Shown: positions 1 through 31,326 of the stretch, in pieces
How positions within the stretch are numbered: the stretch's first letter is position 1
Layout of the letters: each line of letters starts with the position of its first letter
Virus record (IMG/VR): IMGVR_UViG_3300024433_000031
Location: 1 to 31,326 of that record
Length of the DNA: 31,326 bases
DNA from: a virus
Strand: one strand, 5' to 3'
The notes under the pieces: generated by a model
Database searches by the model: none
The model's input: only the letters and a program-made list of their open reading frames with translations
What the model was told of the DNA's origin: nothing
Position numbers and translations under genes: made by a program

Positions 1-1891
1 AGTTAGAAGTAAAGTTAGCTTCTTCCCCCATTTTCCAATGTGCTACTGCGCCTGTTATTGTAGTAGGAGTACCGCTATTATAGATAGAAGCTACATTTGC
101 TGATTGGTCACTATTCCAAATTGCTACTTCGTCAACGTTCCCCTCAAATTCATAAATTGGGCTACCACTTGAAACTATTGCTCCAACTGTTAAATTTGCC
201 GCGTCATTGTCAATGGTTGCAGGGATTGAAGTAGTGTTTTCTCCATCTAAAACACCGTCAACGTAAATTCTTAAATATGTAGAAGGTTTAAATATGCAAA
301 CTACATTATGCCAGTTTCCATCATTATAATTTGCTGACGTTTGAACTTCTGTTAAAGAATTAGAATTAAAAATATAAAATTGCAAGTTGTTACCAGCTCC
401 AAAAACATTGTTCCAAATACCCCAACATCTTAGCCCTAAAGCGTCCTTAGCAACTATTGCTTGGTCGGCTGTGCTTGAGCCTTTAAACCAAAACGAAATA
501 CTTAAATCTGATGTTATTTGTAAACTTGAATCATTGCCAAAATCTACATAATCATCCACTCCATCAAAAGAAAATGACCTTGTAGAATAGTTGCTTAATG
601 CTGAATTGTTTACTAACCAGTTAGAAGTAAAGTTAGCTTCTTCACCTAATTTCCAATGTGCTAATGCTCCACTTGGTAAAGTTGTGGGAGTACCACCATT
701 ATATAAATCGCTAATATTTTGCAAACCTTGAAAAACTGCAAATTCATCTATGCTACCACTCATTGAACCTGAGCCCGAAGAATTTATAGCGCCTATACTT
801 GCAATTCTTGCGGTTGTGCCTGCCGAACCCCAAGTTAAAACAGTAGCACTAACAACACCATCTTTGTAAAATTTAACATCACCTGTTGTGTAATTTATAG
901 TCATAGCTATATGATGCCAATTACCATCTGCAAAACCACTTAACCCTGTACTCACAGAGCTACCAAATCTACTTGAAAATAAAACTCCTGAACCACTAAA
1001 TCTTAAATTTAACAATGAATTTGCGCCACCTGTACCCCCATTAGTACATAAATAATCCCACGTAGTAAAGCCATTTGATTTTACCCAACACGAAAGTGTT
1101 AAATCGTTTGTAGTATCAATATCTAAAGGCGTAATTTGAATTGAAGTATCCACTCCATCAAATTCAAAACTATAATTCGATACCTTATCTTTATTACTAT
1201 TCTCAGGGATTAGCCATTGTGGAGATTTGTAAGAACCGTTGTCGCCGTTGCGATACCAAGCAACAGGATTTAAACTTGTTAAATCTACAACAGGCGAAGT
1301 TGATATAGTGCTAACGTTTGCTGTTTGGTCATTATTATAATAGGAAACCTCATCAATTAAACCATCATAAGTATTAGAAGATACAAGCCCACTTTTACCA
1401 ATATAAACAGGAATTAAATTAATGTTTGCAGTATATACATCTGCAAAAGTTCCTTCTAAATTTCCATCTAAATAACACGCTAAATCATTAAATCCATTAG
1501 TTCCGTTAGTTGGTGCTTTTCTAATAAGTATTAAATTGTGCCAATTTGTAGTATCTGCCATAGCATTAGCAATATTAGTACCTCCAAATGTTTTTCTTCC
1601 TGTTGTACTACCGACAGGATAATAAAACAAATTGACAGTTTGAAAATAAACTACGTGGTTATCAGCATCACCAATGACTCCATTACCTGTATTAGCTGAA
1701 TTGTTTTTAAACCAAAAAGAAATACTATTAGTTTCCCCTAAATCAATTGCACCTGTATCTACAAAATCATCCACACCATCGAAGGCTAACGAATAGGTGT
1801 TGGTGAAACCACCTCCTCCTTCTCCTCTAGTAGCAGCACTGTTACTACTGCTCATAAAATCTGATATTCCGTACCCGTACCCAGGACTCAT
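1..1891 (-). CDS. LamG-like repeat tail/adhesion protein (C-terminus off the left edge)
   Basis: I translated this open frame by hand. It starts at an ATG directly abutting the TAA of the upstream gene and stays open for about 630 codons to the window edge. After a Gly/Ser-rich N-terminus with a GGGG run (residues 25-28) there are three concanavalin A/LamG-like modules beginning near residues 31, 238 and 436. Each shows the family signs: an opening F-D-G-V-D, a central S-x-W(F/V)K strand, a D-G-x-W-H motif, a later D-G-V turn, and a closing IDE(F/V/A) strand. LamG folds bind carbohydrates or surface proteins, so a host-receptor or capsule-binding role at the tail tip is likely but inferred. 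The module period is about 200 residues and part of it is conserved at DNA level, so the array probably continues beyond the edge. It is the last visible gene of the late block, after the fibre gene. Confidence 0.85.
   Translation of the reverse strand, partial: MSPGYGYGISDFMSSSNSAATRGEGGGGFTNTYSLAFDGVDDFVDTGAIDLGETNSISFWFKNNSANTGNGVIGDADNHVVYFQTVNLFYYPVGSTTGRKTFGGTNIANAMADTTNWHNLILIRKAPTNGTNGFNDLACYLDGNLEGTFADVYTANINLIPVYIGKSGLVSSNTYDGLIDEVSYYNNDQTANVSTISTSPVVDLTSLNPVAWYRNGDNGSYKSPQWLIPENSNKDKVSNYSFEFDGVDTSIQITPLDIDTTNDLTLSCWVKSNGFTTWDYLCTNGGTGGANSLLNLRFSGSGVLFSSRFGSSVSTGLSGFADGNWHHIAMTINYTTGDVKFYKDGVVSATVLTWGSAGTTARIASIGAINSSGSGSMSGSIDEFAVFQGLQNISDLYNGGTPTTLPSGALAHWKLGEEANFTSNWLVNNSALSNYSTRSFSFDGVDDYVDFGNDSSLQITSDLSISFWFKGSSTADQAIVAKDALGLRCWGIWNNVFGAGNNLQFYIFNSNSLTEVQTSANYNDGNWHNVVCIFKPSTYLRIYVDGVLDGENTTSIPATIDNDAANLTVGAIVSSGSPIYEFEGNVDEVAIWNSDQSANVASIYNSGTPTTITGAVAHWKMGEEANFTSN
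619..663. repeat. Second copy of a 45-bp direct repeat within the LamG gene
   Basis: Bases 619-663 match bases 1-45 at 42 of 45 positions (mismatches at repeat positions 26, 29 and 31). The offset of 618 bp is exactly 206 codons, so the repeat is in frame and marks the junction between LamG modules (the encoded A-H-W-K-(L/M)-G-E-E segment). Identity this high suggests recent module duplication or recombination between modules. Confidence 0.85.
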
Positions 1892-2191
1892 TTATAATAA
1901 TATTAAGTTTACTGACCCACTTGTTAATGTAATACCTGTAAATTTACCATTATTGCAAGTTACAATAGTACCTGCTTTTAATGCAGTAGCTGGAGCAGCT
2001 ATATATTTAGTTTTAACATCTCCTCCTCCATTTTCTAATAAGGTTGCTATTACAGTATCTTCACATACAAAAAACTCACTAAAGTCTTTATCTGTTACTG
2101 CTGCGGTATTATTTACTACATAAGTACCTCTTACAGAAGCTATTCTTTGTAAGGCTACTAATTGTTTTAATTGTATTTCGTCTGGATTCAT
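1892..2191 (-). CDS. Small hypothetical structural protein (99 aa)
   Basis: I do not recognise the family. The N-terminus (about residues 1-25) is predicted helical (MNPDEIQLKQLVALQRIA). The rest is rich in Thr, Val, Ala and Gly and looks like beta structure. It has no membrane segment or signal peptide. The start follows an A-rich leader (AAAATAAAATG), as for most genes here. It lies between the fibre gene (20-bp gap) and the LamG protein (TAA immediately followed by ATG), so it is probably translated with them. A small fibre-associated, capping or trimerisation protein is possible, but only context supports that. Confidence 0.7.
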   Translation of the reverse strand: MNPDEIQLKQLVALQRIASVRGTYVVNNTAAVTDKDFSEFFVCEDTVIATLLENGGGDVKTKYIAAPATALKAGTIVTCNNGKFTGITLTSGSVNLILL

Positions 2192-2211
2192 TTTATTTTA
2201 TTTTAATTATT

Positions 2212-4770
2212 TTATTCTCTTATTAATAGTTGTAGGTCTTTAACTAACATATCATCATTACTATTAGTATTTTCTACATATAGTTCTATATAATCGTTTT
2301 GACTCATTAAAGTCCCATAAACAAGGGATAAGGCTCCAGTTGCATCAGCTTCAACTTCTGTAGCTGAACCTGGTAAAAGTACTCCATTTTTATAAAAATA
2401 AAAAGTATATGGATCTGTACCTCCGCCTTGTTTTTCGTAAGATATTGAAGCGTGTAAAGATACATAAACTTGTTTAGTACCATTGTACGTGTTTCTACCA
2501 ACAGCCGTTGTCGTGTACCTAACACCACTTTGTTGAGTGGCAAGTCCTCCTGTGTTTACGTTTGTAGGGGTGTTAGCTGATAAAGTTGTAACAGCTGTAT
2601 TGCCAACAACTGTCATTATTACACCTGAAATAGAGTTTAATATTCCTTGATTAGCAAACACATCGTAAGTATATGTTGCAGTTTGTGAATAATCAGGTAA
2701 ACTACTTGCTTCAGGTAAGAATACTTTTCCTGTTGTAAGTCCTGTGTTTATAAATGCATTAGATGATATAGTACCAAAACCTGTAGTAGACGCTGCGTTT
2801 ATATCAATACCGTTTTGAGTTTGTTGTGGGTGTATAATGCATCCATTAATATTAACAGCTCCAAATGAAGCAAAGTTATTAGCTCTTAGTTCTATCATTG
2901 AACAAGTGGCCCAACCAGAAGGTGTAGGGTTGGTTGTTTCATCATACCAACGTATTAATTCACATGATGCAAACTCTATTTTAGACGTGTCTCTAAATCT
3001 TAAACCTATACTAGGTGCTTGTATATAGAAAAATAATGTGTTTGATATATCAACTAAATCAAAGCCATCTATATCCATTACATTGTAACAATTCCTAAAC
3101 TGACAGTTGATTATTTCAAGTACTTTTGTTCTTCCATTATTAAATCCAGACGCAGTAACATTTGACCCCTTAATTAATAATGAGCCTGTCGTTGTAGATG
3201 ATATCCACACATCCCTTAGTGTGAAGTCAACATCTATTATTGTTATAAAATCCCCTGTGCCAGTATATACTAATTTATCTAGCTGTCTATTATTACCAAT
3301 TATTGAAACACCTTCGACTGAAACAACTAGCCTACTACTACATGTAACTGAACCTATGACTTGATAAGTAGTGTTAGCAGGTAAAGTTATGACACCTGCT
3401 ACAGGAGTTCCAAAGTCGCTTTCTTGAGTTACTTCTATTATAGCAGTTAAATTAGCCGTTCTTCTTACAGAACCAGCGTTCCATGTTAATGTATCTGTTA
3501 ATGTTGCTACTCTAGATGTTCCAACAGTACTATTCGTTGTATAAATATTTGGAATTGTAGCAAATTCTAAATTACCTGTTCCTGAATTATAGGTTAAAGC
3601 TTTTCCGTTATCTGCAGGAGCGACTGTTGTAGGAAAAGAATATGCAGAGTTTATATTTAATTTACTTACAGAAGCTCCTTGTGTTCCTGCTACTTGAAAA
3701 TCATATACTCCAGGAGCAATGTTAATTCCTACTCTTCCTCCGTTAAAGTTTAAAGTATCTGTAACAGTAGCTACAGTAGTTGTAGGAATTGTTCCTGAAG
3801 CAGTATATATACTTGAAGCAGCGCCTGTAGCAGCTTTCCAAACAGCGTCTCCAGTTCCAGTATCTTTGGTAAGTACATGCTCATTAGTTGCTAATCCTAC
3901 TCTTGTAAGAGCATTTGTAGCTAGTTGAGGTGTAATTTGTCCTGTTCCTCCATTAGCTATAGCTAGGGGTGTTCCAAGAGTTAATGCTCCTGTTATTCTT
4001 TGATCGCCTGATACATCAAGTCTATAAGCACTAGGAGCAGCGCCTATACCTACATTATCAGTACTAGCATCTAAGTATAACATTGGAGGATTTACTCCAT
4101 CACCATCAAATATTAAATCAAAAGCTCCAAGTGTTACTGTTCTATTACCTGTTAAACTACCATCTGTTGTATATATAGTAGGAGTTAAAGAAATAGCATT
4201 ATTAACCCATTCTCTTGAAGGAATTACTTTAGGATTAAGGTCTGCAGTAATGTTAGCTACACTATTACCTGTTCCTGAATAATAAGCTAAGTTATTTTCT
4301 ATAATAGTTTTACCTGAATTATTGTACAATTCTATACCGTCTACTCCCGAAAGTCTAACTTTTGTTGGAGGTGTTCCAACGCCTGTATTTTCAAAACTTA
4401 AATAAGTTGATACACTAGAACGTACTTTTAATGCTGTTACTGAACCAGTAGGATTATCAAAACTAATAGATTTAGTATTTGCTACTAACACTTCTCCTCC
4501 TGGGCCTAAATTAATATTTGCAGCTGTATCTACAGTAAATTCACTTAAGCCTTTAAAATGTAAAAAATTATTTGCTCCTGTAAGTAGTCTGCCTCCTGTA
4601 AGAGTTCCGTCTATTGAATAAATAGTAGTATCTCCTTGAGCAATTGGTATTAAATTACCATACCTATCTTTATAATAAAGAACTCCATCATAGCTATTTT
4701 TGAAAATCTCTATTCTAGCTTGAGTTTCGTTTCTAGCTTGTCTAGGAAATATTTTAGGTATAAGACTCAT
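2212..4770 (-). CDS. Large tail fibre/tailspike-like protein (852 aa)
   Basis: This is a long, Thr/Gly/Asn-rich beta protein with the look of a phage receptor-binding fibre. The N-terminus (MSLIPKIF, then a short helical part and a Tyr-rich Y-Y-K-D-R-Y-G-N strand) probably attaches it to the virion. Between about residues 195 and 440 are imperfect repeats opening with I-Y-T-(T/A) and carrying a TLTDTL(T/N)(W/F)N motif, separated by TGxGxxxW/F loops. Residues about 440-690 have the short regular strands and Asn ladders of a right-handed beta-helix. The last 130 residues form a compact beta domain (an aromatic FYFYKNG strand, then YIELYVEN) resembling a C-terminal trimerising or receptor domain. 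I saw no catalytic motif. Gene position at the distal end of the late block, next to the LamG gene, agrees with a host-recognition role. Confidence 0.75.
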   Translation of the reverse strand: MSLIPKIFPRQARNETQARIEIFKNSYDGVLYYKDRYGNLIPIAQGDTTIYSIDGTLTGGRLLTGANNFLHFKGLSEFTVDTAANINLGPGGEVLVANTKSISFDNPTGSVTALKVRSSVSTYLSFENTGVGTPPTKVRLSGVDGIELYNNSGKTIIENNLAYYSGTGNSVANITADLNPKVIPSREWVNNAISLTPTIYTTDGSLTGNRTVTLGAFDLIFDGDGVNPPMLYLDASTDNVGIGAAPSAYRLDVSGDQRITGALTLGTPLAIANGGTGQITPQLATNALTRVGLATNEHVLTKDTGTGDAVWKAATGAASSIYTASGTIPTTTVATVTDTLNFNGGRVGINIAPGVYDFQVAGTQGASVSKLNINSAYSFPTTVAPADNGKALTYNSGTGNLEFATIPNIYTTNSTVGTSRVATLTDTLTWNAGSVRRTANLTAIIEVTQESDFGTPVAGVITLPANTTYQVIGSVTCSSRLVVSVEGVSIIGNNRQLDKLVYTGTGDFITIIDVDFTLRDVWISSTTTGSLLIKGSNVTASGFNNGRTKVLEIINCQFRNCYNVMDIDGFDLVDISNTLFFYIQAPSIGLRFRDTSKIEFASCELIRWYDETTNPTPSGWATCSMIELRANNFASFGAVNINGCIIHPQQTQNGIDINAASTTGFGTISSNAFINTGLTTGKVFLPEASSLPDYSQTATYTYDVFANQGILNSISGVIMTVVGNTAVTTLSANTPTNVNTGGLATQQSGVRYTTTAVGRNTYNGTKQVYVSLHASISYEKQGGGTDPYTFYFYKNGVLLPGSATEVEADATGALSLVYGTLMSQNDYIELYVENTNSNDDMLVKDLQLLIRE

Positions 4771-4771
4771 T

Positions 4772-5029
4772 TTAGTATTTCTTTTCTAGTGTTTCTAATA
4801 TACTTATAATGGTAGCATATGAGACTACATTGTAATCTGTTGTTTTATCTACTACATCTCTAGTATCGTATCTATTTAAAAGTTTTAAGGATCTTCTAAA
4901 AGTTTTTAAATAATCTAACTGCTCTGGACATGTTATTCCCAGTAGCATATTATTCATATACTTTTCTGCTAGTGTAGAAAATTTACACTGCAGACTCCAT
5001 ACTTTTAATTTATAACAATTTACAGTCAT
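4772..5029 (-). CDS. Hypothetical 85-aa protein in the fibre operon
   Basis: A mostly helical small protein with three Cys residues (positions 5, 15 and 34) and a central basic helix (YLKTFRRSLKLLNRY). It has no signal peptide or membrane span, and I do not recognise the family. Its ATG overlaps the stop codon of the 292-residue gene by one base (TAATG), and its stop lies next to the fibre start, so it is translationally coupled to both. Small genes in this position often encode fibre chaperones or adaptor subunits. That is only a contextual guess. Confidence 0.65.
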   Translation of the reverse strand: MTVNCYKLKVWSLQCKFSTLAEKYMNNMLLGITCPEQLDYLKTFRRSLKLLNRYDTRDVVDKTTDYNVVSYATIISILETLEKKY

Positions 5030-5907
5030 TATACTTCTCTATAATAAAGTGTTGCAGAATTTACTCTTCCGTTTTCTGGCGCAGCTCCTGCATCTGATGT
5101 TGCAAATTCTAAAGTAATATATTCATTATTAGGAACTGTTACTTGTATTGTAAAAGCTTGTCCTTGTCTTGCTCCGTGAGGAATGTCTGATTCAACTCTA
5201 AAAAAGTTGTGTACTTCATATGAGGCAGCTCCTGCAAAAGCCAAAGGTCCTACTTTTATTGCTGCTTTTACACAAAGTTTTGTTCCGTTAGGATTAAGGC
5301 CAGAAACAGCTGCATTTCCACAATTAAAAGATGCGTCTACTTTATACGTTTTAGGTACTCCGCTTGTATTTTGATAAATTAAATTAGCATATTGTCCCGA
5401 AGCACTTCCTGGAGAAGTGTATGTAGTAGAAGTTAAATCCCATATTCCTGTTGCTACTATAGAGCCTTCTGCTCCTAATGCTCCTTGTTTTATAGGAGTA
5501 AAAGAAACTACTATTGCATCATCTGCACTAAATGTACCGTTAGACTGAGTATGAGTTACTGTTAATGTTCTATAAGTTCCTGCGTCTACTATATTAGTAA
5601 TAGTTCCTATCCAGAAAGTATTAGCGTCAAATTCTTTAAACAATCTAATTAATCCATAATCTCCTGTAGCATTAAAGCTAGTAAGAAATGCAGACATGTC
5701 TGTTGAATCAAAATTTGTTTCATTTATATATATTGTAGTAACACTAGCAGGTGCTCCTACATTAAATCTAATATAACTAGTTCCAGGAGCAGTTCCAGCA
5801 ACAGCATCAAATTTCCATTTAGATGATTGGCCTCCAAAAATTCCGTTAGTTCCGGGATTTCCAGAAAAAAGTGTTATATCGTTACAGTCGTTACAAGAAC
5901 AGCTCAT
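5029..5907 (-). CDS. Beta-rich virion-type protein with N-terminal Cys cluster (292 aa)
   Basis: The protein opens with four cysteines in the first ten residues or so (CSCNDCND). A Thr/Ser/Gly-rich beta protein follows, with a collagen-like hint (GNPGTNG) near residue 16. The last 120 residues look like a jelly-roll or lectin-type fold (alternating hydrophobic strands ending in ATLYYREV). There is no signal peptide or catalytic motif. The gene sits between a Cys-rich 198-residue protein (18-bp gap) and the 85-residue gene (1-bp overlap). A minor virion, fibre or baseplate protein is the best guess. The Cys cluster faces a similar cluster at the end of the neighbouring protein (see findings). 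Confidence 0.65.
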   Translation of the reverse strand: MSCSCNDCNDITLFSGNPGTNGIFGGQSSKWKFDAVAGTAPGTSYIRFNVGAPASVTTIYINETNFDSTDMSAFLTSFNATGDYGLIRLFKEFDANTFWIGTITNIVDAGTYRTLTVTHTQSNGTFSADDAIVVSFTPIKQGALGAEGSIVATGIWDLTSTTYTSPGSASGQYANLIYQNTSGVPKTYKVDASFNCGNAAVSGLNPNGTKLCVKAAIKVGPLAFAGAASYEVHNFFRVESDIPHGARQGQAFTIQVTVPNNEYITLEFATSDAGAAPENGRVNSATLYYREV

Positions 5908-5925
5908 TGTTTTAATTTTTAATTG

Positions 5926-6522
5926 TTAACAGTTACAATCGCATCCGCAATCGCATCCTGAAAAAGTTGTACATATTGTTGCAGCATTTGTTAGCAGTGT
6001 TTCTGCTCTTGTAAAATTCTTACAAGCAAATGCCGTTTTAATTCCATAAAGTAAGACCTCTAATTGATCTAAAATTTGTTTATATTCATCTAGCTTTTCA
6101 GCATCACATTCGGTTACCATTTTGCCTATAAGTACTTCCATACAGTTTTGTAGGTTACATGTAAATAAGCAATATTGTTCATCATTATTATAAGTAGTAG
6201 GAACAGCGTCTATTACAGTATATACAATCTTAAATATGCCGTCTGTTTGATTCCAAGCTGCTCCATCAAAAGCTTGAAAAGGAGATAATAATGATGCAGG
6301 AAATAAATCTGTTGCACCATCTTTAATAGTAAATGTTTGTAATAATGATGTACCTGCAGAATTATAAACGTAAACTTTAGCAGTCACTGCGTTGGCCATT
6401 GTTATATTAGGTGCTCCCCAACCGCCTACATTGCCTACAGCGTAAACGCCTGTTTCTTCGCAAATGTCTACTTTGTCACATTTATTTTCTAATGAAAGTG
6501 ATATTTTAGGTAATAATGCCAT
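5926..6522 (-). CDS. Hypothetical protein with Cys-rich C-terminal tail (198 aa)
   Basis: It starts MALLPKISLSLE, similar in style to the fibre's MSLIPKIF opening, so the two may share an attachment segment. Residues about 20-110 are beta-rich (VYAVGNVGGWG, then KVYVYNSAG). Residues about 120-185 are helical, with cysteines along the helices. The last ten residues are half cysteine (GCDCGCDCNC). Such a tail could bind metal or form disulphides, but no known zinc-finger spacing is clear. It lies in the late block between a coiled-coil membrane protein (2-bp gap) and the 292-residue protein. The family is not recognised; a minor virion protein is likely. Confidence 0.65.
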   Translation of the reverse strand: MALLPKISLSLENKCDKVDICEETGVYAVGNVGGWGAPNITMANAVTAKVYVYNSAGTSLLQTFTIKDGATDLFPASLLSPFQAFDGAAWNQTDGIFKIVYTVIDAVPTTYNNDEQYCLFTCNLQNCMEVLIGKMVTECDAEKLDEYKQILDQLEVLLYGIKTAFACKNFTRAETLLTNAATICTTFSGCDCGCDCNC

Positions 6523-6524
6523 TG

Positions 6525-6863
6525 TTATTTCTTATTAGTAGTTCTTTTAGTTCTTGACCTAGAAGCTGCATTTGCTAATAATTGCTCTTCCATTTTTCCT
6601 ATCTTTACTTTTAGAGCAGTATTTTCATCTACTAATCTGTCTATCTTTTCTTCTAGTTCTTGAATTTTTTCTTTTAGTTCTTCTATTACTTTTGCAAGTA
6701 GTTTGCCTTCAGCTCTCCAAGCTTTATCTTCTTTTTCTTCTTCCCTAATTTCTTTAGCTGCCTGGATATCTATCTTTTTCTTCCAGATATTCCATATTTC
6801 TTTTATACCAAAAGCTGCTATTAAAGTTGCAAGTGCTCCTATTATTAATGTAGTGTCTTCCAT
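6525..6863 (-). CDS. Membrane-anchored coiled-coil protein (112 aa)
   Basis: One hydrophobic span (about residues 5-24, LIIGALATLIAAFGI) is followed by a highly charged heptad-patterned helix from about 28 to 95, and then a basic tail (RSRTKRTTNKK). The plan (N-terminal anchor and long soluble coiled coil) resembles small phage lysis accessory proteins such as i-spanins, or holin-associated proteins, and also some phage membrane adaptors. No lipobox partner or endolysin is visible in this window, so lysis is only a suggestion. It is tightly packed with its neighbours (1-2 bp gaps), which implies a shared transcript with the fibre genes. Confidence 0.65.
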   Translation of the reverse strand: MEDTTLIIGALATLIAAFGIKEIWNIWKKKIDIQAAKEIREEEKEDKAWRAEGKLLAKVIEELKEKIQELEEKIDRLVDENTALKVKIGKMEEQLLANAASRSRTKRTTNKK

Positions 6864-6864
6864 T

Positions 6865-7284
6865 TTAATCGTTTATTGTTGGTAAATTTTGATCGGTAAC
6901 ATCGTCATTAATAGCATTTATAGAATGGTCTTCTTCAATAGTATTAAGAATGCCATTAATAAATCTTCCTAATCTATTAAGAGTTTTTGCTCTTTGATTT
7001 TTTCCCAGTACTGAAGATATTTTTTCATTCATGTTTCCAAACTTATAACTTTTGCTGCCTTTTTTTAATAATAAATCATTAAATAAAAACCTCATTGTTG
7101 TGTTATCCGCTTGATCCTGGGCTAACGCTATTCTCACTAAGTATCTATTAAAAACTTTAATAAAGAGTCTCCATCTTACATCGCACAAGATTAACAACTT
7201 TATAAAGGTATACACAATACTTACAGGTTTTAAAACCCATCTTAGAATCATTTCTAATAGTACAAGCGTAATGCCCTGTATCAT
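6865..7284 (-). CDS. Hypothetical protein with hydrophobic N-terminus (139 aa)
   Basis: The first 35 residues or so are strongly hydrophobic (ITLVLLEMIL, then IVYTFIKLLILC) and may form one or two membrane segments. The remainder is soluble and helical with an acidic C-terminus (DDVTDQNLPTIND). I do not recognise the family. It is the first gene after the two terminators at 7309-7447, so it probably heads a separate transcript that includes the coiled-coil, Cys-rich and fibre genes. A sequence matching TAnnTTTG (TATTTTTG) lies upstream on the minus strand near 7385, but I found no convincing partner TTTG at the right distance. Confidence 0.6.
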   Translation of the reverse strand: MIQGITLVLLEMILRWVLKPVSIVYTFIKLLILCDVRWRLFIKVFNRYLVRIALAQDQADNTTMRFLFNDLLLKKGSKSYKFGNMNEKISSVLGKNQRAKTLNRLGRFINGILNTIEEDHSINAINDDVTDQNLPTIND

Positions 7285-7308
7285 GGTTGTTAATTATTAT
7301 AGCTTCAT

Positions 7309-7360
7309 AAAAAAATAACACCTGTTTATATCTAATAATTTAAAATATAAAAGGTGTTAT
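7309..7360 (-). terminator. Rho-independent terminator, second of a tandem pair
   Basis: On the minus strand, ATAACACCT (7360-7352) pairs perfectly with AGGTGTTAT (7323-7315). An inner TTTATAT/ATATAAA pairing extends the stem, and seven T follow (7315-7309). It stands between the 421-residue gene and the next gene downstream. Confidence 0.75.
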
Positions 7361-7400
7361 CATAATAGTTTTTATTTTATACAAAAATAGTGAAAATTAA

Positions 7401-7447
7401 TTAAAAAGTAGCCTGTCACTGACAGCAAAAAAACGTGACAGGCTACT
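7401..7447 (-). terminator. Strong rho-independent terminator after the 421-aa gene
   Basis: A perfect 12-bp stem, AGTAGCCTGTCA (7447-7436) with TGACAGGCTACT (7418-7407), has a 17-nt loop and is followed on the minus strand by TTTTAATTAA. It begins 21 bp after the stop codon at 7468, so it ends the capsid-region transcript. Confidence 0.85.
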
Positions 7448-7467
7448 GAGGTTTGGGAGAGAGACTC

Positions 7468-8733
7468 TTAAGCAGGTAAAGTTCCAGCTCCTAATACAGC
7501 TGCTAAATGAAAAGCAGATGTGTTAGTAACAATATTACCAGCAGTTCTTTGTCCATACACTAATACAGAAGATCTTTCTCTATTAAATGCAGTTAATCCT
7601 TGGATATCTTCATTTGATTCAATCATTAAAGAAGAATATGTACCACCTTCAACAAAAGTTTTAGTTCTCATTACAGGAGGAGTTCCTAACATACTGTTTT
7701 CACCCTGGTTACCCATAGACATGTATTCGTCCATAGCAACTTGTTGCCATACACCGTTACCGTCTTTAGCTCCTGTTACATGAGTATTTAATGTAGAAGT
7801 ATCAGAGAAAGTAGCAGTAAATCTATTAGAATAATAGTTTCTAAAAGCATCTACATCAAAATCACTAACAATACCAGTCAATTGTACTCCTGAAGCAGCA
7901 GCAACTGCAGCAGCATTAGCAATACGAATATTAGCAGCACTTGCTACAATTGTAGTAGTAGCACTTTGATAAGCAGTTTCTAAAGTAAGATTTCCTGAAC
8001 CATCTTTAGATTTTACTTTATATACTCCTGAAGTAGTAGCAGCAGCGATTGCTACGTAATCTCCTGCTACAATATTTGTAGAAGCAGTAGCAGCAGAAGC
8101 TGTTACTAATGTAGAATCTTTAGTAAATGTTAATGTTACAACACCTGTAGCAGTAGCAGCAGTTCTTGCGCCAGCATTAAGCATTTCAAATTTTACATAT
8201 CCATTATTTCCTGCAGGCTGAGTACTCATATTTTGAATACCACTTTTTACTAATCCTAAAGCTAATTCTTCTTGAGAACCAGTAGCATCAGTTTGAAACT
8301 GAGCGAATAAGCTATTAGGTTGGCTTCTGTTAGCGGCATCATTATCATTCTTACGAATTTTGATAAAGAAACCTGTTTTAACAGTAGTAGTAGGAAGTGC
8401 TCCTGTAGTACCATTATAACCAATTCTAGTTACTTGTTGATCAGGGGCTGTATACCCTTTCATTGAAGTAGTAATACTTGATTTAGTCATTGCTGGACTA
8501 AAAATAAATTTTTGATTAGCTAAACTAATAACTTGAGCTACTCTAACTTTTCTGTCAGCAGCTAAAGCTGTATAATCAGCAGCTTCTAAAATTTTATTAT
8601 CTTCATCTATTAATACTACATCTCCGTCAGTTACATTTGCTGAAGCAGCTAATGTTCCTGAAGGTGCTGTTGCGTCAACAGTATTGTCACCGATTGCAAC
8701 ATAATTTACGTTGTCTTGTCTTCTTAATTGCAT
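7468..8733 (-). CDS. Abundant Ala/Thr-rich virion-type protein (421 aa)
   Basis: I do not recognise the family. The protein is beta-rich. A low-complexity Ala/Thr/Val region of about 100 residues (about 190-290, AATATGVVTLTF, ASAANIRIANAAAVAAASG) looks like an inserted Ig-like or decoration domain. The flanking parts contain more ordinary charged segments (FRNYYSNRFTATF, MGNQGENSMLG). The gene follows the capsid and connector genes, and its 3' end carries the strongest terminators in the window, which suggests high expression. A head decoration or fibre protein, or a major tail/collar protein, would fit. The start is an ATG after an A-rich leader (AAAAAATAAAACAATG). Mass spectrometry of virions would settle its role. 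Confidence 0.7.
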   Translation of the reverse strand: MQLRRQDNVNYVAIGDNTVDATAPSGTLAASANVTDGDVVLIDEDNKILEAADYTALAADRKVRVAQVISLANQKFIFSPAMTKSSITTSMKGYTAPDQQVTRIGYNGTTGALPTTTVKTGFFIKIRKNDNDAANRSQPNSLFAQFQTDATGSQEELALGLVKSGIQNMSTQPAGNNGYVKFEMLNAGARTAATATGVVTLTFTKDSTLVTASAATASTNIVAGDYVAIAAATTSGVYKVKSKDGSGNLTLETAYQSATTTIVASAANIRIANAAAVAAASGVQLTGIVSDFDVDAFRNYYSNRFTATFSDTSTLNTHVTGAKDGNGVWQQVAMDEYMSMGNQGENSMLGTPPVMRTKTFVEGGTYSSLMIESNEDIQGLTAFNRERSSVLVYGQRTAGNIVTNTSAFHLAAVLGAGTLPA

Positions 8734-8762
8734 TGTTTTATTTTTTAGTTAATATTAAGTTT

Positions 8763-9515
8763 TTATTCAAGGTCTTTTGCAGAAACTATATTCTGCACAG
8801 TTTGTTCTTTTACTCTTTGTAACATTAGGTTCTTTGCCATGTCTATAATCACCGTATGGGTTGATTCATCTAATATACAATTTCTGCTGTTAGCAGGAGT
8901 GGTTCTATCTACTGTAATATCGCTAGGGAATAGTAAATAGTTCATTGTATAACTAGTAACATTAAAAGTTCCATCAGTTACGAGTTGGTGTCTTTTAGGT
9001 GTTGCAGCTAATGCAGGATTGCTACCGTCTATTTCTCTTTGGTAACCTAGTCTCCATACACGAGCCCATCCGTAATCTTTATAATAAGGTTTCTTATATT
9101 TATTGTATAGATATTGCCATATCTCATCGTGAGCTATTACATTTATCCATGCTTTAATAAAGCTAGTTGTACCGCATTGTTGCTTGTCTATCATTGCTTC
9201 TTCATATATAGTATACATAAAGTCTGCAGGTAAATCAAAGAACTTTCCGTTATCTAAGGTTCCTGTTTGATCCGCAGAAACTGTAAGATTAGCACCTTGT
9301 TTTATCAAGGCGCTTAATCCTTGGTTTCTTATCTCGGTTTCCTCTAGGCCTTGGCCTTTACGGTTATTAAGTTCACTAACAAACTGCTTAATGTATAGCA
9401 ATTGAGCTTCAGTCAGAGCTGACGTAAGATCGAAATCTTCGTACCCTGGTGAACCAAAACTATCTATTCTATCTAGCCTTAATTCTAACTCATCTGCCAT
9501 TTCATTTGCGGTCAT
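8763..9515 (-). CDS. Probable head-tail connector/adaptor protein (250 aa)
   Basis: The N-terminal 60 residues or so are helical and acidic, with a pattern seen in phage connector proteins (MTANEMADELELRLDRI, then SALTEAQLLYIKQFVSELN). A middle F-F-D-L-P-A-D-F-M-Y segment (about residues 93-102) is typical of ring-forming adaptors, which measure DLPxDF-like turns before an aromatic strand. A second aromatic-rich part follows (KKPYYKDYGWARVWRLGYQR). The gene lies two genes downstream of the capsid gene, the usual place for a protein docking under the portal. The assignment to a connector family is inference from length, order and this motif, not a database match. Confidence 0.6.
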   Translation of the reverse strand: MTANEMADELELRLDRIDSFGSPGYEDFDLTSALTEAQLLYIKQFVSELNNRKGQGLEETEIRNQGLSALIKQGANLTVSADQTGTLDNGKFFDLPADFMYTIYEEAMIDKQQCGTTSFIKAWINVIAHDEIWQYLYNKYKKPYYKDYGWARVWRLGYQREIDGSNPALAATPKRHQLVTDGTFNVTSYTMNYLLFPSDITVDRTTPANSRNCILDESTHTVIIDMAKNLMLQRVKEQTVQNIVSAKDLE

Positions 9516-9518
9516 GTT

Positions 9519-10463
9519 CTATTTTTTTGATAATTCAATCTGAGTTTTAATTCTCATTTTTACCTCTTGATTGTCATCATTATTAATATAAGCGATTGTA
9601 CTTCCAAGGTCTCCTAATTCGATACCGTTGTCTAATACATATCTTTTATTACTCATCTTTTTAATAGCTCCTGCTTCAGTTGCTTCCTGGATAAAAATCC
9701 TATGTTCGTATTCAGGATGATTAACCACGGCTAAAAAGTTTGCTGGATTTTCATCTAGTACCATTAATACTTCAGATTTTAACCAATCTTTAGTATTGTT
9801 AGCCGGGATGGTTCTTCCTAGCGACTTAATAAAGCCTTTCATTTTTCCTAAGTCTGCAGTAATCTCTGCAAATTTAGTATATGCTTTAGCTTTAAGTTCA
9901 GCTGCTTCAACTTTCTTAGAAGTTACTTTATTGTCGTTAACAATCATAAATTCATAAGTAGCTCTTAGTACTCTGTCATCATAAGACGGAGAAACTAATT
10001 TCTTGTTGGATAATAGAATGTGGTACTTTAACATATCTAAAGGAAAACTTAAATTTAATTGTATTCCTTCTTTAGTCATTGTTACACGTCCTCTTCTATC
10101 TGTCCTCCAGAAATTGTCATCTGTCGGTAATGTGACATTTAAGTCTACACCTAATTCTGTTTCAAAGAACTCCTGTTGAGTCATTCCGTTAGGATATTTC
10201 TCAAAGTATTTTTTTATATAACGCCTCTCTTGGTCGTCTAAAATTCTTTTCACTCCTCCACCTCTTCGGTAATCATTAAGAGGAACTTGATAGCTTCTCT
10301 TAACTTTGTTATAAATAAAAGGGTCATTCTTTTTATCTTGTCCCTTTACTAAAAGTGTTGACCATTTTCCTGATGATTCTACTGGCCTAACACTTACTAT
10401 CTCATCTCTTAAATAAGAGCCCCAAACGATAGTTTCTTTTTTTGTTGCTGTTTTTGCTGTCAT
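9519..10463 (-). CDS. Hypothetical virion-region protein (314 aa)
   Basis: A soluble, strongly basic protein of unrecognised family. The N-terminus is Lys/Thr-rich (MTAKTATKKETIVWGSY). A compact mixed region follows (RRGGGVKRILDDQERRYIKKYF at about 67-88 is helical), then a Lys-rich helix near 175-205 and a C-terminal beta part. It lacks signal peptides, membrane spans and enzyme motifs that I can see. It sits directly between the capsid gene and the putative connector, with a 3-bp gap to the latter, which implies a structural or head-completion role. A conserved gene in this slot is typical of Bacteroidota phages, but I cannot name it. Confidence 0.6.
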   Translation of the reverse strand: MTAKTATKKETIVWGSYLRDEIVSVRPVESSGKWSTLLVKGQDKKNDPFIYNKVKRSYQVPLNDYRRGGGVKRILDDQERRYIKKYFEKYPNGMTQQEFFETELGVDLNVTLPTDDNFWRTDRRGRVTMTKEGIQLNLSFPLDMLKYHILLSNKKLVSPSYDDRVLRATYEFMIVNDNKVTSKKVEAAELKAKAYTKFAEITADLGKMKGFIKSLGRTIPANNTKDWLKSEVLMVLDENPANFLAVVNHPEYEHRIFIQEATEAGAIKKMSNKRYVLDNGIELGDLGSTIAYINNDDNQEVKMRIKTQIELSKK

Positions 10464-10493
10464 TTTTATTTATTTATATTAAACTATGTAATT

Positions 10494-10514
10494 GCCTCCC
10501 CATTACGAGGAGGC
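10494..10514. other. GC-rich hairpin just after the capsid gene
   Basis: GCCTCC (10494-10499) pairs with GGAGGC (10509-10514), with nine loop bases, 16 bp past the capsid stop codon. On the minus strand it is not followed by a T-run (AATTACA follows), so it looks more like an mRNA 3'-end stabiliser, processing site or leaky attenuator than a full terminator. On the plus strand TTTT follows. Confidence 0.6.
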
Positions 10515-10529
10515 TTTTACAATCTTATA

Positions 10530-12026
10530 TTAGTCTACAGATAATCTAAGGTCAACTACTTTCGTAGGATCTTCAATCATCATACCACCCCATTTTTGCA
10601 TATGAACTTCATATCCATCAATAGGAGATGCTACTAATTTCGGAGAACCTTTTCCTGCAGGAGAGAAAGGATCTCTCATACCTGGAATGTATGCCCAGTT
10701 ATAATCTGGAACACCTTTAGGTTTAACTCTGTAAATTCCTGCTTCTTCACCGTAGTCAAGAGCTAAGATTCTGTGAGATTCAACGATACCTTTTCCGTCA
10801 GGATGTTGTTTCGGGAAGTATACATCATCATCGAAGAAATCAAGGATTTCAACCATAATACGAACTCCGTTATACCATTCGTAAACGTTGTATTGAGGCT
10901 CCATTGTAGCTTTAGTGTTTCCACCGCCAATGTTTCCTGGCTTAGAGTTACTATCTAAGAATCTATCTTGGATAACAGTTACATTTAACTGACCTCTTTT
11001 TGCCTGAATTTGTTTAGAGATTTCAATAGCACCAAACTCACCTGTTAACAAGTGGATAGTTCTTTTACCTCTTTCGATTTTACCAACACCCATGTCTAGT
11101 AACATCTCTAGATGCCAATCTAAATCATAGCTATTGTAGTAGTGTACGTTAGATGGAGCAACTTGCTCGAAGAAACCTGCACCTGATTCGATAGCATATT
11201 TAGTCTTATCATCTTTGTTTAAGTACTTGTGATCATTAGTCCAGTTTTTCTTACCATACATCAACATTCTTGAGAACATCTCTTCGCATTGGTGATGAGC
11301 AACCATATCTTGATAGTTAATCCAGATAGACTCAGTTTGACCTTTATATTGGAATCCAAACTCTAATGGTTCGTTTTTCCCTTTGTTGATTACGTTACCA
11401 GGAACTTTGTACTCCATACGTAGAGTAGAAGGTCTGTTTTCCATTCTCCAAGGAGATGTGAAATAAGGACTAGAACCTTGGTAAGATAATGTAGAAGGAG
11501 ATAGGCTATAAAATTTAGACCATCTAGTTCCTGTAGCTAATTCATCAGCAGGAACAGATTTAGCAGCTGAATCAGTTACTAGTTCTACTTCTACTTTAGT
11601 TAATGAACCTGCGTCAGATACTTTCTTAACAAGTAAGTGATATTCATCACTTTCTCCTCTAAGAACGTTACCTTCTTCGAAGATGTTTTCAGCAAAGATA
11701 AGATTAAATCTTTCTCCGTTAGCTCCTACATTACCAGTACTAATAGTAGTACCCGCAATTGTTTCTGCAGAAGATAAAGGAAGATTTTTATCGTGTTGTC
11801 CTTGCAACATCCAGTTATAAAATCCGTTTTCTTGTTCCACTTCTTTTACTGGAAATCTGTTAACGAACTCTCTTAATTTACCTTGTAAATTAGTTTTGTA
11901 AATCTCTCTGATCACAGAACTAATTAGTTCAGGCTTTTGTTGGTACAAAGCATGAAAATGATTATCAGTCACAAGACCGTTATAATCAATAGCTTCATAT
12001 CTTTGTAATGGAAGTAATTGTGCCAT
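10530..12026 (-). CDS. Major capsid protein (probable, 498 aa)
   Basis: The position (directly after portal and scaffold-like genes), the length near 500 residues, and the composition fit an HK97-fold capsid protein of a large podovirus-type phage. The N-terminal arm is helical (about residues 20-60, ALYQQKPELISSVIREIYK). A long insertion-rich middle follows, then regions that look like the P-domain and A-domain (DLDWHLEMLLDMGVGKIERG at about 299-318 and IHLLTGEFGAIEISKQIQ at about 321-338). The C-terminus ends in short strands. Codons are more uniform and GC-richer than in neighbouring genes, as expected for a highly expressed protein. It has its own A-rich leader and a hairpin after the stop. 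Identification rests on order and composition; no prohead cleavage site was recognised. Confidence 0.8.
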   Translation of the reverse strand: MAQLLPLQRYEAIDYNGLVTDNHFHALYQQKPELISSVIREIYKTNLQGKLREFVNRFPVKEVEQENGFYNWMLQGQHDKNLPLSSAETIAGTTISTGNVGANGERFNLIFAENIFEEGNVLRGESDEYHLLVKKVSDAGSLTKVEVELVTDSAAKSVPADELATGTRWSKFYSLSPSTLSYQGSSPYFTSPWRMENRPSTLRMEYKVPGNVINKGKNEPLEFGFQYKGQTESIWINYQDMVAHHQCEEMFSRMLMYGKKNWTNDHKYLNKDDKTKYAIESGAGFFEQVAPSNVHYYNSYDLDWHLEMLLDMGVGKIERGKRTIHLLTGEFGAIEISKQIQAKRGQLNVTVIQDRFLDSNSKPGNIGGGNTKATMEPQYNVYEWYNGVRIMVEILDFFDDDVYFPKQHPDGKGIVESHRILALDYGEEAGIYRVKPKGVPDYNWAYIPGMRDPFSPAGKGSPKLVASPIDGYEVHMQKWGGMMIEDPTKVVDLRLSVD

Positions 12027-12069
12027 TTTGTTTTCTATTTTTTATTTGTTAGACGAATATATTATTACT

Positions 12070-13272
12070 TTATTTTTTTCTCGTTTTTCCCATCCCTCGC
12101 TCTAATAAATCTAAAATTCCTTGAGCTTTTTGCGATGATTCGACAGAAGTGTTTCTTCCTACACCTCTCTCATTTGTTGATGCTATAACTTTATCAATCT
12201 CTGAGACTGCTTGTGTTTTAGCAACATTTTTTATTTTTGAGATATTAGGCTTAAAGCTGCCTTGCTTATCTAAATCAAATAATCCCATAGAATCATAATA
12301 ATTAATAAGCATCTCAAATTCGGTAGGGTTTCTCATTTGCTTATACATTAAACTAGTATATCCTTTTCCATCATCGTCAGTATATACTGGTTTAGTAATG
12401 TTAGCTTTAAGCTTTTCCCGTGTTACCTTGTTTAATTTTAATCCATCAATGAATGCTTCTTTAGTATCTATTGATGACATTAAATTATTGTAACTTTCTT
12501 CTCGTTGTTTTGCCCATTTTTGCTCTTCAGCAGCTTTAGCTTGCTTTGCATTTTCAACATATCCAGTAGCATGTTTCTTAAGTTGAGGTACAGCTTTTAA
12601 AGCTTTTTCTTCTAACTTACCAATAGCATCTGCATCTTCTATTTGCTCAGCAGCATCTTCGTCTGAAAAGTTTTTAGACTTTAAATAACGATAGTATAGA
12701 TTCTTTTGAAGATTAGTATCTTCTTTTATAGAATCATTAGTTACATTTTCAAAGAACTCTAAGTCTTGAGCAGCTTGAATAGCTTGGTCAGCTTCTGAAA
12801 AAGAATCTTCTATTTCTAGAAATTTCTTTTTAGCCCCGCTAAAGTTATTCTTCCATTGGTCAGTCATTCCTTTAAATGATTTTTCCAATGTGCCTTTCAT
12901 TAACTCTTTCAATTTATCCAAAGAACCCTCTAGTTCTTCTTCTGATTCTGGAGATGCGATGATTCCCTCATCAATAAACTCCTTCATCATAGCTTTATAA
13001 AAAGCTTCTTTTTTGCCTTCTGATACAGCCGTAGGCGCATCATTAACTTCTTTATTCTCCAATTCCTCTTTAGGACTTACAATCTCAGGTTCTGAAGAAT
13101 CATCTCCTAAATCTCCTGTTGTATCCTTTACAGGGGCTACGACTAATTCAGGCGTTTCCTCTGTTGTTTCTGTCGTAGAATCATCTGATACTTCTCCCGA
13201 GATTGATGACTCTAACTCTCCTGGTGACATAATTTGTATGCCATCAAATAAGTTTTCTTTTGTTTCACTCAT
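12070..13272 (-). CDS. Scaffold-like head assembly protein (400 aa)
   Basis: The first 110 residues are acidic and low-complexity (many Glu, Asp, Ser and Thr). The middle is almost continuous charged helix with Lys/Glu heptads (about 110-270). The C-terminus is basic (LLERGMGKTRKK). An acidic, helical protein with a basic C-terminal tail, encoded between portal and major capsid genes, is the usual scaffolding protein plan; the basic tail commonly contacts the capsid protein. I saw no protease motif. A fused internal core protein is the alternative. The gene starts in a 90-bp gap after portal, with no convincing promoter (TAATATTG at about -7 is one mismatch from TAnnTTTG). Confidence 0.7.
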   Translation of the reverse strand: MSETKENLFDGIQIMSPGELESSISGEVSDDSTTETTEETPELVVAPVKDTTGDLGDDSSEPEIVSPKEELENKEVNDAPTAVSEGKKEAFYKAMMKEFIDEGIIASPESEEELEGSLDKLKELMKGTLEKSFKGMTDQWKNNFSGAKKKFLEIEDSFSEADQAIQAAQDLEFFENVTNDSIKEDTNLQKNLYYRYLKSKNFSDEDAAEQIEDADAIGKLEEKALKAVPQLKKHATGYVENAKQAKAAEEQKWAKQREESYNNLMSSIDTKEAFIDGLKLNKVTREKLKANITKPVYTDDDGKGYTSLMYKQMRNPTEFEMLINYYDSMGLFDLDKQGSFKPNISKIKNVAKTQAVSEIDKVIASTNERGVGRNTSVESSQKAQGILDLLERGMGKTRKK

Positions 13273-13364
13273 ACTGTTGCTGTCTTTATTTTGTTACAAT
13301 ATTAAAATTATTTTTATAAACTATAATGATTATTTTATCATAAATATCTTATAGTACTATAGCT

Positions 13365-15809
13365 TTATTTTGCTTTAGGTTTTTCTTTGTTTGCTTTTAT
13401 CTGTTGTTTTTTAATAGCTTCGTTAGCTTTATTACTTCTAACTCTTTCTGACAATTCTCCTTCTTTTAAACGAATAGTATTGTTCTTAAAGTTTTCATCA
13501 ACATCTGTTCTTCTAAGATCTAAAGTATCATCTATACCATTATCATCAGTATCTTCATCATACTTTCTACCGTCTCTAATATCAGAAGCAATTTCTTTCA
13601 TTCCTGCTATTCTTTCTTTAGATTCTATTTCAGCATATTTAACAGCTCTGTCTTTTTCTTTCTCTTGTATTTCTTGTTGCATTTGAGCTTGAGCAGTTTG
13701 TTGCTGCATTTGAGCAGCTTCTTGTTGTTGTTGAAGCTGTTTCTCTTGCATTTCTTGTTGTTGCTGTTTAATCTTTTCTGCAGAATCAGCAAGTCTTCTA
13801 GATATTTCTTGTACAGATTCAGACTGTGATATAGCAATAAGATCGCCAATAGTAGCTTGCCCATTTTGTACAGCTGCTTGAGATAATGCTTTAAGCTCTT
13901 GATACAATTGCGTATCTGCAGAAGAATTAGATATATGAACATCGTATTCTGAAAGAACAAACTCATCAAAGTTTTGAACCATAACAGCTCCCATGTCATC
14001 TAAGATAAACTGACCTTTTTTAGGATTCTTTTTATAAGCGTATTTACAACACTCTAAGAATTTACCTAGCGCTCTTTTACGGAAGTTAGCATCTAATACA
14101 AACCATTTTTCAGTAATGTGAGATGTCTGACTAACTTCTCTTTCTACATTTCCTACAGCTTCACGGTTTTGAATTTGACCCTCTCTAGCTCCAGTTACAC
14201 CAGCAAGTTTTCCTAAAGTAGCTTCTATCTCAAGTAATAAATTAGAATACATTTGTATAGCTTGTGGATCTCCTAGCGGTACATTAGTAGCAGTAAGAGT
14301 ATTGAATGCTCCTGCGGATTTACCTTGCGAAGGCCCTTTAAGTATTTCACTTGTTGGGTCTAACCACGCCATCTTATTTACAGTAGCATATTTAATCCAT
14401 TCTTTAGGATCCCATCCTGAAGGTATCATAGAACTATTGATAGCAGCAAAGCTTCCTTTATAAGTAGCTATTTCTAATTCTCTTTTGTAATAAGCAATAT
14501 CGTAAGAGTATGCTAATGGCTTCATGATATCAGTAAGTGATTGTACTCTGTAATCATTAGTACTGTTTACTGTTCCGATATATGGAGGTATACCTTTAGA
14601 TTTGTTTACCATAGATTTACTAGCGTAAGGAATAGGACCCATAGCAACATAGATATCATCTGCTATTTTAGTACCTTGCACCCATTCGTTTACCCACATC
14701 CATTTTACTTCTTCACCCTCGTCTTTTTTAATTATATAATTTTCATCAACAAAATCATATTGCTCATCTCCGTCTTCATCATAGTATTTACGTTTGCCTA
14801 TTTTTCTTCTAGTTCTCCAACATGTTCTAAGTACACGTACATTTCCTAGAGTATCAAAAGCTCCTGCAAAGGTTCTTAATCCTAACTCATTAGGATGAAA
14901 AATTCCTAAACTAGCTTCTTCTCCATATCTATCAAATATAGAAATATCTCTATTTAATCCTAAAGCACTGTTACTAGAACCATCAGCTGTTCCTGTTTCT
15001 AAGAACTCGATATCTTTTTCGGTAAGTTCGTCCCAGTAGTCATCAATAACTTGGCCTATAGATTTATATCCATATTCTACAATTATATCAGAATCTTCTA
15101 TAAACATAGAGCTCCCTCCTAAAGTGTAAAGGTTCATAGGATTTACTCTTCGCATTACAGGTTCGCCTCCTAATACACCGCAGTATACTATTTGTTCTCC
15201 GCCTACAAGTAAATCTTCGAAAGTTCTATTAAATAAAAAATCCAAGTTTTGATCTTTGTATTCATATTTAAGAACTTTATTCGCAGTGATTTCTGCGATG
15301 TCTTGAAAATCATAGGTTTTATACTTTTCAAATTCTTGTAATCTTTTTTGAATTTCTTCTTCCGATATAGACTCTGTTTGGATAATCTCCATAAGCTCAG
15401 CATCTAGTTTTTCTTTTAATGCTGTTTCTTTTCTTGTAATTCCTTCTTCATCTCCTGTAGATAAATATGCTCTATATTCTTTTCGCCTTTTAGCATATTC
15501 TCCTACTAGTAAGTTTATTTTACTGTTTTCTATTCCTACATGCTGAAAACTTGCAGGTAATGATTGTAGGTCTAAATTATCAGGATTAATGAATCTTTCA
15601 AAATCTTTTGAGTTAATGATATTAGCTCTAAGATTGTAATTAGTTTTTTTGTTTCGGAAGTTAGATCTGAGGTCAGTATCTGATACAAGAATATTCTCTG
15701 CGTAATCTATATTCTTTTCGTACCATTTTTTATTTTTCTTCTTATCAGATAATTTTTGTCGTGGGAAGCTTAAGTATCCCTGCATTTTTATTGGCGAATC
15801 CTGACTCAT
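13365..15809 (-). CDS. Portal protein (814 aa)
   Basis: The portal is the dodecameric ring that links head and tail and through which the terminase pumps DNA. The evidence is position (directly after the large terminase), length, and recognisable portal texture: an N-terminal helical wing (about 30-200, with INSKDFERF and an AKRRKEYRAYLS stretch), a Trp/Arg-rich stem-crown region near 335-380 (TCWRTRRKIGKRKYY, then VKWMWVNEW), and a conserved-looking Y-(A/K)-R-E-L-E-I clip region. The C-terminal 150 residues form a Gln-rich coiled coil (about 675-725, runs of QQQQ) and end in a Lys-rich tail. Portals near 800 residues with long Gln-rich C-terminal barrels are typical of crAss-like and P22-like podoviruses. 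The start is an ATG 25 bp after the terminase stop. Confidence 0.85.
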   Translation of the reverse strand: MSQDSPIKMQGYLSFPRQKLSDKKKNKKWYEKNIDYAENILVSDTDLRSNFRNKKTNYNLRANIINSKDFERFINPDNLDLQSLPASFQHVGIENSKINLLVGEYAKRRKEYRAYLSTGDEEGITRKETALKEKLDAELMEIIQTESISEEEIQKRLQEFEKYKTYDFQDIAEITANKVLKYEYKDQNLDFLFNRTFEDLLVGGEQIVYCGVLGGEPVMRRVNPMNLYTLGGSSMFIEDSDIIVEYGYKSIGQVIDDYWDELTEKDIEFLETGTADGSSNSALGLNRDISIFDRYGEEASLGIFHPNELGLRTFAGAFDTLGNVRVLRTCWRTRRKIGKRKYYDEDGDEQYDFVDENYIIKKDEGEEVKWMWVNEWVQGTKIADDIYVAMGPIPYASKSMVNKSKGIPPYIGTVNSTNDYRVQSLTDIMKPLAYSYDIAYYKRELEIATYKGSFAAINSSMIPSGWDPKEWIKYATVNKMAWLDPTSEILKGPSQGKSAGAFNTLTATNVPLGDPQAIQMYSNLLLEIEATLGKLAGVTGAREGQIQNREAVGNVEREVSQTSHITEKWFVLDANFRKRALGKFLECCKYAYKKNPKKGQFILDDMGAVMVQNFDEFVLSEYDVHISNSSADTQLYQELKALSQAAVQNGQATIGDLIAISQSESVQEISRRLADSAEKIKQQQQEMQEKQLQQQQEAAQMQQQTAQAQMQQEIQEKEKDRAVKYAEIESKERIAGMKEIASDIRDGRKYDEDTDDNGIDDTLDLRRTDVDENFKNNTIRLKEGELSERVRSNKANEAIKKQQIKANKEKPKAK

Positions 15810-15834
15810 AGTAATTTTTTGTTAAAATGCAAAT

Positions 15835-18006
15835 TTAATCATAAAAATTTGAACCTCCTGCATTAATTGGTTTCTTTTTTAATACTCCCATCTTAGCCCA
15901 ATAAGGATCATCTAGGAATGTTTTAACTTCTTCTTTACGTTTTTCGGTGGTACGCATCATAGTAGCATCATGCCATAGTAACATACCTAACGAAGAAACA
16001 CGGTCAAAGTTTCCATACTGATTCCACATTATTAATTCCTTTAATAACGCAGGTGAGTATATGGTCTCTAATGCTCTTATTTCTGAATTTTCAGAAATTC
16101 TCTCCAGTAACCACGATTTAATAAAATCTCTTGCTGTCTGATTTACCTTACCTGATGCATTTATCCCCTTAGATGTATTAGTTCCCTGTCTAAATGTATC
16201 TGAATTACGTAGTTGATAAGGCGTGTCTGCTAACAAATATAAGCATTTTTGCTTTTCAAAGTACGTAAATAAGCCGGGAAGGTTTTGCTCATACATTCCC
16301 GTAGCATTAAAATACATTAATAATTTACGACAAATTTCATAAAAATCATTAGGATTATCTGTACGTCCTGTGTACTCTGCTACTATTTGGCGTGTGTATC
16401 TATTCATTATAAAAATAGACGGCAATGAATCTGTAGTAGACCTGGCTTTATCTACAACATCCATTCCTCCGATGTATGTTCCATATGGTACTACGTTCTC
16501 ATCATTCTTTTGAGGCTTTACCCATATTTCTACCATTCCTTTTTTATCTTCTCCTCTAGTAAGTGGGAAGTTTCTTATAGGTCTAGCATCTTGCACAGTA
16601 TTAAATTCTACTTTACTGTCTTTGTCAAAAACTAAATAACCTTTAAAAGAGCTCTCTTTGTATTTGGTAAGTTTACCTCCTTCTACTTCTGCTAATTGTT
16701 CTTTTAATAATAGTGTTGGAAAGTATGCGCCTTCTACAACTAAGAATGCTTCAGAAGGAACTATTGGCCCATTAATTATTTCTGTATGGTAAACTGATGG
16801 GTCATTAGCTTTCTTTGCTTGGTCTCTTCTAGACTTAATATACATTCTAGCTAAAGACTCATCGGTAACTCTATCAGGACCCTTTTTAAATTCATTAAGT
16901 GTTTTCCAATAAGGAACAAAATATCCTATAGTTCCTCTGTTTTCGTACTCATCGTTAAATACTATACAATTGTATTCCGAAGGATTTCTAAAAATAGATT
17001 CTGCATATAAGGCTGCTTGGCCAGAGACAAGACCTCCTGTACCAAGAGCCCATATAACTAAATTCTTTTTTTGTTTAGAAGCTTGTGTCGCTTCTATTGC
17101 TCCCCACGCCTCTTTTACGTTAGTCATAAAGCCTATCTCATCTAGAATACATAAGTTAGGTCTAGTACCGTTGGCCGCTAGTGGATTATCTTTAAATGTT
17201 CTATGTCGTAGTAAAGAACCTGTTCGAGAAGTATATTCTCTATTAGGAGCGAGTGATCCTGTATAACCTACCATTAGTGGAGAAGGATAAAACTCGTCCC
17301 CTATTCTGTATGAGCCCGCATAATTTTCAAAAGCTGCTTTACATTTTTTAATAAGAGGTTCGGTATACTTTGTATCAATAGCACCTATGATAGTATCTGA
17401 TGCTATGTATTGTTTAGCTTTTTTTCTTTCCAGGTAGTTATCGTAATCAGTAGCACCGTCAAAAAGATAGTTATGGGATGCTAGGCCGGAAGAAGCATAT
17501 GATTTACCTCCACCCCTAGACTGAATACTTATAAAATGCTTAGCAGAGTTTTTGTATAAAGGTTTACCTAAAGATTTGCCGTGGTTTCTAGTTAAGTATT
17601 CTCTAGCATCTATATAGGTTTTAGAGTTAGCTTCTTTCTCAGTAATCCTTCCTAACTTGATAGACAGCTCTTTCTCTGGCCCATACTTTCTATCACAAGT
17701 ATTCTTAATATCTTTCTCAAACCCTGAGAAGCCTCTGCATTCTTCATATGCTAAAAATAATTCCCAATCTATATCTCTGAGCCAAGGTAGCCCTAATGCT
17801 TGGGCTACTGATGACTCATCTTCGAAAAGTATGTTATGGAAATTAACATAATAATATAACGGACCTGGCATCCATTTACCACCTGTCCAATATCCTTCTA
17901 CACACCTGCGTTTTTGAACACCCCAAAATGTTATGCGTTCATAATATTGCAGTTCGGGATGGAAATTAGGAATCTCATCAAGTATGAAGTTAGTATTGTT
18001 AATCAT
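15835..18006 (-). CDS. terL: Terminase large subunit (TerL, 723 aa)
   Basis: TerL is the packaging motor, an ATPase that drives DNA into the prohead and a nuclease that cuts the concatemer. The ATPase domain has a Walker A variant SRGGGKSY (residues 163-170), Walker B LCILDE (285-290, catalytic E290) and a coupling motif near LGTGG (321-325). The nuclease domain has the RNase H-type acidic triad: D516 in GGMDVVD, E573 in MYEQN, and a late Asp (D669 or D680). The extra N-terminal part (about 1-150), with Y-Y-Y-V-N-F, is a feature of Bacteroidota-phage terminases of this length. The first ATG overlaps the 66-residue gene by 8 bp. Confidence is high for the family; the third acidic residue is not certain. 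Confidence 0.95.
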   Translation of the reverse strand: MINNTNFILDEIPNFHPELQYYERITFWGVQKRRCVEGYWTGGKWMPGPLYYYVNFHNILFEDESSVAQALGLPWLRDIDWELFLAYEECRGFSGFEKDIKNTCDRKYGPEKELSIKLGRITEKEANSKTYIDAREYLTRNHGKSLGKPLYKNSAKHFISIQSRGGGKSYASSGLASHNYLFDGATDYDNYLERKKAKQYIASDTIIGAIDTKYTEPLIKKCKAAFENYAGSYRIGDEFYPSPLMVGYTGSLAPNREYTSRTGSLLRHRTFKDNPLAANGTRPNLCILDEIGFMTNVKEAWGAIEATQASKQKKNLVIWALGTGGLVSGQAALYAESIFRNPSEYNCIVFNDEYENRGTIGYFVPYWKTLNEFKKGPDRVTDESLARMYIKSRRDQAKKANDPSVYHTEIINGPIVPSEAFLVVEGAYFPTLLLKEQLAEVEGGKLTKYKESSFKGYLVFDKDSKVEFNTVQDARPIRNFPLTRGEDKKGMVEIWVKPQKNDENVVPYGTYIGGMDVVDKARSTTDSLPSIFIMNRYTRQIVAEYTGRTDNPNDFYEICRKLLMYFNATGMYEQNLPGLFTYFEKQKCLYLLADTPYQLRNSDTFRQGTNTSKGINASGKVNQTARDFIKSWLLERISENSEIRALETIYSPALLKELIMWNQYGNFDRVSSLGMLLWHDATMMRTTEKRKEEVKTFLDDPYWAKMGVLKKKPINAGGSNFYD

Positions 18007-18199
18007 CTATAGGAAATTTATCCCTTAATTCTGTAAAAATATGTCTTTGTAATCTTTTACCTTTCCCCCCCTTAATAATAAAAAAATTATGCAATTCTTT
18101 TGGATCTTCTTCCATCCATTCTTTTATAGTTTTAACATTGCTTTTTATTCTAAGAGCGTCATTCCAATATAAGTTTTTATTTAATTTTAATCTTTTCAT
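17999..18199 (-). CDS. Hypothetical basic protein just upstream of TerL (66 aa)
   Basis: Highly basic and helical (KRLKLNKNLYWNDALRIK, then GGKGKRLQRH), with an acidic last few residues. Its stop overlaps the terminase start by 8 bp, so translation is coupled. Small basic genes in this place can be small terminase subunits or DNA-binding packaging factors, but at 66 residues it is short for TerS, and I cannot assign it. A seven-C run lies within it on the plus strand near 18067. Confidence 0.55.
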   Translation of the reverse strand: MKRLKLNKNLYWNDALRIKSNVKTIKEWMEEDPKELHNFFIIKGGKGKRLQRHIFTELRDKFPIDD

Positions 18200-18204
18200 A
18201 TTTA

Positions 18205-18726
18205 TTATATTTCATCTGAATCTGATAGCGATGCTATTTTAGTTCCTTTCTTTTTAGTTTTCTCATCCTCATAGGATTCTTTAATTCTTTTGTAGTCATC
18301 AAACATTTTAGGAGTAGAAGCTAGAGCTTTATCTAGTTTTAGTATTATATCAGCGTCTCTGGCCTCTAAAGCATCTACATAAAACTCTTTGACTCCTCTG
18401 TCTCTCAATGCCATAATCTCGTCCCAATTTTGTAATGCACGTTCTGCAGGACTAAGTACTACATTCTTATATAACTCTAAAAGCTCACTGTAGGTTTCCC
18501 ATTTAAAGTCTTTTTGATTTATAAAGTCTCTGGCAATAACCTCTTCTTTATCAGGAAGATTATATAGTTTAGATTCAGGGTGACTATGAAGATGAATAGC
18601 CCACATGATACGTGAGCTATTAACTTTGTTTTTAGATTTGTCTTTAGAGTATAATTCATTAAACTCTTTTGGTATCTTTAATTCTGGGTATTCATCCCAA
18701 AAGCTATTTTCAAAATTAATCCTCAT
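18205..18726 (-). CDS. Hypothetical packaging-region protein, small terminase candidate (173 aa)
   Basis: Soluble, helical and acidic, with a Lys/Glu-rich C-terminal segment (YEDEKTKKKG) and a final acidic DSDEI. It starts MRINFENSFWDEYPELKIPKEF. There is no DNA-binding motif I can name. Its position one gene upstream of TerL and its length (small terminase subunits are usually 120-200 residues) make it the best TerS candidate here. The N-terminal W-A-I-H-L-H-S-H-P-E-S-K-L segment is unusual for TerS, so the call is context only. It overlaps the HU-like gene by 11 bp. Confidence 0.55.
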   Translation of the reverse strand: MRINFENSFWDEYPELKIPKEFNELYSKDKSKNKVNSSRIMWAIHLHSHPESKLYNLPDKEEVIARDFINQKDFKWETYSELLELYKNVVLSPAERALQNWDEIMALRDRGVKEFYVDALEARDADIILKLDKALASTPKMFDDYKRIKESYEDEKTKKKGTKIASLSDSDEI

Positions 18727-18976
18727 TTTTCTTTTTTTCTATGCAATAGTTAGCATGTCTTATGTTTCTTATGTTAGGTTTAAATTTACCAAAGTTATCT
18801 ATGTGAATAGTTTTAAATTTATCTTTGTTATATAAACCGTCTTCTTTTTTATCAGGATCACTTATGGAACCTGCTATCTTTTGTATAAAAAGATGAAACA
18901 CTTCTTCTGCTACTCCTATAGGTATGTTATGAGTTTTCGCTAACTCTCTCAATATTTTCTTTTGGCTTTTTTTCAA
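18716..18976 (-). CDS. Possible HU/IHF-like DNA-binding protein (86 aa)
   Basis: The layout fits a divergent HU/IHF fold: an N-terminal helical pair (about 1-45, KKILRELAKTHNIPIGVAEEVFHLFIQKIAGSI), then a shortened beta part with the typical turn I-H-I-D-N-F-G-K-F-K-P (about 56-66), which corresponds to the family's conserved (V)xLxGFGxF segment. The long DNA-clasping arm seems reduced. Such proteins bend DNA and are common near packaging genes of crAss-like phages. The length agrees with the family (about 90). It overlaps both neighbours (51 bp with the upstream gene, in a different frame), so the block is very compact. This is pattern recognition only; a profile search would decide. Confidence 0.5.
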   Translation of the reverse strand: MKKSQKKILRELAKTHNIPIGVAEEVFHLFIQKIAGSISDPDKKEDGLYNKDKFKTIHIDNFGKFKPNIRNIRHANYCIEKKKNED

Positions 18977-19382
18977 CTTTAACAGGTTTTACAACTTTAG
19001 CTACAGGCTTATTAATTAAGTTAATTTCTATCTTAAACCCATCCTTATCAGGTTTAAATAACAATTCTTTATGGATAATATTATTTTCATTCATAATAGG
19101 AGTTCCTAAAAAACTTTTCTTTTTTAACCTGGATATAATACCATTAAAGTGTTTTTCCTCAATTTCTAATAGCTCTCTTATCTCTTTACGCATATCAGTA
19201 CTCAAGATAAACTTAGCTCTCTTGTCTTCAGGAAGAGCCTCGTATTCTTGATTTAATCTAATAAGTTCTGATAAGACCTCACGTTCTTGTGGAGTTAGCT
19301 CCAACATAAAATTCAAGAACGCAAGGATTTGCTTATAGATTTTGCTGTCATTCGTTGGTAATGTGATAATCTTTTTTATCAT
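18927..19382 (-). CDS. Hypothetical protein with helix-turn-helix-like segment (151 aa)
   Basis: The first half is helical (LTPQEREVLSELIRLNQEYEAL) and resembles winged-helix or sigma-like DNA-binding starts. A second helical part, TDMRKEIRELLEIEEKHFN, and GIISRLKKKSFLG look like a recognition helix followed by a wing. The C-terminal 35 residues are Lys/Pro/Val-rich and disordered. A regulatory or DNA-binding role is plausible but unproven. It overlaps its upstream neighbour by 4 bp and the HU-like gene by 51 bp, a typical early-type operon arrangement before the packaging genes. Confidence 0.55.
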   Translation of the reverse strand: MIKKIITLPTNDSKIYKQILAFLNFMLELTPQEREVLSELIRLNQEYEALPEDKRAKFILSTDMRKEIRELLEIEEKHFNGIISRLKKKSFLGTPIMNENNIIHKELLFKPDKDGFKIEINLINKPVAKVVKPVKVEKKPKENIERVSENS

Positions 19383-19738
19383 GCTTTTCTAGCTTCTTCT
19401 TGAAGCTTTATATCAGTATTTAACATTTTAGCTAATTGATACCAGCTCAACATTGCTGTTTCTGTTAAGGCTGTCATTACATGAAGTATTACATTATACT
19501 CCATATTCTTAACATCAATATTAGCAGGTCTTTCAAATTTAAACTCTTGTACAGTTTTATCAGGATATCCTAGTTCTGACACAATTATTTCAAACTTCCA
19601 TCCTTTAAACTTATCTTCTTCTACAGAATAGCTTTTATACTTAAACTGCATTCCCGAAGCTGCTGAGTTTTCAGTCGCTGCCATAAATGTTGTAGCCAGT
19701 ATCTCTTTAGCTACTTCAAGTTTCTCTTTCGTTCCCAT
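19379..19738 (-). CDS. Hypothetical 119-aa protein
   Basis: A soluble alpha/beta protein of unrecognised family. The N-terminal helix is amphipathic (EKLEVAKEILATTFMAATE). A beta section follows (MQFKYKSYSVEEDKFKGWKFEIIVSELG), then a C-terminal helix containing an aromatic WYQLAKML. No membrane segment, signal peptide or catalytic motif is visible. It overlaps the upstream 64-residue gene by 23 bp and the downstream gene by 4 bp, so it is a member of the same compact operon. I cannot infer a function. Confidence 0.6.
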   Translation of the reverse strand: MGTKEKLEVAKEILATTFMAATENSAASGMQFKYKSYSVEEDKFKGWKFEIIVSELGYPDKTVQEFKFERPANIDVKNMEYNVILHVMTALTETAMLSWYQLAKMLNTDIKLQEEARKA

Positions 19739-19910
19739 AAATATTTACCTCCATTTTAAAAAATAAACTATCTGTGCTCATCACAAAATATTTTACTTCT
19801 AAGTTTTTACTATAATCTAATTCATAGTTTCGGAACTGCTCTCTAAGAGTCAGTTCCTTTTCCATTAAGTCTGCAAAATTGCTACTTATATAACTATGAT
19901 TTACGTGCAT
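19716..19910 (-). CDS. Hypothetical 64-aa protein
   Basis: A small soluble protein with a helical acidic first half (FADLMEKELTLREQFRNYELDY) and beta-like second half (VKYFVMSTDSLFFKMEVNIYG). I do not recognise it. It overlaps both neighbours (17 bp upstream, 23 bp downstream), which makes the frame likely to be real but leaves its start less certain; a later in-frame Met at residue 16 would also be possible. Confidence 0.5.
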   Translation of the reverse strand: MHVNHSYISSNFADLMEKELTLREQFRNYELDYSKNLEVKYFVMSTDSLFFKMEVNIYGNERET

Positions 19911-20118
19911 CTATAATTAGCACTTCTGGATAAGCGCCTGATGGATCAATAGTCATTTGTGCAGTTAAAGCACAGCCATACTTTTCTAGTATTGCTGCAA
20001 GCTCTTTTCCACATTCTGCTCTAGCTGTTTCTCTCATTTTAGCAGCTTCTTCCATTAATTGTTCGGGAGTCTCCTCATTTACCTCAGTAGCCTCTTCGAT
20101 TTCTTTTGTTTTAGTCAT
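19894..20118 (-). CDS. Hypothetical acidic 74-aa protein
   Basis: The first half is strongly acidic and helical (KEIEEATEVNEETPEQLMEE). The second half has a small beta segment (ALTAQMTIDPSGAYPEVLIID). Two Cys residues (36 and 49) are present. There is no recognised family. It starts after an A-rich leader (AAAAAAATTAAAATG) and is the second gene after the promoter region at 20,438, 11 bp behind the winged-helix regulator, so it is likely co-expressed with it. Confidence 0.6.
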   Translation of the reverse strand: MTKTKEIEEATEVNEETPEQLMEEAAKMRETARAECGKELAAILEKYGCALTAQMTIDPSGAYPEVLIIDARKS

Positions 20119-20129
20119 TTTAATTTTTT

Positions 20130-20402
20130 TTAAGTTGAAAACATACTCATATTTAACATGTACTTCCCTCTAGTCTCCGTAGTAAGAATAAGTCTCCTTT
20201 TCTTTAAAGAAGCTATGTGCTTATCTAAAGTAGGAGGACTAATACCGAGTTTATCCATAATACGTTGTTTATTTTCTTTATCAGCGTACCAAGTATTTCT
20301 TTCCATATCAGTCTGATTCAGTATATAATATAATACGTGAAAGGTAGCATCTTTAGACTTTAAAAGAATACTATCTTTGGTATCTAGATATACGGTTATC
20401 AT
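20130..20402 (-). CDS. Winged-helix transcriptional regulator (90 aa)
   Basis: I chose the ATG at 20402. It gives a protein beginning MITVYLDTKD, follows the A-rich leader GAGAAAAATG, and places the -7 box about 36 bp upstream; a longer frame from 20462 would start inside the promoter. The domain is a winged helix: a first helix pair (about 15-35), then a helix-turn-helix with KQRIMDKLGISPPTLDKHI (about 45-63), a recognition helix ending in KKRRL, and a wing (ILTTETRGKYML). It probably binds the nearby GATAGTA-type repeats and controls its own transcription and perhaps the divergent block (inference). A replication-initiator role is the alternative, because small winged-helix proteins next to iterons can be either. 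Confidence 0.75.
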   Translation of the reverse strand: MITVYLDTKDSILLKSKDATFHVLYYILNQTDMERNTWYADKENKQRIMDKLGISPPTLDKHIASLKKRRLILTTETRGKYMLNMSMFST

Positions 20403-20437
20403 TTTTCTCTTTCTTCGTTTATAGTAGTTATACATTG

Positions 20438-20470
20438 CAAATATACGAATTTGATAGTACAAATATCAAA
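20438..20470 (-). promoter_or_regulatory. Bacteroidota-type promoter for the winged-helix operon
   Basis: On the minus strand, TTTG (20470-20467) and TATATTTG (20445-20438) are separated by 21 bp, matching the Bacteroidota -33/-7 consensus TTTG-N19-21-TAnnTTTG. The predicted start of transcription lies about 30 bp before the chosen ATG. The spacer contains the inverted repeat at 20451-20469, so a bound regulator would block this promoter. Confidence 0.6.
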
Positions 20471-20528
20471 AAAATTATGATACTATACAAATTTTATAGT
20501 TACAATATATAATATTGATAGTAACAAT
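20451..20528. promoter_or_regulatory. Operator-like TGATAGTA repeats
   Basis: Four related elements occur in 80 bp. TTGATA/TATCAA form an inverted repeat at 20451-20469 (spacer GTACAAA). ACTAT/ATAGT pair at about 20482-20500. Variants of GATAGTAACAATA occur near 20494 and 20515. They surround the promoter of the regulator gene, and the same TGATAGT core recurs in the array at 21,503, which suggests a common DNA-binding protein. Confidence 0.55.
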
Positions 20529-20532
20529 AGAA

Positions 20533-21420
20533 TTATTGCACTCTTTTGTGTGATGTGTTATCGTAATAGATATCAATAACAGTTCCTTTATAGTCAGTAT
20601 CTACTTCTTGGCCTTGAATATTAAAGGTTTTCCATATCTTTTTATTTACCTCTTTCATAACAACAGCTACAGGATTAAAATTTTCAGTAGTACCATCATA
20701 ATCTGTTTGTGATAACATATAATAAGATATTCCATTATAAGGATTTGTATCTATCATCATATACAACATATCTTGATTAATATTCCCAGCACCTTCTTTA
20801 ACTCCTACTAATTCCCAAGTAGCACAATCTGTAGATCTATACAAACTAAAGTAATCATTATTAACTTGAGACGATACTTCCCATTCTAATAGTACTTTAT
20901 CTTCACGAGGTATAGCTAAAAAAGATTTAAGTACTATCGGTAAAGAGCCTCCTATAGAAGTAATCTCTAATATAAACCCTGGGTCTCTTACACTATTATC
21001 TGATGACCATAGTAATGTCAATGCTCGAGAAGTATCTGATGATGATATTGTAAGTGGTAAAGTACTGCCACAAAACCTGCCTATTAAACTATCAAACGTA
21101 GAGCCGTGGTATACCTCTAAATAATCATATTGACAATTAGGCTCATATTCTATATCCATAAACATAAAGTTTATAGTAGTATAACCTACTGAAGCAGGAT
21201 AAATAGTAAGAGCACCTAATCCATTATTAGCATATCGTTGTGTGTAGCCATCATCATATACAAAACCATAGTCGCTTTCCCAATCGTACCAGAAACCATC
21301 GTTAGGCATAAGCACTGTTTGTGAGCAGCATTTAAATAAGCTAACTATTATTAGTAGGGTTATAATCGTTGTTAATGTGAGTGTACACATACATTTGTCT
21401 ATAAAGTTTCGGTAATCCAT
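20533..21420 (-). CDS. Secreted CUB-domain protein with type IX secretion-like C-terminus (295 aa)
   Basis: I prefer the ATG at 21420, because it places a hydrophobic signal segment (CMCTLTLTTIITLLIIVSLF, residues 10-29) near the N-terminus. A CUB fold follows at about 50-153. Its landmarks are YDYLEVYHG (98-106), a Cys pair (C96, C117) and SSDTSRALTLLWSSD (127-141). Residues about 158-255 resemble the Ig/FnIII-like module of flavobacterial secreted proteins (LPIVLKSFLA, then VNNDYFSLYRS and YYMLSQTDYDG). The last 36 residues (FNIQGQEVDTDYKGTVIDIY) resemble the sorting-type C-terminal domain of T9SS cargo. Such a protein is expected on the surface of a Flavobacteriia host and is unlikely to be virion structure. 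It is probably host-derived. Surface-masking or superinfection exclusion is a guess. Confidence 0.75.
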   Translation of the reverse strand: MDYRNFIDKCMCTLTLTTIITLLIIVSLFKCCSQTVLMPNDGFWYDWESDYGFVYDDGYTQRYANNGLGALTIYPASVGYTTINFMFMDIEYEPNCQYDYLEVYHGSTFDSLIGRFCGSTLPLTISSSDTSRALTLLWSSDNSVRDPGFILEITSIGGSLPIVLKSFLAIPREDKVLLEWEVSSQVNNDYFSLYRSTDCATWELVGVKEGAGNINQDMLYMMIDTNPYNGISYYMLSQTDYDGTTENFNPVAVVMKEVNKKIWKTFNIQGQEVDTDYKGTVIDIYYDNTSHKRVQ

Positions 21421-21502
21421 GGGGTAAAATTTAGTTACATAAAGGTATAAAAAGTAATTGGATAAATCCTTGTGAGTATGAAAAATTTTCACTATGAAAG
21501 CT

Positions 21503-21603
21503 TACTATCATGTTTGTGATAGTAGTAACCATACTAAACGTGGTAGTGGGACTATCATAAACGTGATAGTAGTGGCCAACCGTTTGTGATAGTACAAAAA
21601 CAC
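21503..21603. repeat. Four-copy 23-bp repeat array with palindromic TGATAGT cores (operator or iteron-like)
   Basis: Copies begin at 21511 (TGTTTGTGATAGT), 21535 (TAAACGTGGTAGT), 21558 (TAAACGTGATAGT) and 21581 (CGTTTGTGATAGT), at steps of 24, 23 and 23 bp. Two perfect inverted repeats overlap them: TACTATCA/TGATAGTA at 21503-21524 and ACTATCA/TGATAGT at 21551-21570, each with a 6-bp spacer. It lies between the CUB gene and the plus-strand block, so a regulator-binding array or replication origin is plausible. On the plus strand, GTTG-N20-TATATTTT just downstream (about 21607-21638) could be a weak promoter. Confidence 0.75.
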
Positions 21604-21676
21604 TTAAGTTGCTGGTCCATAGTACATTAGCTATATTTTAGTGTGTTTTTTTACTTATATATAAATCTATAAGATT

Positions 21677-21847
21677 TTAATCTTTTATAGTTTCTAGATT
21701 TTCTTTATCTATTTCTATTACGTTTATACTTTCTAACTCTCCATCAGTCTCGTAACAAATTACTAAAGAAAAACTCTTAAATGTAAATAAACATCCTATT
21801 AAGCCATGGGGCTCATTATATCCTATACCTTCATTATAAAATTCCAC
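21677..21847 (-). pseudogene. Short open frame lacking an ATG start (56 aa if GTG-initiated)
   Basis: The frame reads like a genuine small protein (from GTG at 21847: VEFYNEGIGYNEPHG, then GELESINVIEIDKENLE). It stays open 5' of the GTG through an eight-G run (21887-21894) to a stop, with no ATG in that stretch. Either it starts at GTG, or it is the 3' remnant of a longer gene. The homopolymer run is also a likely place for a frameshift. The flanking sequence in other frames offers no obvious continuation. Confidence 0.4.
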
Positions 21848-22002
21848 ATTACAAATATCTGATATTATTTTTACTTTGGAAAATATACCCCCCCCTCTAT
21901 ATTATTTTGCCTTTAGAAAATAAAGACGTGGAGAGTACCAAGGTCATCGACCCCTTCTAAGTTGTGCGTGGGTCAATGTAGTCCCCGTAAAAATTAAAAA
22001 CT

Positions 22003-22314
22003 ATGAAAAAGAATGAAACTAATTACTCCGTAAAGTCGATGAAACAGTATGAACCAACAGTGTATGTGGATGGCAAGCCAACAGACGAAACTTGTATCCG
22101 TGTATACGTTTGTATTGAGCGTAAAACAGTTTGGGAGGGTCTTAAAGACCAGTACTCTTATGGTGGCTTCTCGCTTAATGCAGGGATTACGCTTGAGCAA
22201 GCCAAAGAGCTACTAACTGAGGGTCAAGACCTAACAGGCAGAGTCATCTTCGTTGGTGAACCTGGTGTCCAAGAGGACGGTAGACCTGGCTTCTACACTG
22301 CACAACTTATCTAG
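22003..22314 (+). CDS. Hypothetical 103-aa protein with distinct codon use
   Basis: This is the first plus-strand gene. It has no membrane segment or signal peptide. It is beta-rich, with a YGGFSLNAG turn and an EQAKELL helix. I do not recognise the family. Its codons are richer in GC third positions (CTC, GGC, ATC, CGT) than its neighbours, which may mean higher expression or foreign origin. The leader (about 21905-22002) is unusual: it contains GACCC...GGGTC that can pair (21950-21975) and a GTGCGT element also found in the RNA modules downstream. A good terminator follows at 22,321, so it may be a single-gene transcript. Confidence 0.7.
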   Translation: MKKNETNYSVKSMKQYEPTVYVDGKPTDETCIRVYVCIERKTVWEGLKDQYSYGGFSLNAGITLEQAKELLTEGQDLTGRVIFVGEPGVQEDGRPGFYTAQLI

Positions 22315-22320
22315 TTGTGT

Positions 22321-22348
22321 GAGCCCCGAAATGGGGCTCTATCTTTTT
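22321..22348 (+). terminator. Rho-independent terminator after the 103-aa gene
   Basis: GAGCCCC (22321-22327) pairs with GGGGCTC (22333-22339) around a GAAAT loop, and TATCTTTTT follows. It starts 7 bp after the stop codon at 22314. Confidence 0.85.
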
Positions 22349-22397
22349 CCTAAATACTGAATACTAATTAGATTATTAACCAATAAACTGTGAAGTT

Positions 22398-22475
22398 ATG
22401 AAGAAATATGTTCTTTTTAATGGAGTTGTAATGCCTATTGAGGATTACAATGATATGATTGCCGACAGAGGGTAG
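22398..22475 (+). CDS. Possible 25-aa small ORF
   Basis: ATG follows GAAGTT and gives MKKYVLFNGVVMPIEDYND and six more residues ending in ADRG, then TAG. The composition is like a real protein start, but it stops as the structured RNA region begins. It could be a leader peptide, a broken gene or a chance frame. Confidence 0.35.
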   Translation: MKKYVLFNGVVMPIEDYNDMIADRG

Positions 22476-22775
22476 TCATTGTCTTTCCAATCGTCTAACA
22501 AACGGAGATTCGTCATCTTGGCAACAGAATTGACGGCTATTCATTATTAATTATAGCTTAAACTTATTATTAACTCTCATCCAATTGCTGGCAATGAAAT
22601 TGTCTTGAAATGAAACTACCCTTAGACAAGGTAGCATAGTTCAGTCAAGGATTGCAACCTTGTGAGAGTATGAAATTCGGATACAGTATAAAAACCGTAG
22701 GTTTGAATCCTGAAAACTGTGAGTGCGTAAGCATCTCTAGTAGAGTCACGGGATGTGGCTCTACTTTTTATTAAG
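22476..22775 (+). ncRNA. Structured RNA unit 1 with tRNA-like arms and terminator
   Basis: No convincing reading frame fits. Helices include CTACC/GGTAG (about 22617-22635), CAAGG-ATTGCAA-CCTTG (22646-22662, the shape of an anticodon arm with UGC) and a T-loop-like GGTTTGAATCC (22700-22710). I could not close an acceptor stem, so I do not call a tRNA. It ends in a terminator at 22,741. An imperfect GCCGACA/TGACGGC stem may join about 22,461-22,535. Confidence 0.5.
22741..22769 (+). terminator. Terminator of RNA unit 1
   Basis: TAGAGTCAC (22741-22749) pairs with GTGGCTCTA (22755-22763; one G-U pair), with a GGGAT loop, and CTTTTTATTA follows. The same stem halves and tail recur at 23,010-23,069. 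Confidence 0.8.
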
Positions 22776-22875
22776 AATTAGAAAAGCTGTACGTGCGTTG
22801 GCACATAGTAGTAAAAACTTAAGTTTATACTGCAACAGCGTATACCTAAGCAAGTAGATAAACTGCTTTTTATTA
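22776..22875 (+). ncRNA. Short hairpin unit with its own terminator
   Basis: Contains GTGC-GTTG-GCAC (22794-22805 region), a bulged stem AGTA-G-TAAA/TTTA-TACT around the 12-bp palindrome AAACTTAAGTTT, and a final AAGCA/TGCTT hairpin (22848-22868) followed by TTTTTATTAA. It has no open frame of note. A small RNA is possible, but the hairpins are short. Confidence 0.4.
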
Positions 22876-23069
22876 ACTTAGTGGCGTAATCGGATAGATA
22901 GTGGTAAGCAAACTATTGATGATTCTTGATAAAGGTAACTACAGATTATGTGCATAATGTCTGTAGCAGCAGGTTCGAATCCTTGCCGCCCAAAAAACTA
23001 TGAGTGCGGTAGAGTCACGAGATAGAGTAAGTATCCTAACAAAGGTTCTATCAATGTGGCTCTACTTTT
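22876..23069 (+). ncRNA. Structured RNA unit 2 with T-arm-like motif and duplicated terminator
   Basis: The main hairpin is CTACAG-ATTAT-GTGC-ATAAT-GT-CTGTAG (22939-22966). A T-loop-like GGTTCGAATCC follows (22972-22982), flanked by a bulged GCAGG/CCTTGC stem, and a bulged, broken TGGCG/CGCCCA outer stem could be a decayed acceptor. The 3' end repeats unit 1 (TGAGTGCG, then the TAGAGTCAC/GTGGCTCTA stem). I read it as a paralogue of unit 1 with an extra insertion. Confidence 0.5.
23010..23069 (+). terminator. Terminator of RNA unit 2, expanded by an inner hairpin
   Basis: TAGAGTCAC (23010-23018) and GTGGCTCTA (23056-23064) form the same stem as at 22,741, but the loop has grown to 37 nt and holds its own stem, GATAGA (23021-23026) with TCTATC (23047-23052). 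ACTTTTTATTA follows. Confidence 0.7.
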
Positions 23070-23077
23070 TATTACTA

Positions 23078-23153
23078 TGGGAAGTTAACTGCACATAGAT
23101 GCATATATAGATGCAGGGGAACAAAAGTAATTATTTGTTCTTCTGTCTTCCCA
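23078..23153 (+). ncRNA. Three-way junction RNA element
   Basis: An outer stem TGGGAAG (23078-23084)/CTTCCCA (23147-23153) encloses two arms: CTGCA/TGCAG (23089-23093 with 23112-23116) and GAACAAA/TTTGTTC (23119-23125 with 23134-23140). All three helices are perfect. No open frame crosses it and it is not followed by a T-run, so it is not a terminator. I checked for hammerhead core bases and did not find them. Confidence 0.6.
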
Positions 23154-23299
23154 ACGATATTTAATTACATAGTTTAATAGGTGTATACAGCATATACATG
23201 ACAAAATACCTTTAAAAGAAAAACACTATCGCATAATAACTAGATAGAGATGCATTGAGATATGCTGTAATATTTACTAATCCTTTAATACTTAAAATT

Positions 23300-23410
23300 A
23301 TGACATTTATATCACAAACAGCACCAGATGCCGAAGGGAATTACACTATGAAGTGGAAAGACCAAAACGGTAAAATAAAAATAACATCTCATAACTTATT
23401 TGAAATATAA
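23300..23410 (+). CDS. Small ORF, 36 aa
   Basis: ATG after an A/T-rich leader (CTTAAAATTATG) encodes MTFISQTAPDAEGNYTMKW and 17 further residues ending in SHNLFEI. The composition is ordinary for a small beta protein with charged turns (KDQNGKIKI), so it is probably translated. It is flanked by RNA structures on both sides. Between the three-way junction and this ORF (23154-23299) I see only weak hairpins such as GTATA-CAGCA-TATAC. Confidence 0.5.
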   Translation: MTFISQTAPDAEGNYTMKWKDQNGKIKITSHNLFEI

Positions 23411-24062
23411 TAAGTGCAGAAAATTGTTAAATTATACTAAGACCGTATCTCACCTCTCTTTGGTTAGGCTTGATCACCTGTAATCATTGACCCAAATGAC
23501 GTGAGTGAAGTCTTATTCATAACATATATTCACCGTTGGTTGGTTTCCTTATAAATCAATACTATATGTTATGACAATTTATCAGAAATGATAAACTAAA
23601 TATCCTGTAGGGTGAACTGCAGGATAACTTATTAAAGGTAGTCTGGCCCTTCTAATTACCAGACAGTCCAATGATACACTACAGATATCCGAGGTCCTTG
23701 ACTCTAACCTTGACAAAAAAGAGTAAATGTAATAAGAGAGTCTGATTAGTATGCCAAAATCTGAACATCGACTCTCTAAACTTATTGAAGTGAGGTTGGA
23801 CAGTTATACTGACTAGTGTGAAATACAACTAGGGAATGGAGTAATTACCATTTTGGTCCCTGACTGGATGCACAAAATCCTGCAGGTCTTTGCCTTGCAC
23901 CTCACTTCAACAAATTGCCATCACTATTTATAGTGTAAATATCAAGGGAGAATTTAGGCAACTCCCTTTTAATAAGGCAATGCAACATTCAGGCAATAAT
24001 CTGAGTGAATTGATAGGAATCTGCCAACAGATAGTGAGTTCGAATCTCACCCTTGCCTCTAA
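23411..24062 (+). ncRNA. Large ornate structured RNA (about 650 nt)
   Basis: A chain of strong helices fills the stretch: AAGAC + CTCAC / GTGAG + GTCTT (23439-23514); TCATAACATATA/TATATGTTATGA, 12 bp perfect (23517-23574); TTTATCA-GAAA-TGATAAA with a GNRA-type loop (23578-23595); TATCCTGTAG/CTGCAGGATA (23601-23626); GTCTGG/CCAGAC (23641-23664); AGAGAGTC/GACTCTCT (23735-23777); and TTGAAGTGAGGT/ACCTCACTTCAA, 12 bp perfect, enclosing a further multi-arm region (23785-23910). A tRNA-like segment ends it. The scale and the linkage to tRNA-like sequence recall GOLLD and ROOL class phage RNAs; whether it belongs to one of them is not known. Confidence 0.7.
23976..24058 (+). other. tRNA-like 3' segment of the large RNA
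   Basis: The T-arm is canonical: GTGAG-TTCGAAT-CTCAC (24034-24050), followed by CCTTGCC (24051-24057). GGCAATG (23976-23982) can pair with it at 6 of 7 positions. A D-arm-like ATTC/GAAT and a short ATCTG-CCAA-CAGAT hairpin lie between, but there is no seven-base anticodon loop, so it is not a normal tRNA. GGCAAT can instead pair with ATTGCC at 23914-23919, giving two exclusive folds. Confidence 0.55.
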
Positions 24063-24083
24063 AACTTATTAAAAATAAATGTT

Positions 24084-24341
24084 ATGGAACACGTAAAACC
24101 AAGGGAATTACCTGTACCTGCAGGAATAATTGAACACGCAAAAGAACATTTTGAGATGGAGTTGATGGATATGCGTTGTCCGGTAATAGAAGTAATCACA
24201 TTAGATCAAGAAGGAGAAGAAATGCTTGAGTGGTTGTTGTATGAATATTATTATGATATTTATTATAAAACAGGACTTTGTAGAAACTTCACATATCAAG
24301 AAGAAATGTATATGGCGGTTCTAATAGATTTATACGATTAA
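24084..24341 (+). CDS. Hypothetical acidic 85-aa protein
   Basis: Highly acidic (calculated by eye: many Glu and Asp, few Lys). The second half is rich in Tyr and aromatic residues (EYYYDIYYKTGLC), with Cys at 32 and 65. It has no signal peptide, and I do not recognise the family. The start ATG sits in the shared leader AAATAAATGTTATGG, also used at 24,358 and 30,337. It follows the large RNA immediately and precedes the phosphatase by 16 bp, so it is probably co-transcribed with the latter. Confidence 0.65.
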   Translation: MEHVKPRELPVPAGIIEHAKEHFEMELMDMRCPVIEVITLDQEGEEMLEWLLYEYYYDIYYKTGLCRNFTYQEEMYMAVLIDLYD

Positions 24342-24357
24342 AAATAAAATAAATGTT

Positions 24358-24783
24358 ATGGGAAAAAATAAATGTATACTAGTTGATGTTGATGGTACAT
24401 TAGCTAAAATGAAAAGAGGACCTGGAGAAAGAAGTCCTTATGATTGGGATAGAGTCTTAGAAGACCTGCCTAATCAACCTATTATAGAACTTGTAAATAC
24501 TCTTTGTGATGTATATACTATTATTATCCTTACGGGTAGAGATGGAATAGCATTAGAAGATACAAAGAAATGGTTAAAAGAATATGGAGTCTATTATGAT
24601 GAAATATATATAAGACCTGAAGGTAATAACCAAAAAGATTCTATAATTAAACATAATATATATGTTAATCATATACTACCTCATTATGATGTAGAATTTG
24701 TATTAGATGACCGTGATCAGGTTGTAAACTTATGGAGGTCTATTGGACTTACTTGTTTACAAGTTGATTATGGAAACTTTTAA
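24358..24783 (+). CDS. HAD-family polynucleotide 3'-phosphatase (141 aa)
   Basis: This stand-alone domain corresponds to the C-terminal phosphatase half of T4 polynucleotide kinase-phosphatase (PseT). It removes 3'-phosphates or 2',3'-cyclic phosphates from nucleic acid ends so they can be ligated or extended. Motif I is VDVDGTLA (nucleophile D10, general acid D12). RSPYDWDR (25-32) matches the T4 substrate segment. Motif II is ILTGRD (T59, R61). K98 lies in a position for motif III, and motif IV is LDDRDQVV (D117, D118). The end W-R-S-I-G-L-T-C-L-Q-V is also T4-like. The 5'-kinase domain is absent. T4 Pnkp heals tRNAs cut by host anticodon nuclease; here the gene lies among structured RNAs, so RNA repair is an attractive inference. 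Repair of DNA ends is the alternative. Confidence 0.93.
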   Translation: MGKNKCILVDVDGTLAKMKRGPGERSPYDWDRVLEDLPNQPIIELVNTLCDVYTIIILTGRDGIALEDTKKWLKEYGVYYDEIYIRPEGNNQKDSIIKHNIYVNHILPHYDVEFVLDDRDQVVNLWRSIGLTCLQVDYGNF

Positions 24784-25084
24784 AAACATTGGTGGACAGT
24801 GGCGTATATTGTCCTTAATTGAATGTAGAATGAGTATGTCAGCCAAACATTTAGCCAATATTTTGGACCACACGTAATTACTATCGTGTATAAAGCAAGT
24901 AGTAAGGTAATTAAAGGAAATGCCTGAGATGACAAACATCTTCCTTAGTATTCGTTACATTTAATCCTAATCTAACTTGCATATGTGGAAGCATCACTGC
25001 AAGGACACTGGTAATCTACTGAAGATGATTAGATGTAATGAATATGTTTAAATTATTACGATTATTAACCTAAAAAATAAAACG
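24784..25084 (+). ncRNA. Structured non-coding RNA, region B
   Basis: There is no coding frame on either strand that I believe. Helices include GGACA/TGTCC (about 24793-24813), ACACG/CGTGT (about 24873-24897), an AAGGA/TCCTT hairpin with inner AGATG/CATCT (about 24915-24945), and a long closing stem. That stem is ATTCGTTACAT (24950-24960) with ATGTAATGAAT (25033-25043), 11 bp with one G-U, extended by CTAATC/GATTAG and enclosing CTTGCA/TGCAAG. It could be a small RNA or a long 5' leader of the next gene. Confidence 0.55.
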
Positions 25085-25381
25085 ATGAAAACCAAAAAAA
25101 TCAGTAGTGCAATTGCTAAGGCAGTTGGTGTATTATGGATAGCTCTTTTAACAGGAGTTATAATAACGTACACAACGAGTTGTTCTAGGTCAGGGAAGAG
25201 AGTTCCTAAAGTAGAACAAAATACAAATTATGTTGGAAGTTCAGAATATTATGAATTATTAGAAGCTATAGCAATTATAGATGATATAAATGCTAATGAA
25301 TCTGATGATTTTTATACTGAAATGCTCAACGATGTAGCTGAAGAGTTAAATCATATTCTTTATGAAAAAATATCTGAATAA
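25085..25381 (+). CDS. Small lipoprotein- or membrane-anchored protein (98 aa)
   Basis: One hydrophobic segment (about residues 12-31, AKAVGVLWIALLTGVIITYT) ends in TSC at residues 31-33, a possible lipobox with Cys33. The mature part is acidic and helical (ELLEAIAIIDDINANESDDFY). If the lipobox is real, the protein is anchored in the periplasm or outer membrane of the host. The signal is long for a signal peptidase II substrate, so a plain membrane anchor is the alternative. It leads a set of small genes, most with membrane segments, with TAATG overlap to the next one. Confidence 0.55.
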   Translation: MKTKKISSAIAKAVGVLWIALLTGVIITYTTSCSRSGKRVPKVEQNTNYVGSSEYYELLEAIAIIDDINANESDDFYTEMLNDVAEELNHILYEKISE

Positions 25382-25560
25382 TGAAAAAAACATTTAGAAA
25401 CTTTCTATTACTGACAACTATAATATCAGTAATAGCAACGCTTGCTCTTGCGACAGTAGAGTATTTATTTGGTGTAGTAGGACTTGTATATGGAGCAGTA
25501 ATAACTGTTACATTAGGATTTATTTACTGTGTTTATATGCAAATTAGAAGTAAAATATAA
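25381..25560 (+). CDS. Small two-span membrane protein (59 aa)
   Basis: ATG overlaps the preceding stop (TAATG). The translation MKKTFRNFLLLTTIISVIATL continues to a Y-C-V-Y-M-Q-I-R-S-K-I end and has two hydrophobic segments (about 8-25 and 29-50). The orientation with positive ends suggests both termini in the cytoplasm. It resembles small phage membrane proteins of unknown role such as holin-like or host-takeover peptides. No charge pattern or partner in the window makes a holin call safe. Confidence 0.55.
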   Translation: MKKTFRNFLLLTTIISVIATLALATVEYLFGVVGLVYGAVITVTLGFIYCVYMQIRSKI

Positions 25561-25564
25561 ATAA

Positions 25565-25675
25565 ATGAAATTTTTAAATAAACTTAGAACTAAAGCATGG
25601 TACTGGGATGTACTGTGCTTTTTATGGTGCAGCTTATTATTCATAGGATTTATGATATATGCTGTAAAAATATAA
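25565..25675 (+). CDS. Very small membrane protein (36 aa)
   Basis: MKFLNKLRTKAWYWDVLC leads into one hydrophobic span (about 15-34, LCFLWCSLLFIGFMIYAV), then KI and TAA. The basic N-terminus would stay in the cytoplasm. It starts 4 bp after the previous stop, so it is probably co-translated with it. The short length means a chance frame is possible, but the composition and spacing favour a real gene. Confidence 0.5.
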   Translation: MKFLNKLRTKAWYWDVLCFLWCSLLFIGFMIYAVKI

Positions 25676-25698
25676 TTATTAACAATTAAAAAAACACA

Positions 25699-25860
25699 AT
25701 GAAGCGAGACAGAAGACATGGTGCATTAGTAAGACTAAAAGCACAATTAGAAAGTGGAGTGAAGACAGAAGTTGGTACAAGGGACAAGAAAGTACCATTA
25801 ACTACAAAAGACATTAAGAGAATTTCGAAAGAAATTGCTACCTTAGAGTCTAAAAAATAA
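25699..25860 (+). CDS. Small basic protein (53 aa)
   Basis: Begins MKRDRRHGALVRLKAQLESG and ends KEIATLESKK. It is almost all charged helix with a basic bias (many Lys and Arg), and no hydrophobic segment. It could be a nucleic-acid-binding or adaptor peptide. It starts after the A-rich leader AAAAACACAATG and stops 5 bp before the next gene's ATG. Confidence 0.55.
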   Translation: MKRDRRHGALVRLKAQLESGVKTEVGTRDKKVPLTTKDIKRISKEIATLESKK

Positions 25861-25865
25861 GTATT

Positions 25866-26072
25866 ATGCATTATACGGAAGCTGATTTAGACTATAAATA
25901 TATCTCTGAAGCAATAAGAGATGTTACTACTCCTGAGTTAGGAATGGAATTACTGTTCTTAATAAAAAGATTCGAAAATGCTTATCCTAATTATTATAAA
26001 ACTACTTATCTTAGAATGAAATTCTTAGATAAAATAGATCATCTAGAAAGACTAGATACTGTTTATATTTAA
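25866..26072 (+). CDS. Hypothetical 68-aa protein
   Basis: A soluble, helical protein with many Tyr and Glu residues (ADLDYKYISEAIRDV, then ELLFLIKRFENAY). No signal peptide or membrane span is present, and I do not recognise it. It lies in the small-gene cluster, with gaps of 5 bp upstream and 16 bp downstream, so it shares a transcript with its neighbours. Confidence 0.55.
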   Translation: MHYTEADLDYKYISEAIRDVTTPELGMELLFLIKRFENAYPNYYKTTYLRMKFLDKIDHLERLDTVYI

Positions 26073-26088
26073 CTTAAAAACTTAAACG

Positions 26089-26469
26089 ATGAAAACCTAC
26101 ATAAACGGAATATTAATATCAGTATTGTTATTAATATTCACATTTGACTTTATTGGTCAAACATTAACATTTAATCATATTGATTTACACGATAGTGATA
26201 AACCTATGATTACACAACACGATCAACATATAACATTAATTTTAAATGAAAAAGATTCTACCATTAATTTCTTTTGGGATGAATTTAAAACTCATTATTT
26301 ATACAATGTTGTAAGTATCAATAAAAGTTCTTCTACTAATATTACGTATGACGTAAGTAATGACTATAGAAATATTGAAATAGTGCATTGTAAAAATAAA
26401 GGAGAATTTTTACTTAATTTATATAATAAAAAAGGTAACGTAATGTTACATGTTTATAACGACAATTAA
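26089..26469 (+). CDS. Secreted or periplasmic hypothetical protein (126 aa)
   Basis: Residues 1-23 form a typical signal peptide: basic start (MKTYINGIL), hydrophobic core SVLLLIFTFDFIGQ, and a likely cleavage just after FIGQ. The mature chain is beta-rich with many Asn, His and Asp (HIDLHDSDKPMITQHDQHITLIL, abbreviated). I do not recognise the fold. With the lipoprotein-like gene at 25,085 and the CUB protein at 20,533, it makes the third envelope-directed product in this short stretch, which suggests changes to the host surface. Confidence 0.6.
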   Translation: MKTYINGILISVLLLIFTFDFIGQTLTFNHIDLHDSDKPMITQHDQHITLILNEKDSTINFFWDEFKTHYLYNVVSINKSSSTNITYDVSNDYRNIEIVHCKNKGEFLLNLYNKKGNVMLHVYNDN

Positions 26470-26737
26470 TATTATTGACAACCGTATGTCAATACTAAGG
26501 TCATGCTTTAACAGTAGTGGCTGGGAAAACCTGAAAGCTTAACTGTTACAATGGAAGTTAACGTACGATGCTCTTATCGTTAACAAAAAGATTTTACAAT
26601 TATTACTTACCACGGACAAAACTATACTAAAACGCTAGATGCGTAGGGTCTGATGAGTAACATACAATAATAACAAATCTGTTTCCATATTTCAAGAGCA
26701 ATTAAATCATATAAAAAATCATATAAAAATCACAATT
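26470..26737 (+). ncRNA. Structured leader or non-coding RNA, region C
   Basis: Perfect helices: ATTGACA-ACCGTA-TGTCAAT (26474-26493), TAACAGT/ACTGTTA (26509-26548), GTTAACG/CGTTAAC (26557-26584), and an outer AGATTT/AAATCT (26589-26594 with 26675-26680) that encloses TTACT/AGTAA and a small ACGC/GCGT arm. It contains CTGATGAG but lacks the other hammerhead parts. It runs up to the ATG at 26738, so a 5' untranslated regulator is as likely as a separate RNA. Confidence 0.55.
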
Positions 26738-27274
26738 ATGAAAACTGTTGAAAATTTAGAAAACAATGAGTGTTTATTAGTAAGCGCTAAGAAAGTAAAT
26801 GGTGGAAAAGTTCAATTAGCTTTTGCTCAAAAAATTCAAAATCCTAATGCTAGACCTGCGTCTATTGTTGGTGTGTTAAATGCGTCTGATGACAGATTTA
26901 CACAATCAGGTAAACCAAGATATGCTTGGTTAGCTGCTGAACCAACTGATGCTGGAAAGTATTTTGGTGAGGATTTTAGTGGACTTGCTGATGTAGGTTC
27001 TACTATGGATATTAATAAGCTTGTACCGCTTAATATCCAAATTACAGAAACTACTGAAGGTAATGAATGGGAAGTAGCAAACTTTGAAAAGTCTGCTAAG
27101 AGAGCTGGTGCTGATGGAGACTACATTCTTACTAAAGATGGTAAATACATTTACACTCGTTCTACTGTAGTAGAAGGAGAACCTAAGCATGTATTTATCT
27201 CTGAAACTGTAAGAAGTTCTCAGTATGCAGGAGCTACTGCAGATAGTGCAATTGCTGATGCTCTTAATGGGTAA
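26738..27274 (+). CDS. Probably abundant 178-aa protein, ssDNA-binding candidate
   Basis: I do not recognise it with certainty. It is a soluble alpha/beta protein with an N-terminal beta strand set (NECLLVSAKKVNGGKVQLAF), a Gly/Asp turn (ASDDRFTQSGKPRYAW), and an acidic/Thr-rich C-terminal part. Length, absence of a signal peptide, position before the DNA polymerase and the strong terminator after it resemble phage single-stranded DNA-binding proteins, but I saw no clear OB-fold signature or acidic tail. Codons are enriched for GCT, GGT and ACT, consistent with high expression. A structured leader precedes it. Confidence 0.65.
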   Translation: MKTVENLENNECLLVSAKKVNGGKVQLAFAQKIQNPNARPASIVGVLNASDDRFTQSGKPRYAWLAAEPTDAGKYFGEDFSGLADVGSTMDINKLVPLNIQITETTEGNEWEVANFEKSAKRAGADGDYILTKDGKYIYTRSTVVEGEPKHVFISETVRSSQYAGATADSAIADALNG

Positions 27275-27285
27275 TAGTATATAAT

Positions 27286-27336
27286 AATCAAGGGTAGGCA
27301 TTTTTTTCATAGGATTTGGCCTACCCTTGATTTTTT
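27286..27336. terminator. Strong bidirectional terminator
   Basis: AATCAAGGGTAGGC (27286-27299) pairs perfectly with GCCTACCCTTGATT (27319-27332) over 14 bp, with a 19-nt loop. TTTTATTA follows on the plus strand, and A/T-rich sequence also flanks the other side. It closes the 178-residue gene's transcript and starts a separated replication operon. The 75 bp that follow contain no other clear feature. Confidence 0.9.
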
Positions 27337-27411
27337 ATTATAATTATATATTATAGTTATAAAAAAGTCAAGGGATACAATCTTAATATCCTTTTATAAA
27401 AATCAAATAAA

Positions 27412-27666
27412 ATGGAAACTAAAAAACTAATTATACCCAAAGTAAAAATGGAAGATATGGGTCTTTATATAAAGACTTTACAAATGGACCATAAATTTGG
27501 GGATGCTAAAGGAATAGCAAAACTTATTACTGAACATTTTAAAGTAGAATGTACAGAAGCCGATGTTCTACATTATGAAGGCTTATTAAATCATATAGAC
27601 GATTACGAAAAAGAAAGTAGAATAATAGAATATAGTATTAACCCTTTTAAAAGATATAAACGATGA
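27412..27666 (+). CDS. Hypothetical 84-aa protein heading the polymerase operon
   Basis: Soluble, helical and Lys/Glu/Asp-rich (PKVKMEDMGLYIKTLQMDHKF), with a basic end (NPFKRYKR). The central AKLITEHFKVECTEADVLHYE resembles a small helical DNA- or protein-binding motif, but I cannot assign it. It is the first gene after the terminator and is linked by a 4-bp ATGA overlap to the next gene, so it heads a chain of small overlapping genes before the polymerase. Confidence 0.6.
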   Translation: METKKLIIPKVKMEDMGLYIKTLQMDHKFGDAKGIAKLITEHFKVECTEADVLHYEGLLNHIDDYEKESRIIEYSINPFKRYKR

Positions 27667-27818
27667 AAACAAGATTACTTAAAATATTATCATTGCCGAT
27701 AGGCATTGTATTACTACCGATAATAATAATTGTATACTCTCTTAAATGGATATTTTATGGGAGAAAAAGTCCTTTAGATTATTTAGATGACTATATTAAC
27801 TGGTTCTTTACATCATGA
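27663..27818 (+). CDS. Small membrane protein (51 aa)
   Basis: Translated by hand: MKTRLLKILSLPIGIVLLP, more hydrophobic residues, then IFYGRKSPLDYLDDY and a final WFFTS. One membrane span at about 9-28 with a basic N-terminus. It overlaps both neighbours by four bases (ATGA), a coupling that supports a real gene. The family is unknown. Confidence 0.55.
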   Translation: MKTRLLKILSLPIGIVLLPIIIIVYSLKWIFYGRKSPLDYLDDYINWFFTS

Positions 27819-27901
27819 CCTATATATATCTATTATTAATATTAGCATTCGTGTGTGTATTTATAACAGGAATAGCTATAGGAAAAGAAATGTATGACTA
27901 A
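27815..27901 (+). CDS. Very small membrane protein (28 aa)
   Basis: MTYIYLLLILAFVCVFITGI and eight further residues (AIGKEMYD) form one membrane span. Its ATG overlaps the previous stop (ATGA), and it ends 12 bp before the polymerase. Its length alone would not support a gene; the double overlap does. Confidence 0.45.
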   Translation: MTYIYLLLILAFVCVFITGIAIGKEMYD

Positions 27902-27913
27902 AAATAAATAATT

Positions 27914-29926
27914 ATGGTATACTTAATAACTAATCAACGTAGTGCTTTTACTCCTGTAGGATATAGTATTACAACCGTTGAAGAGTCTTTAAAATATTTA
28001 AACAAGCTAGATTCCATAGCATTTGATACTGAGACTAGAGGTTTCGACCCGTATACTTGCGGGTTGATCTCTGCTCAGTTTGGAGATGCAGATAAACAAT
28101 ATGTTGTTGACTGTGAGACTGTGGATATAAACTTGTATAAAGAACTCTTAGAGACTAAAGAAATAATAATGCAGAATGCTAAGTTTGACTTACGCTTCTT
28201 GTATTATAAAGGAATTGTTCCTGTTAAAGTATTTGATACTATGTTAGCAGAGAGAATCCTTACTACTGGAGATAATAGAGCTCGAAGAGCTTTAGATTTC
28301 CTTGCTTACAAATACTGTAAAAAAGAAATGGATAAGACTGTAAGAGGTTCTATTCATAGAGAAGGATTAAGCACTAGAGTAATTAAATATGCAGCTGATG
28401 ATGTAAAATATCTTCATGAGATAATGCGTAAGCAAATGGTACATATTAAAGATAAAGGCTTAGCTAAAACTATGTCTTTAGATAATAATTATGTATTAGT
28501 ATTAGCTTATATAGAGCATTGTGGTGTATTTTTAGATAGAGAGGCGTGGCAAAAGAAATGTGATGAAGATAAAATTGCTTTAAAAGCAGTAAAAGATGAA
28601 CTAGATAATTATATACTAGGTAATCCTGATAAATTTCCTGAATTTATAAATAGACAGTTGACTCTTTTTGATGAAGGAGTGAGCTGTAACATAAATTGGA
28701 ATAGTGGTAAGCAAGTAATTCCTCTTATGAATAAGATAGGAGTGAGTACTAAAACTAAGGATAAAGATACTGGCTTAATGAAAGACTCTGTAGATAAAAA
28801 AGTATTAGCACCTCAAAAAAATAAATTTGAGCTTGTTAAGACTTACTTAAAATATGCAGAGTATCAGAAAGAGGTTAGTACTTATGGTGAAAACTGGTTT
28901 GATTATATAAATCCTGTTACAGGTCGTATTCATACTAATTATACGCAAATAATGAATACAGGCAGATTGTCTAGTGGTCAGAAAGCGAATAAGAAAAAGA
29001 ATATACCTCAGAAACCTAATATGCAAAATGTTCCTTCTTCTGATAGAACTAGAAATTGTTTTGTAGCACAAAGACCTTATGATATACTAGTAGTATCTGA
29101 TTATAGTGGTCAAGAGCAAATAGTATTGGCTAATAAATCTAAAGATAAAGATTTATTAAACTTCTATAAAAAAGGTCTCGGAGACATGCATTCTTTTGTT
29201 GCTTCTAAGATTTTTCCTGAACTTTCAGAAATTTCTTTGAATGATATAAAAGCTAACTATAAGGATAAGAGGCAGATAGCAAAAGGTGCTGGTTTTGCTA
29301 TTAATTATGGTGGTACTGGAATTACAATTGCTCAGAATTTATCCTTACCTTTGGACAAAGGAGAAGAGGTATACCAAGCTTATTTTAAAGCATTCCCTGG
29401 GTTAGCAGATTATTTCAAAAAAGAGAAACAAAAAGCCCTAAAACTTGGTTATATAGAATTTAATGAGGTTAGTGGAAGAAAATGTTTTATGCCATACTTT
29501 GAAGAATTTCAAAGGTTGCATAAAGAACTTTATGGCGATAAACAATTTTGGTCTCGTTATAAAGCTGCAAAAGCTAGTAATAGCGATGATTTTAGAAATA
29601 ATTTAAAGCCAAAGGTTAGAGAATACTTTATGAAAAAAGGAGATATAGAGAGAATGTCATTAAATTATCCTATTCAAGGTAGCTCTGCCGATATAACTAA
29701 ACTTGCTGGAATATATATGTTCAGATACTTACAAAATAATAATCTTTTGTTTAAAGTACTAATGCCTAATGTAGTTCATGATGAGCTTCATTTGGAATGT
29801 GGTAAAGATAAAGCAGAAGAGTTAGCTAAAGTACTGAAAGGTTGTATGGAAAAAGCAGGGGATAAATTCTGTAAAACTATAAAATTAAAAGCTGAACCTT
29901 GTATCACTGAGGTTTGGGCTCACTAG
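27914..29926 (+). CDS. polA: DNA polymerase, family A with 3'-5' exonuclease (670 aa)
   Basis: Replicative polymerase of the phage. The proofreading domain shows the three exonuclease motifs: D38-x-E40 in AFDTET (Exo I), N88-x-x-x-D92 in QNAKFD (Exo II) and Y159-x-x-x-D163 in KYAADD (Exo III). The polymerase domain has the TxxGRLSS segment (near 349-354), motif A SDYSGQEQ (catalytic D396), motif B R453-x3-K457-x7-Y465, and motif C VHDELH (H622, D623, E624). All catalytic residues are present. Length (670) and lack of a 5'-3' exonuclease domain match phage-type PolA (T7-like size). It has an A-rich leader and is followed within 4 bp by a small gene. Confidence 0.97.
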   Translation: MVYLITNQRSAFTPVGYSITTVEESLKYLNKLDSIAFDTETRGFDPYTCGLISAQFGDADKQYVVDCETVDINLYKELLETKEIIMQNAKFDLRFLYYKGIVPVKVFDTMLAERILTTGDNRARRALDFLAYKYCKKEMDKTVRGSIHREGLSTRVIKYAADDVKYLHEIMRKQMVHIKDKGLAKTMSLDNNYVLVLAYIEHCGVFLDREAWQKKCDEDKIALKAVKDELDNYILGNPDKFPEFINRQLTLFDEGVSCNINWNSGKQVIPLMNKIGVSTKTKDKDTGLMKDSVDKKVLAPQKNKFELVKTYLKYAEYQKEVSTYGENWFDYINPVTGRIHTNYTQIMNTGRLSSGQKANKKKNIPQKPNMQNVPSSDRTRNCFVAQRPYDILVVSDYSGQEQIVLANKSKDKDLLNFYKKGLGDMHSFVASKIFPELSEISLNDIKANYKDKRQIAKGAGFAINYGGTGITIAQNLSLPLDKGEEVYQAYFKAFPGLADYFKKEKQKALKLGYIEFNEVSGRKCFMPYFEEFQRLHKELYGDKQFWSRYKAAKASNSDDFRNNLKPKVREYFMKKGDIERMSLNYPIQGSSADITKLAGIYMFRYLQNNNLLFKVLMPNVVHDELHLECGKDKAEELAKVLKGCMEKAGDKFCKTIKLKAEPCITEVWAH

Positions 29927-29930
29927 AACA

Positions 29931-30158
29931 TTGGAAGAAGAATACAGTGAATATCAATGTATGTTGGATACTTACCTCTTTTTAACAGGTATCTTCAGTA
30001 TTGAAGATGCTATAGAAGAAGGTAAGCATTTAATATTATTTGCCATAGATCCTTATGACTATGATAAAAATGATATTCAAAATGTTATTGATTTCTTTGC
30101 TGATGTAGAAGAGTATGAAAAGTGTATAACCTTAAAAAAAATAAAAGATGAGCTCTGA
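29931..30158 (+). CDS. Hypothetical acidic 75-aa protein (TTG start or internal ATG)
   Basis: The frame begins at TTG at 29931, four bases after the polymerase stop; the nearest ATG in frame is at 29961 (M-L-D-T-Y-L). I keep the TTG because the acidic start (EEEYSEYQ) looks coding and a polymerase-linked start is common. The protein is helical and acidic with a DPYDYDKND segment and no motif I know. A four-base spacing implies co-expression with the polymerase. Confidence 0.55.
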   Translation: MEEEYSEYQCMLDTYLFLTGIFSIEDAIEEGKHLILFAIDPYDYDKNDIQNVIDFFADVEEYEKCITLKKIKDEL

Positions 30159-30312
30159 AACAAAAAGTCAAATTGAAGAATTAGAAAAAAAATTAACAGG
30201 TGATATGTTAAAAGACATGAATATTCGTGATGAAATACACAAATTGGAAATGGCTGATAAAGGTATTAAACCTGAAGATTCTCATTTTGAATGTTTCGGA
30301 TGCGGTTCTTAA
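30148..30312 (+). CDS. Small acidic helical protein with CxxC end (54 aa)
   Basis: Starts inside the end of the previous gene (11-bp overlap, ATG at 30148): MSSETKSQIEELEKKLTGD, a charged helix, then HFECFGCGS at the C-terminus with a C-x-x-C pair (after E-C-F-G-C). A zinc-binding or redox role is possible but speculative. The frame is short but has coding-type composition. Confidence 0.5.
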   Translation: MSSETKSQIEELEKKLTGDMLKDMNIRDEIHKLEMADKGIKPEDSHFECFGCGS

Positions 30313-30336
30313 TATAAATCAAAAAAAATAAATGTT

Positions 30337-30582
30337 ATGGGAGAAAAAAAGAGAGGCCTGAATGAGCTCAGGCAAGTAAAAGATAGTGTTTATAAATCTA
30401 GGAAAACTCCTGGAAATTATAATAAGCTCGGTCTAGCAAACACTATGATGAAACTAGGAGCAGAAATAATCGCTTTAGATAATAAATATCCAAATAATGC
30501 AGATTTTGGCGCAGAAATCAGAAAATGTATTAAGGAATTAATTGATTATAAAAAAGATTATCTTGGTCCTATAAATTTATAA
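30337..30582 (+). CDS. Hypothetical basic 81-aa protein
   Basis: Helical and Lys-rich (MGEKKRGLNELRQVKDSVYK, then KKDYLGPINL). No signal peptide or membrane span, and an unrecognised family. It uses the AAATAAATGTTATGG leader shared with the phosphatase. It sits between the small genes behind the polymerase and the helicase, so it probably belongs to the replication operon. Confidence 0.6.
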   Translation: MGEKKRGLNELRQVKDSVYKSRKTPGNYNKLGLANTMMKLGAEIIALDNKYPNNADFGAEIRKCIKELIDYKKDYLGPINL

Positions 30583-30585
30583 ATT

Positions 30586-30828
30586 ATGAGTAGATATGTT
30601 AAACAGTTAGACAATGGTAAACACATTGCCTACGGTTTTGACATTGCTTTAGGATATTTTATAGATGTATTCGATGTTCCAGATGAGGATGGAGAAGAAC
30701 ACCTTCTTTTAGAAGAAAGTTCTACACTCACTAAAATGAGTAATGGGAAGATGATAGAACTAATGAGTTTGTATAACCTTCCTGAATCTCATATTGAACA
30801 AGTTGCATCTGATTTACCTATTACGTAA
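30586..30828 (+). CDS. Hypothetical 80-aa protein upstream of the helicase
   Basis: A soluble alpha/beta protein with beta strands at the start (VKQLDNGKHIAYGFDIALGYFI) and acidic turns (PDEDGEEH). I do not recognise it. It starts 3 bp after the previous gene, and its stop overlaps the helicase start by one base (TAATG), so translation is coupled to the helicase. It could be a helicase partner, by context only. Confidence 0.6.
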   Translation: MSRYVKQLDNGKHIAYGFDIALGYFIDVFDVPDEDGEEHLLLEESSTLTKMSNGKMIELMSLYNLPESHIEQVASDLPIT

Positions 30829-31326
30829 TGGAGAAACTAGATAGAACTAAAAGACAACTTGTAGGTCTTGGTAAATGGAAAGCCAATAAATTTAGGGGTA
30901 TTGCACAATACCCCACTGGCTTCGGTAAGACTTACACAGCTATTCTTGGCATTCGAGGAATGATCAAGAAAGCAAATATAAAATCTGTACTTGTTGTTGT
31001 ACCAACAATTGAATTAAAAAAACAATGGGAACAAGAACTCAAGAAGAACAGAATCAATATAGTTAGTGTTCTCGTCATTAACACTGCTATAAAATCTGAC
31101 CACAAAGTAGATTTTCTAATACTAGATGAAATACATAGATACGCTGCAGATACTTTCAGAAGAATTTTTGAAAAGGCATCCTATAAGTATATTATGGGGC
31201 TGACTGCAACTCTCGAAAGAGAGGATGGATTTCACGCAATTATATTAGAATATCTTCAAGTTTTCGATGAAATAAGCGTTAACGAAGCTTTGGAAAATGG
31301 TTGGATTAGTCCCTATAAGGTGTATA
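30828..31326 (+). CDS. SF2 DEAD/DEAH-box helicase (N-terminal part, runs off the right edge)
   Basis: The visible 166 residues carry the first SF2 helicase motifs: Walker A PTGFGKT (29-35), motif Ia VVVPTIELKKQW (57-67), motif II DEIH (100-103) and motif III GLTATLERED (124-133). The LTATxxREDG form is typical of the XPB/SSL2-like and UvsW-like group, ATP-dependent DNA translocases or annealing helicases used in phage replication and recombination. The C-terminal helicase half and any accessory domain lie beyond the window. The start follows the previous gene's stop with a TAATG overlap. Confidence 0.93.
   Translation, partial: MEKLDRTKRQLVGLGKWKANKFRGIAQYPTGFGKTYTAILGIRGMIKKANIKSVLVVVPTIELKKQWEQELKKNRINIVSVLVINTAIKSDHKVDFLILDEIHRYAADTFRRIFEKASYKYIMGLTATLEREDGFHAIILEYLQVFDEISVNEALENGWISPYKVY

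Follow-up and report, generated by a model that had tools for sequence, protein, structure and literature searches.

Related cassettes with T-loop and terminator-like elements in a probable small-RNA array of a crAss-like phage

Does a long stretch of phage DNA devoid of sizeable genes contain related RNA modules, or only terminators that resemble each other by chance, and what kind of RNA would such modules encode? The question is raised by a region at positions 22315-24083 of a viral DNA stretch of 31,326 nucleotides, hereafter the window. This region of 1769 nt (1.77 kb) has no open reading frame of 80 aa or more and lies between a leftward structural block with terminase, portal and head genes and a rightward one that includes a HAD/PNK-type phosphatase and a DNA polymerase. 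The terminase shares 33.6% identity, at 96% coverage, with its counterpart in Cellulophaga phage phi14:2 (Crassvirales), and the window is therefore taken to be part of the genome of a crAss-like phage that is uncultured. A locus search based on the HAD/PNK gene returned distant phages only, and these were left out of the comparisons. Two segments of the region, here called units 1 and 2, had been described in a sequence-only reading as tandemly duplicated small RNAs with identical terminator halves and T-loop-like motifs.

Relationship between the two units

The units and their neighbours comprise the following features:

22537..22569, plus strand: array leader TTAATTATAGCTTAAACTTATTA, its core present once each in the window and seven near relatives
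22567..22672, plus strand: module A, a variable insert flanked by the constant frame CTCTCATCCAA..GCNGG / CAAGGRTTGCAACCTTGTGAGAG
22675..22773, plus strand: unit 1 cassette, with homologs in contigs L002 (95%) and L007 (86%)
22683..22720, plus strand: unit 1 stem P1, ACAGT (22683-22687) with ACTGT (22716-22720), enclosing a T-loop-like hairpin
22721..22737, plus strand: unit 1 small hairpin GAGTGC-GUAA-GCAUCUC, invariant in three phages
22739..22773, plus strand: unit 1 terminator-like hairpin, U tract and ATTA linker (12-pair terminator call)
22774..22875, plus strand: module B, an unrelated conserved module with 83% identity in L012/L014
22876..23074, plus strand: unit 2 cassette, its tail matching the unit 1 HMM (E 3e-4)
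22882..22982, plus strand: unit 2 tRNA-like head, with D-arm-like TGGCGTAATCGGATAG (22882-22897), a hairpin and a T loop
23002..23074, plus strand: unit 2 GAGTGCG, terminator-like stem with a 37-nt hairpin-bearing loop, U tract and ATTA (fold z -3.97)
23969..24062, plus strand: further tRNA-like cassette with acceptor stem and T arm (GTGAG-TTCGAAT-CTCAC)

All sequence elements named in the earlier reading were found in the window. Both units contain TGAGTGCG, GTAGAGTCACG and a common 21-nt 3' end, with GAGTGCG at 22721-22727 in unit 1 and 23002-23008 in unit 2, TAGAGTCAC at 22741-22749 and 23010-23018, GTGGCTCTA at 22755-22763 and 23056-23064, and CTTTTTATTA at 22764-22773 and 23065-23074, respectively. 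The T-loop motif reads GGTTTGAATCC in unit 1 (22700-22710) and GGTTCGAATCC in unit 2 (22972-22982). The longest exact word common to both units has 21 nt (ATGTGGCTCTACTTTTTATTA), compared with longest repeats of 14-20 nt in 60 simulated windows, and exact words of 21, 11 and 8 nt follow each other in colinear order. The pattern GGTTYGA(A/G)TCC occurs twice in the window, once per unit, against an expectation of 0.0225 per window, and both window copies of the stricter GGTTYGAATCC fall in the two units. An HMM of the three unit 1 sequences, the window copy and two homologs, matches unit 2 at 22967-23073 with an E-value of 3e-4 in 2.2 Mb. The unit 1 covariance model matches unit 2 weakly (E 0.16), probably due to long insertions, so that the paralogy is a matter of sequence similarity. 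Judged in this way, units 1 and 2 are paralogous from the T loop to the terminator, the heads excluded, and chance can be excluded as the source of their resemblance. The hairpin parts of the units fold far better than shuffled sequences (z -3.8 and -4.0).

The proposal of paralogous RNA modules rather than chance terminators is borne out, since the homologs of unit 1 covary and the similarity between the units is significant. Several particulars needed revision. The 37-nt loop of the second terminator is present (23019-23055), but the insertion amounts to 32 nt, the loop of unit 1 itself being 5 nt, and the U tract of unit 2 runs to 23070 rather than ending at 23,069. A tandem duplication describes the part from T loop to terminator; however, nothing in unit 1 corresponds to the head of unit 2, about 90 nt, and the unrelated module B separates the two units. 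The two-unit framing is also too narrow: the region is an array, headed by a conserved leader, of probable RNA cassettes that are exchangeable and mostly unrelated to units 1 and 2.

Structures of the units and known RNA families

Unit 1 recurs in L002 and L007, which are phage contigs of other metagenomes, and the alignment with homologous phages envisaged earlier keeps its pairing. Pattern searches for further copies found unit 1 in these two contigs only and no second copy of unit 2, and the covariance model of unit 1 gave no convincing new members over 159 sources. In the three-sequence alignment all 69 cells of the 23 pairs are standard pairs, and three pairs carry compensatory changes on both sides across the three phages, compared with 28-46% paired cells and no compensatory pair in slid controls. 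On the strength of these compensatory pairs and the complete pairing, unit 1 is very probably an RNA. The shuffle control of the covariation was modest (20/500), as is to be expected of an alignment of three sequences. Compensatory changes in relatives, by which phage structured small RNAs are recognized, were found for unit 1 only.

The hairpin enclosed by P1 is AGG-TTTGAAT-CCT (22699-22711), with a T-loop-like loop. In L007, P1 is replaced by CTTGT/ACAAG, and one base pair, read by eye, is gained on both strands. The loop TTTGAAT departs from a strict T loop by a U at position 56, and CTTGAAT of L002 has a C at position 54. The small hairpin that follows does not vary among the three phages, so its structure is neither supported nor refuted. 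The terminator stem GTAGAGTCAC/GTGGCTCTAC covaries to GTAGTACCAC/GTGGTACTAC in L007, where two pairs change on both sides, and the sequence hallmark of intrinsic terminators, a G+C-containing stem followed by a U tract, is seen at 22739-22765 with its T run. By energy, the window copy of unit 1 favours pairing AAACC with GGTTT over the T-loop-like hairpin; this local hairpin was set aside because it is broken in L002.

The terminator-like stem of unit 2 is as in unit 1, with a 37-nt loop that exceeds the loop limit of the terminator scan and is predicted to contain a hairpin of its own. In the head, TGGCGTAATCGGATAG is a D segment of class-II-tRNA-like type, the hairpin CTACAGA/TCTGTAG at 22939-22966 is variable-arm-like and is followed by the T loop GGTTCGAATCC, whose TTCGAAT fits TTCRANY, the T-loop consensus that in tRNA is closed by G-C. 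A D-arm pattern followed by a T loop, as in unit 2, occurred in none of 400 simulated windows. The canonical acceptor is absent and the T stem is not intact; in place of the acceptor, GTGGCG can pair with a TGCCGC that follows the T loop. With z -0.47 the folding energy of the head does not stand out from that of shuffled sequence, and the 200 loci compared contain no homolog of unit 2 as a whole. The predicted fold of unit 2 is accordingly that of a single sequence, unit 1 being known from three, and that of its head is a suggestion only. The head looks tRNA-derived, and unit 2 resembles a rearranged form of the tRNA-shaped frames described below, a likeness rather than an established membership.

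Rfam searches returned no match in the window either at the gathering cut-off or at E<=10, and no family in seven relatives; ARAGORN found no tRNA and no tmRNA gene in the window. A tRNA has a 7-bp acceptor stem, a 5-bp T stem and an anticodon arm with a 7-nt loop, whereas units 1 and 2 have a T stem of 3 bp without a bulge and no anticodon arm. They are like tRNA (RF00005) and phage tRNA clusters in the T-loop sequence, the D-arm-like segment of unit 2 and their position in a cluster of phage small RNAs, but lack an intact acceptor stem and have a terminator hairpin attached. The combination of a tRNA-like domain with a tag reading frame, which defines tmRNA, was not found in the window.

Among other comparison systems, the 'stable RNAs' of phage T4, RNA C and RNA D, are small stable RNAs within the phage tRNA cluster. 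The units would be similar to them in kind, as small stable RNAs of a phage, but T4 has two such RNAs rather than an array of shuffled cassettes. The large RNAs GOLLD and ROOL have a link to phages as well. They likewise are structured and non-coding, but each is a single large RNA, while the array has no Rfam match. Two papers (PMC2864571, PMC12286853) present them as structured non-coding RNAs recovered from bacteria and metagenomes by comparative genomics. The two units are RNA families that are new in themselves but belong to a known general kind, that of phage small RNAs. Neither the array nor the array of a relative nor two copies of module A had a match in named phages, where a 60-nt query that joined the two halves of the frame yielded nothing beyond weak tRNA-like hits of a generic sort, and no open-access paper describing this array was found.

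Exchangeable modules and frames with variable inserts

BLAST comparison with relatives resolves the region into largely abutting blocks with sharp homology borders:

Homology blocks, first part: 22366-22569; 22567-22672 (module A); 22675-22773 (unit 1); 22774-22875 (module B)
Homology blocks, remainder: unit 2; 23074-23162; 23440-23748; 23864-23915; 23955-24071

These blocks are reordered and recombined in relatives. In L012, for instance, the 23955 module comes immediately after module B. Across the window and its seven near relatives, differing sequences stand behind the leader; unit 1 comes directly after it in L002, whereas module A intervenes in the window. The leader is possibly a phage promoter or a processing site. 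The 3' end of module B is also found in L002, L049, L056, L060 and L074. The array contains nine TTATTA linkers (1.5 expected) and six terminator-like sites (0.9 expected). The further tRNA-like cassette at 23969-24062 has two small hairpins and no anticodon arm, is 82% identical in L012/L014 and folds with z -2.2; ARAGORN is silent on it.

The frame of module A was detected in at least 119 viral stretches, and a search of 84,980 bacterial genomes gave no match. Its many unrelated inserts fall into about 47 clusters among the matches listed, some of them inflated by a second frame within the pattern. The ends of an insert pair with their own partner better (5.51) than with swapped ones (4.91), the maximum of 1000 swaps being 5.43. 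The loop RTTGCAA of module A, seen in the window and from L124 to L242, contains the palindrome TTGCAA, which could make kissing dimers.

A tRNA-shaped frame, AGTCAGG + TGGCGGAATTGGTAGACGC ... ACAGGTTCRAATCCTGT + CCTGACT, is present in many phage contigs, with 23-112 nt of mostly unrelated sequence at the position of the anticodon arm. Seventy-three distinct inserts were counted, and 64 of them have no anticodon-like arm right behind the D arm. A general search for class-II frames gave 140 distinct matches, some of which are normal tRNAs, versus none in shuffled DNA. Most tRNA-shaped frames lie in contigs without module A, both being carried by seven loci, and they thus speak for a wider phage phenomenon rather than constituting proof about the window. 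Frames with intact acceptor, class-II D arm and T arm were seen in L213, L133, L145, L154, L252, L338 and about 100 more; tRNA-shaped frames are mostly missed by ARAGORN, and some adjoin normal tRNAs. Another frame RNA, AAGGGTGAGCAGTTGTAAT ... insert ... ATTACAACTGAGTGCAGAGGG, was noted in L030, L044, L047, L049 and L058; 50 loci contain both its 3' signature and module A.

Two systems offer a comparison for such frames. In the relatives' frame RNAs the anticodon arm next to the acceptor and T-arm part is replaced, as in the tRNA-like domain of tmRNA; unlike tmRNA, no tag reading frame was found and no tmRNA was called in the window. Laboratory 'tRNA scaffold' RNAs carry a foreign RNA at the site of the anticodon arm and use the tRNA shape for stability. 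As a working analogy the frame RNAs are similar to them, although the scaffold is man-made, whereas the frame RNAs are natural and would serve as scaffolds only by presumption.

Proposed explanation and alternatives

We consider it probable that units 1 and 2 belong, as two cassettes, to an array of structured small RNAs encoded by the phage. This array would be read rightward, probably from the conserved leader at 22537-22569, and each of the two RNAs would end in its terminator-like hairpin and U tract. The 3' block with the upstream T-loop hairpin was probably duplicated and joined to different 5' parts, namely a short closing stem in unit 1 and a rearranged tRNA-like head in unit 2. Both RNAs are presumed to be made and stable. 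Their mode of action can be proposed more tentatively, from shape alone, and we would sooner doubt than assert it: the T-loop and closing-stem part might imitate the elbow of a tRNA and thereby gain for the RNA the binding, stabilisation or modification that tRNAs receive, and the remainder might act as an effector or decoy against host translation or host defence.

The resemblance between the units could have a simpler origin, in which two ordinary intrinsic terminators were copied by recombination and the T-loop motifs are incidental. The strongest identity does lie in the terminator stem and tail, and the region is mosaic and prone to recombination. However, the HMM match takes in GAGTGCG and continues upstream through the T loop, the stem P1 that encloses this loop in unit 1 covaries, and two T-loop motifs by chance are improbable, all of which makes the copying of terminators alone unlikely. 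Decaying tRNA genes, the remains of a former phage tRNA cluster that lost its anticodon arms and persists as functionless pieces between terminators, are distinctly unlikely as well. While unit 2 retains D-arm-like and T-loop pieces whose stems are gone, and related phages have normal tRNAs, unit 1 and the RNA at 23969 are conserved, unit 1 with compensatory changes. Moreover, perfect acceptor and T arms surround unrelated inserts in many phage contigs, and decay would not spare exactly those arms that recur in the class-II frames and not in shuffles.

A regulatory function is conceivable, with unit 1 as an attenuator or riboswitch-like leader in which competition among the GAGTGC hairpin, CATCTC and the loop of the terminator lets the upstream fold gate the transcription of the array or of downstream genes. 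CATCTC can pair with the upstream GAGTG or, alternatively, with the terminator loop GAGATG (GGGATG in the window, a G-U variant), and the partners are present in all three copies of unit 1. Yet no pairing was found that disrupts the terminator stem itself, neither unit has a gene directly behind it, CATCTC is lacking in unit 2, and unit 1 precedes different modules in different phages; we regard this gating as very unlikely. The array sits between divergent gene blocks and adjoins conserved repeats at 21500-21615, as might be expected of replication or recombination hairpins acting in DNA and not as RNA, but its tRNA-like T arm has a single orientation, its U tracts lie on one strand and its stems tolerate G-U pairs, which renders a DNA-level element hardly credible.

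The reading of units 1 and 2 as cassettes of a small-RNA array bears on phage genome annotation, which consists almost entirely of proteins and standard tRNAs. Conserved modules, of which at least some are very probably structured RNAs, fill nearly 2 kb of this crAss-like phage and go unreported by current tools. A broader and more doubtful possibility is that in arrays of exchangeable cassettes in environmental phages a constant frame presents a hypervariable structured insert as an RNA arsenal against host translation or defence, the candidate frames being the tRNA shape without anticodon arm, module A and, in units 1 and 2, the T-loop/terminator frame. This principle of frame and insert could be categorically new. 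If such RNAs are made, they would form a class of phage effectors or decoys that is both large and untapped, and would show the tRNA shape serving as a carrier in nature; if the arsenal reading is true, they would be a natural, rapidly evolving counterpart of the tRNA scaffold. The frame RNAs would also give a testable route to the role of the 'stable RNAs' beside phage tRNA genes.

Further observations concern the surroundings of the array. The repeats at 21500-21615, between the divergent gene blocks, are of the GTTTGTGATAGTAGT type, are kept in at least ten relatives and may be an origin or promoter region. A conserved and possibly structured leader (GAGAGTACCAAGGTCATCGACCC...GTCCCCG) at 21919-21990 stands ahead of the ORF at 22003, and L029 has the same. 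Immediately upstream of the array leader, positions 22398-22475 contain a micro-ORF, MKKYVLFNGVVMPIEDYNDMIADRG; L002, L005, L007, L012, L023 and L029 encode short peptides that start similarly (..NGV..) close to the leader or to module D. Module D (22489-22545) consists of AACAAACGGAG and a hairpin with the internal loop ATCTTGGCAACAGAAT, and its closing stem differs in L007 with pairing intact (CGTCA/TGACG versus GACTC/GAGTC). Within the array, the gap at 23300-23410 contains a 36-aa ORF, MTFISQTAPDAEGNYTMKWKDQNGKIKITSHNLFEI, which is conserved in L002.

Follow-up and report, generated by a model that had tools for sequence, protein, structure and literature searches.

The locus described here raises a simple question: what are parts of tRNAs doing in a stretch of phage DNA in which no tRNA can be called? 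The window, by which we mean the whole stretch of DNA that was analysed, is an IMG/VR virus record of 31,326 bases. Its terminase, capsid, portal and DNA polymerase have matches in Crassvirales-type phages; the TerL is 34% identical to that of Cellulophaga phage phi14:2 (Crassvirales, Steigviridae), and the PolA is 57-98% identical to that of most of about 50 viral contigs. Late genes run leftward as far as ∼21.5 kb and early genes rightward starting at 22.0 kb, and the interval 22315-24083 is essentially without a convincing ORF. Three T-loop motifs had been placed there by the first-pass annotation, at 22700, 22972 and 24039, and all three are present, within the T-loop-like sequences GTAGG-TTTGAAT-CCTGA (at 22697), GCAGG-TTCGAAT-CCTTG (at 22969) and GTGAG-TTCGAAT-CTCAC (at 24034), called sites 1 to 3 below. 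The motif TTYGAAT is enriched in the region, with three occurrences against 0.42 expected, and three or more were found in 10 out of 1000 shuffles. We consider it somewhat probable, jointly with the explanation of the whole locus that is developed below, that this 1.8-kb gap is an early-strand block of structured non-coding RNAs in a crAss-like (Crassvirales-related) phage. For the block as a whole, only short, weak matches were found in the phage collection.

That none of the three sites closes into a standard cloverleaf had also been stated, with the proviso that a high-scoring canonical tRNA call would turn them into ordinary tRNA genes. No such call is made in the window, either by ARAGORN or with the Rfam tRNA covariance model (RF00005), which gave no match at an E-value of 0.001 and none up to E 10. 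In its relaxed, intron and other modes, ARAGORN calls tRNAs in the window at about the rate seen in shuffled sequences, and canonical, intron-bearing and permuted tRNAs were rejected at this chance rate. A tmRNA was rejected as well: ARAGORN in tmRNA mode finds nothing in the window, there is no match to RF00023, and there is no G3-U70 pair, the corresponding position of site 3 being C3-G70. More generally, no Rfam family reaches its gathering threshold in the window, including GOLLD, ROOL, the group I intron and ribozymes. The features that we recognize instead are listed in the table.

Table. Features in and around the non-coding block of the window (positions on the 31,326-base record; R1 and R2, covariance models described in the text)
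Feature	Position	Strand	Remarks
First early-strand gene, no known family	22003..22314	+	Just upstream of Family A
Family A RNA, 99 nt	22572..22670	+	R1 68.6 bits, E 4.6e-13, the window sequence itself being among the 25 sequences that build R1
Family A terminal stem P1	22572-22579/22663-22670	+	7/8 pairs in the window
Family A conserved strand TCCAATTGCTGG	22580-22591	+	
Family A variable domain	22592-22645	+	
Family A hairpin P3, loop ATTGCAA	22646..22662	+	RTTGCAA-loop hairpin beside P1 in 97 distinct members
Site 1, T-loop-like sequence	22697..22713	+	4 pairs including G-U; 7.1 bits with R2
Terminator-like hairpin TAGAGTCAC-GGGAT-GTGGCTCTA, then CTTTTTATTA	22741..22773	+	Read from the sequence
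Family B RNA, 3' end GTATACCTAAGCAAGTAGATAAACTGCT	22780..22877	+	3' end matched in 37 viral stretches
Site 2	22880..22992	+	D-arm-like GTGGCGTAATCGG, long hairpin, T arm 22969-22985
Terminator-like stem and tail of 22741-22773 repeated, with a longer, different loop insert	23009..23074	+	Direct repeats D2 and D4
Site 3 RNA, no D arm, no anticodon arm	23976..24058	+	MFE fold, z -2.1
Site 3 acceptor, 6/7 pairs	23976-23982/24051-24057	+	
Site 3 hairpins, 8-bp and 5-bp	23986-24007 and 24019-24032	+	
Site 3 T arm, 5/5	24034-24050	+	
Site 3 discriminator U73	24058	+	
3'-phosphatase domain of polynucleotide kinase, without kinase domain	24358..24783	+	phrog_505 positions 159-295 of 295, E 3.9e-53; downstream of site 3

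The three sites are not one single thing, and two different phage RNAs are involved. The first is revealed by the arm CAAGG-ATTGCAA-CCTTG, which had been described as a perfect anticodon-type arm. The arm is there, at 22646-22662, but it is not the partner of the T-loop at 22700: it is the 3' hairpin (P3) of another RNA, which ends at 22670 and which we call Family A. Its general plan is 5'-TACTCTCA-TCCAA(TT)GCAGG-[∼6 to 160 nt]-CAAGG-RTTGCAA-CCTTG-TGAGAGTA-3', the middle of ∼6 to 160 nt being hypervariable and different in nearly every copy. Model R1 defines the family by an 8-bp terminal stem, P1, and a hairpin, P3, stacked directly on it; the window has P1, the TCCAA(TT)GC-GG strand and a 5-bp P3 with the RTTGCAA loop stacked on P1. 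Both stems vary on their two sides at once, P1 as GTTCTTG/CAAGAAC, ACTCTTG/CAAGAGT, ACTCTTA/TAAGAGT, TCTCTCA/TGAGAGA or ATAAATG/CGTTTAT, and P3 as CAGGG/CCCTG or TAGGG/CCCTA. In an alignment of 25 diverse members, 99.4% of the cells are paired and six pairs have changed on both sides, where shuffles give 1.5. A pseudoknot pairing UUGC of the P3 loop with the GCAG strand is plausible, but these two strands show very little variation.

The arm followed by TGAGAGTA is found again in at least 120 viral stretches and is absent from all 84,980 prokaryote genomes searched; a short member of the family had no match among 50,697 phage records, and Rfam 15 has no match for Family A in the window or at its members in the other loci scanned. 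Copies recognized by R1 occur in 24 of 30 large viral records, with one to three copies each and usually one. In two clades, with terminases that are ∼30% identical or less, these copies lie on the early strand. In one of the sister genomes (G004), an early-strand ORF precedes the R1 match, as it does in the window. In another contig (L304), the Family A core, with another P1, is nested within a tRNA-like element. The mosaic appearance of the flanks had suggested a recombination cassette or attachment site, a reading that was dropped because the upstream 'modules' are the variable arm of a single RNA with a covarying terminal stem; the mosaic look arises because all copies form the 3' end of one and the same RNA. 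An N4-like hairpin promoter was dropped on the same observation. Family A is thus a conserved phage RNA module, unrelated to tRNA, and, judging by Rfam 15 and the collections searched, a new RNA family. In its terminal stem, conserved junction strand, variable arm and conserved hairpin it is similar to riboswitch and ribozyme junction RNAs in general, but it has no counterpart in Rfam 15, in the 50,697 phage records or in the 84,980 genomes. The earlier suggestion that the tRNA-like parts might be pieces of one larger RNA is therefore correct for the site 1 arm, inasmuch as the arm sits in a larger RNA, except that this RNA belongs to a new, non-tRNA family.

The T-loop at 22700 itself lies outside Family A and is probably a chance resemblance. 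Between it and site 2 lies another candidate RNA, Family B, which is 79.7% identical to a sequence of contig L198 across 118 positions and has a fold z-score of -1.8. Site 2 is at best a degenerate tRNA-like element. Without a bulge its T stem has three pairs, and it has no 7-bp acceptor. With R2, the model that we built for the tRNA-like class described below, only its T arm scored (12.6 bits, E 0.038 in 2.2 kb); its fold energy is not unusual (z -0.8), and an exact-pattern search returned no relatives.

Site 3 is a different matter. Its minimum-energy fold has, in this order, an acceptor, an 8-bp hairpin, a 5-bp hairpin and a T arm, so that a structured insert of two hairpins is found in place of the anticodon arm; their loops are of 6 and 4 nt, and the last site indeed lacks a seven-base anticodon loop, as had been noted. 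A strict T arm together with a 6-pair acceptor was obtained in only 0.0002 (0.02%) of shuffled regions. Furthermore, viral contig L366 has a canonical tRNA-Cys(GCA) that ends in the same 26 nt as those from 24034 to 24059, the U73 of tRNA-Cys included, and the 5' acceptor strand of site 3 is one base away from that of this tRNA (GGCAATG versus GGCAAGG). Between its ends, site 3 is wholly unlike this tRNA-Cys, lacking a D arm as well as a 7-nt anticodon loop. A canonical tRNA-Cys was all that an exact-pattern search returned. Neither site 2 nor site 3 has a close homologue; the nearest relative (L002, 98% identical in PolA) has other RNAs there.

What site 3 resembles, as judged from sequence comparison, is a large class of tRNA-ended RNAs in related phages. 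A scan for T arms and acceptors in the relatives of the window yielded elements whose ends are perfect but which have no anticodon arm, and a total of 223 elements were gathered from Bacteroidota-associated phages. The features of the class (model R2) are a 7-bp acceptor, a 5-bp T arm, U8, a D arm with a GG loop and a structured insert. Acceptor and T arms are intact and a D arm is present in most elements, whereas structured inserts, most of them unique, stand in for the anticodon arm, for total lengths of 66-190 nt; what the elements share is their acceptor, their T arm and a D arm resembling that of tRNA-Leu (TGGCGGAATTGGTAGACGC). One version of the 3' half, CAGGTTCRARTCCTGTCCTGACTA, occurs in at least 120 viral stretches, with up to six matches per 5 kb, and in only 10 stretches among 84,980 genomes, mostly Bacteroidota metagenome bins; isolate phages gave only partial matches, tRNA halves at most. 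The 3' half CAGGTTCRARTCCTGTCCTGACT marks 170 distinct elements, 151 of which have a matching AGTCAGG 5' half within 330 nt upstream, when by our own estimate about 2% would be expected by chance. A73 is found in 205 of the 223 elements and G3-U70 in none. The acceptors vary with compensation. Covariation in the acceptor and T arm is inflated because pairing partly served to select the elements, but covariation is also seen in the D stem, which played no part in the selection (at one pair, C-G in 14 cases and U-A in 9).

The inserts carry no anticodon signal above chance. In 189 elements, ARAGORN proposed anticodons 43 times, compared to 33-44 times in controls with shuffled inserts; anticodon calls within the inserts are thus at chance level. 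Most inserts (161 out of 189) are less than 70% similar to each other. Eighteen small clusters of related inserts could be compared with column-shuffled controls: 16 have negative z-scores, the mean is -2.2 and 9 are below -2, and two-sided, i.e. compensatory, changes are seen within such clusters. In one instance (L134 and L237) two elements have the same middle but differ in acceptor and T arm. R2 matches number up to 27 per record, some of them being ordinary tRNAs, and are mixed with canonical tRNAs (L246/G032, G033). We found no description of these RNAs in the open-access literature searched. They apparently form a large group of undescribed phage RNAs that keep tRNA ends while the decoding part has been replaced; we regard them as tRNA-like RNAs, with a fair chance of being a kind of their own.

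The position of these elements in the closest relatives bears directly on the window. Sister phages of its clade carry tRNA-like elements with 7/7 acceptors, 5/5 T arms and no anticodon arm. In four of them (G003, G004, G007 and G016), whose TerL is ∼70% identical to that of the window, the order is TerL - Family A - tRNA-like element - PolA and the early strand carries the RNAs, and sites 2 and 3 occupy the same place as the tRNA-like elements of these sisters. In a further sister (L003, PolA 77%), a 101-nt tRNA-like element with a 7/7 acceptor lies in the matching block. Some elements of the clade are also without a D arm. Comparison between genomes thus brings out a conserved and covarying scaffold, a missing anticodon signal, structured inserts and synteny. 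A cultured phage growing on Cellulophaga baltica, phi14:2, carries a similar tRNA-like element at 1761-1850 (R2 23.1 bits, E 0.0027; acceptor 6/7) and no callable tRNA, which makes the question testable.

On these grounds, i.e. the hundreds of elements in related phages that have no anticodon arm but whose acceptor and T arms are intact and covary, and the presence of such elements between TerL and PolA in four sister genomes, we favour the reading of site 3 as a putative tRNA mimic with functional ends. With R2 it scores 12.3 bits (E 0.046 in 2.2 kb), and it departs from the class by having C8 rather than U8, no D arm, and U73 where the class has A73; since it lacks U8 and a D arm, we say that it may work like the class and do not count it as a proven member. 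The proposal that the sites are tRNA mimics drawing processing enzymes is thus favoured for site 3; the Family A arm is unrelated to tRNA. As to mechanism, we lean towards natural 'tRNA-scaffold' RNAs, in which a tRNA body would display variable RNA domains, the sites of the window being a parallel case. Site 3, and perhaps site 2 in a degenerate form, would have kept the outer tRNA body and exchanged the D/anticodon side for other hairpins. The acceptor/T-arm stack, which RNase P reads by distance and not by sequence (PMC4919913), would direct exact end cuts by the host RNase P and RNase Z; the tRNA body would protect against decay; and the work itself would be done by the variable inserted domain. 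That these RNAs are transcribed, processed and stable, and what their inserts do, we infer.

Comparison with known systems helps to place these RNAs. In architecture, the nearest natural relative of the class is tmRNA (RF00023), which has a tRNA-like acceptor/T-arm domain and a long body replacing the anticodon arm. However, both the class and site 3 are without G3-U70, and the inserts of the class are short, the tmRNA model does not recognize them, and most bear no relation to one another. Phages of this group can also encode real tmRNAs, as in phi14:2 (4031-4502, unannotated) and L248 (1088-1533). A second parallel is man-made: in the engineered tRNA scaffold, the acceptor, T and D arms are kept, the anticodon stem-loop serves as an insertion region made to remain a hairpin, and with an insert in place of the anticodon arm the scaffold expresses RNAs in E. 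coli (PMC3753655), whereas the class is natural, occurs in phages, and has hypervariable inserts and compensated acceptor changes. GOLLD and ROOL are large structured phage RNAs of unknown function found near tRNA islands, with tRNAs sometimes lying in the GOLLD linker (PMC12286853); the class elements share these general traits but are tRNA-bodied and of 66-190 nt, and neither the window nor the scanned loci gave an Rfam match to either of the two. Finally, canonical phage tRNA genes have the same T arm, acceptor and discriminator and are interspersed with class elements in the same arrays (L246), but the class has no 7-nt anticodon loop beyond chance.

Other explanations have to be weighed against the scaffold reading. 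One is that site 3, and site 2 with it, are decaying tRNA genes, a captured tRNA-Cys having lost its D and anticodon arms and being kept only by recency. The 26-nt identity to the end of tRNA-Cys, U73, the acceptor mismatch and the missing D arm all fit this, as do the weak R2 scores and the lack of a close homologue. But decay would not be expected to leave a 5/5 T arm and a 6/7 acceptor around a replaced, well-folded middle (z -2.1), the early region of the sisters and of phi14:2 contains anticodon-less elements whose ends are paired, and the class is preserved through compensatory changes. We therefore regard decay as unlikely; the first-pass suggestion of decayed tRNAs keeps some claim on the tRNA-Cys-like copy at site 3 and loses the site 1 arm, which belongs to a non-tRNA family. 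Another possibility, which seems to us quite improbable, is that these RNAs are decoys, i.e. mimics that sequester tRNA-acting proteins of the host or of its defences, such as anticodon nucleases or tRNA-binding toxins, an arms race then varying the inserts. The inserts are hypervariable indeed, the gene for the polynucleotide kinase (PNK) 3'-phosphatase domain lies 300 bp downstream of site 3, and RNA ligase 1 and PNK-like genes are present in three phages bearing the class (G033, G035, G037). Yet RNA ligase is absent from the searched large contigs of the window's clade, the inserts resemble structured domains with conserved loops of their own, and, since anticodon arms are at chance level only, anticodon nucleases would have no target. 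We nevertheless keep open a link to tRNA damage and repair, from the PNK-domain gene and the RNA ligase 1/PNK-like genes. Chance resemblance in an AT-rich non-coding region is a very improbable account overall: the T-loop of site 1 and site 2 are weak, and the explanation applies to the former only, but the shuffling result and the tRNA-Cys identity make it very unlikely for site 3, and the conservation of Family A is far beyond chance. Least credible of all are real tRNAs with small introns or in permuted form, spliced to a normal cloverleaf, for although the intron mode of ARAGORN proposes a tRNA with an intron in most of the 189 elements and, at the 90% threshold, makes one call in the window for a stretch ending at site 3, the insert-shuffled controls are equal or higher (144-150 versus 137), the proposed anticodons are scattered over nearly all amino acids, and the single call is weak, each shuffle yielding 0.09 such calls on average.

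More tentatively, we can go one step beyond the scaffold reading and suggest that, in Bacteroidota-associated environmental phages, the tRNA body may be a natural display scaffold, with many anticodon-less, non-tmRNA elements per genome, each with a distinct structured insert, sites 2 and 3 being small members. Because tRNA finders discard or misname such elements, a whole class of phage RNAs may have gone unnoticed. Family A, for its part, is a second, independently conserved phage RNA, and with its constant ends and free middle it provides a clean motif that can be searched for and tested. If the tRNA-like elements are matured like tRNAs, then phages would have independently evolved the tRNA-scaffold trick of RNA engineering, and the hypervariable inserts could be read as candidate RNA effectors. 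If the display reading is true, they would constitute a phage-wide RNA library, matured via the host tRNA pathway, whose inserts would act on targets in the host or in rivals.

Family B, one of the structured RNAs of the block, occurs in 37 viral stretches, among them L023, L034 and L057, and its upstream hairpin covaries (GACG/CGTC, GCAG/CTGC and AACG/CGTT). Two further segments of the block are likely to be structured RNAs as well: the first, 93.6% identical to L002 (the nearest relative), is located elsewhere in that phage, and the second is a closed hairpin domain of 138 nt (z -3.5). From one sister phage to another these RNAs stand in a shuffled order.

Features in and beside the RNA block
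Feature	Window	L002	Remark
Family B RNA	22780-22877		3' end GTATACCTGAGCATGTAGACAAACTGCT
Further structured RNA (likely)	23440-23732
Further structured RNA (likely)	23779-23916
Stand-alone polynucleotide kinase 3'-phosphatase domain	24358-24783	2385-2846	adjoins RNA block; no kinase part

Another RNA, Family C, is present in L140, L056, L092 and others as TAATGCACC...CAGTTGTAAT-[variable insert]-ATTACAACTGAGTGCA; here too, constant ends pair around a variable middle. One insert domain (fold z -5.2), with GGGTTGACCAC conserved and a covarying hairpin, is shared, enclosed by tRNA-like ends, at L248 -7997, L275 -2259, L291 -585 and L330 +836.

The contig L248, which bears tRNA-like elements, also carries a phage tmRNA (1088-1533, 59 bits). 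A second tmRNA, missing from the annotation, was seen in the cultured Cellulophaga phage phi14:2 (L368, NC_021806.1) at 4031-4502, where hypothetical ORFs were once annotated and have since been removed; it has G3-U70 in its acceptor and scores 46 bits against RF00023 (E 3.8e-16), slightly below the gathering score.

Family A is also found on L060, a phage contig with a Hatchet self-cleaving ribozyme (46-208, 81 bits). A group I intron lies in L048 (18298-18533, 84 bits). In the contigs G005 and G016 the DNA polymerase PolA is in two pieces, and an intron is possibly the cause of this split.

Follow-up and report, generated by a model that had tools for sequence, protein, structure and literature searches.

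The question raised by this locus is whether a structured stretch in the early block of a phage genome (23411-24062) encodes one large ornate non-coding RNA, as had been proposed in an earlier note made from the sequence alone, or an assembly of smaller elements. The DNA analyzed, referred to below as the window, comprises all 31,326 nucleotides of a virus fragment deposited as IMG/VR record IMGVR_UViG_3300024433_000031. A minus-strand late block encoding the terminase, the portal and the major head protein is separated in it from a divergent plus-strand early block, which encodes a PNKP-type phosphatase and a family-A DNA polymerase, by approximately 1.77 kb of nearly gene-free DNA (22315-24083). 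The cultured phage with the nearest terminase is Cellulophaga phage phi14:2 of the Crassvirales (33.6% over 96%), and the window has therefore been attributed to an environmental crAss-like phage. Between the two blocks lies an RNA island of about 1.5 kb, the 3' half of which is the stretch in question; a gene for a 36-aa protein splits the island in two and ends exactly where this stretch begins. BLAST comparison of isolate phages with the island and representative elements yielded no full match.

The claim that the stretch is non-coding and structured has held up. No believable frame was found across 23411-24083, and the alignment with the sister phage L028, whose polymerase is 98% identical to that of the window, contains indels of 4 nt and 2 nt that a coding frame would not tolerate, which supports the non-coding status. 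The 652 nt reach a minimum free energy of -173.9, whereas dinucleotide-shuffled versions give -144.4 +/- 8.1 (z -3.65) and none of 20 is as low; local z-scores within the stretch are modest (best, -3.2). Strong consecutive helices, also anticipated in the earlier note, are found at 23518-23573, 23578-23595, 23601-23626 and 23785-23910; these comprise an 11-bp helix (23518-23528 with 23563-23573), a GAAA-capped hairpin, a further hairpin and a perfect 12-bp stem (23785-23796 with 23899-23910). The 3' end indeed bears a T arm, the canonical GTGAG-TTCGAAT-CTCAC at 24034-24050, with its acceptor partner present.

The unity of the element has not survived comparison with relatives. BLAST searches against the loci of related phages, which were obtained via the terminase and the polymerase and are designated by L-numbers, revealed a patchwork in which M1a, M1b, M2, M3 and M4 (Table 1) are separate, reordered or interrupted by a gene. 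L028 keeps M1a-M1b at 93.6% (23440-23732) and is missing M2-M4; its module D, 100% identical over 89 nt, follows M1 instead of preceding it. M1b is present in L028, L029 and L007, and in L029 it lies on the opposite side of M2, which precedes it, with M1a, M3 and M4 absent. In L084, a protein gene separates M2 from M3; in L014, L012 and L210, M4 is the only one of M1-M4 and is joined to module C. In L007 and L084, modules directly abut genes. This shuffling and isolation of modules indicates that the flagged element consists of several neighboring cassettes, and a single large RNA spanning 23411-24062 has been rejected on the same grounds. The modular anatomy of the stretch is held with high confidence.

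Table 1. Elements of the RNA island in the window, with their relatives
Feature	Positions	Strand	Structure or sequence	Relatives
Island leader	22551-22569	+	TTATAGCTTAAACTTATTA	window and about nine relatives, exact or nearly so
Family A cassette	22573-22671	+	ACTCTCA - TCCAATTGC frame - variable insert - CAAGG/ATTGCAA/CCTTG arm - TGAGAGT	
Module B	22675-22773	+		L002 (95%), L007 (86%)
Module C	22774-22873	+	GCTGTA - variable insert - ACAGC, then conserved GTATACCTRAGCAWGTAGACAAACTGCTT	
Degenerate tRNA-like element E	22880-22993	+	Leu-type D region, GGTTCGAATCC T loop, bulged T stem (read from sequence)	
Second hairpin copy	23009-23073	+	GTAGAGTCAC..GTGGCTCTAC with TTTTTATTA; terminator-like; 21-nt repeat of 22753-22773	
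Module D	23078-23157	+	TGGGAAG/CTTCCCA closing stem, three helices	
36-aa gene	23300-23410	+	splits island in two halves	L002 (homologue)
M1a	23438-23625	+	TAAGAC/GTCTTA domain; 11-bp domain 23518-23573; GAAA hairpin 23578-23595; hairpin 23601-23626	L028
M1b and hairpin	23626-23776	+	M1b 23626-23732, then hairpin 23736-23776	hairpin different in each relative
M2	23785-23910	+	perfect 12-bp closing stem; adjacent 5-bp/7-nt arm 23882-23898	L029, L084
M3	23915-23966	+	two hairpins, possible GCC/GGC pseudoknot	L084 (gene between M2 and M3)
M4 tRNA-like cassette	23975-24060	+		L014/L012, L210

The leader TTATAGCTTAAACTTATTA, a candidate promoter or leader, directly follows the preceding gene or its terminator, and the module after it differs in each relative. 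Module B ends in an intrinsic terminator detected by a terminator scan (stem 22739-22765 plus a T run). Module C is one of a family, found at more than 10 loci, whose middle varies; M2 also combines a constant 3' half with a variable middle. Neither ARAGORN nor Rfam called element E. A diverged homologue of module D in L279 preserves the helices through two-sided changes. M1a, M1b, M3 and D have 1-3 homologues each, so the folds of M1a, M1b and M3 rest on thermodynamics and little variation. The motif AACTTATTA recurs at module junctions (22563, 23628 and 24065 in the window, and in relatives), with 17 occurrences in non-coding DNA against 2.9 expected, an enrichment that comes partly from the repeated leaders; it is a candidate promoter, processing or recombination site and has also been considered as a possible module separator. 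The octaloop AGTAATTA was considered as a kissing-loop motif and dropped, given that only six distinct hairpins were found and that the commonest loops resemble ordinary GNRA caps.

Among known RNAs, the earlier note had likened the stretch to GOLLD and ROOL and had recommended searches with the Rfam models of these RNAs and of tmRNA. The searches have been run and all were negative: no part of the stretch matched any family at the gathering threshold or at E<=10, so by sequence it is not GOLLD, ROOL, tmRNA or tRNA. The GOLLD model (RF02032) had no match in the window at either threshold and scored 306 bits in the same search on the GOLLD of L116; the ROOL covariance model had no match in the window, and ARAGORN called neither a tRNA nor a tmRNA there. 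Like the window RNAs, GOLLD and ROOL are phage-borne, non-coding, structured and located near tRNA islands (PMC12286853), but each is one RNA of several hundred nucleotides, whereas the window holds several small independent cassettes that match neither in sequence or structure. A single large RNA of the GOLLD/ROOL type over 23411-24062 would agree with the size and the strong global fold of the stretch and with the finding of GOLLD in similar islands; against it stand the negative Rfam result at E<=10 and the occurrence of M1-M4 only as fragments in five contigs (L028, L029, L084, L014 and L210), where they are shuffled or isolated and form no contiguous large RNA, and this reading is very improbable. 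What remains of the parallel is that GOLLD and tmRNA, absent from the window, occupy like islands in other phages. Islands of this kind may underlie the published link of GOLLD and ROOL to tRNA islands (PMC12286853). In a 77-kb phage contig (L116, 2717-5519), GOLLD (306 bits), a tmRNA and a tRNA-frame RNA, a family described below, were observed in one island.

The tmRNA (RF00023) resembles the island RNAs in having a tRNA-like domain with an insert where the anticodon arm would be; however, the inserts in the window are too short and too variable for a tag frame plus pseudoknots, and Rfam and ARAGORN detected in the window neither a covariance match nor a tRNA-like domain with a tag frame. 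In the cultured phi14:2 (L212, NC_021806), the non-coding region that corresponds to the island contains a tmRNA at 4031-4500, with the predicted tag GSSVQKLAMVA, and a tRNA-like element near 1763-1850. This tmRNA is unannotated in the record, from which earlier hypothetical genes of the gap had been deleted.

A recurring design, the top half of a tRNA, has emerged from the cassettes: a 7-bp closing stem is combined with an adjacent arm with 5 bp and a 7-nt loop, and an insert replaces the anticodon arm. At least family A, M2 and M4 share this architecture. In M2, the arm is GCAGG-TCTTTGC-CTTGC and stands beside the 12-bp stem. M4 forms a cloverleaf with an AGGCAA-G acceptor containing one conserved mismatch, a long D-like arm and the canonical T arm, and ends in UCUA, not AC; at the anticodon-loop position it has a 5-bp hairpin with a 4-nt loop, and the 5-bp anticodon stem with a 7-nt loop expected of a tRNA (RF00005) is absent. 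All 27 of its 27 pairs are kept in three sequences, three of them through two-sided changes, each in another helix. The helix covariation that the earlier note asked for is thus seen as compensation in three of the four M4 helices, and M1a, M1b and M3 offer only the few homologues given above; because only three sequences are available for M4, 17 of 500 shuffles equal the observed level. A sequence-blind scan for top halves in the non-coding DNA of the crAss clade returned 17 matches in the sense orientation, 4 in antisense and 1.9 +/- 0.6 in shuffled DNA. Most of the matches are clearly tRNA-like; those in the window include M2 and element A, plus one that is probably due to chance. The closing stem with an adjacent T arm and covariation, which marks a tRNA-like RNA, is present in family A, and in M4 by way of the compensatory changes in three sequences. 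With good confidence, M4 and family A can be regarded as tRNA-like.

Family A, named after the element at 22573-22671, consists of a 7-bp closing stem, the constant 5' frame TCCAA(TT)GCAGG, a variable insert, the arm CAAGG-RTTGCAA-CCTTG and the closing strand, and is not represented in Rfam. Scanning viral DNA for the arm pattern returned at least 120 stretches; since the arm is fixed by this pattern, its invariance is not evidence. Members with differing inserts occur in at least 80 phage contigs. Among the matches listed, with the 5' end set by the frame and not by pairing, all 7 closing pairs are present in 93 of 98; when the ends are picked by pairing, a perfect partner exists for 87 of 99 against a 9% background, and 6 of the 7 pairs have changed on both sides (0 of 500 shuffles). 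The 98 inserts among these matches fall into about 50 groups, and in one insert class of eight sequences 7 pairs have changed on both sides (0 of 500 shuffles). The tail is mostly AC (71 of 87 among the matches listed). The elements sit in intergenic gaps with a median of 1.3 kb and are oriented like both neighboring genes in 64 of 72 cases, again among the matches listed.

A second family, the tRNA-frame RNAs, came to light through its 3' half ACAGGTTCGAATCCTGTCCTGACT, which occupies the same genome position in crAss-like relatives. A scan with ACAGGTTCGAATCCTGTCCTGACT identified at least 120 viral stretches, whereas 84,980 genomes of bacteria and archaea yielded four, and the family recurs in more than 100 viral contigs. 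The matching 5' acceptor AGTCAGG lies within 350 nt upstream of 130 of the 143 3' halves among the matches listed (background, 5.7%), and a D arm of the tRNA-Leu type comes after it. The insert between the D and T arms, 17-271 nt long (median 54), is hypervariable, with 94 members falling into 75 insert clusters, both among the matches listed, and it is weakly structured (mean z -0.75). The Rfam tRNA model accepts several members above its cut-off, which indicates that the family is tRNA-derived. Two contigs (L094 and L105) hold up to six tRNA-frame RNAs in 5 kb, with unrelated inserts and genuine tRNAs interspersed, and one insert in L094 resembles that of L125 and sits in another acceptor frame (GTCGGT).

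The tRNA-frame tail carries A73 in 135 and C74 in 145 of 149 among the matches listed, with A or T next, and all 38 genuine phage tRNAs compared, 37 of them from tRNA-frame loci, have C74. This shared tail suggests that both are processed alike at the 3' end. The idea that a tail avoiding CCA marks an uncleavable decoy was discarded, as the C-A/T-N tail is also that of ordinary phage tRNAs from these islands.

Phage tRNA genes and arrays (RF00005) share the acceptor/T-arm geometry and the encoded C74 tail with the island RNAs, and the tRNA-frame family partly scores as tRNA. The possibility that these are ordinary decoding tRNAs, with introns or otherwise, draws on the members above the Rfam cut-off. 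However, the window RNAs have a hypervariable insert and no anticodon arm and are not recognized as tRNA by Rfam or ARAGORN; in the tRNA-frame family, an anticodon arm occurs at chance level (5 vs 2.35 among the matches listed) and 5-bp helices between insert ends number 12 vs 11.1 in shuffles, again among the matches listed. Anticodon stem halves around the insert were thus not found in this family, which excludes an anticodon stem split by an intron. With the 4-nt loop of M4, these results have led to the rejection of anticodon-bearing or intron-containing tRNAs, the least probable of all the readings. Hardly more probable is a functionless, decaying remnant of a phage tRNA cluster: element E looks degenerate and a tRNA of crAss001 is annotated as pseudo, but A and M4 carry compensatory changes and the frames are constant over many contigs.

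In the reading favored here, with about even confidence, the stretch 23411-24062 makes up the 3' half of a hypervariable island in which small RNA cassettes, each independent of the others, form a mosaic; of the roles considered for them, that of decoys is the likeliest. A plus-strand terminator scan of 23074-24083 found none, on which basis the cassettes would probably share a transcript with the early genes. They could then be excised by RNase P and RNase Z and receive CCA, as the genomic C74 tail of the tRNA-frame family and family A suggests, and the resulting stable RNAs would present an acceptor/T-arm end and be unable to decode. It is proposed, with some reserve, that they may divert, as decoys or competitors, those host factors that recognize a tRNA by its acceptor, T arm and CCA tail, for example defense nucleases that cleave the tail. 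The fast turnover of inserts and whole cassettes is expected under an arms race. A Cas12a3 of Bacteroidetes reads precisely the tRNA acceptor, T arm and CCA tail, and its authors describe viral countermeasures as unknown (PMC12851939). Phage tRNA variants that evade anticodon nucleases, as cited there (van den Berg et al. 2023, eLife, via PMC12851939), are likewise tRNA-type phage RNAs possibly countering tRNA-targeting defense; as cited, they still decode, whereas the island RNAs have no anticodon loop.

The main rival to a decoy role is that the tRNA-like frames are scaffolds that stabilize and mature small RNAs, as engineered tRNA scaffolds do, the insert being the active part through antisense pairing or protein binding. 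A constant frame around a hypervariable insert is compatible with this, as is the weak structure of the tRNA-frame inserts, which antisense payloads might share; yet family A inserts are structured and covarying, and antisense matches between the window modules and the remainder of the window do not exceed those in shuffles, so that antisense to the phage's own genes has been rejected within the window. Scaffolding is unlikely, though of appreciable weight. It is improbable that the elements serve only as punctuation, supplying RNase P/RNase Z cuts between early-operon transcripts. In the window as in L014 and L210, M4 sits immediately before the next gene, which would suit such a role, and punctuation of transcripts by tRNAs has a mitochondrial precedent, but the 17-271-nt hypervariable inserts, the conserved insert folds and the several kinds of frame would be left unexplained.

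If the decoy reading is extended beyond this locus, many uncultivated phages, including crAss-like ones, might, still more tentatively, possess an undescribed class of tRNA-processed RNAs with a constant acceptor/T-arm frame and, instead of the anticodon arm, an exchangeable hypervariable domain, some members having a non-tRNA "T loop" RUUGCAA. These RNAs would be organized in islands of recombining cassettes and would counter the RNA-based immunity of the host, for example by acting as decoys of tRNA-tail nucleases. The new RNA class considered in the earlier note is probable, and no known Rfam family corresponds to the stretch. Judged by Rfam 15 and the open-access literature, both family A (at least 80 phage contigs) and the tRNA-frame family (more than 100) are undescribed; no description of these RNAs was found in that literature, subscription journals lying outside the search. 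Both families illustrate the use of tRNA architecture by phages without decoding. The island RNAs are a concrete, testable candidate for a viral answer to Cas12a3-type defense (PMC12851939) and would account for the puzzling non-coding gaps of crAss-like phages; with phi14:2, a cultured phage is available in which to study them at the bench.

Several further features were observed around the island. The signal AATCCTTTAATACTTAAAA, a candidate phage promoter, precedes the 36-aa gene and recurs before many genes of the clade. Just after the island (24358-24783), a stand-alone polynucleotide kinase-phosphatase (HAD) domain of the RNA-repair type is encoded. In the late block, Pfam assigns a CUB domain (E 2.8e-13) to the protein at 20533-21492, which is unusual for a bacterial phage. 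Finally, strongly structured inverted repeats, ACTATCATA../..TGTGATAGTAGT, lie just upstream of the late block (21480-21600; z -5) and are kept in many relatives; they perhaps form a bidirectional control region.
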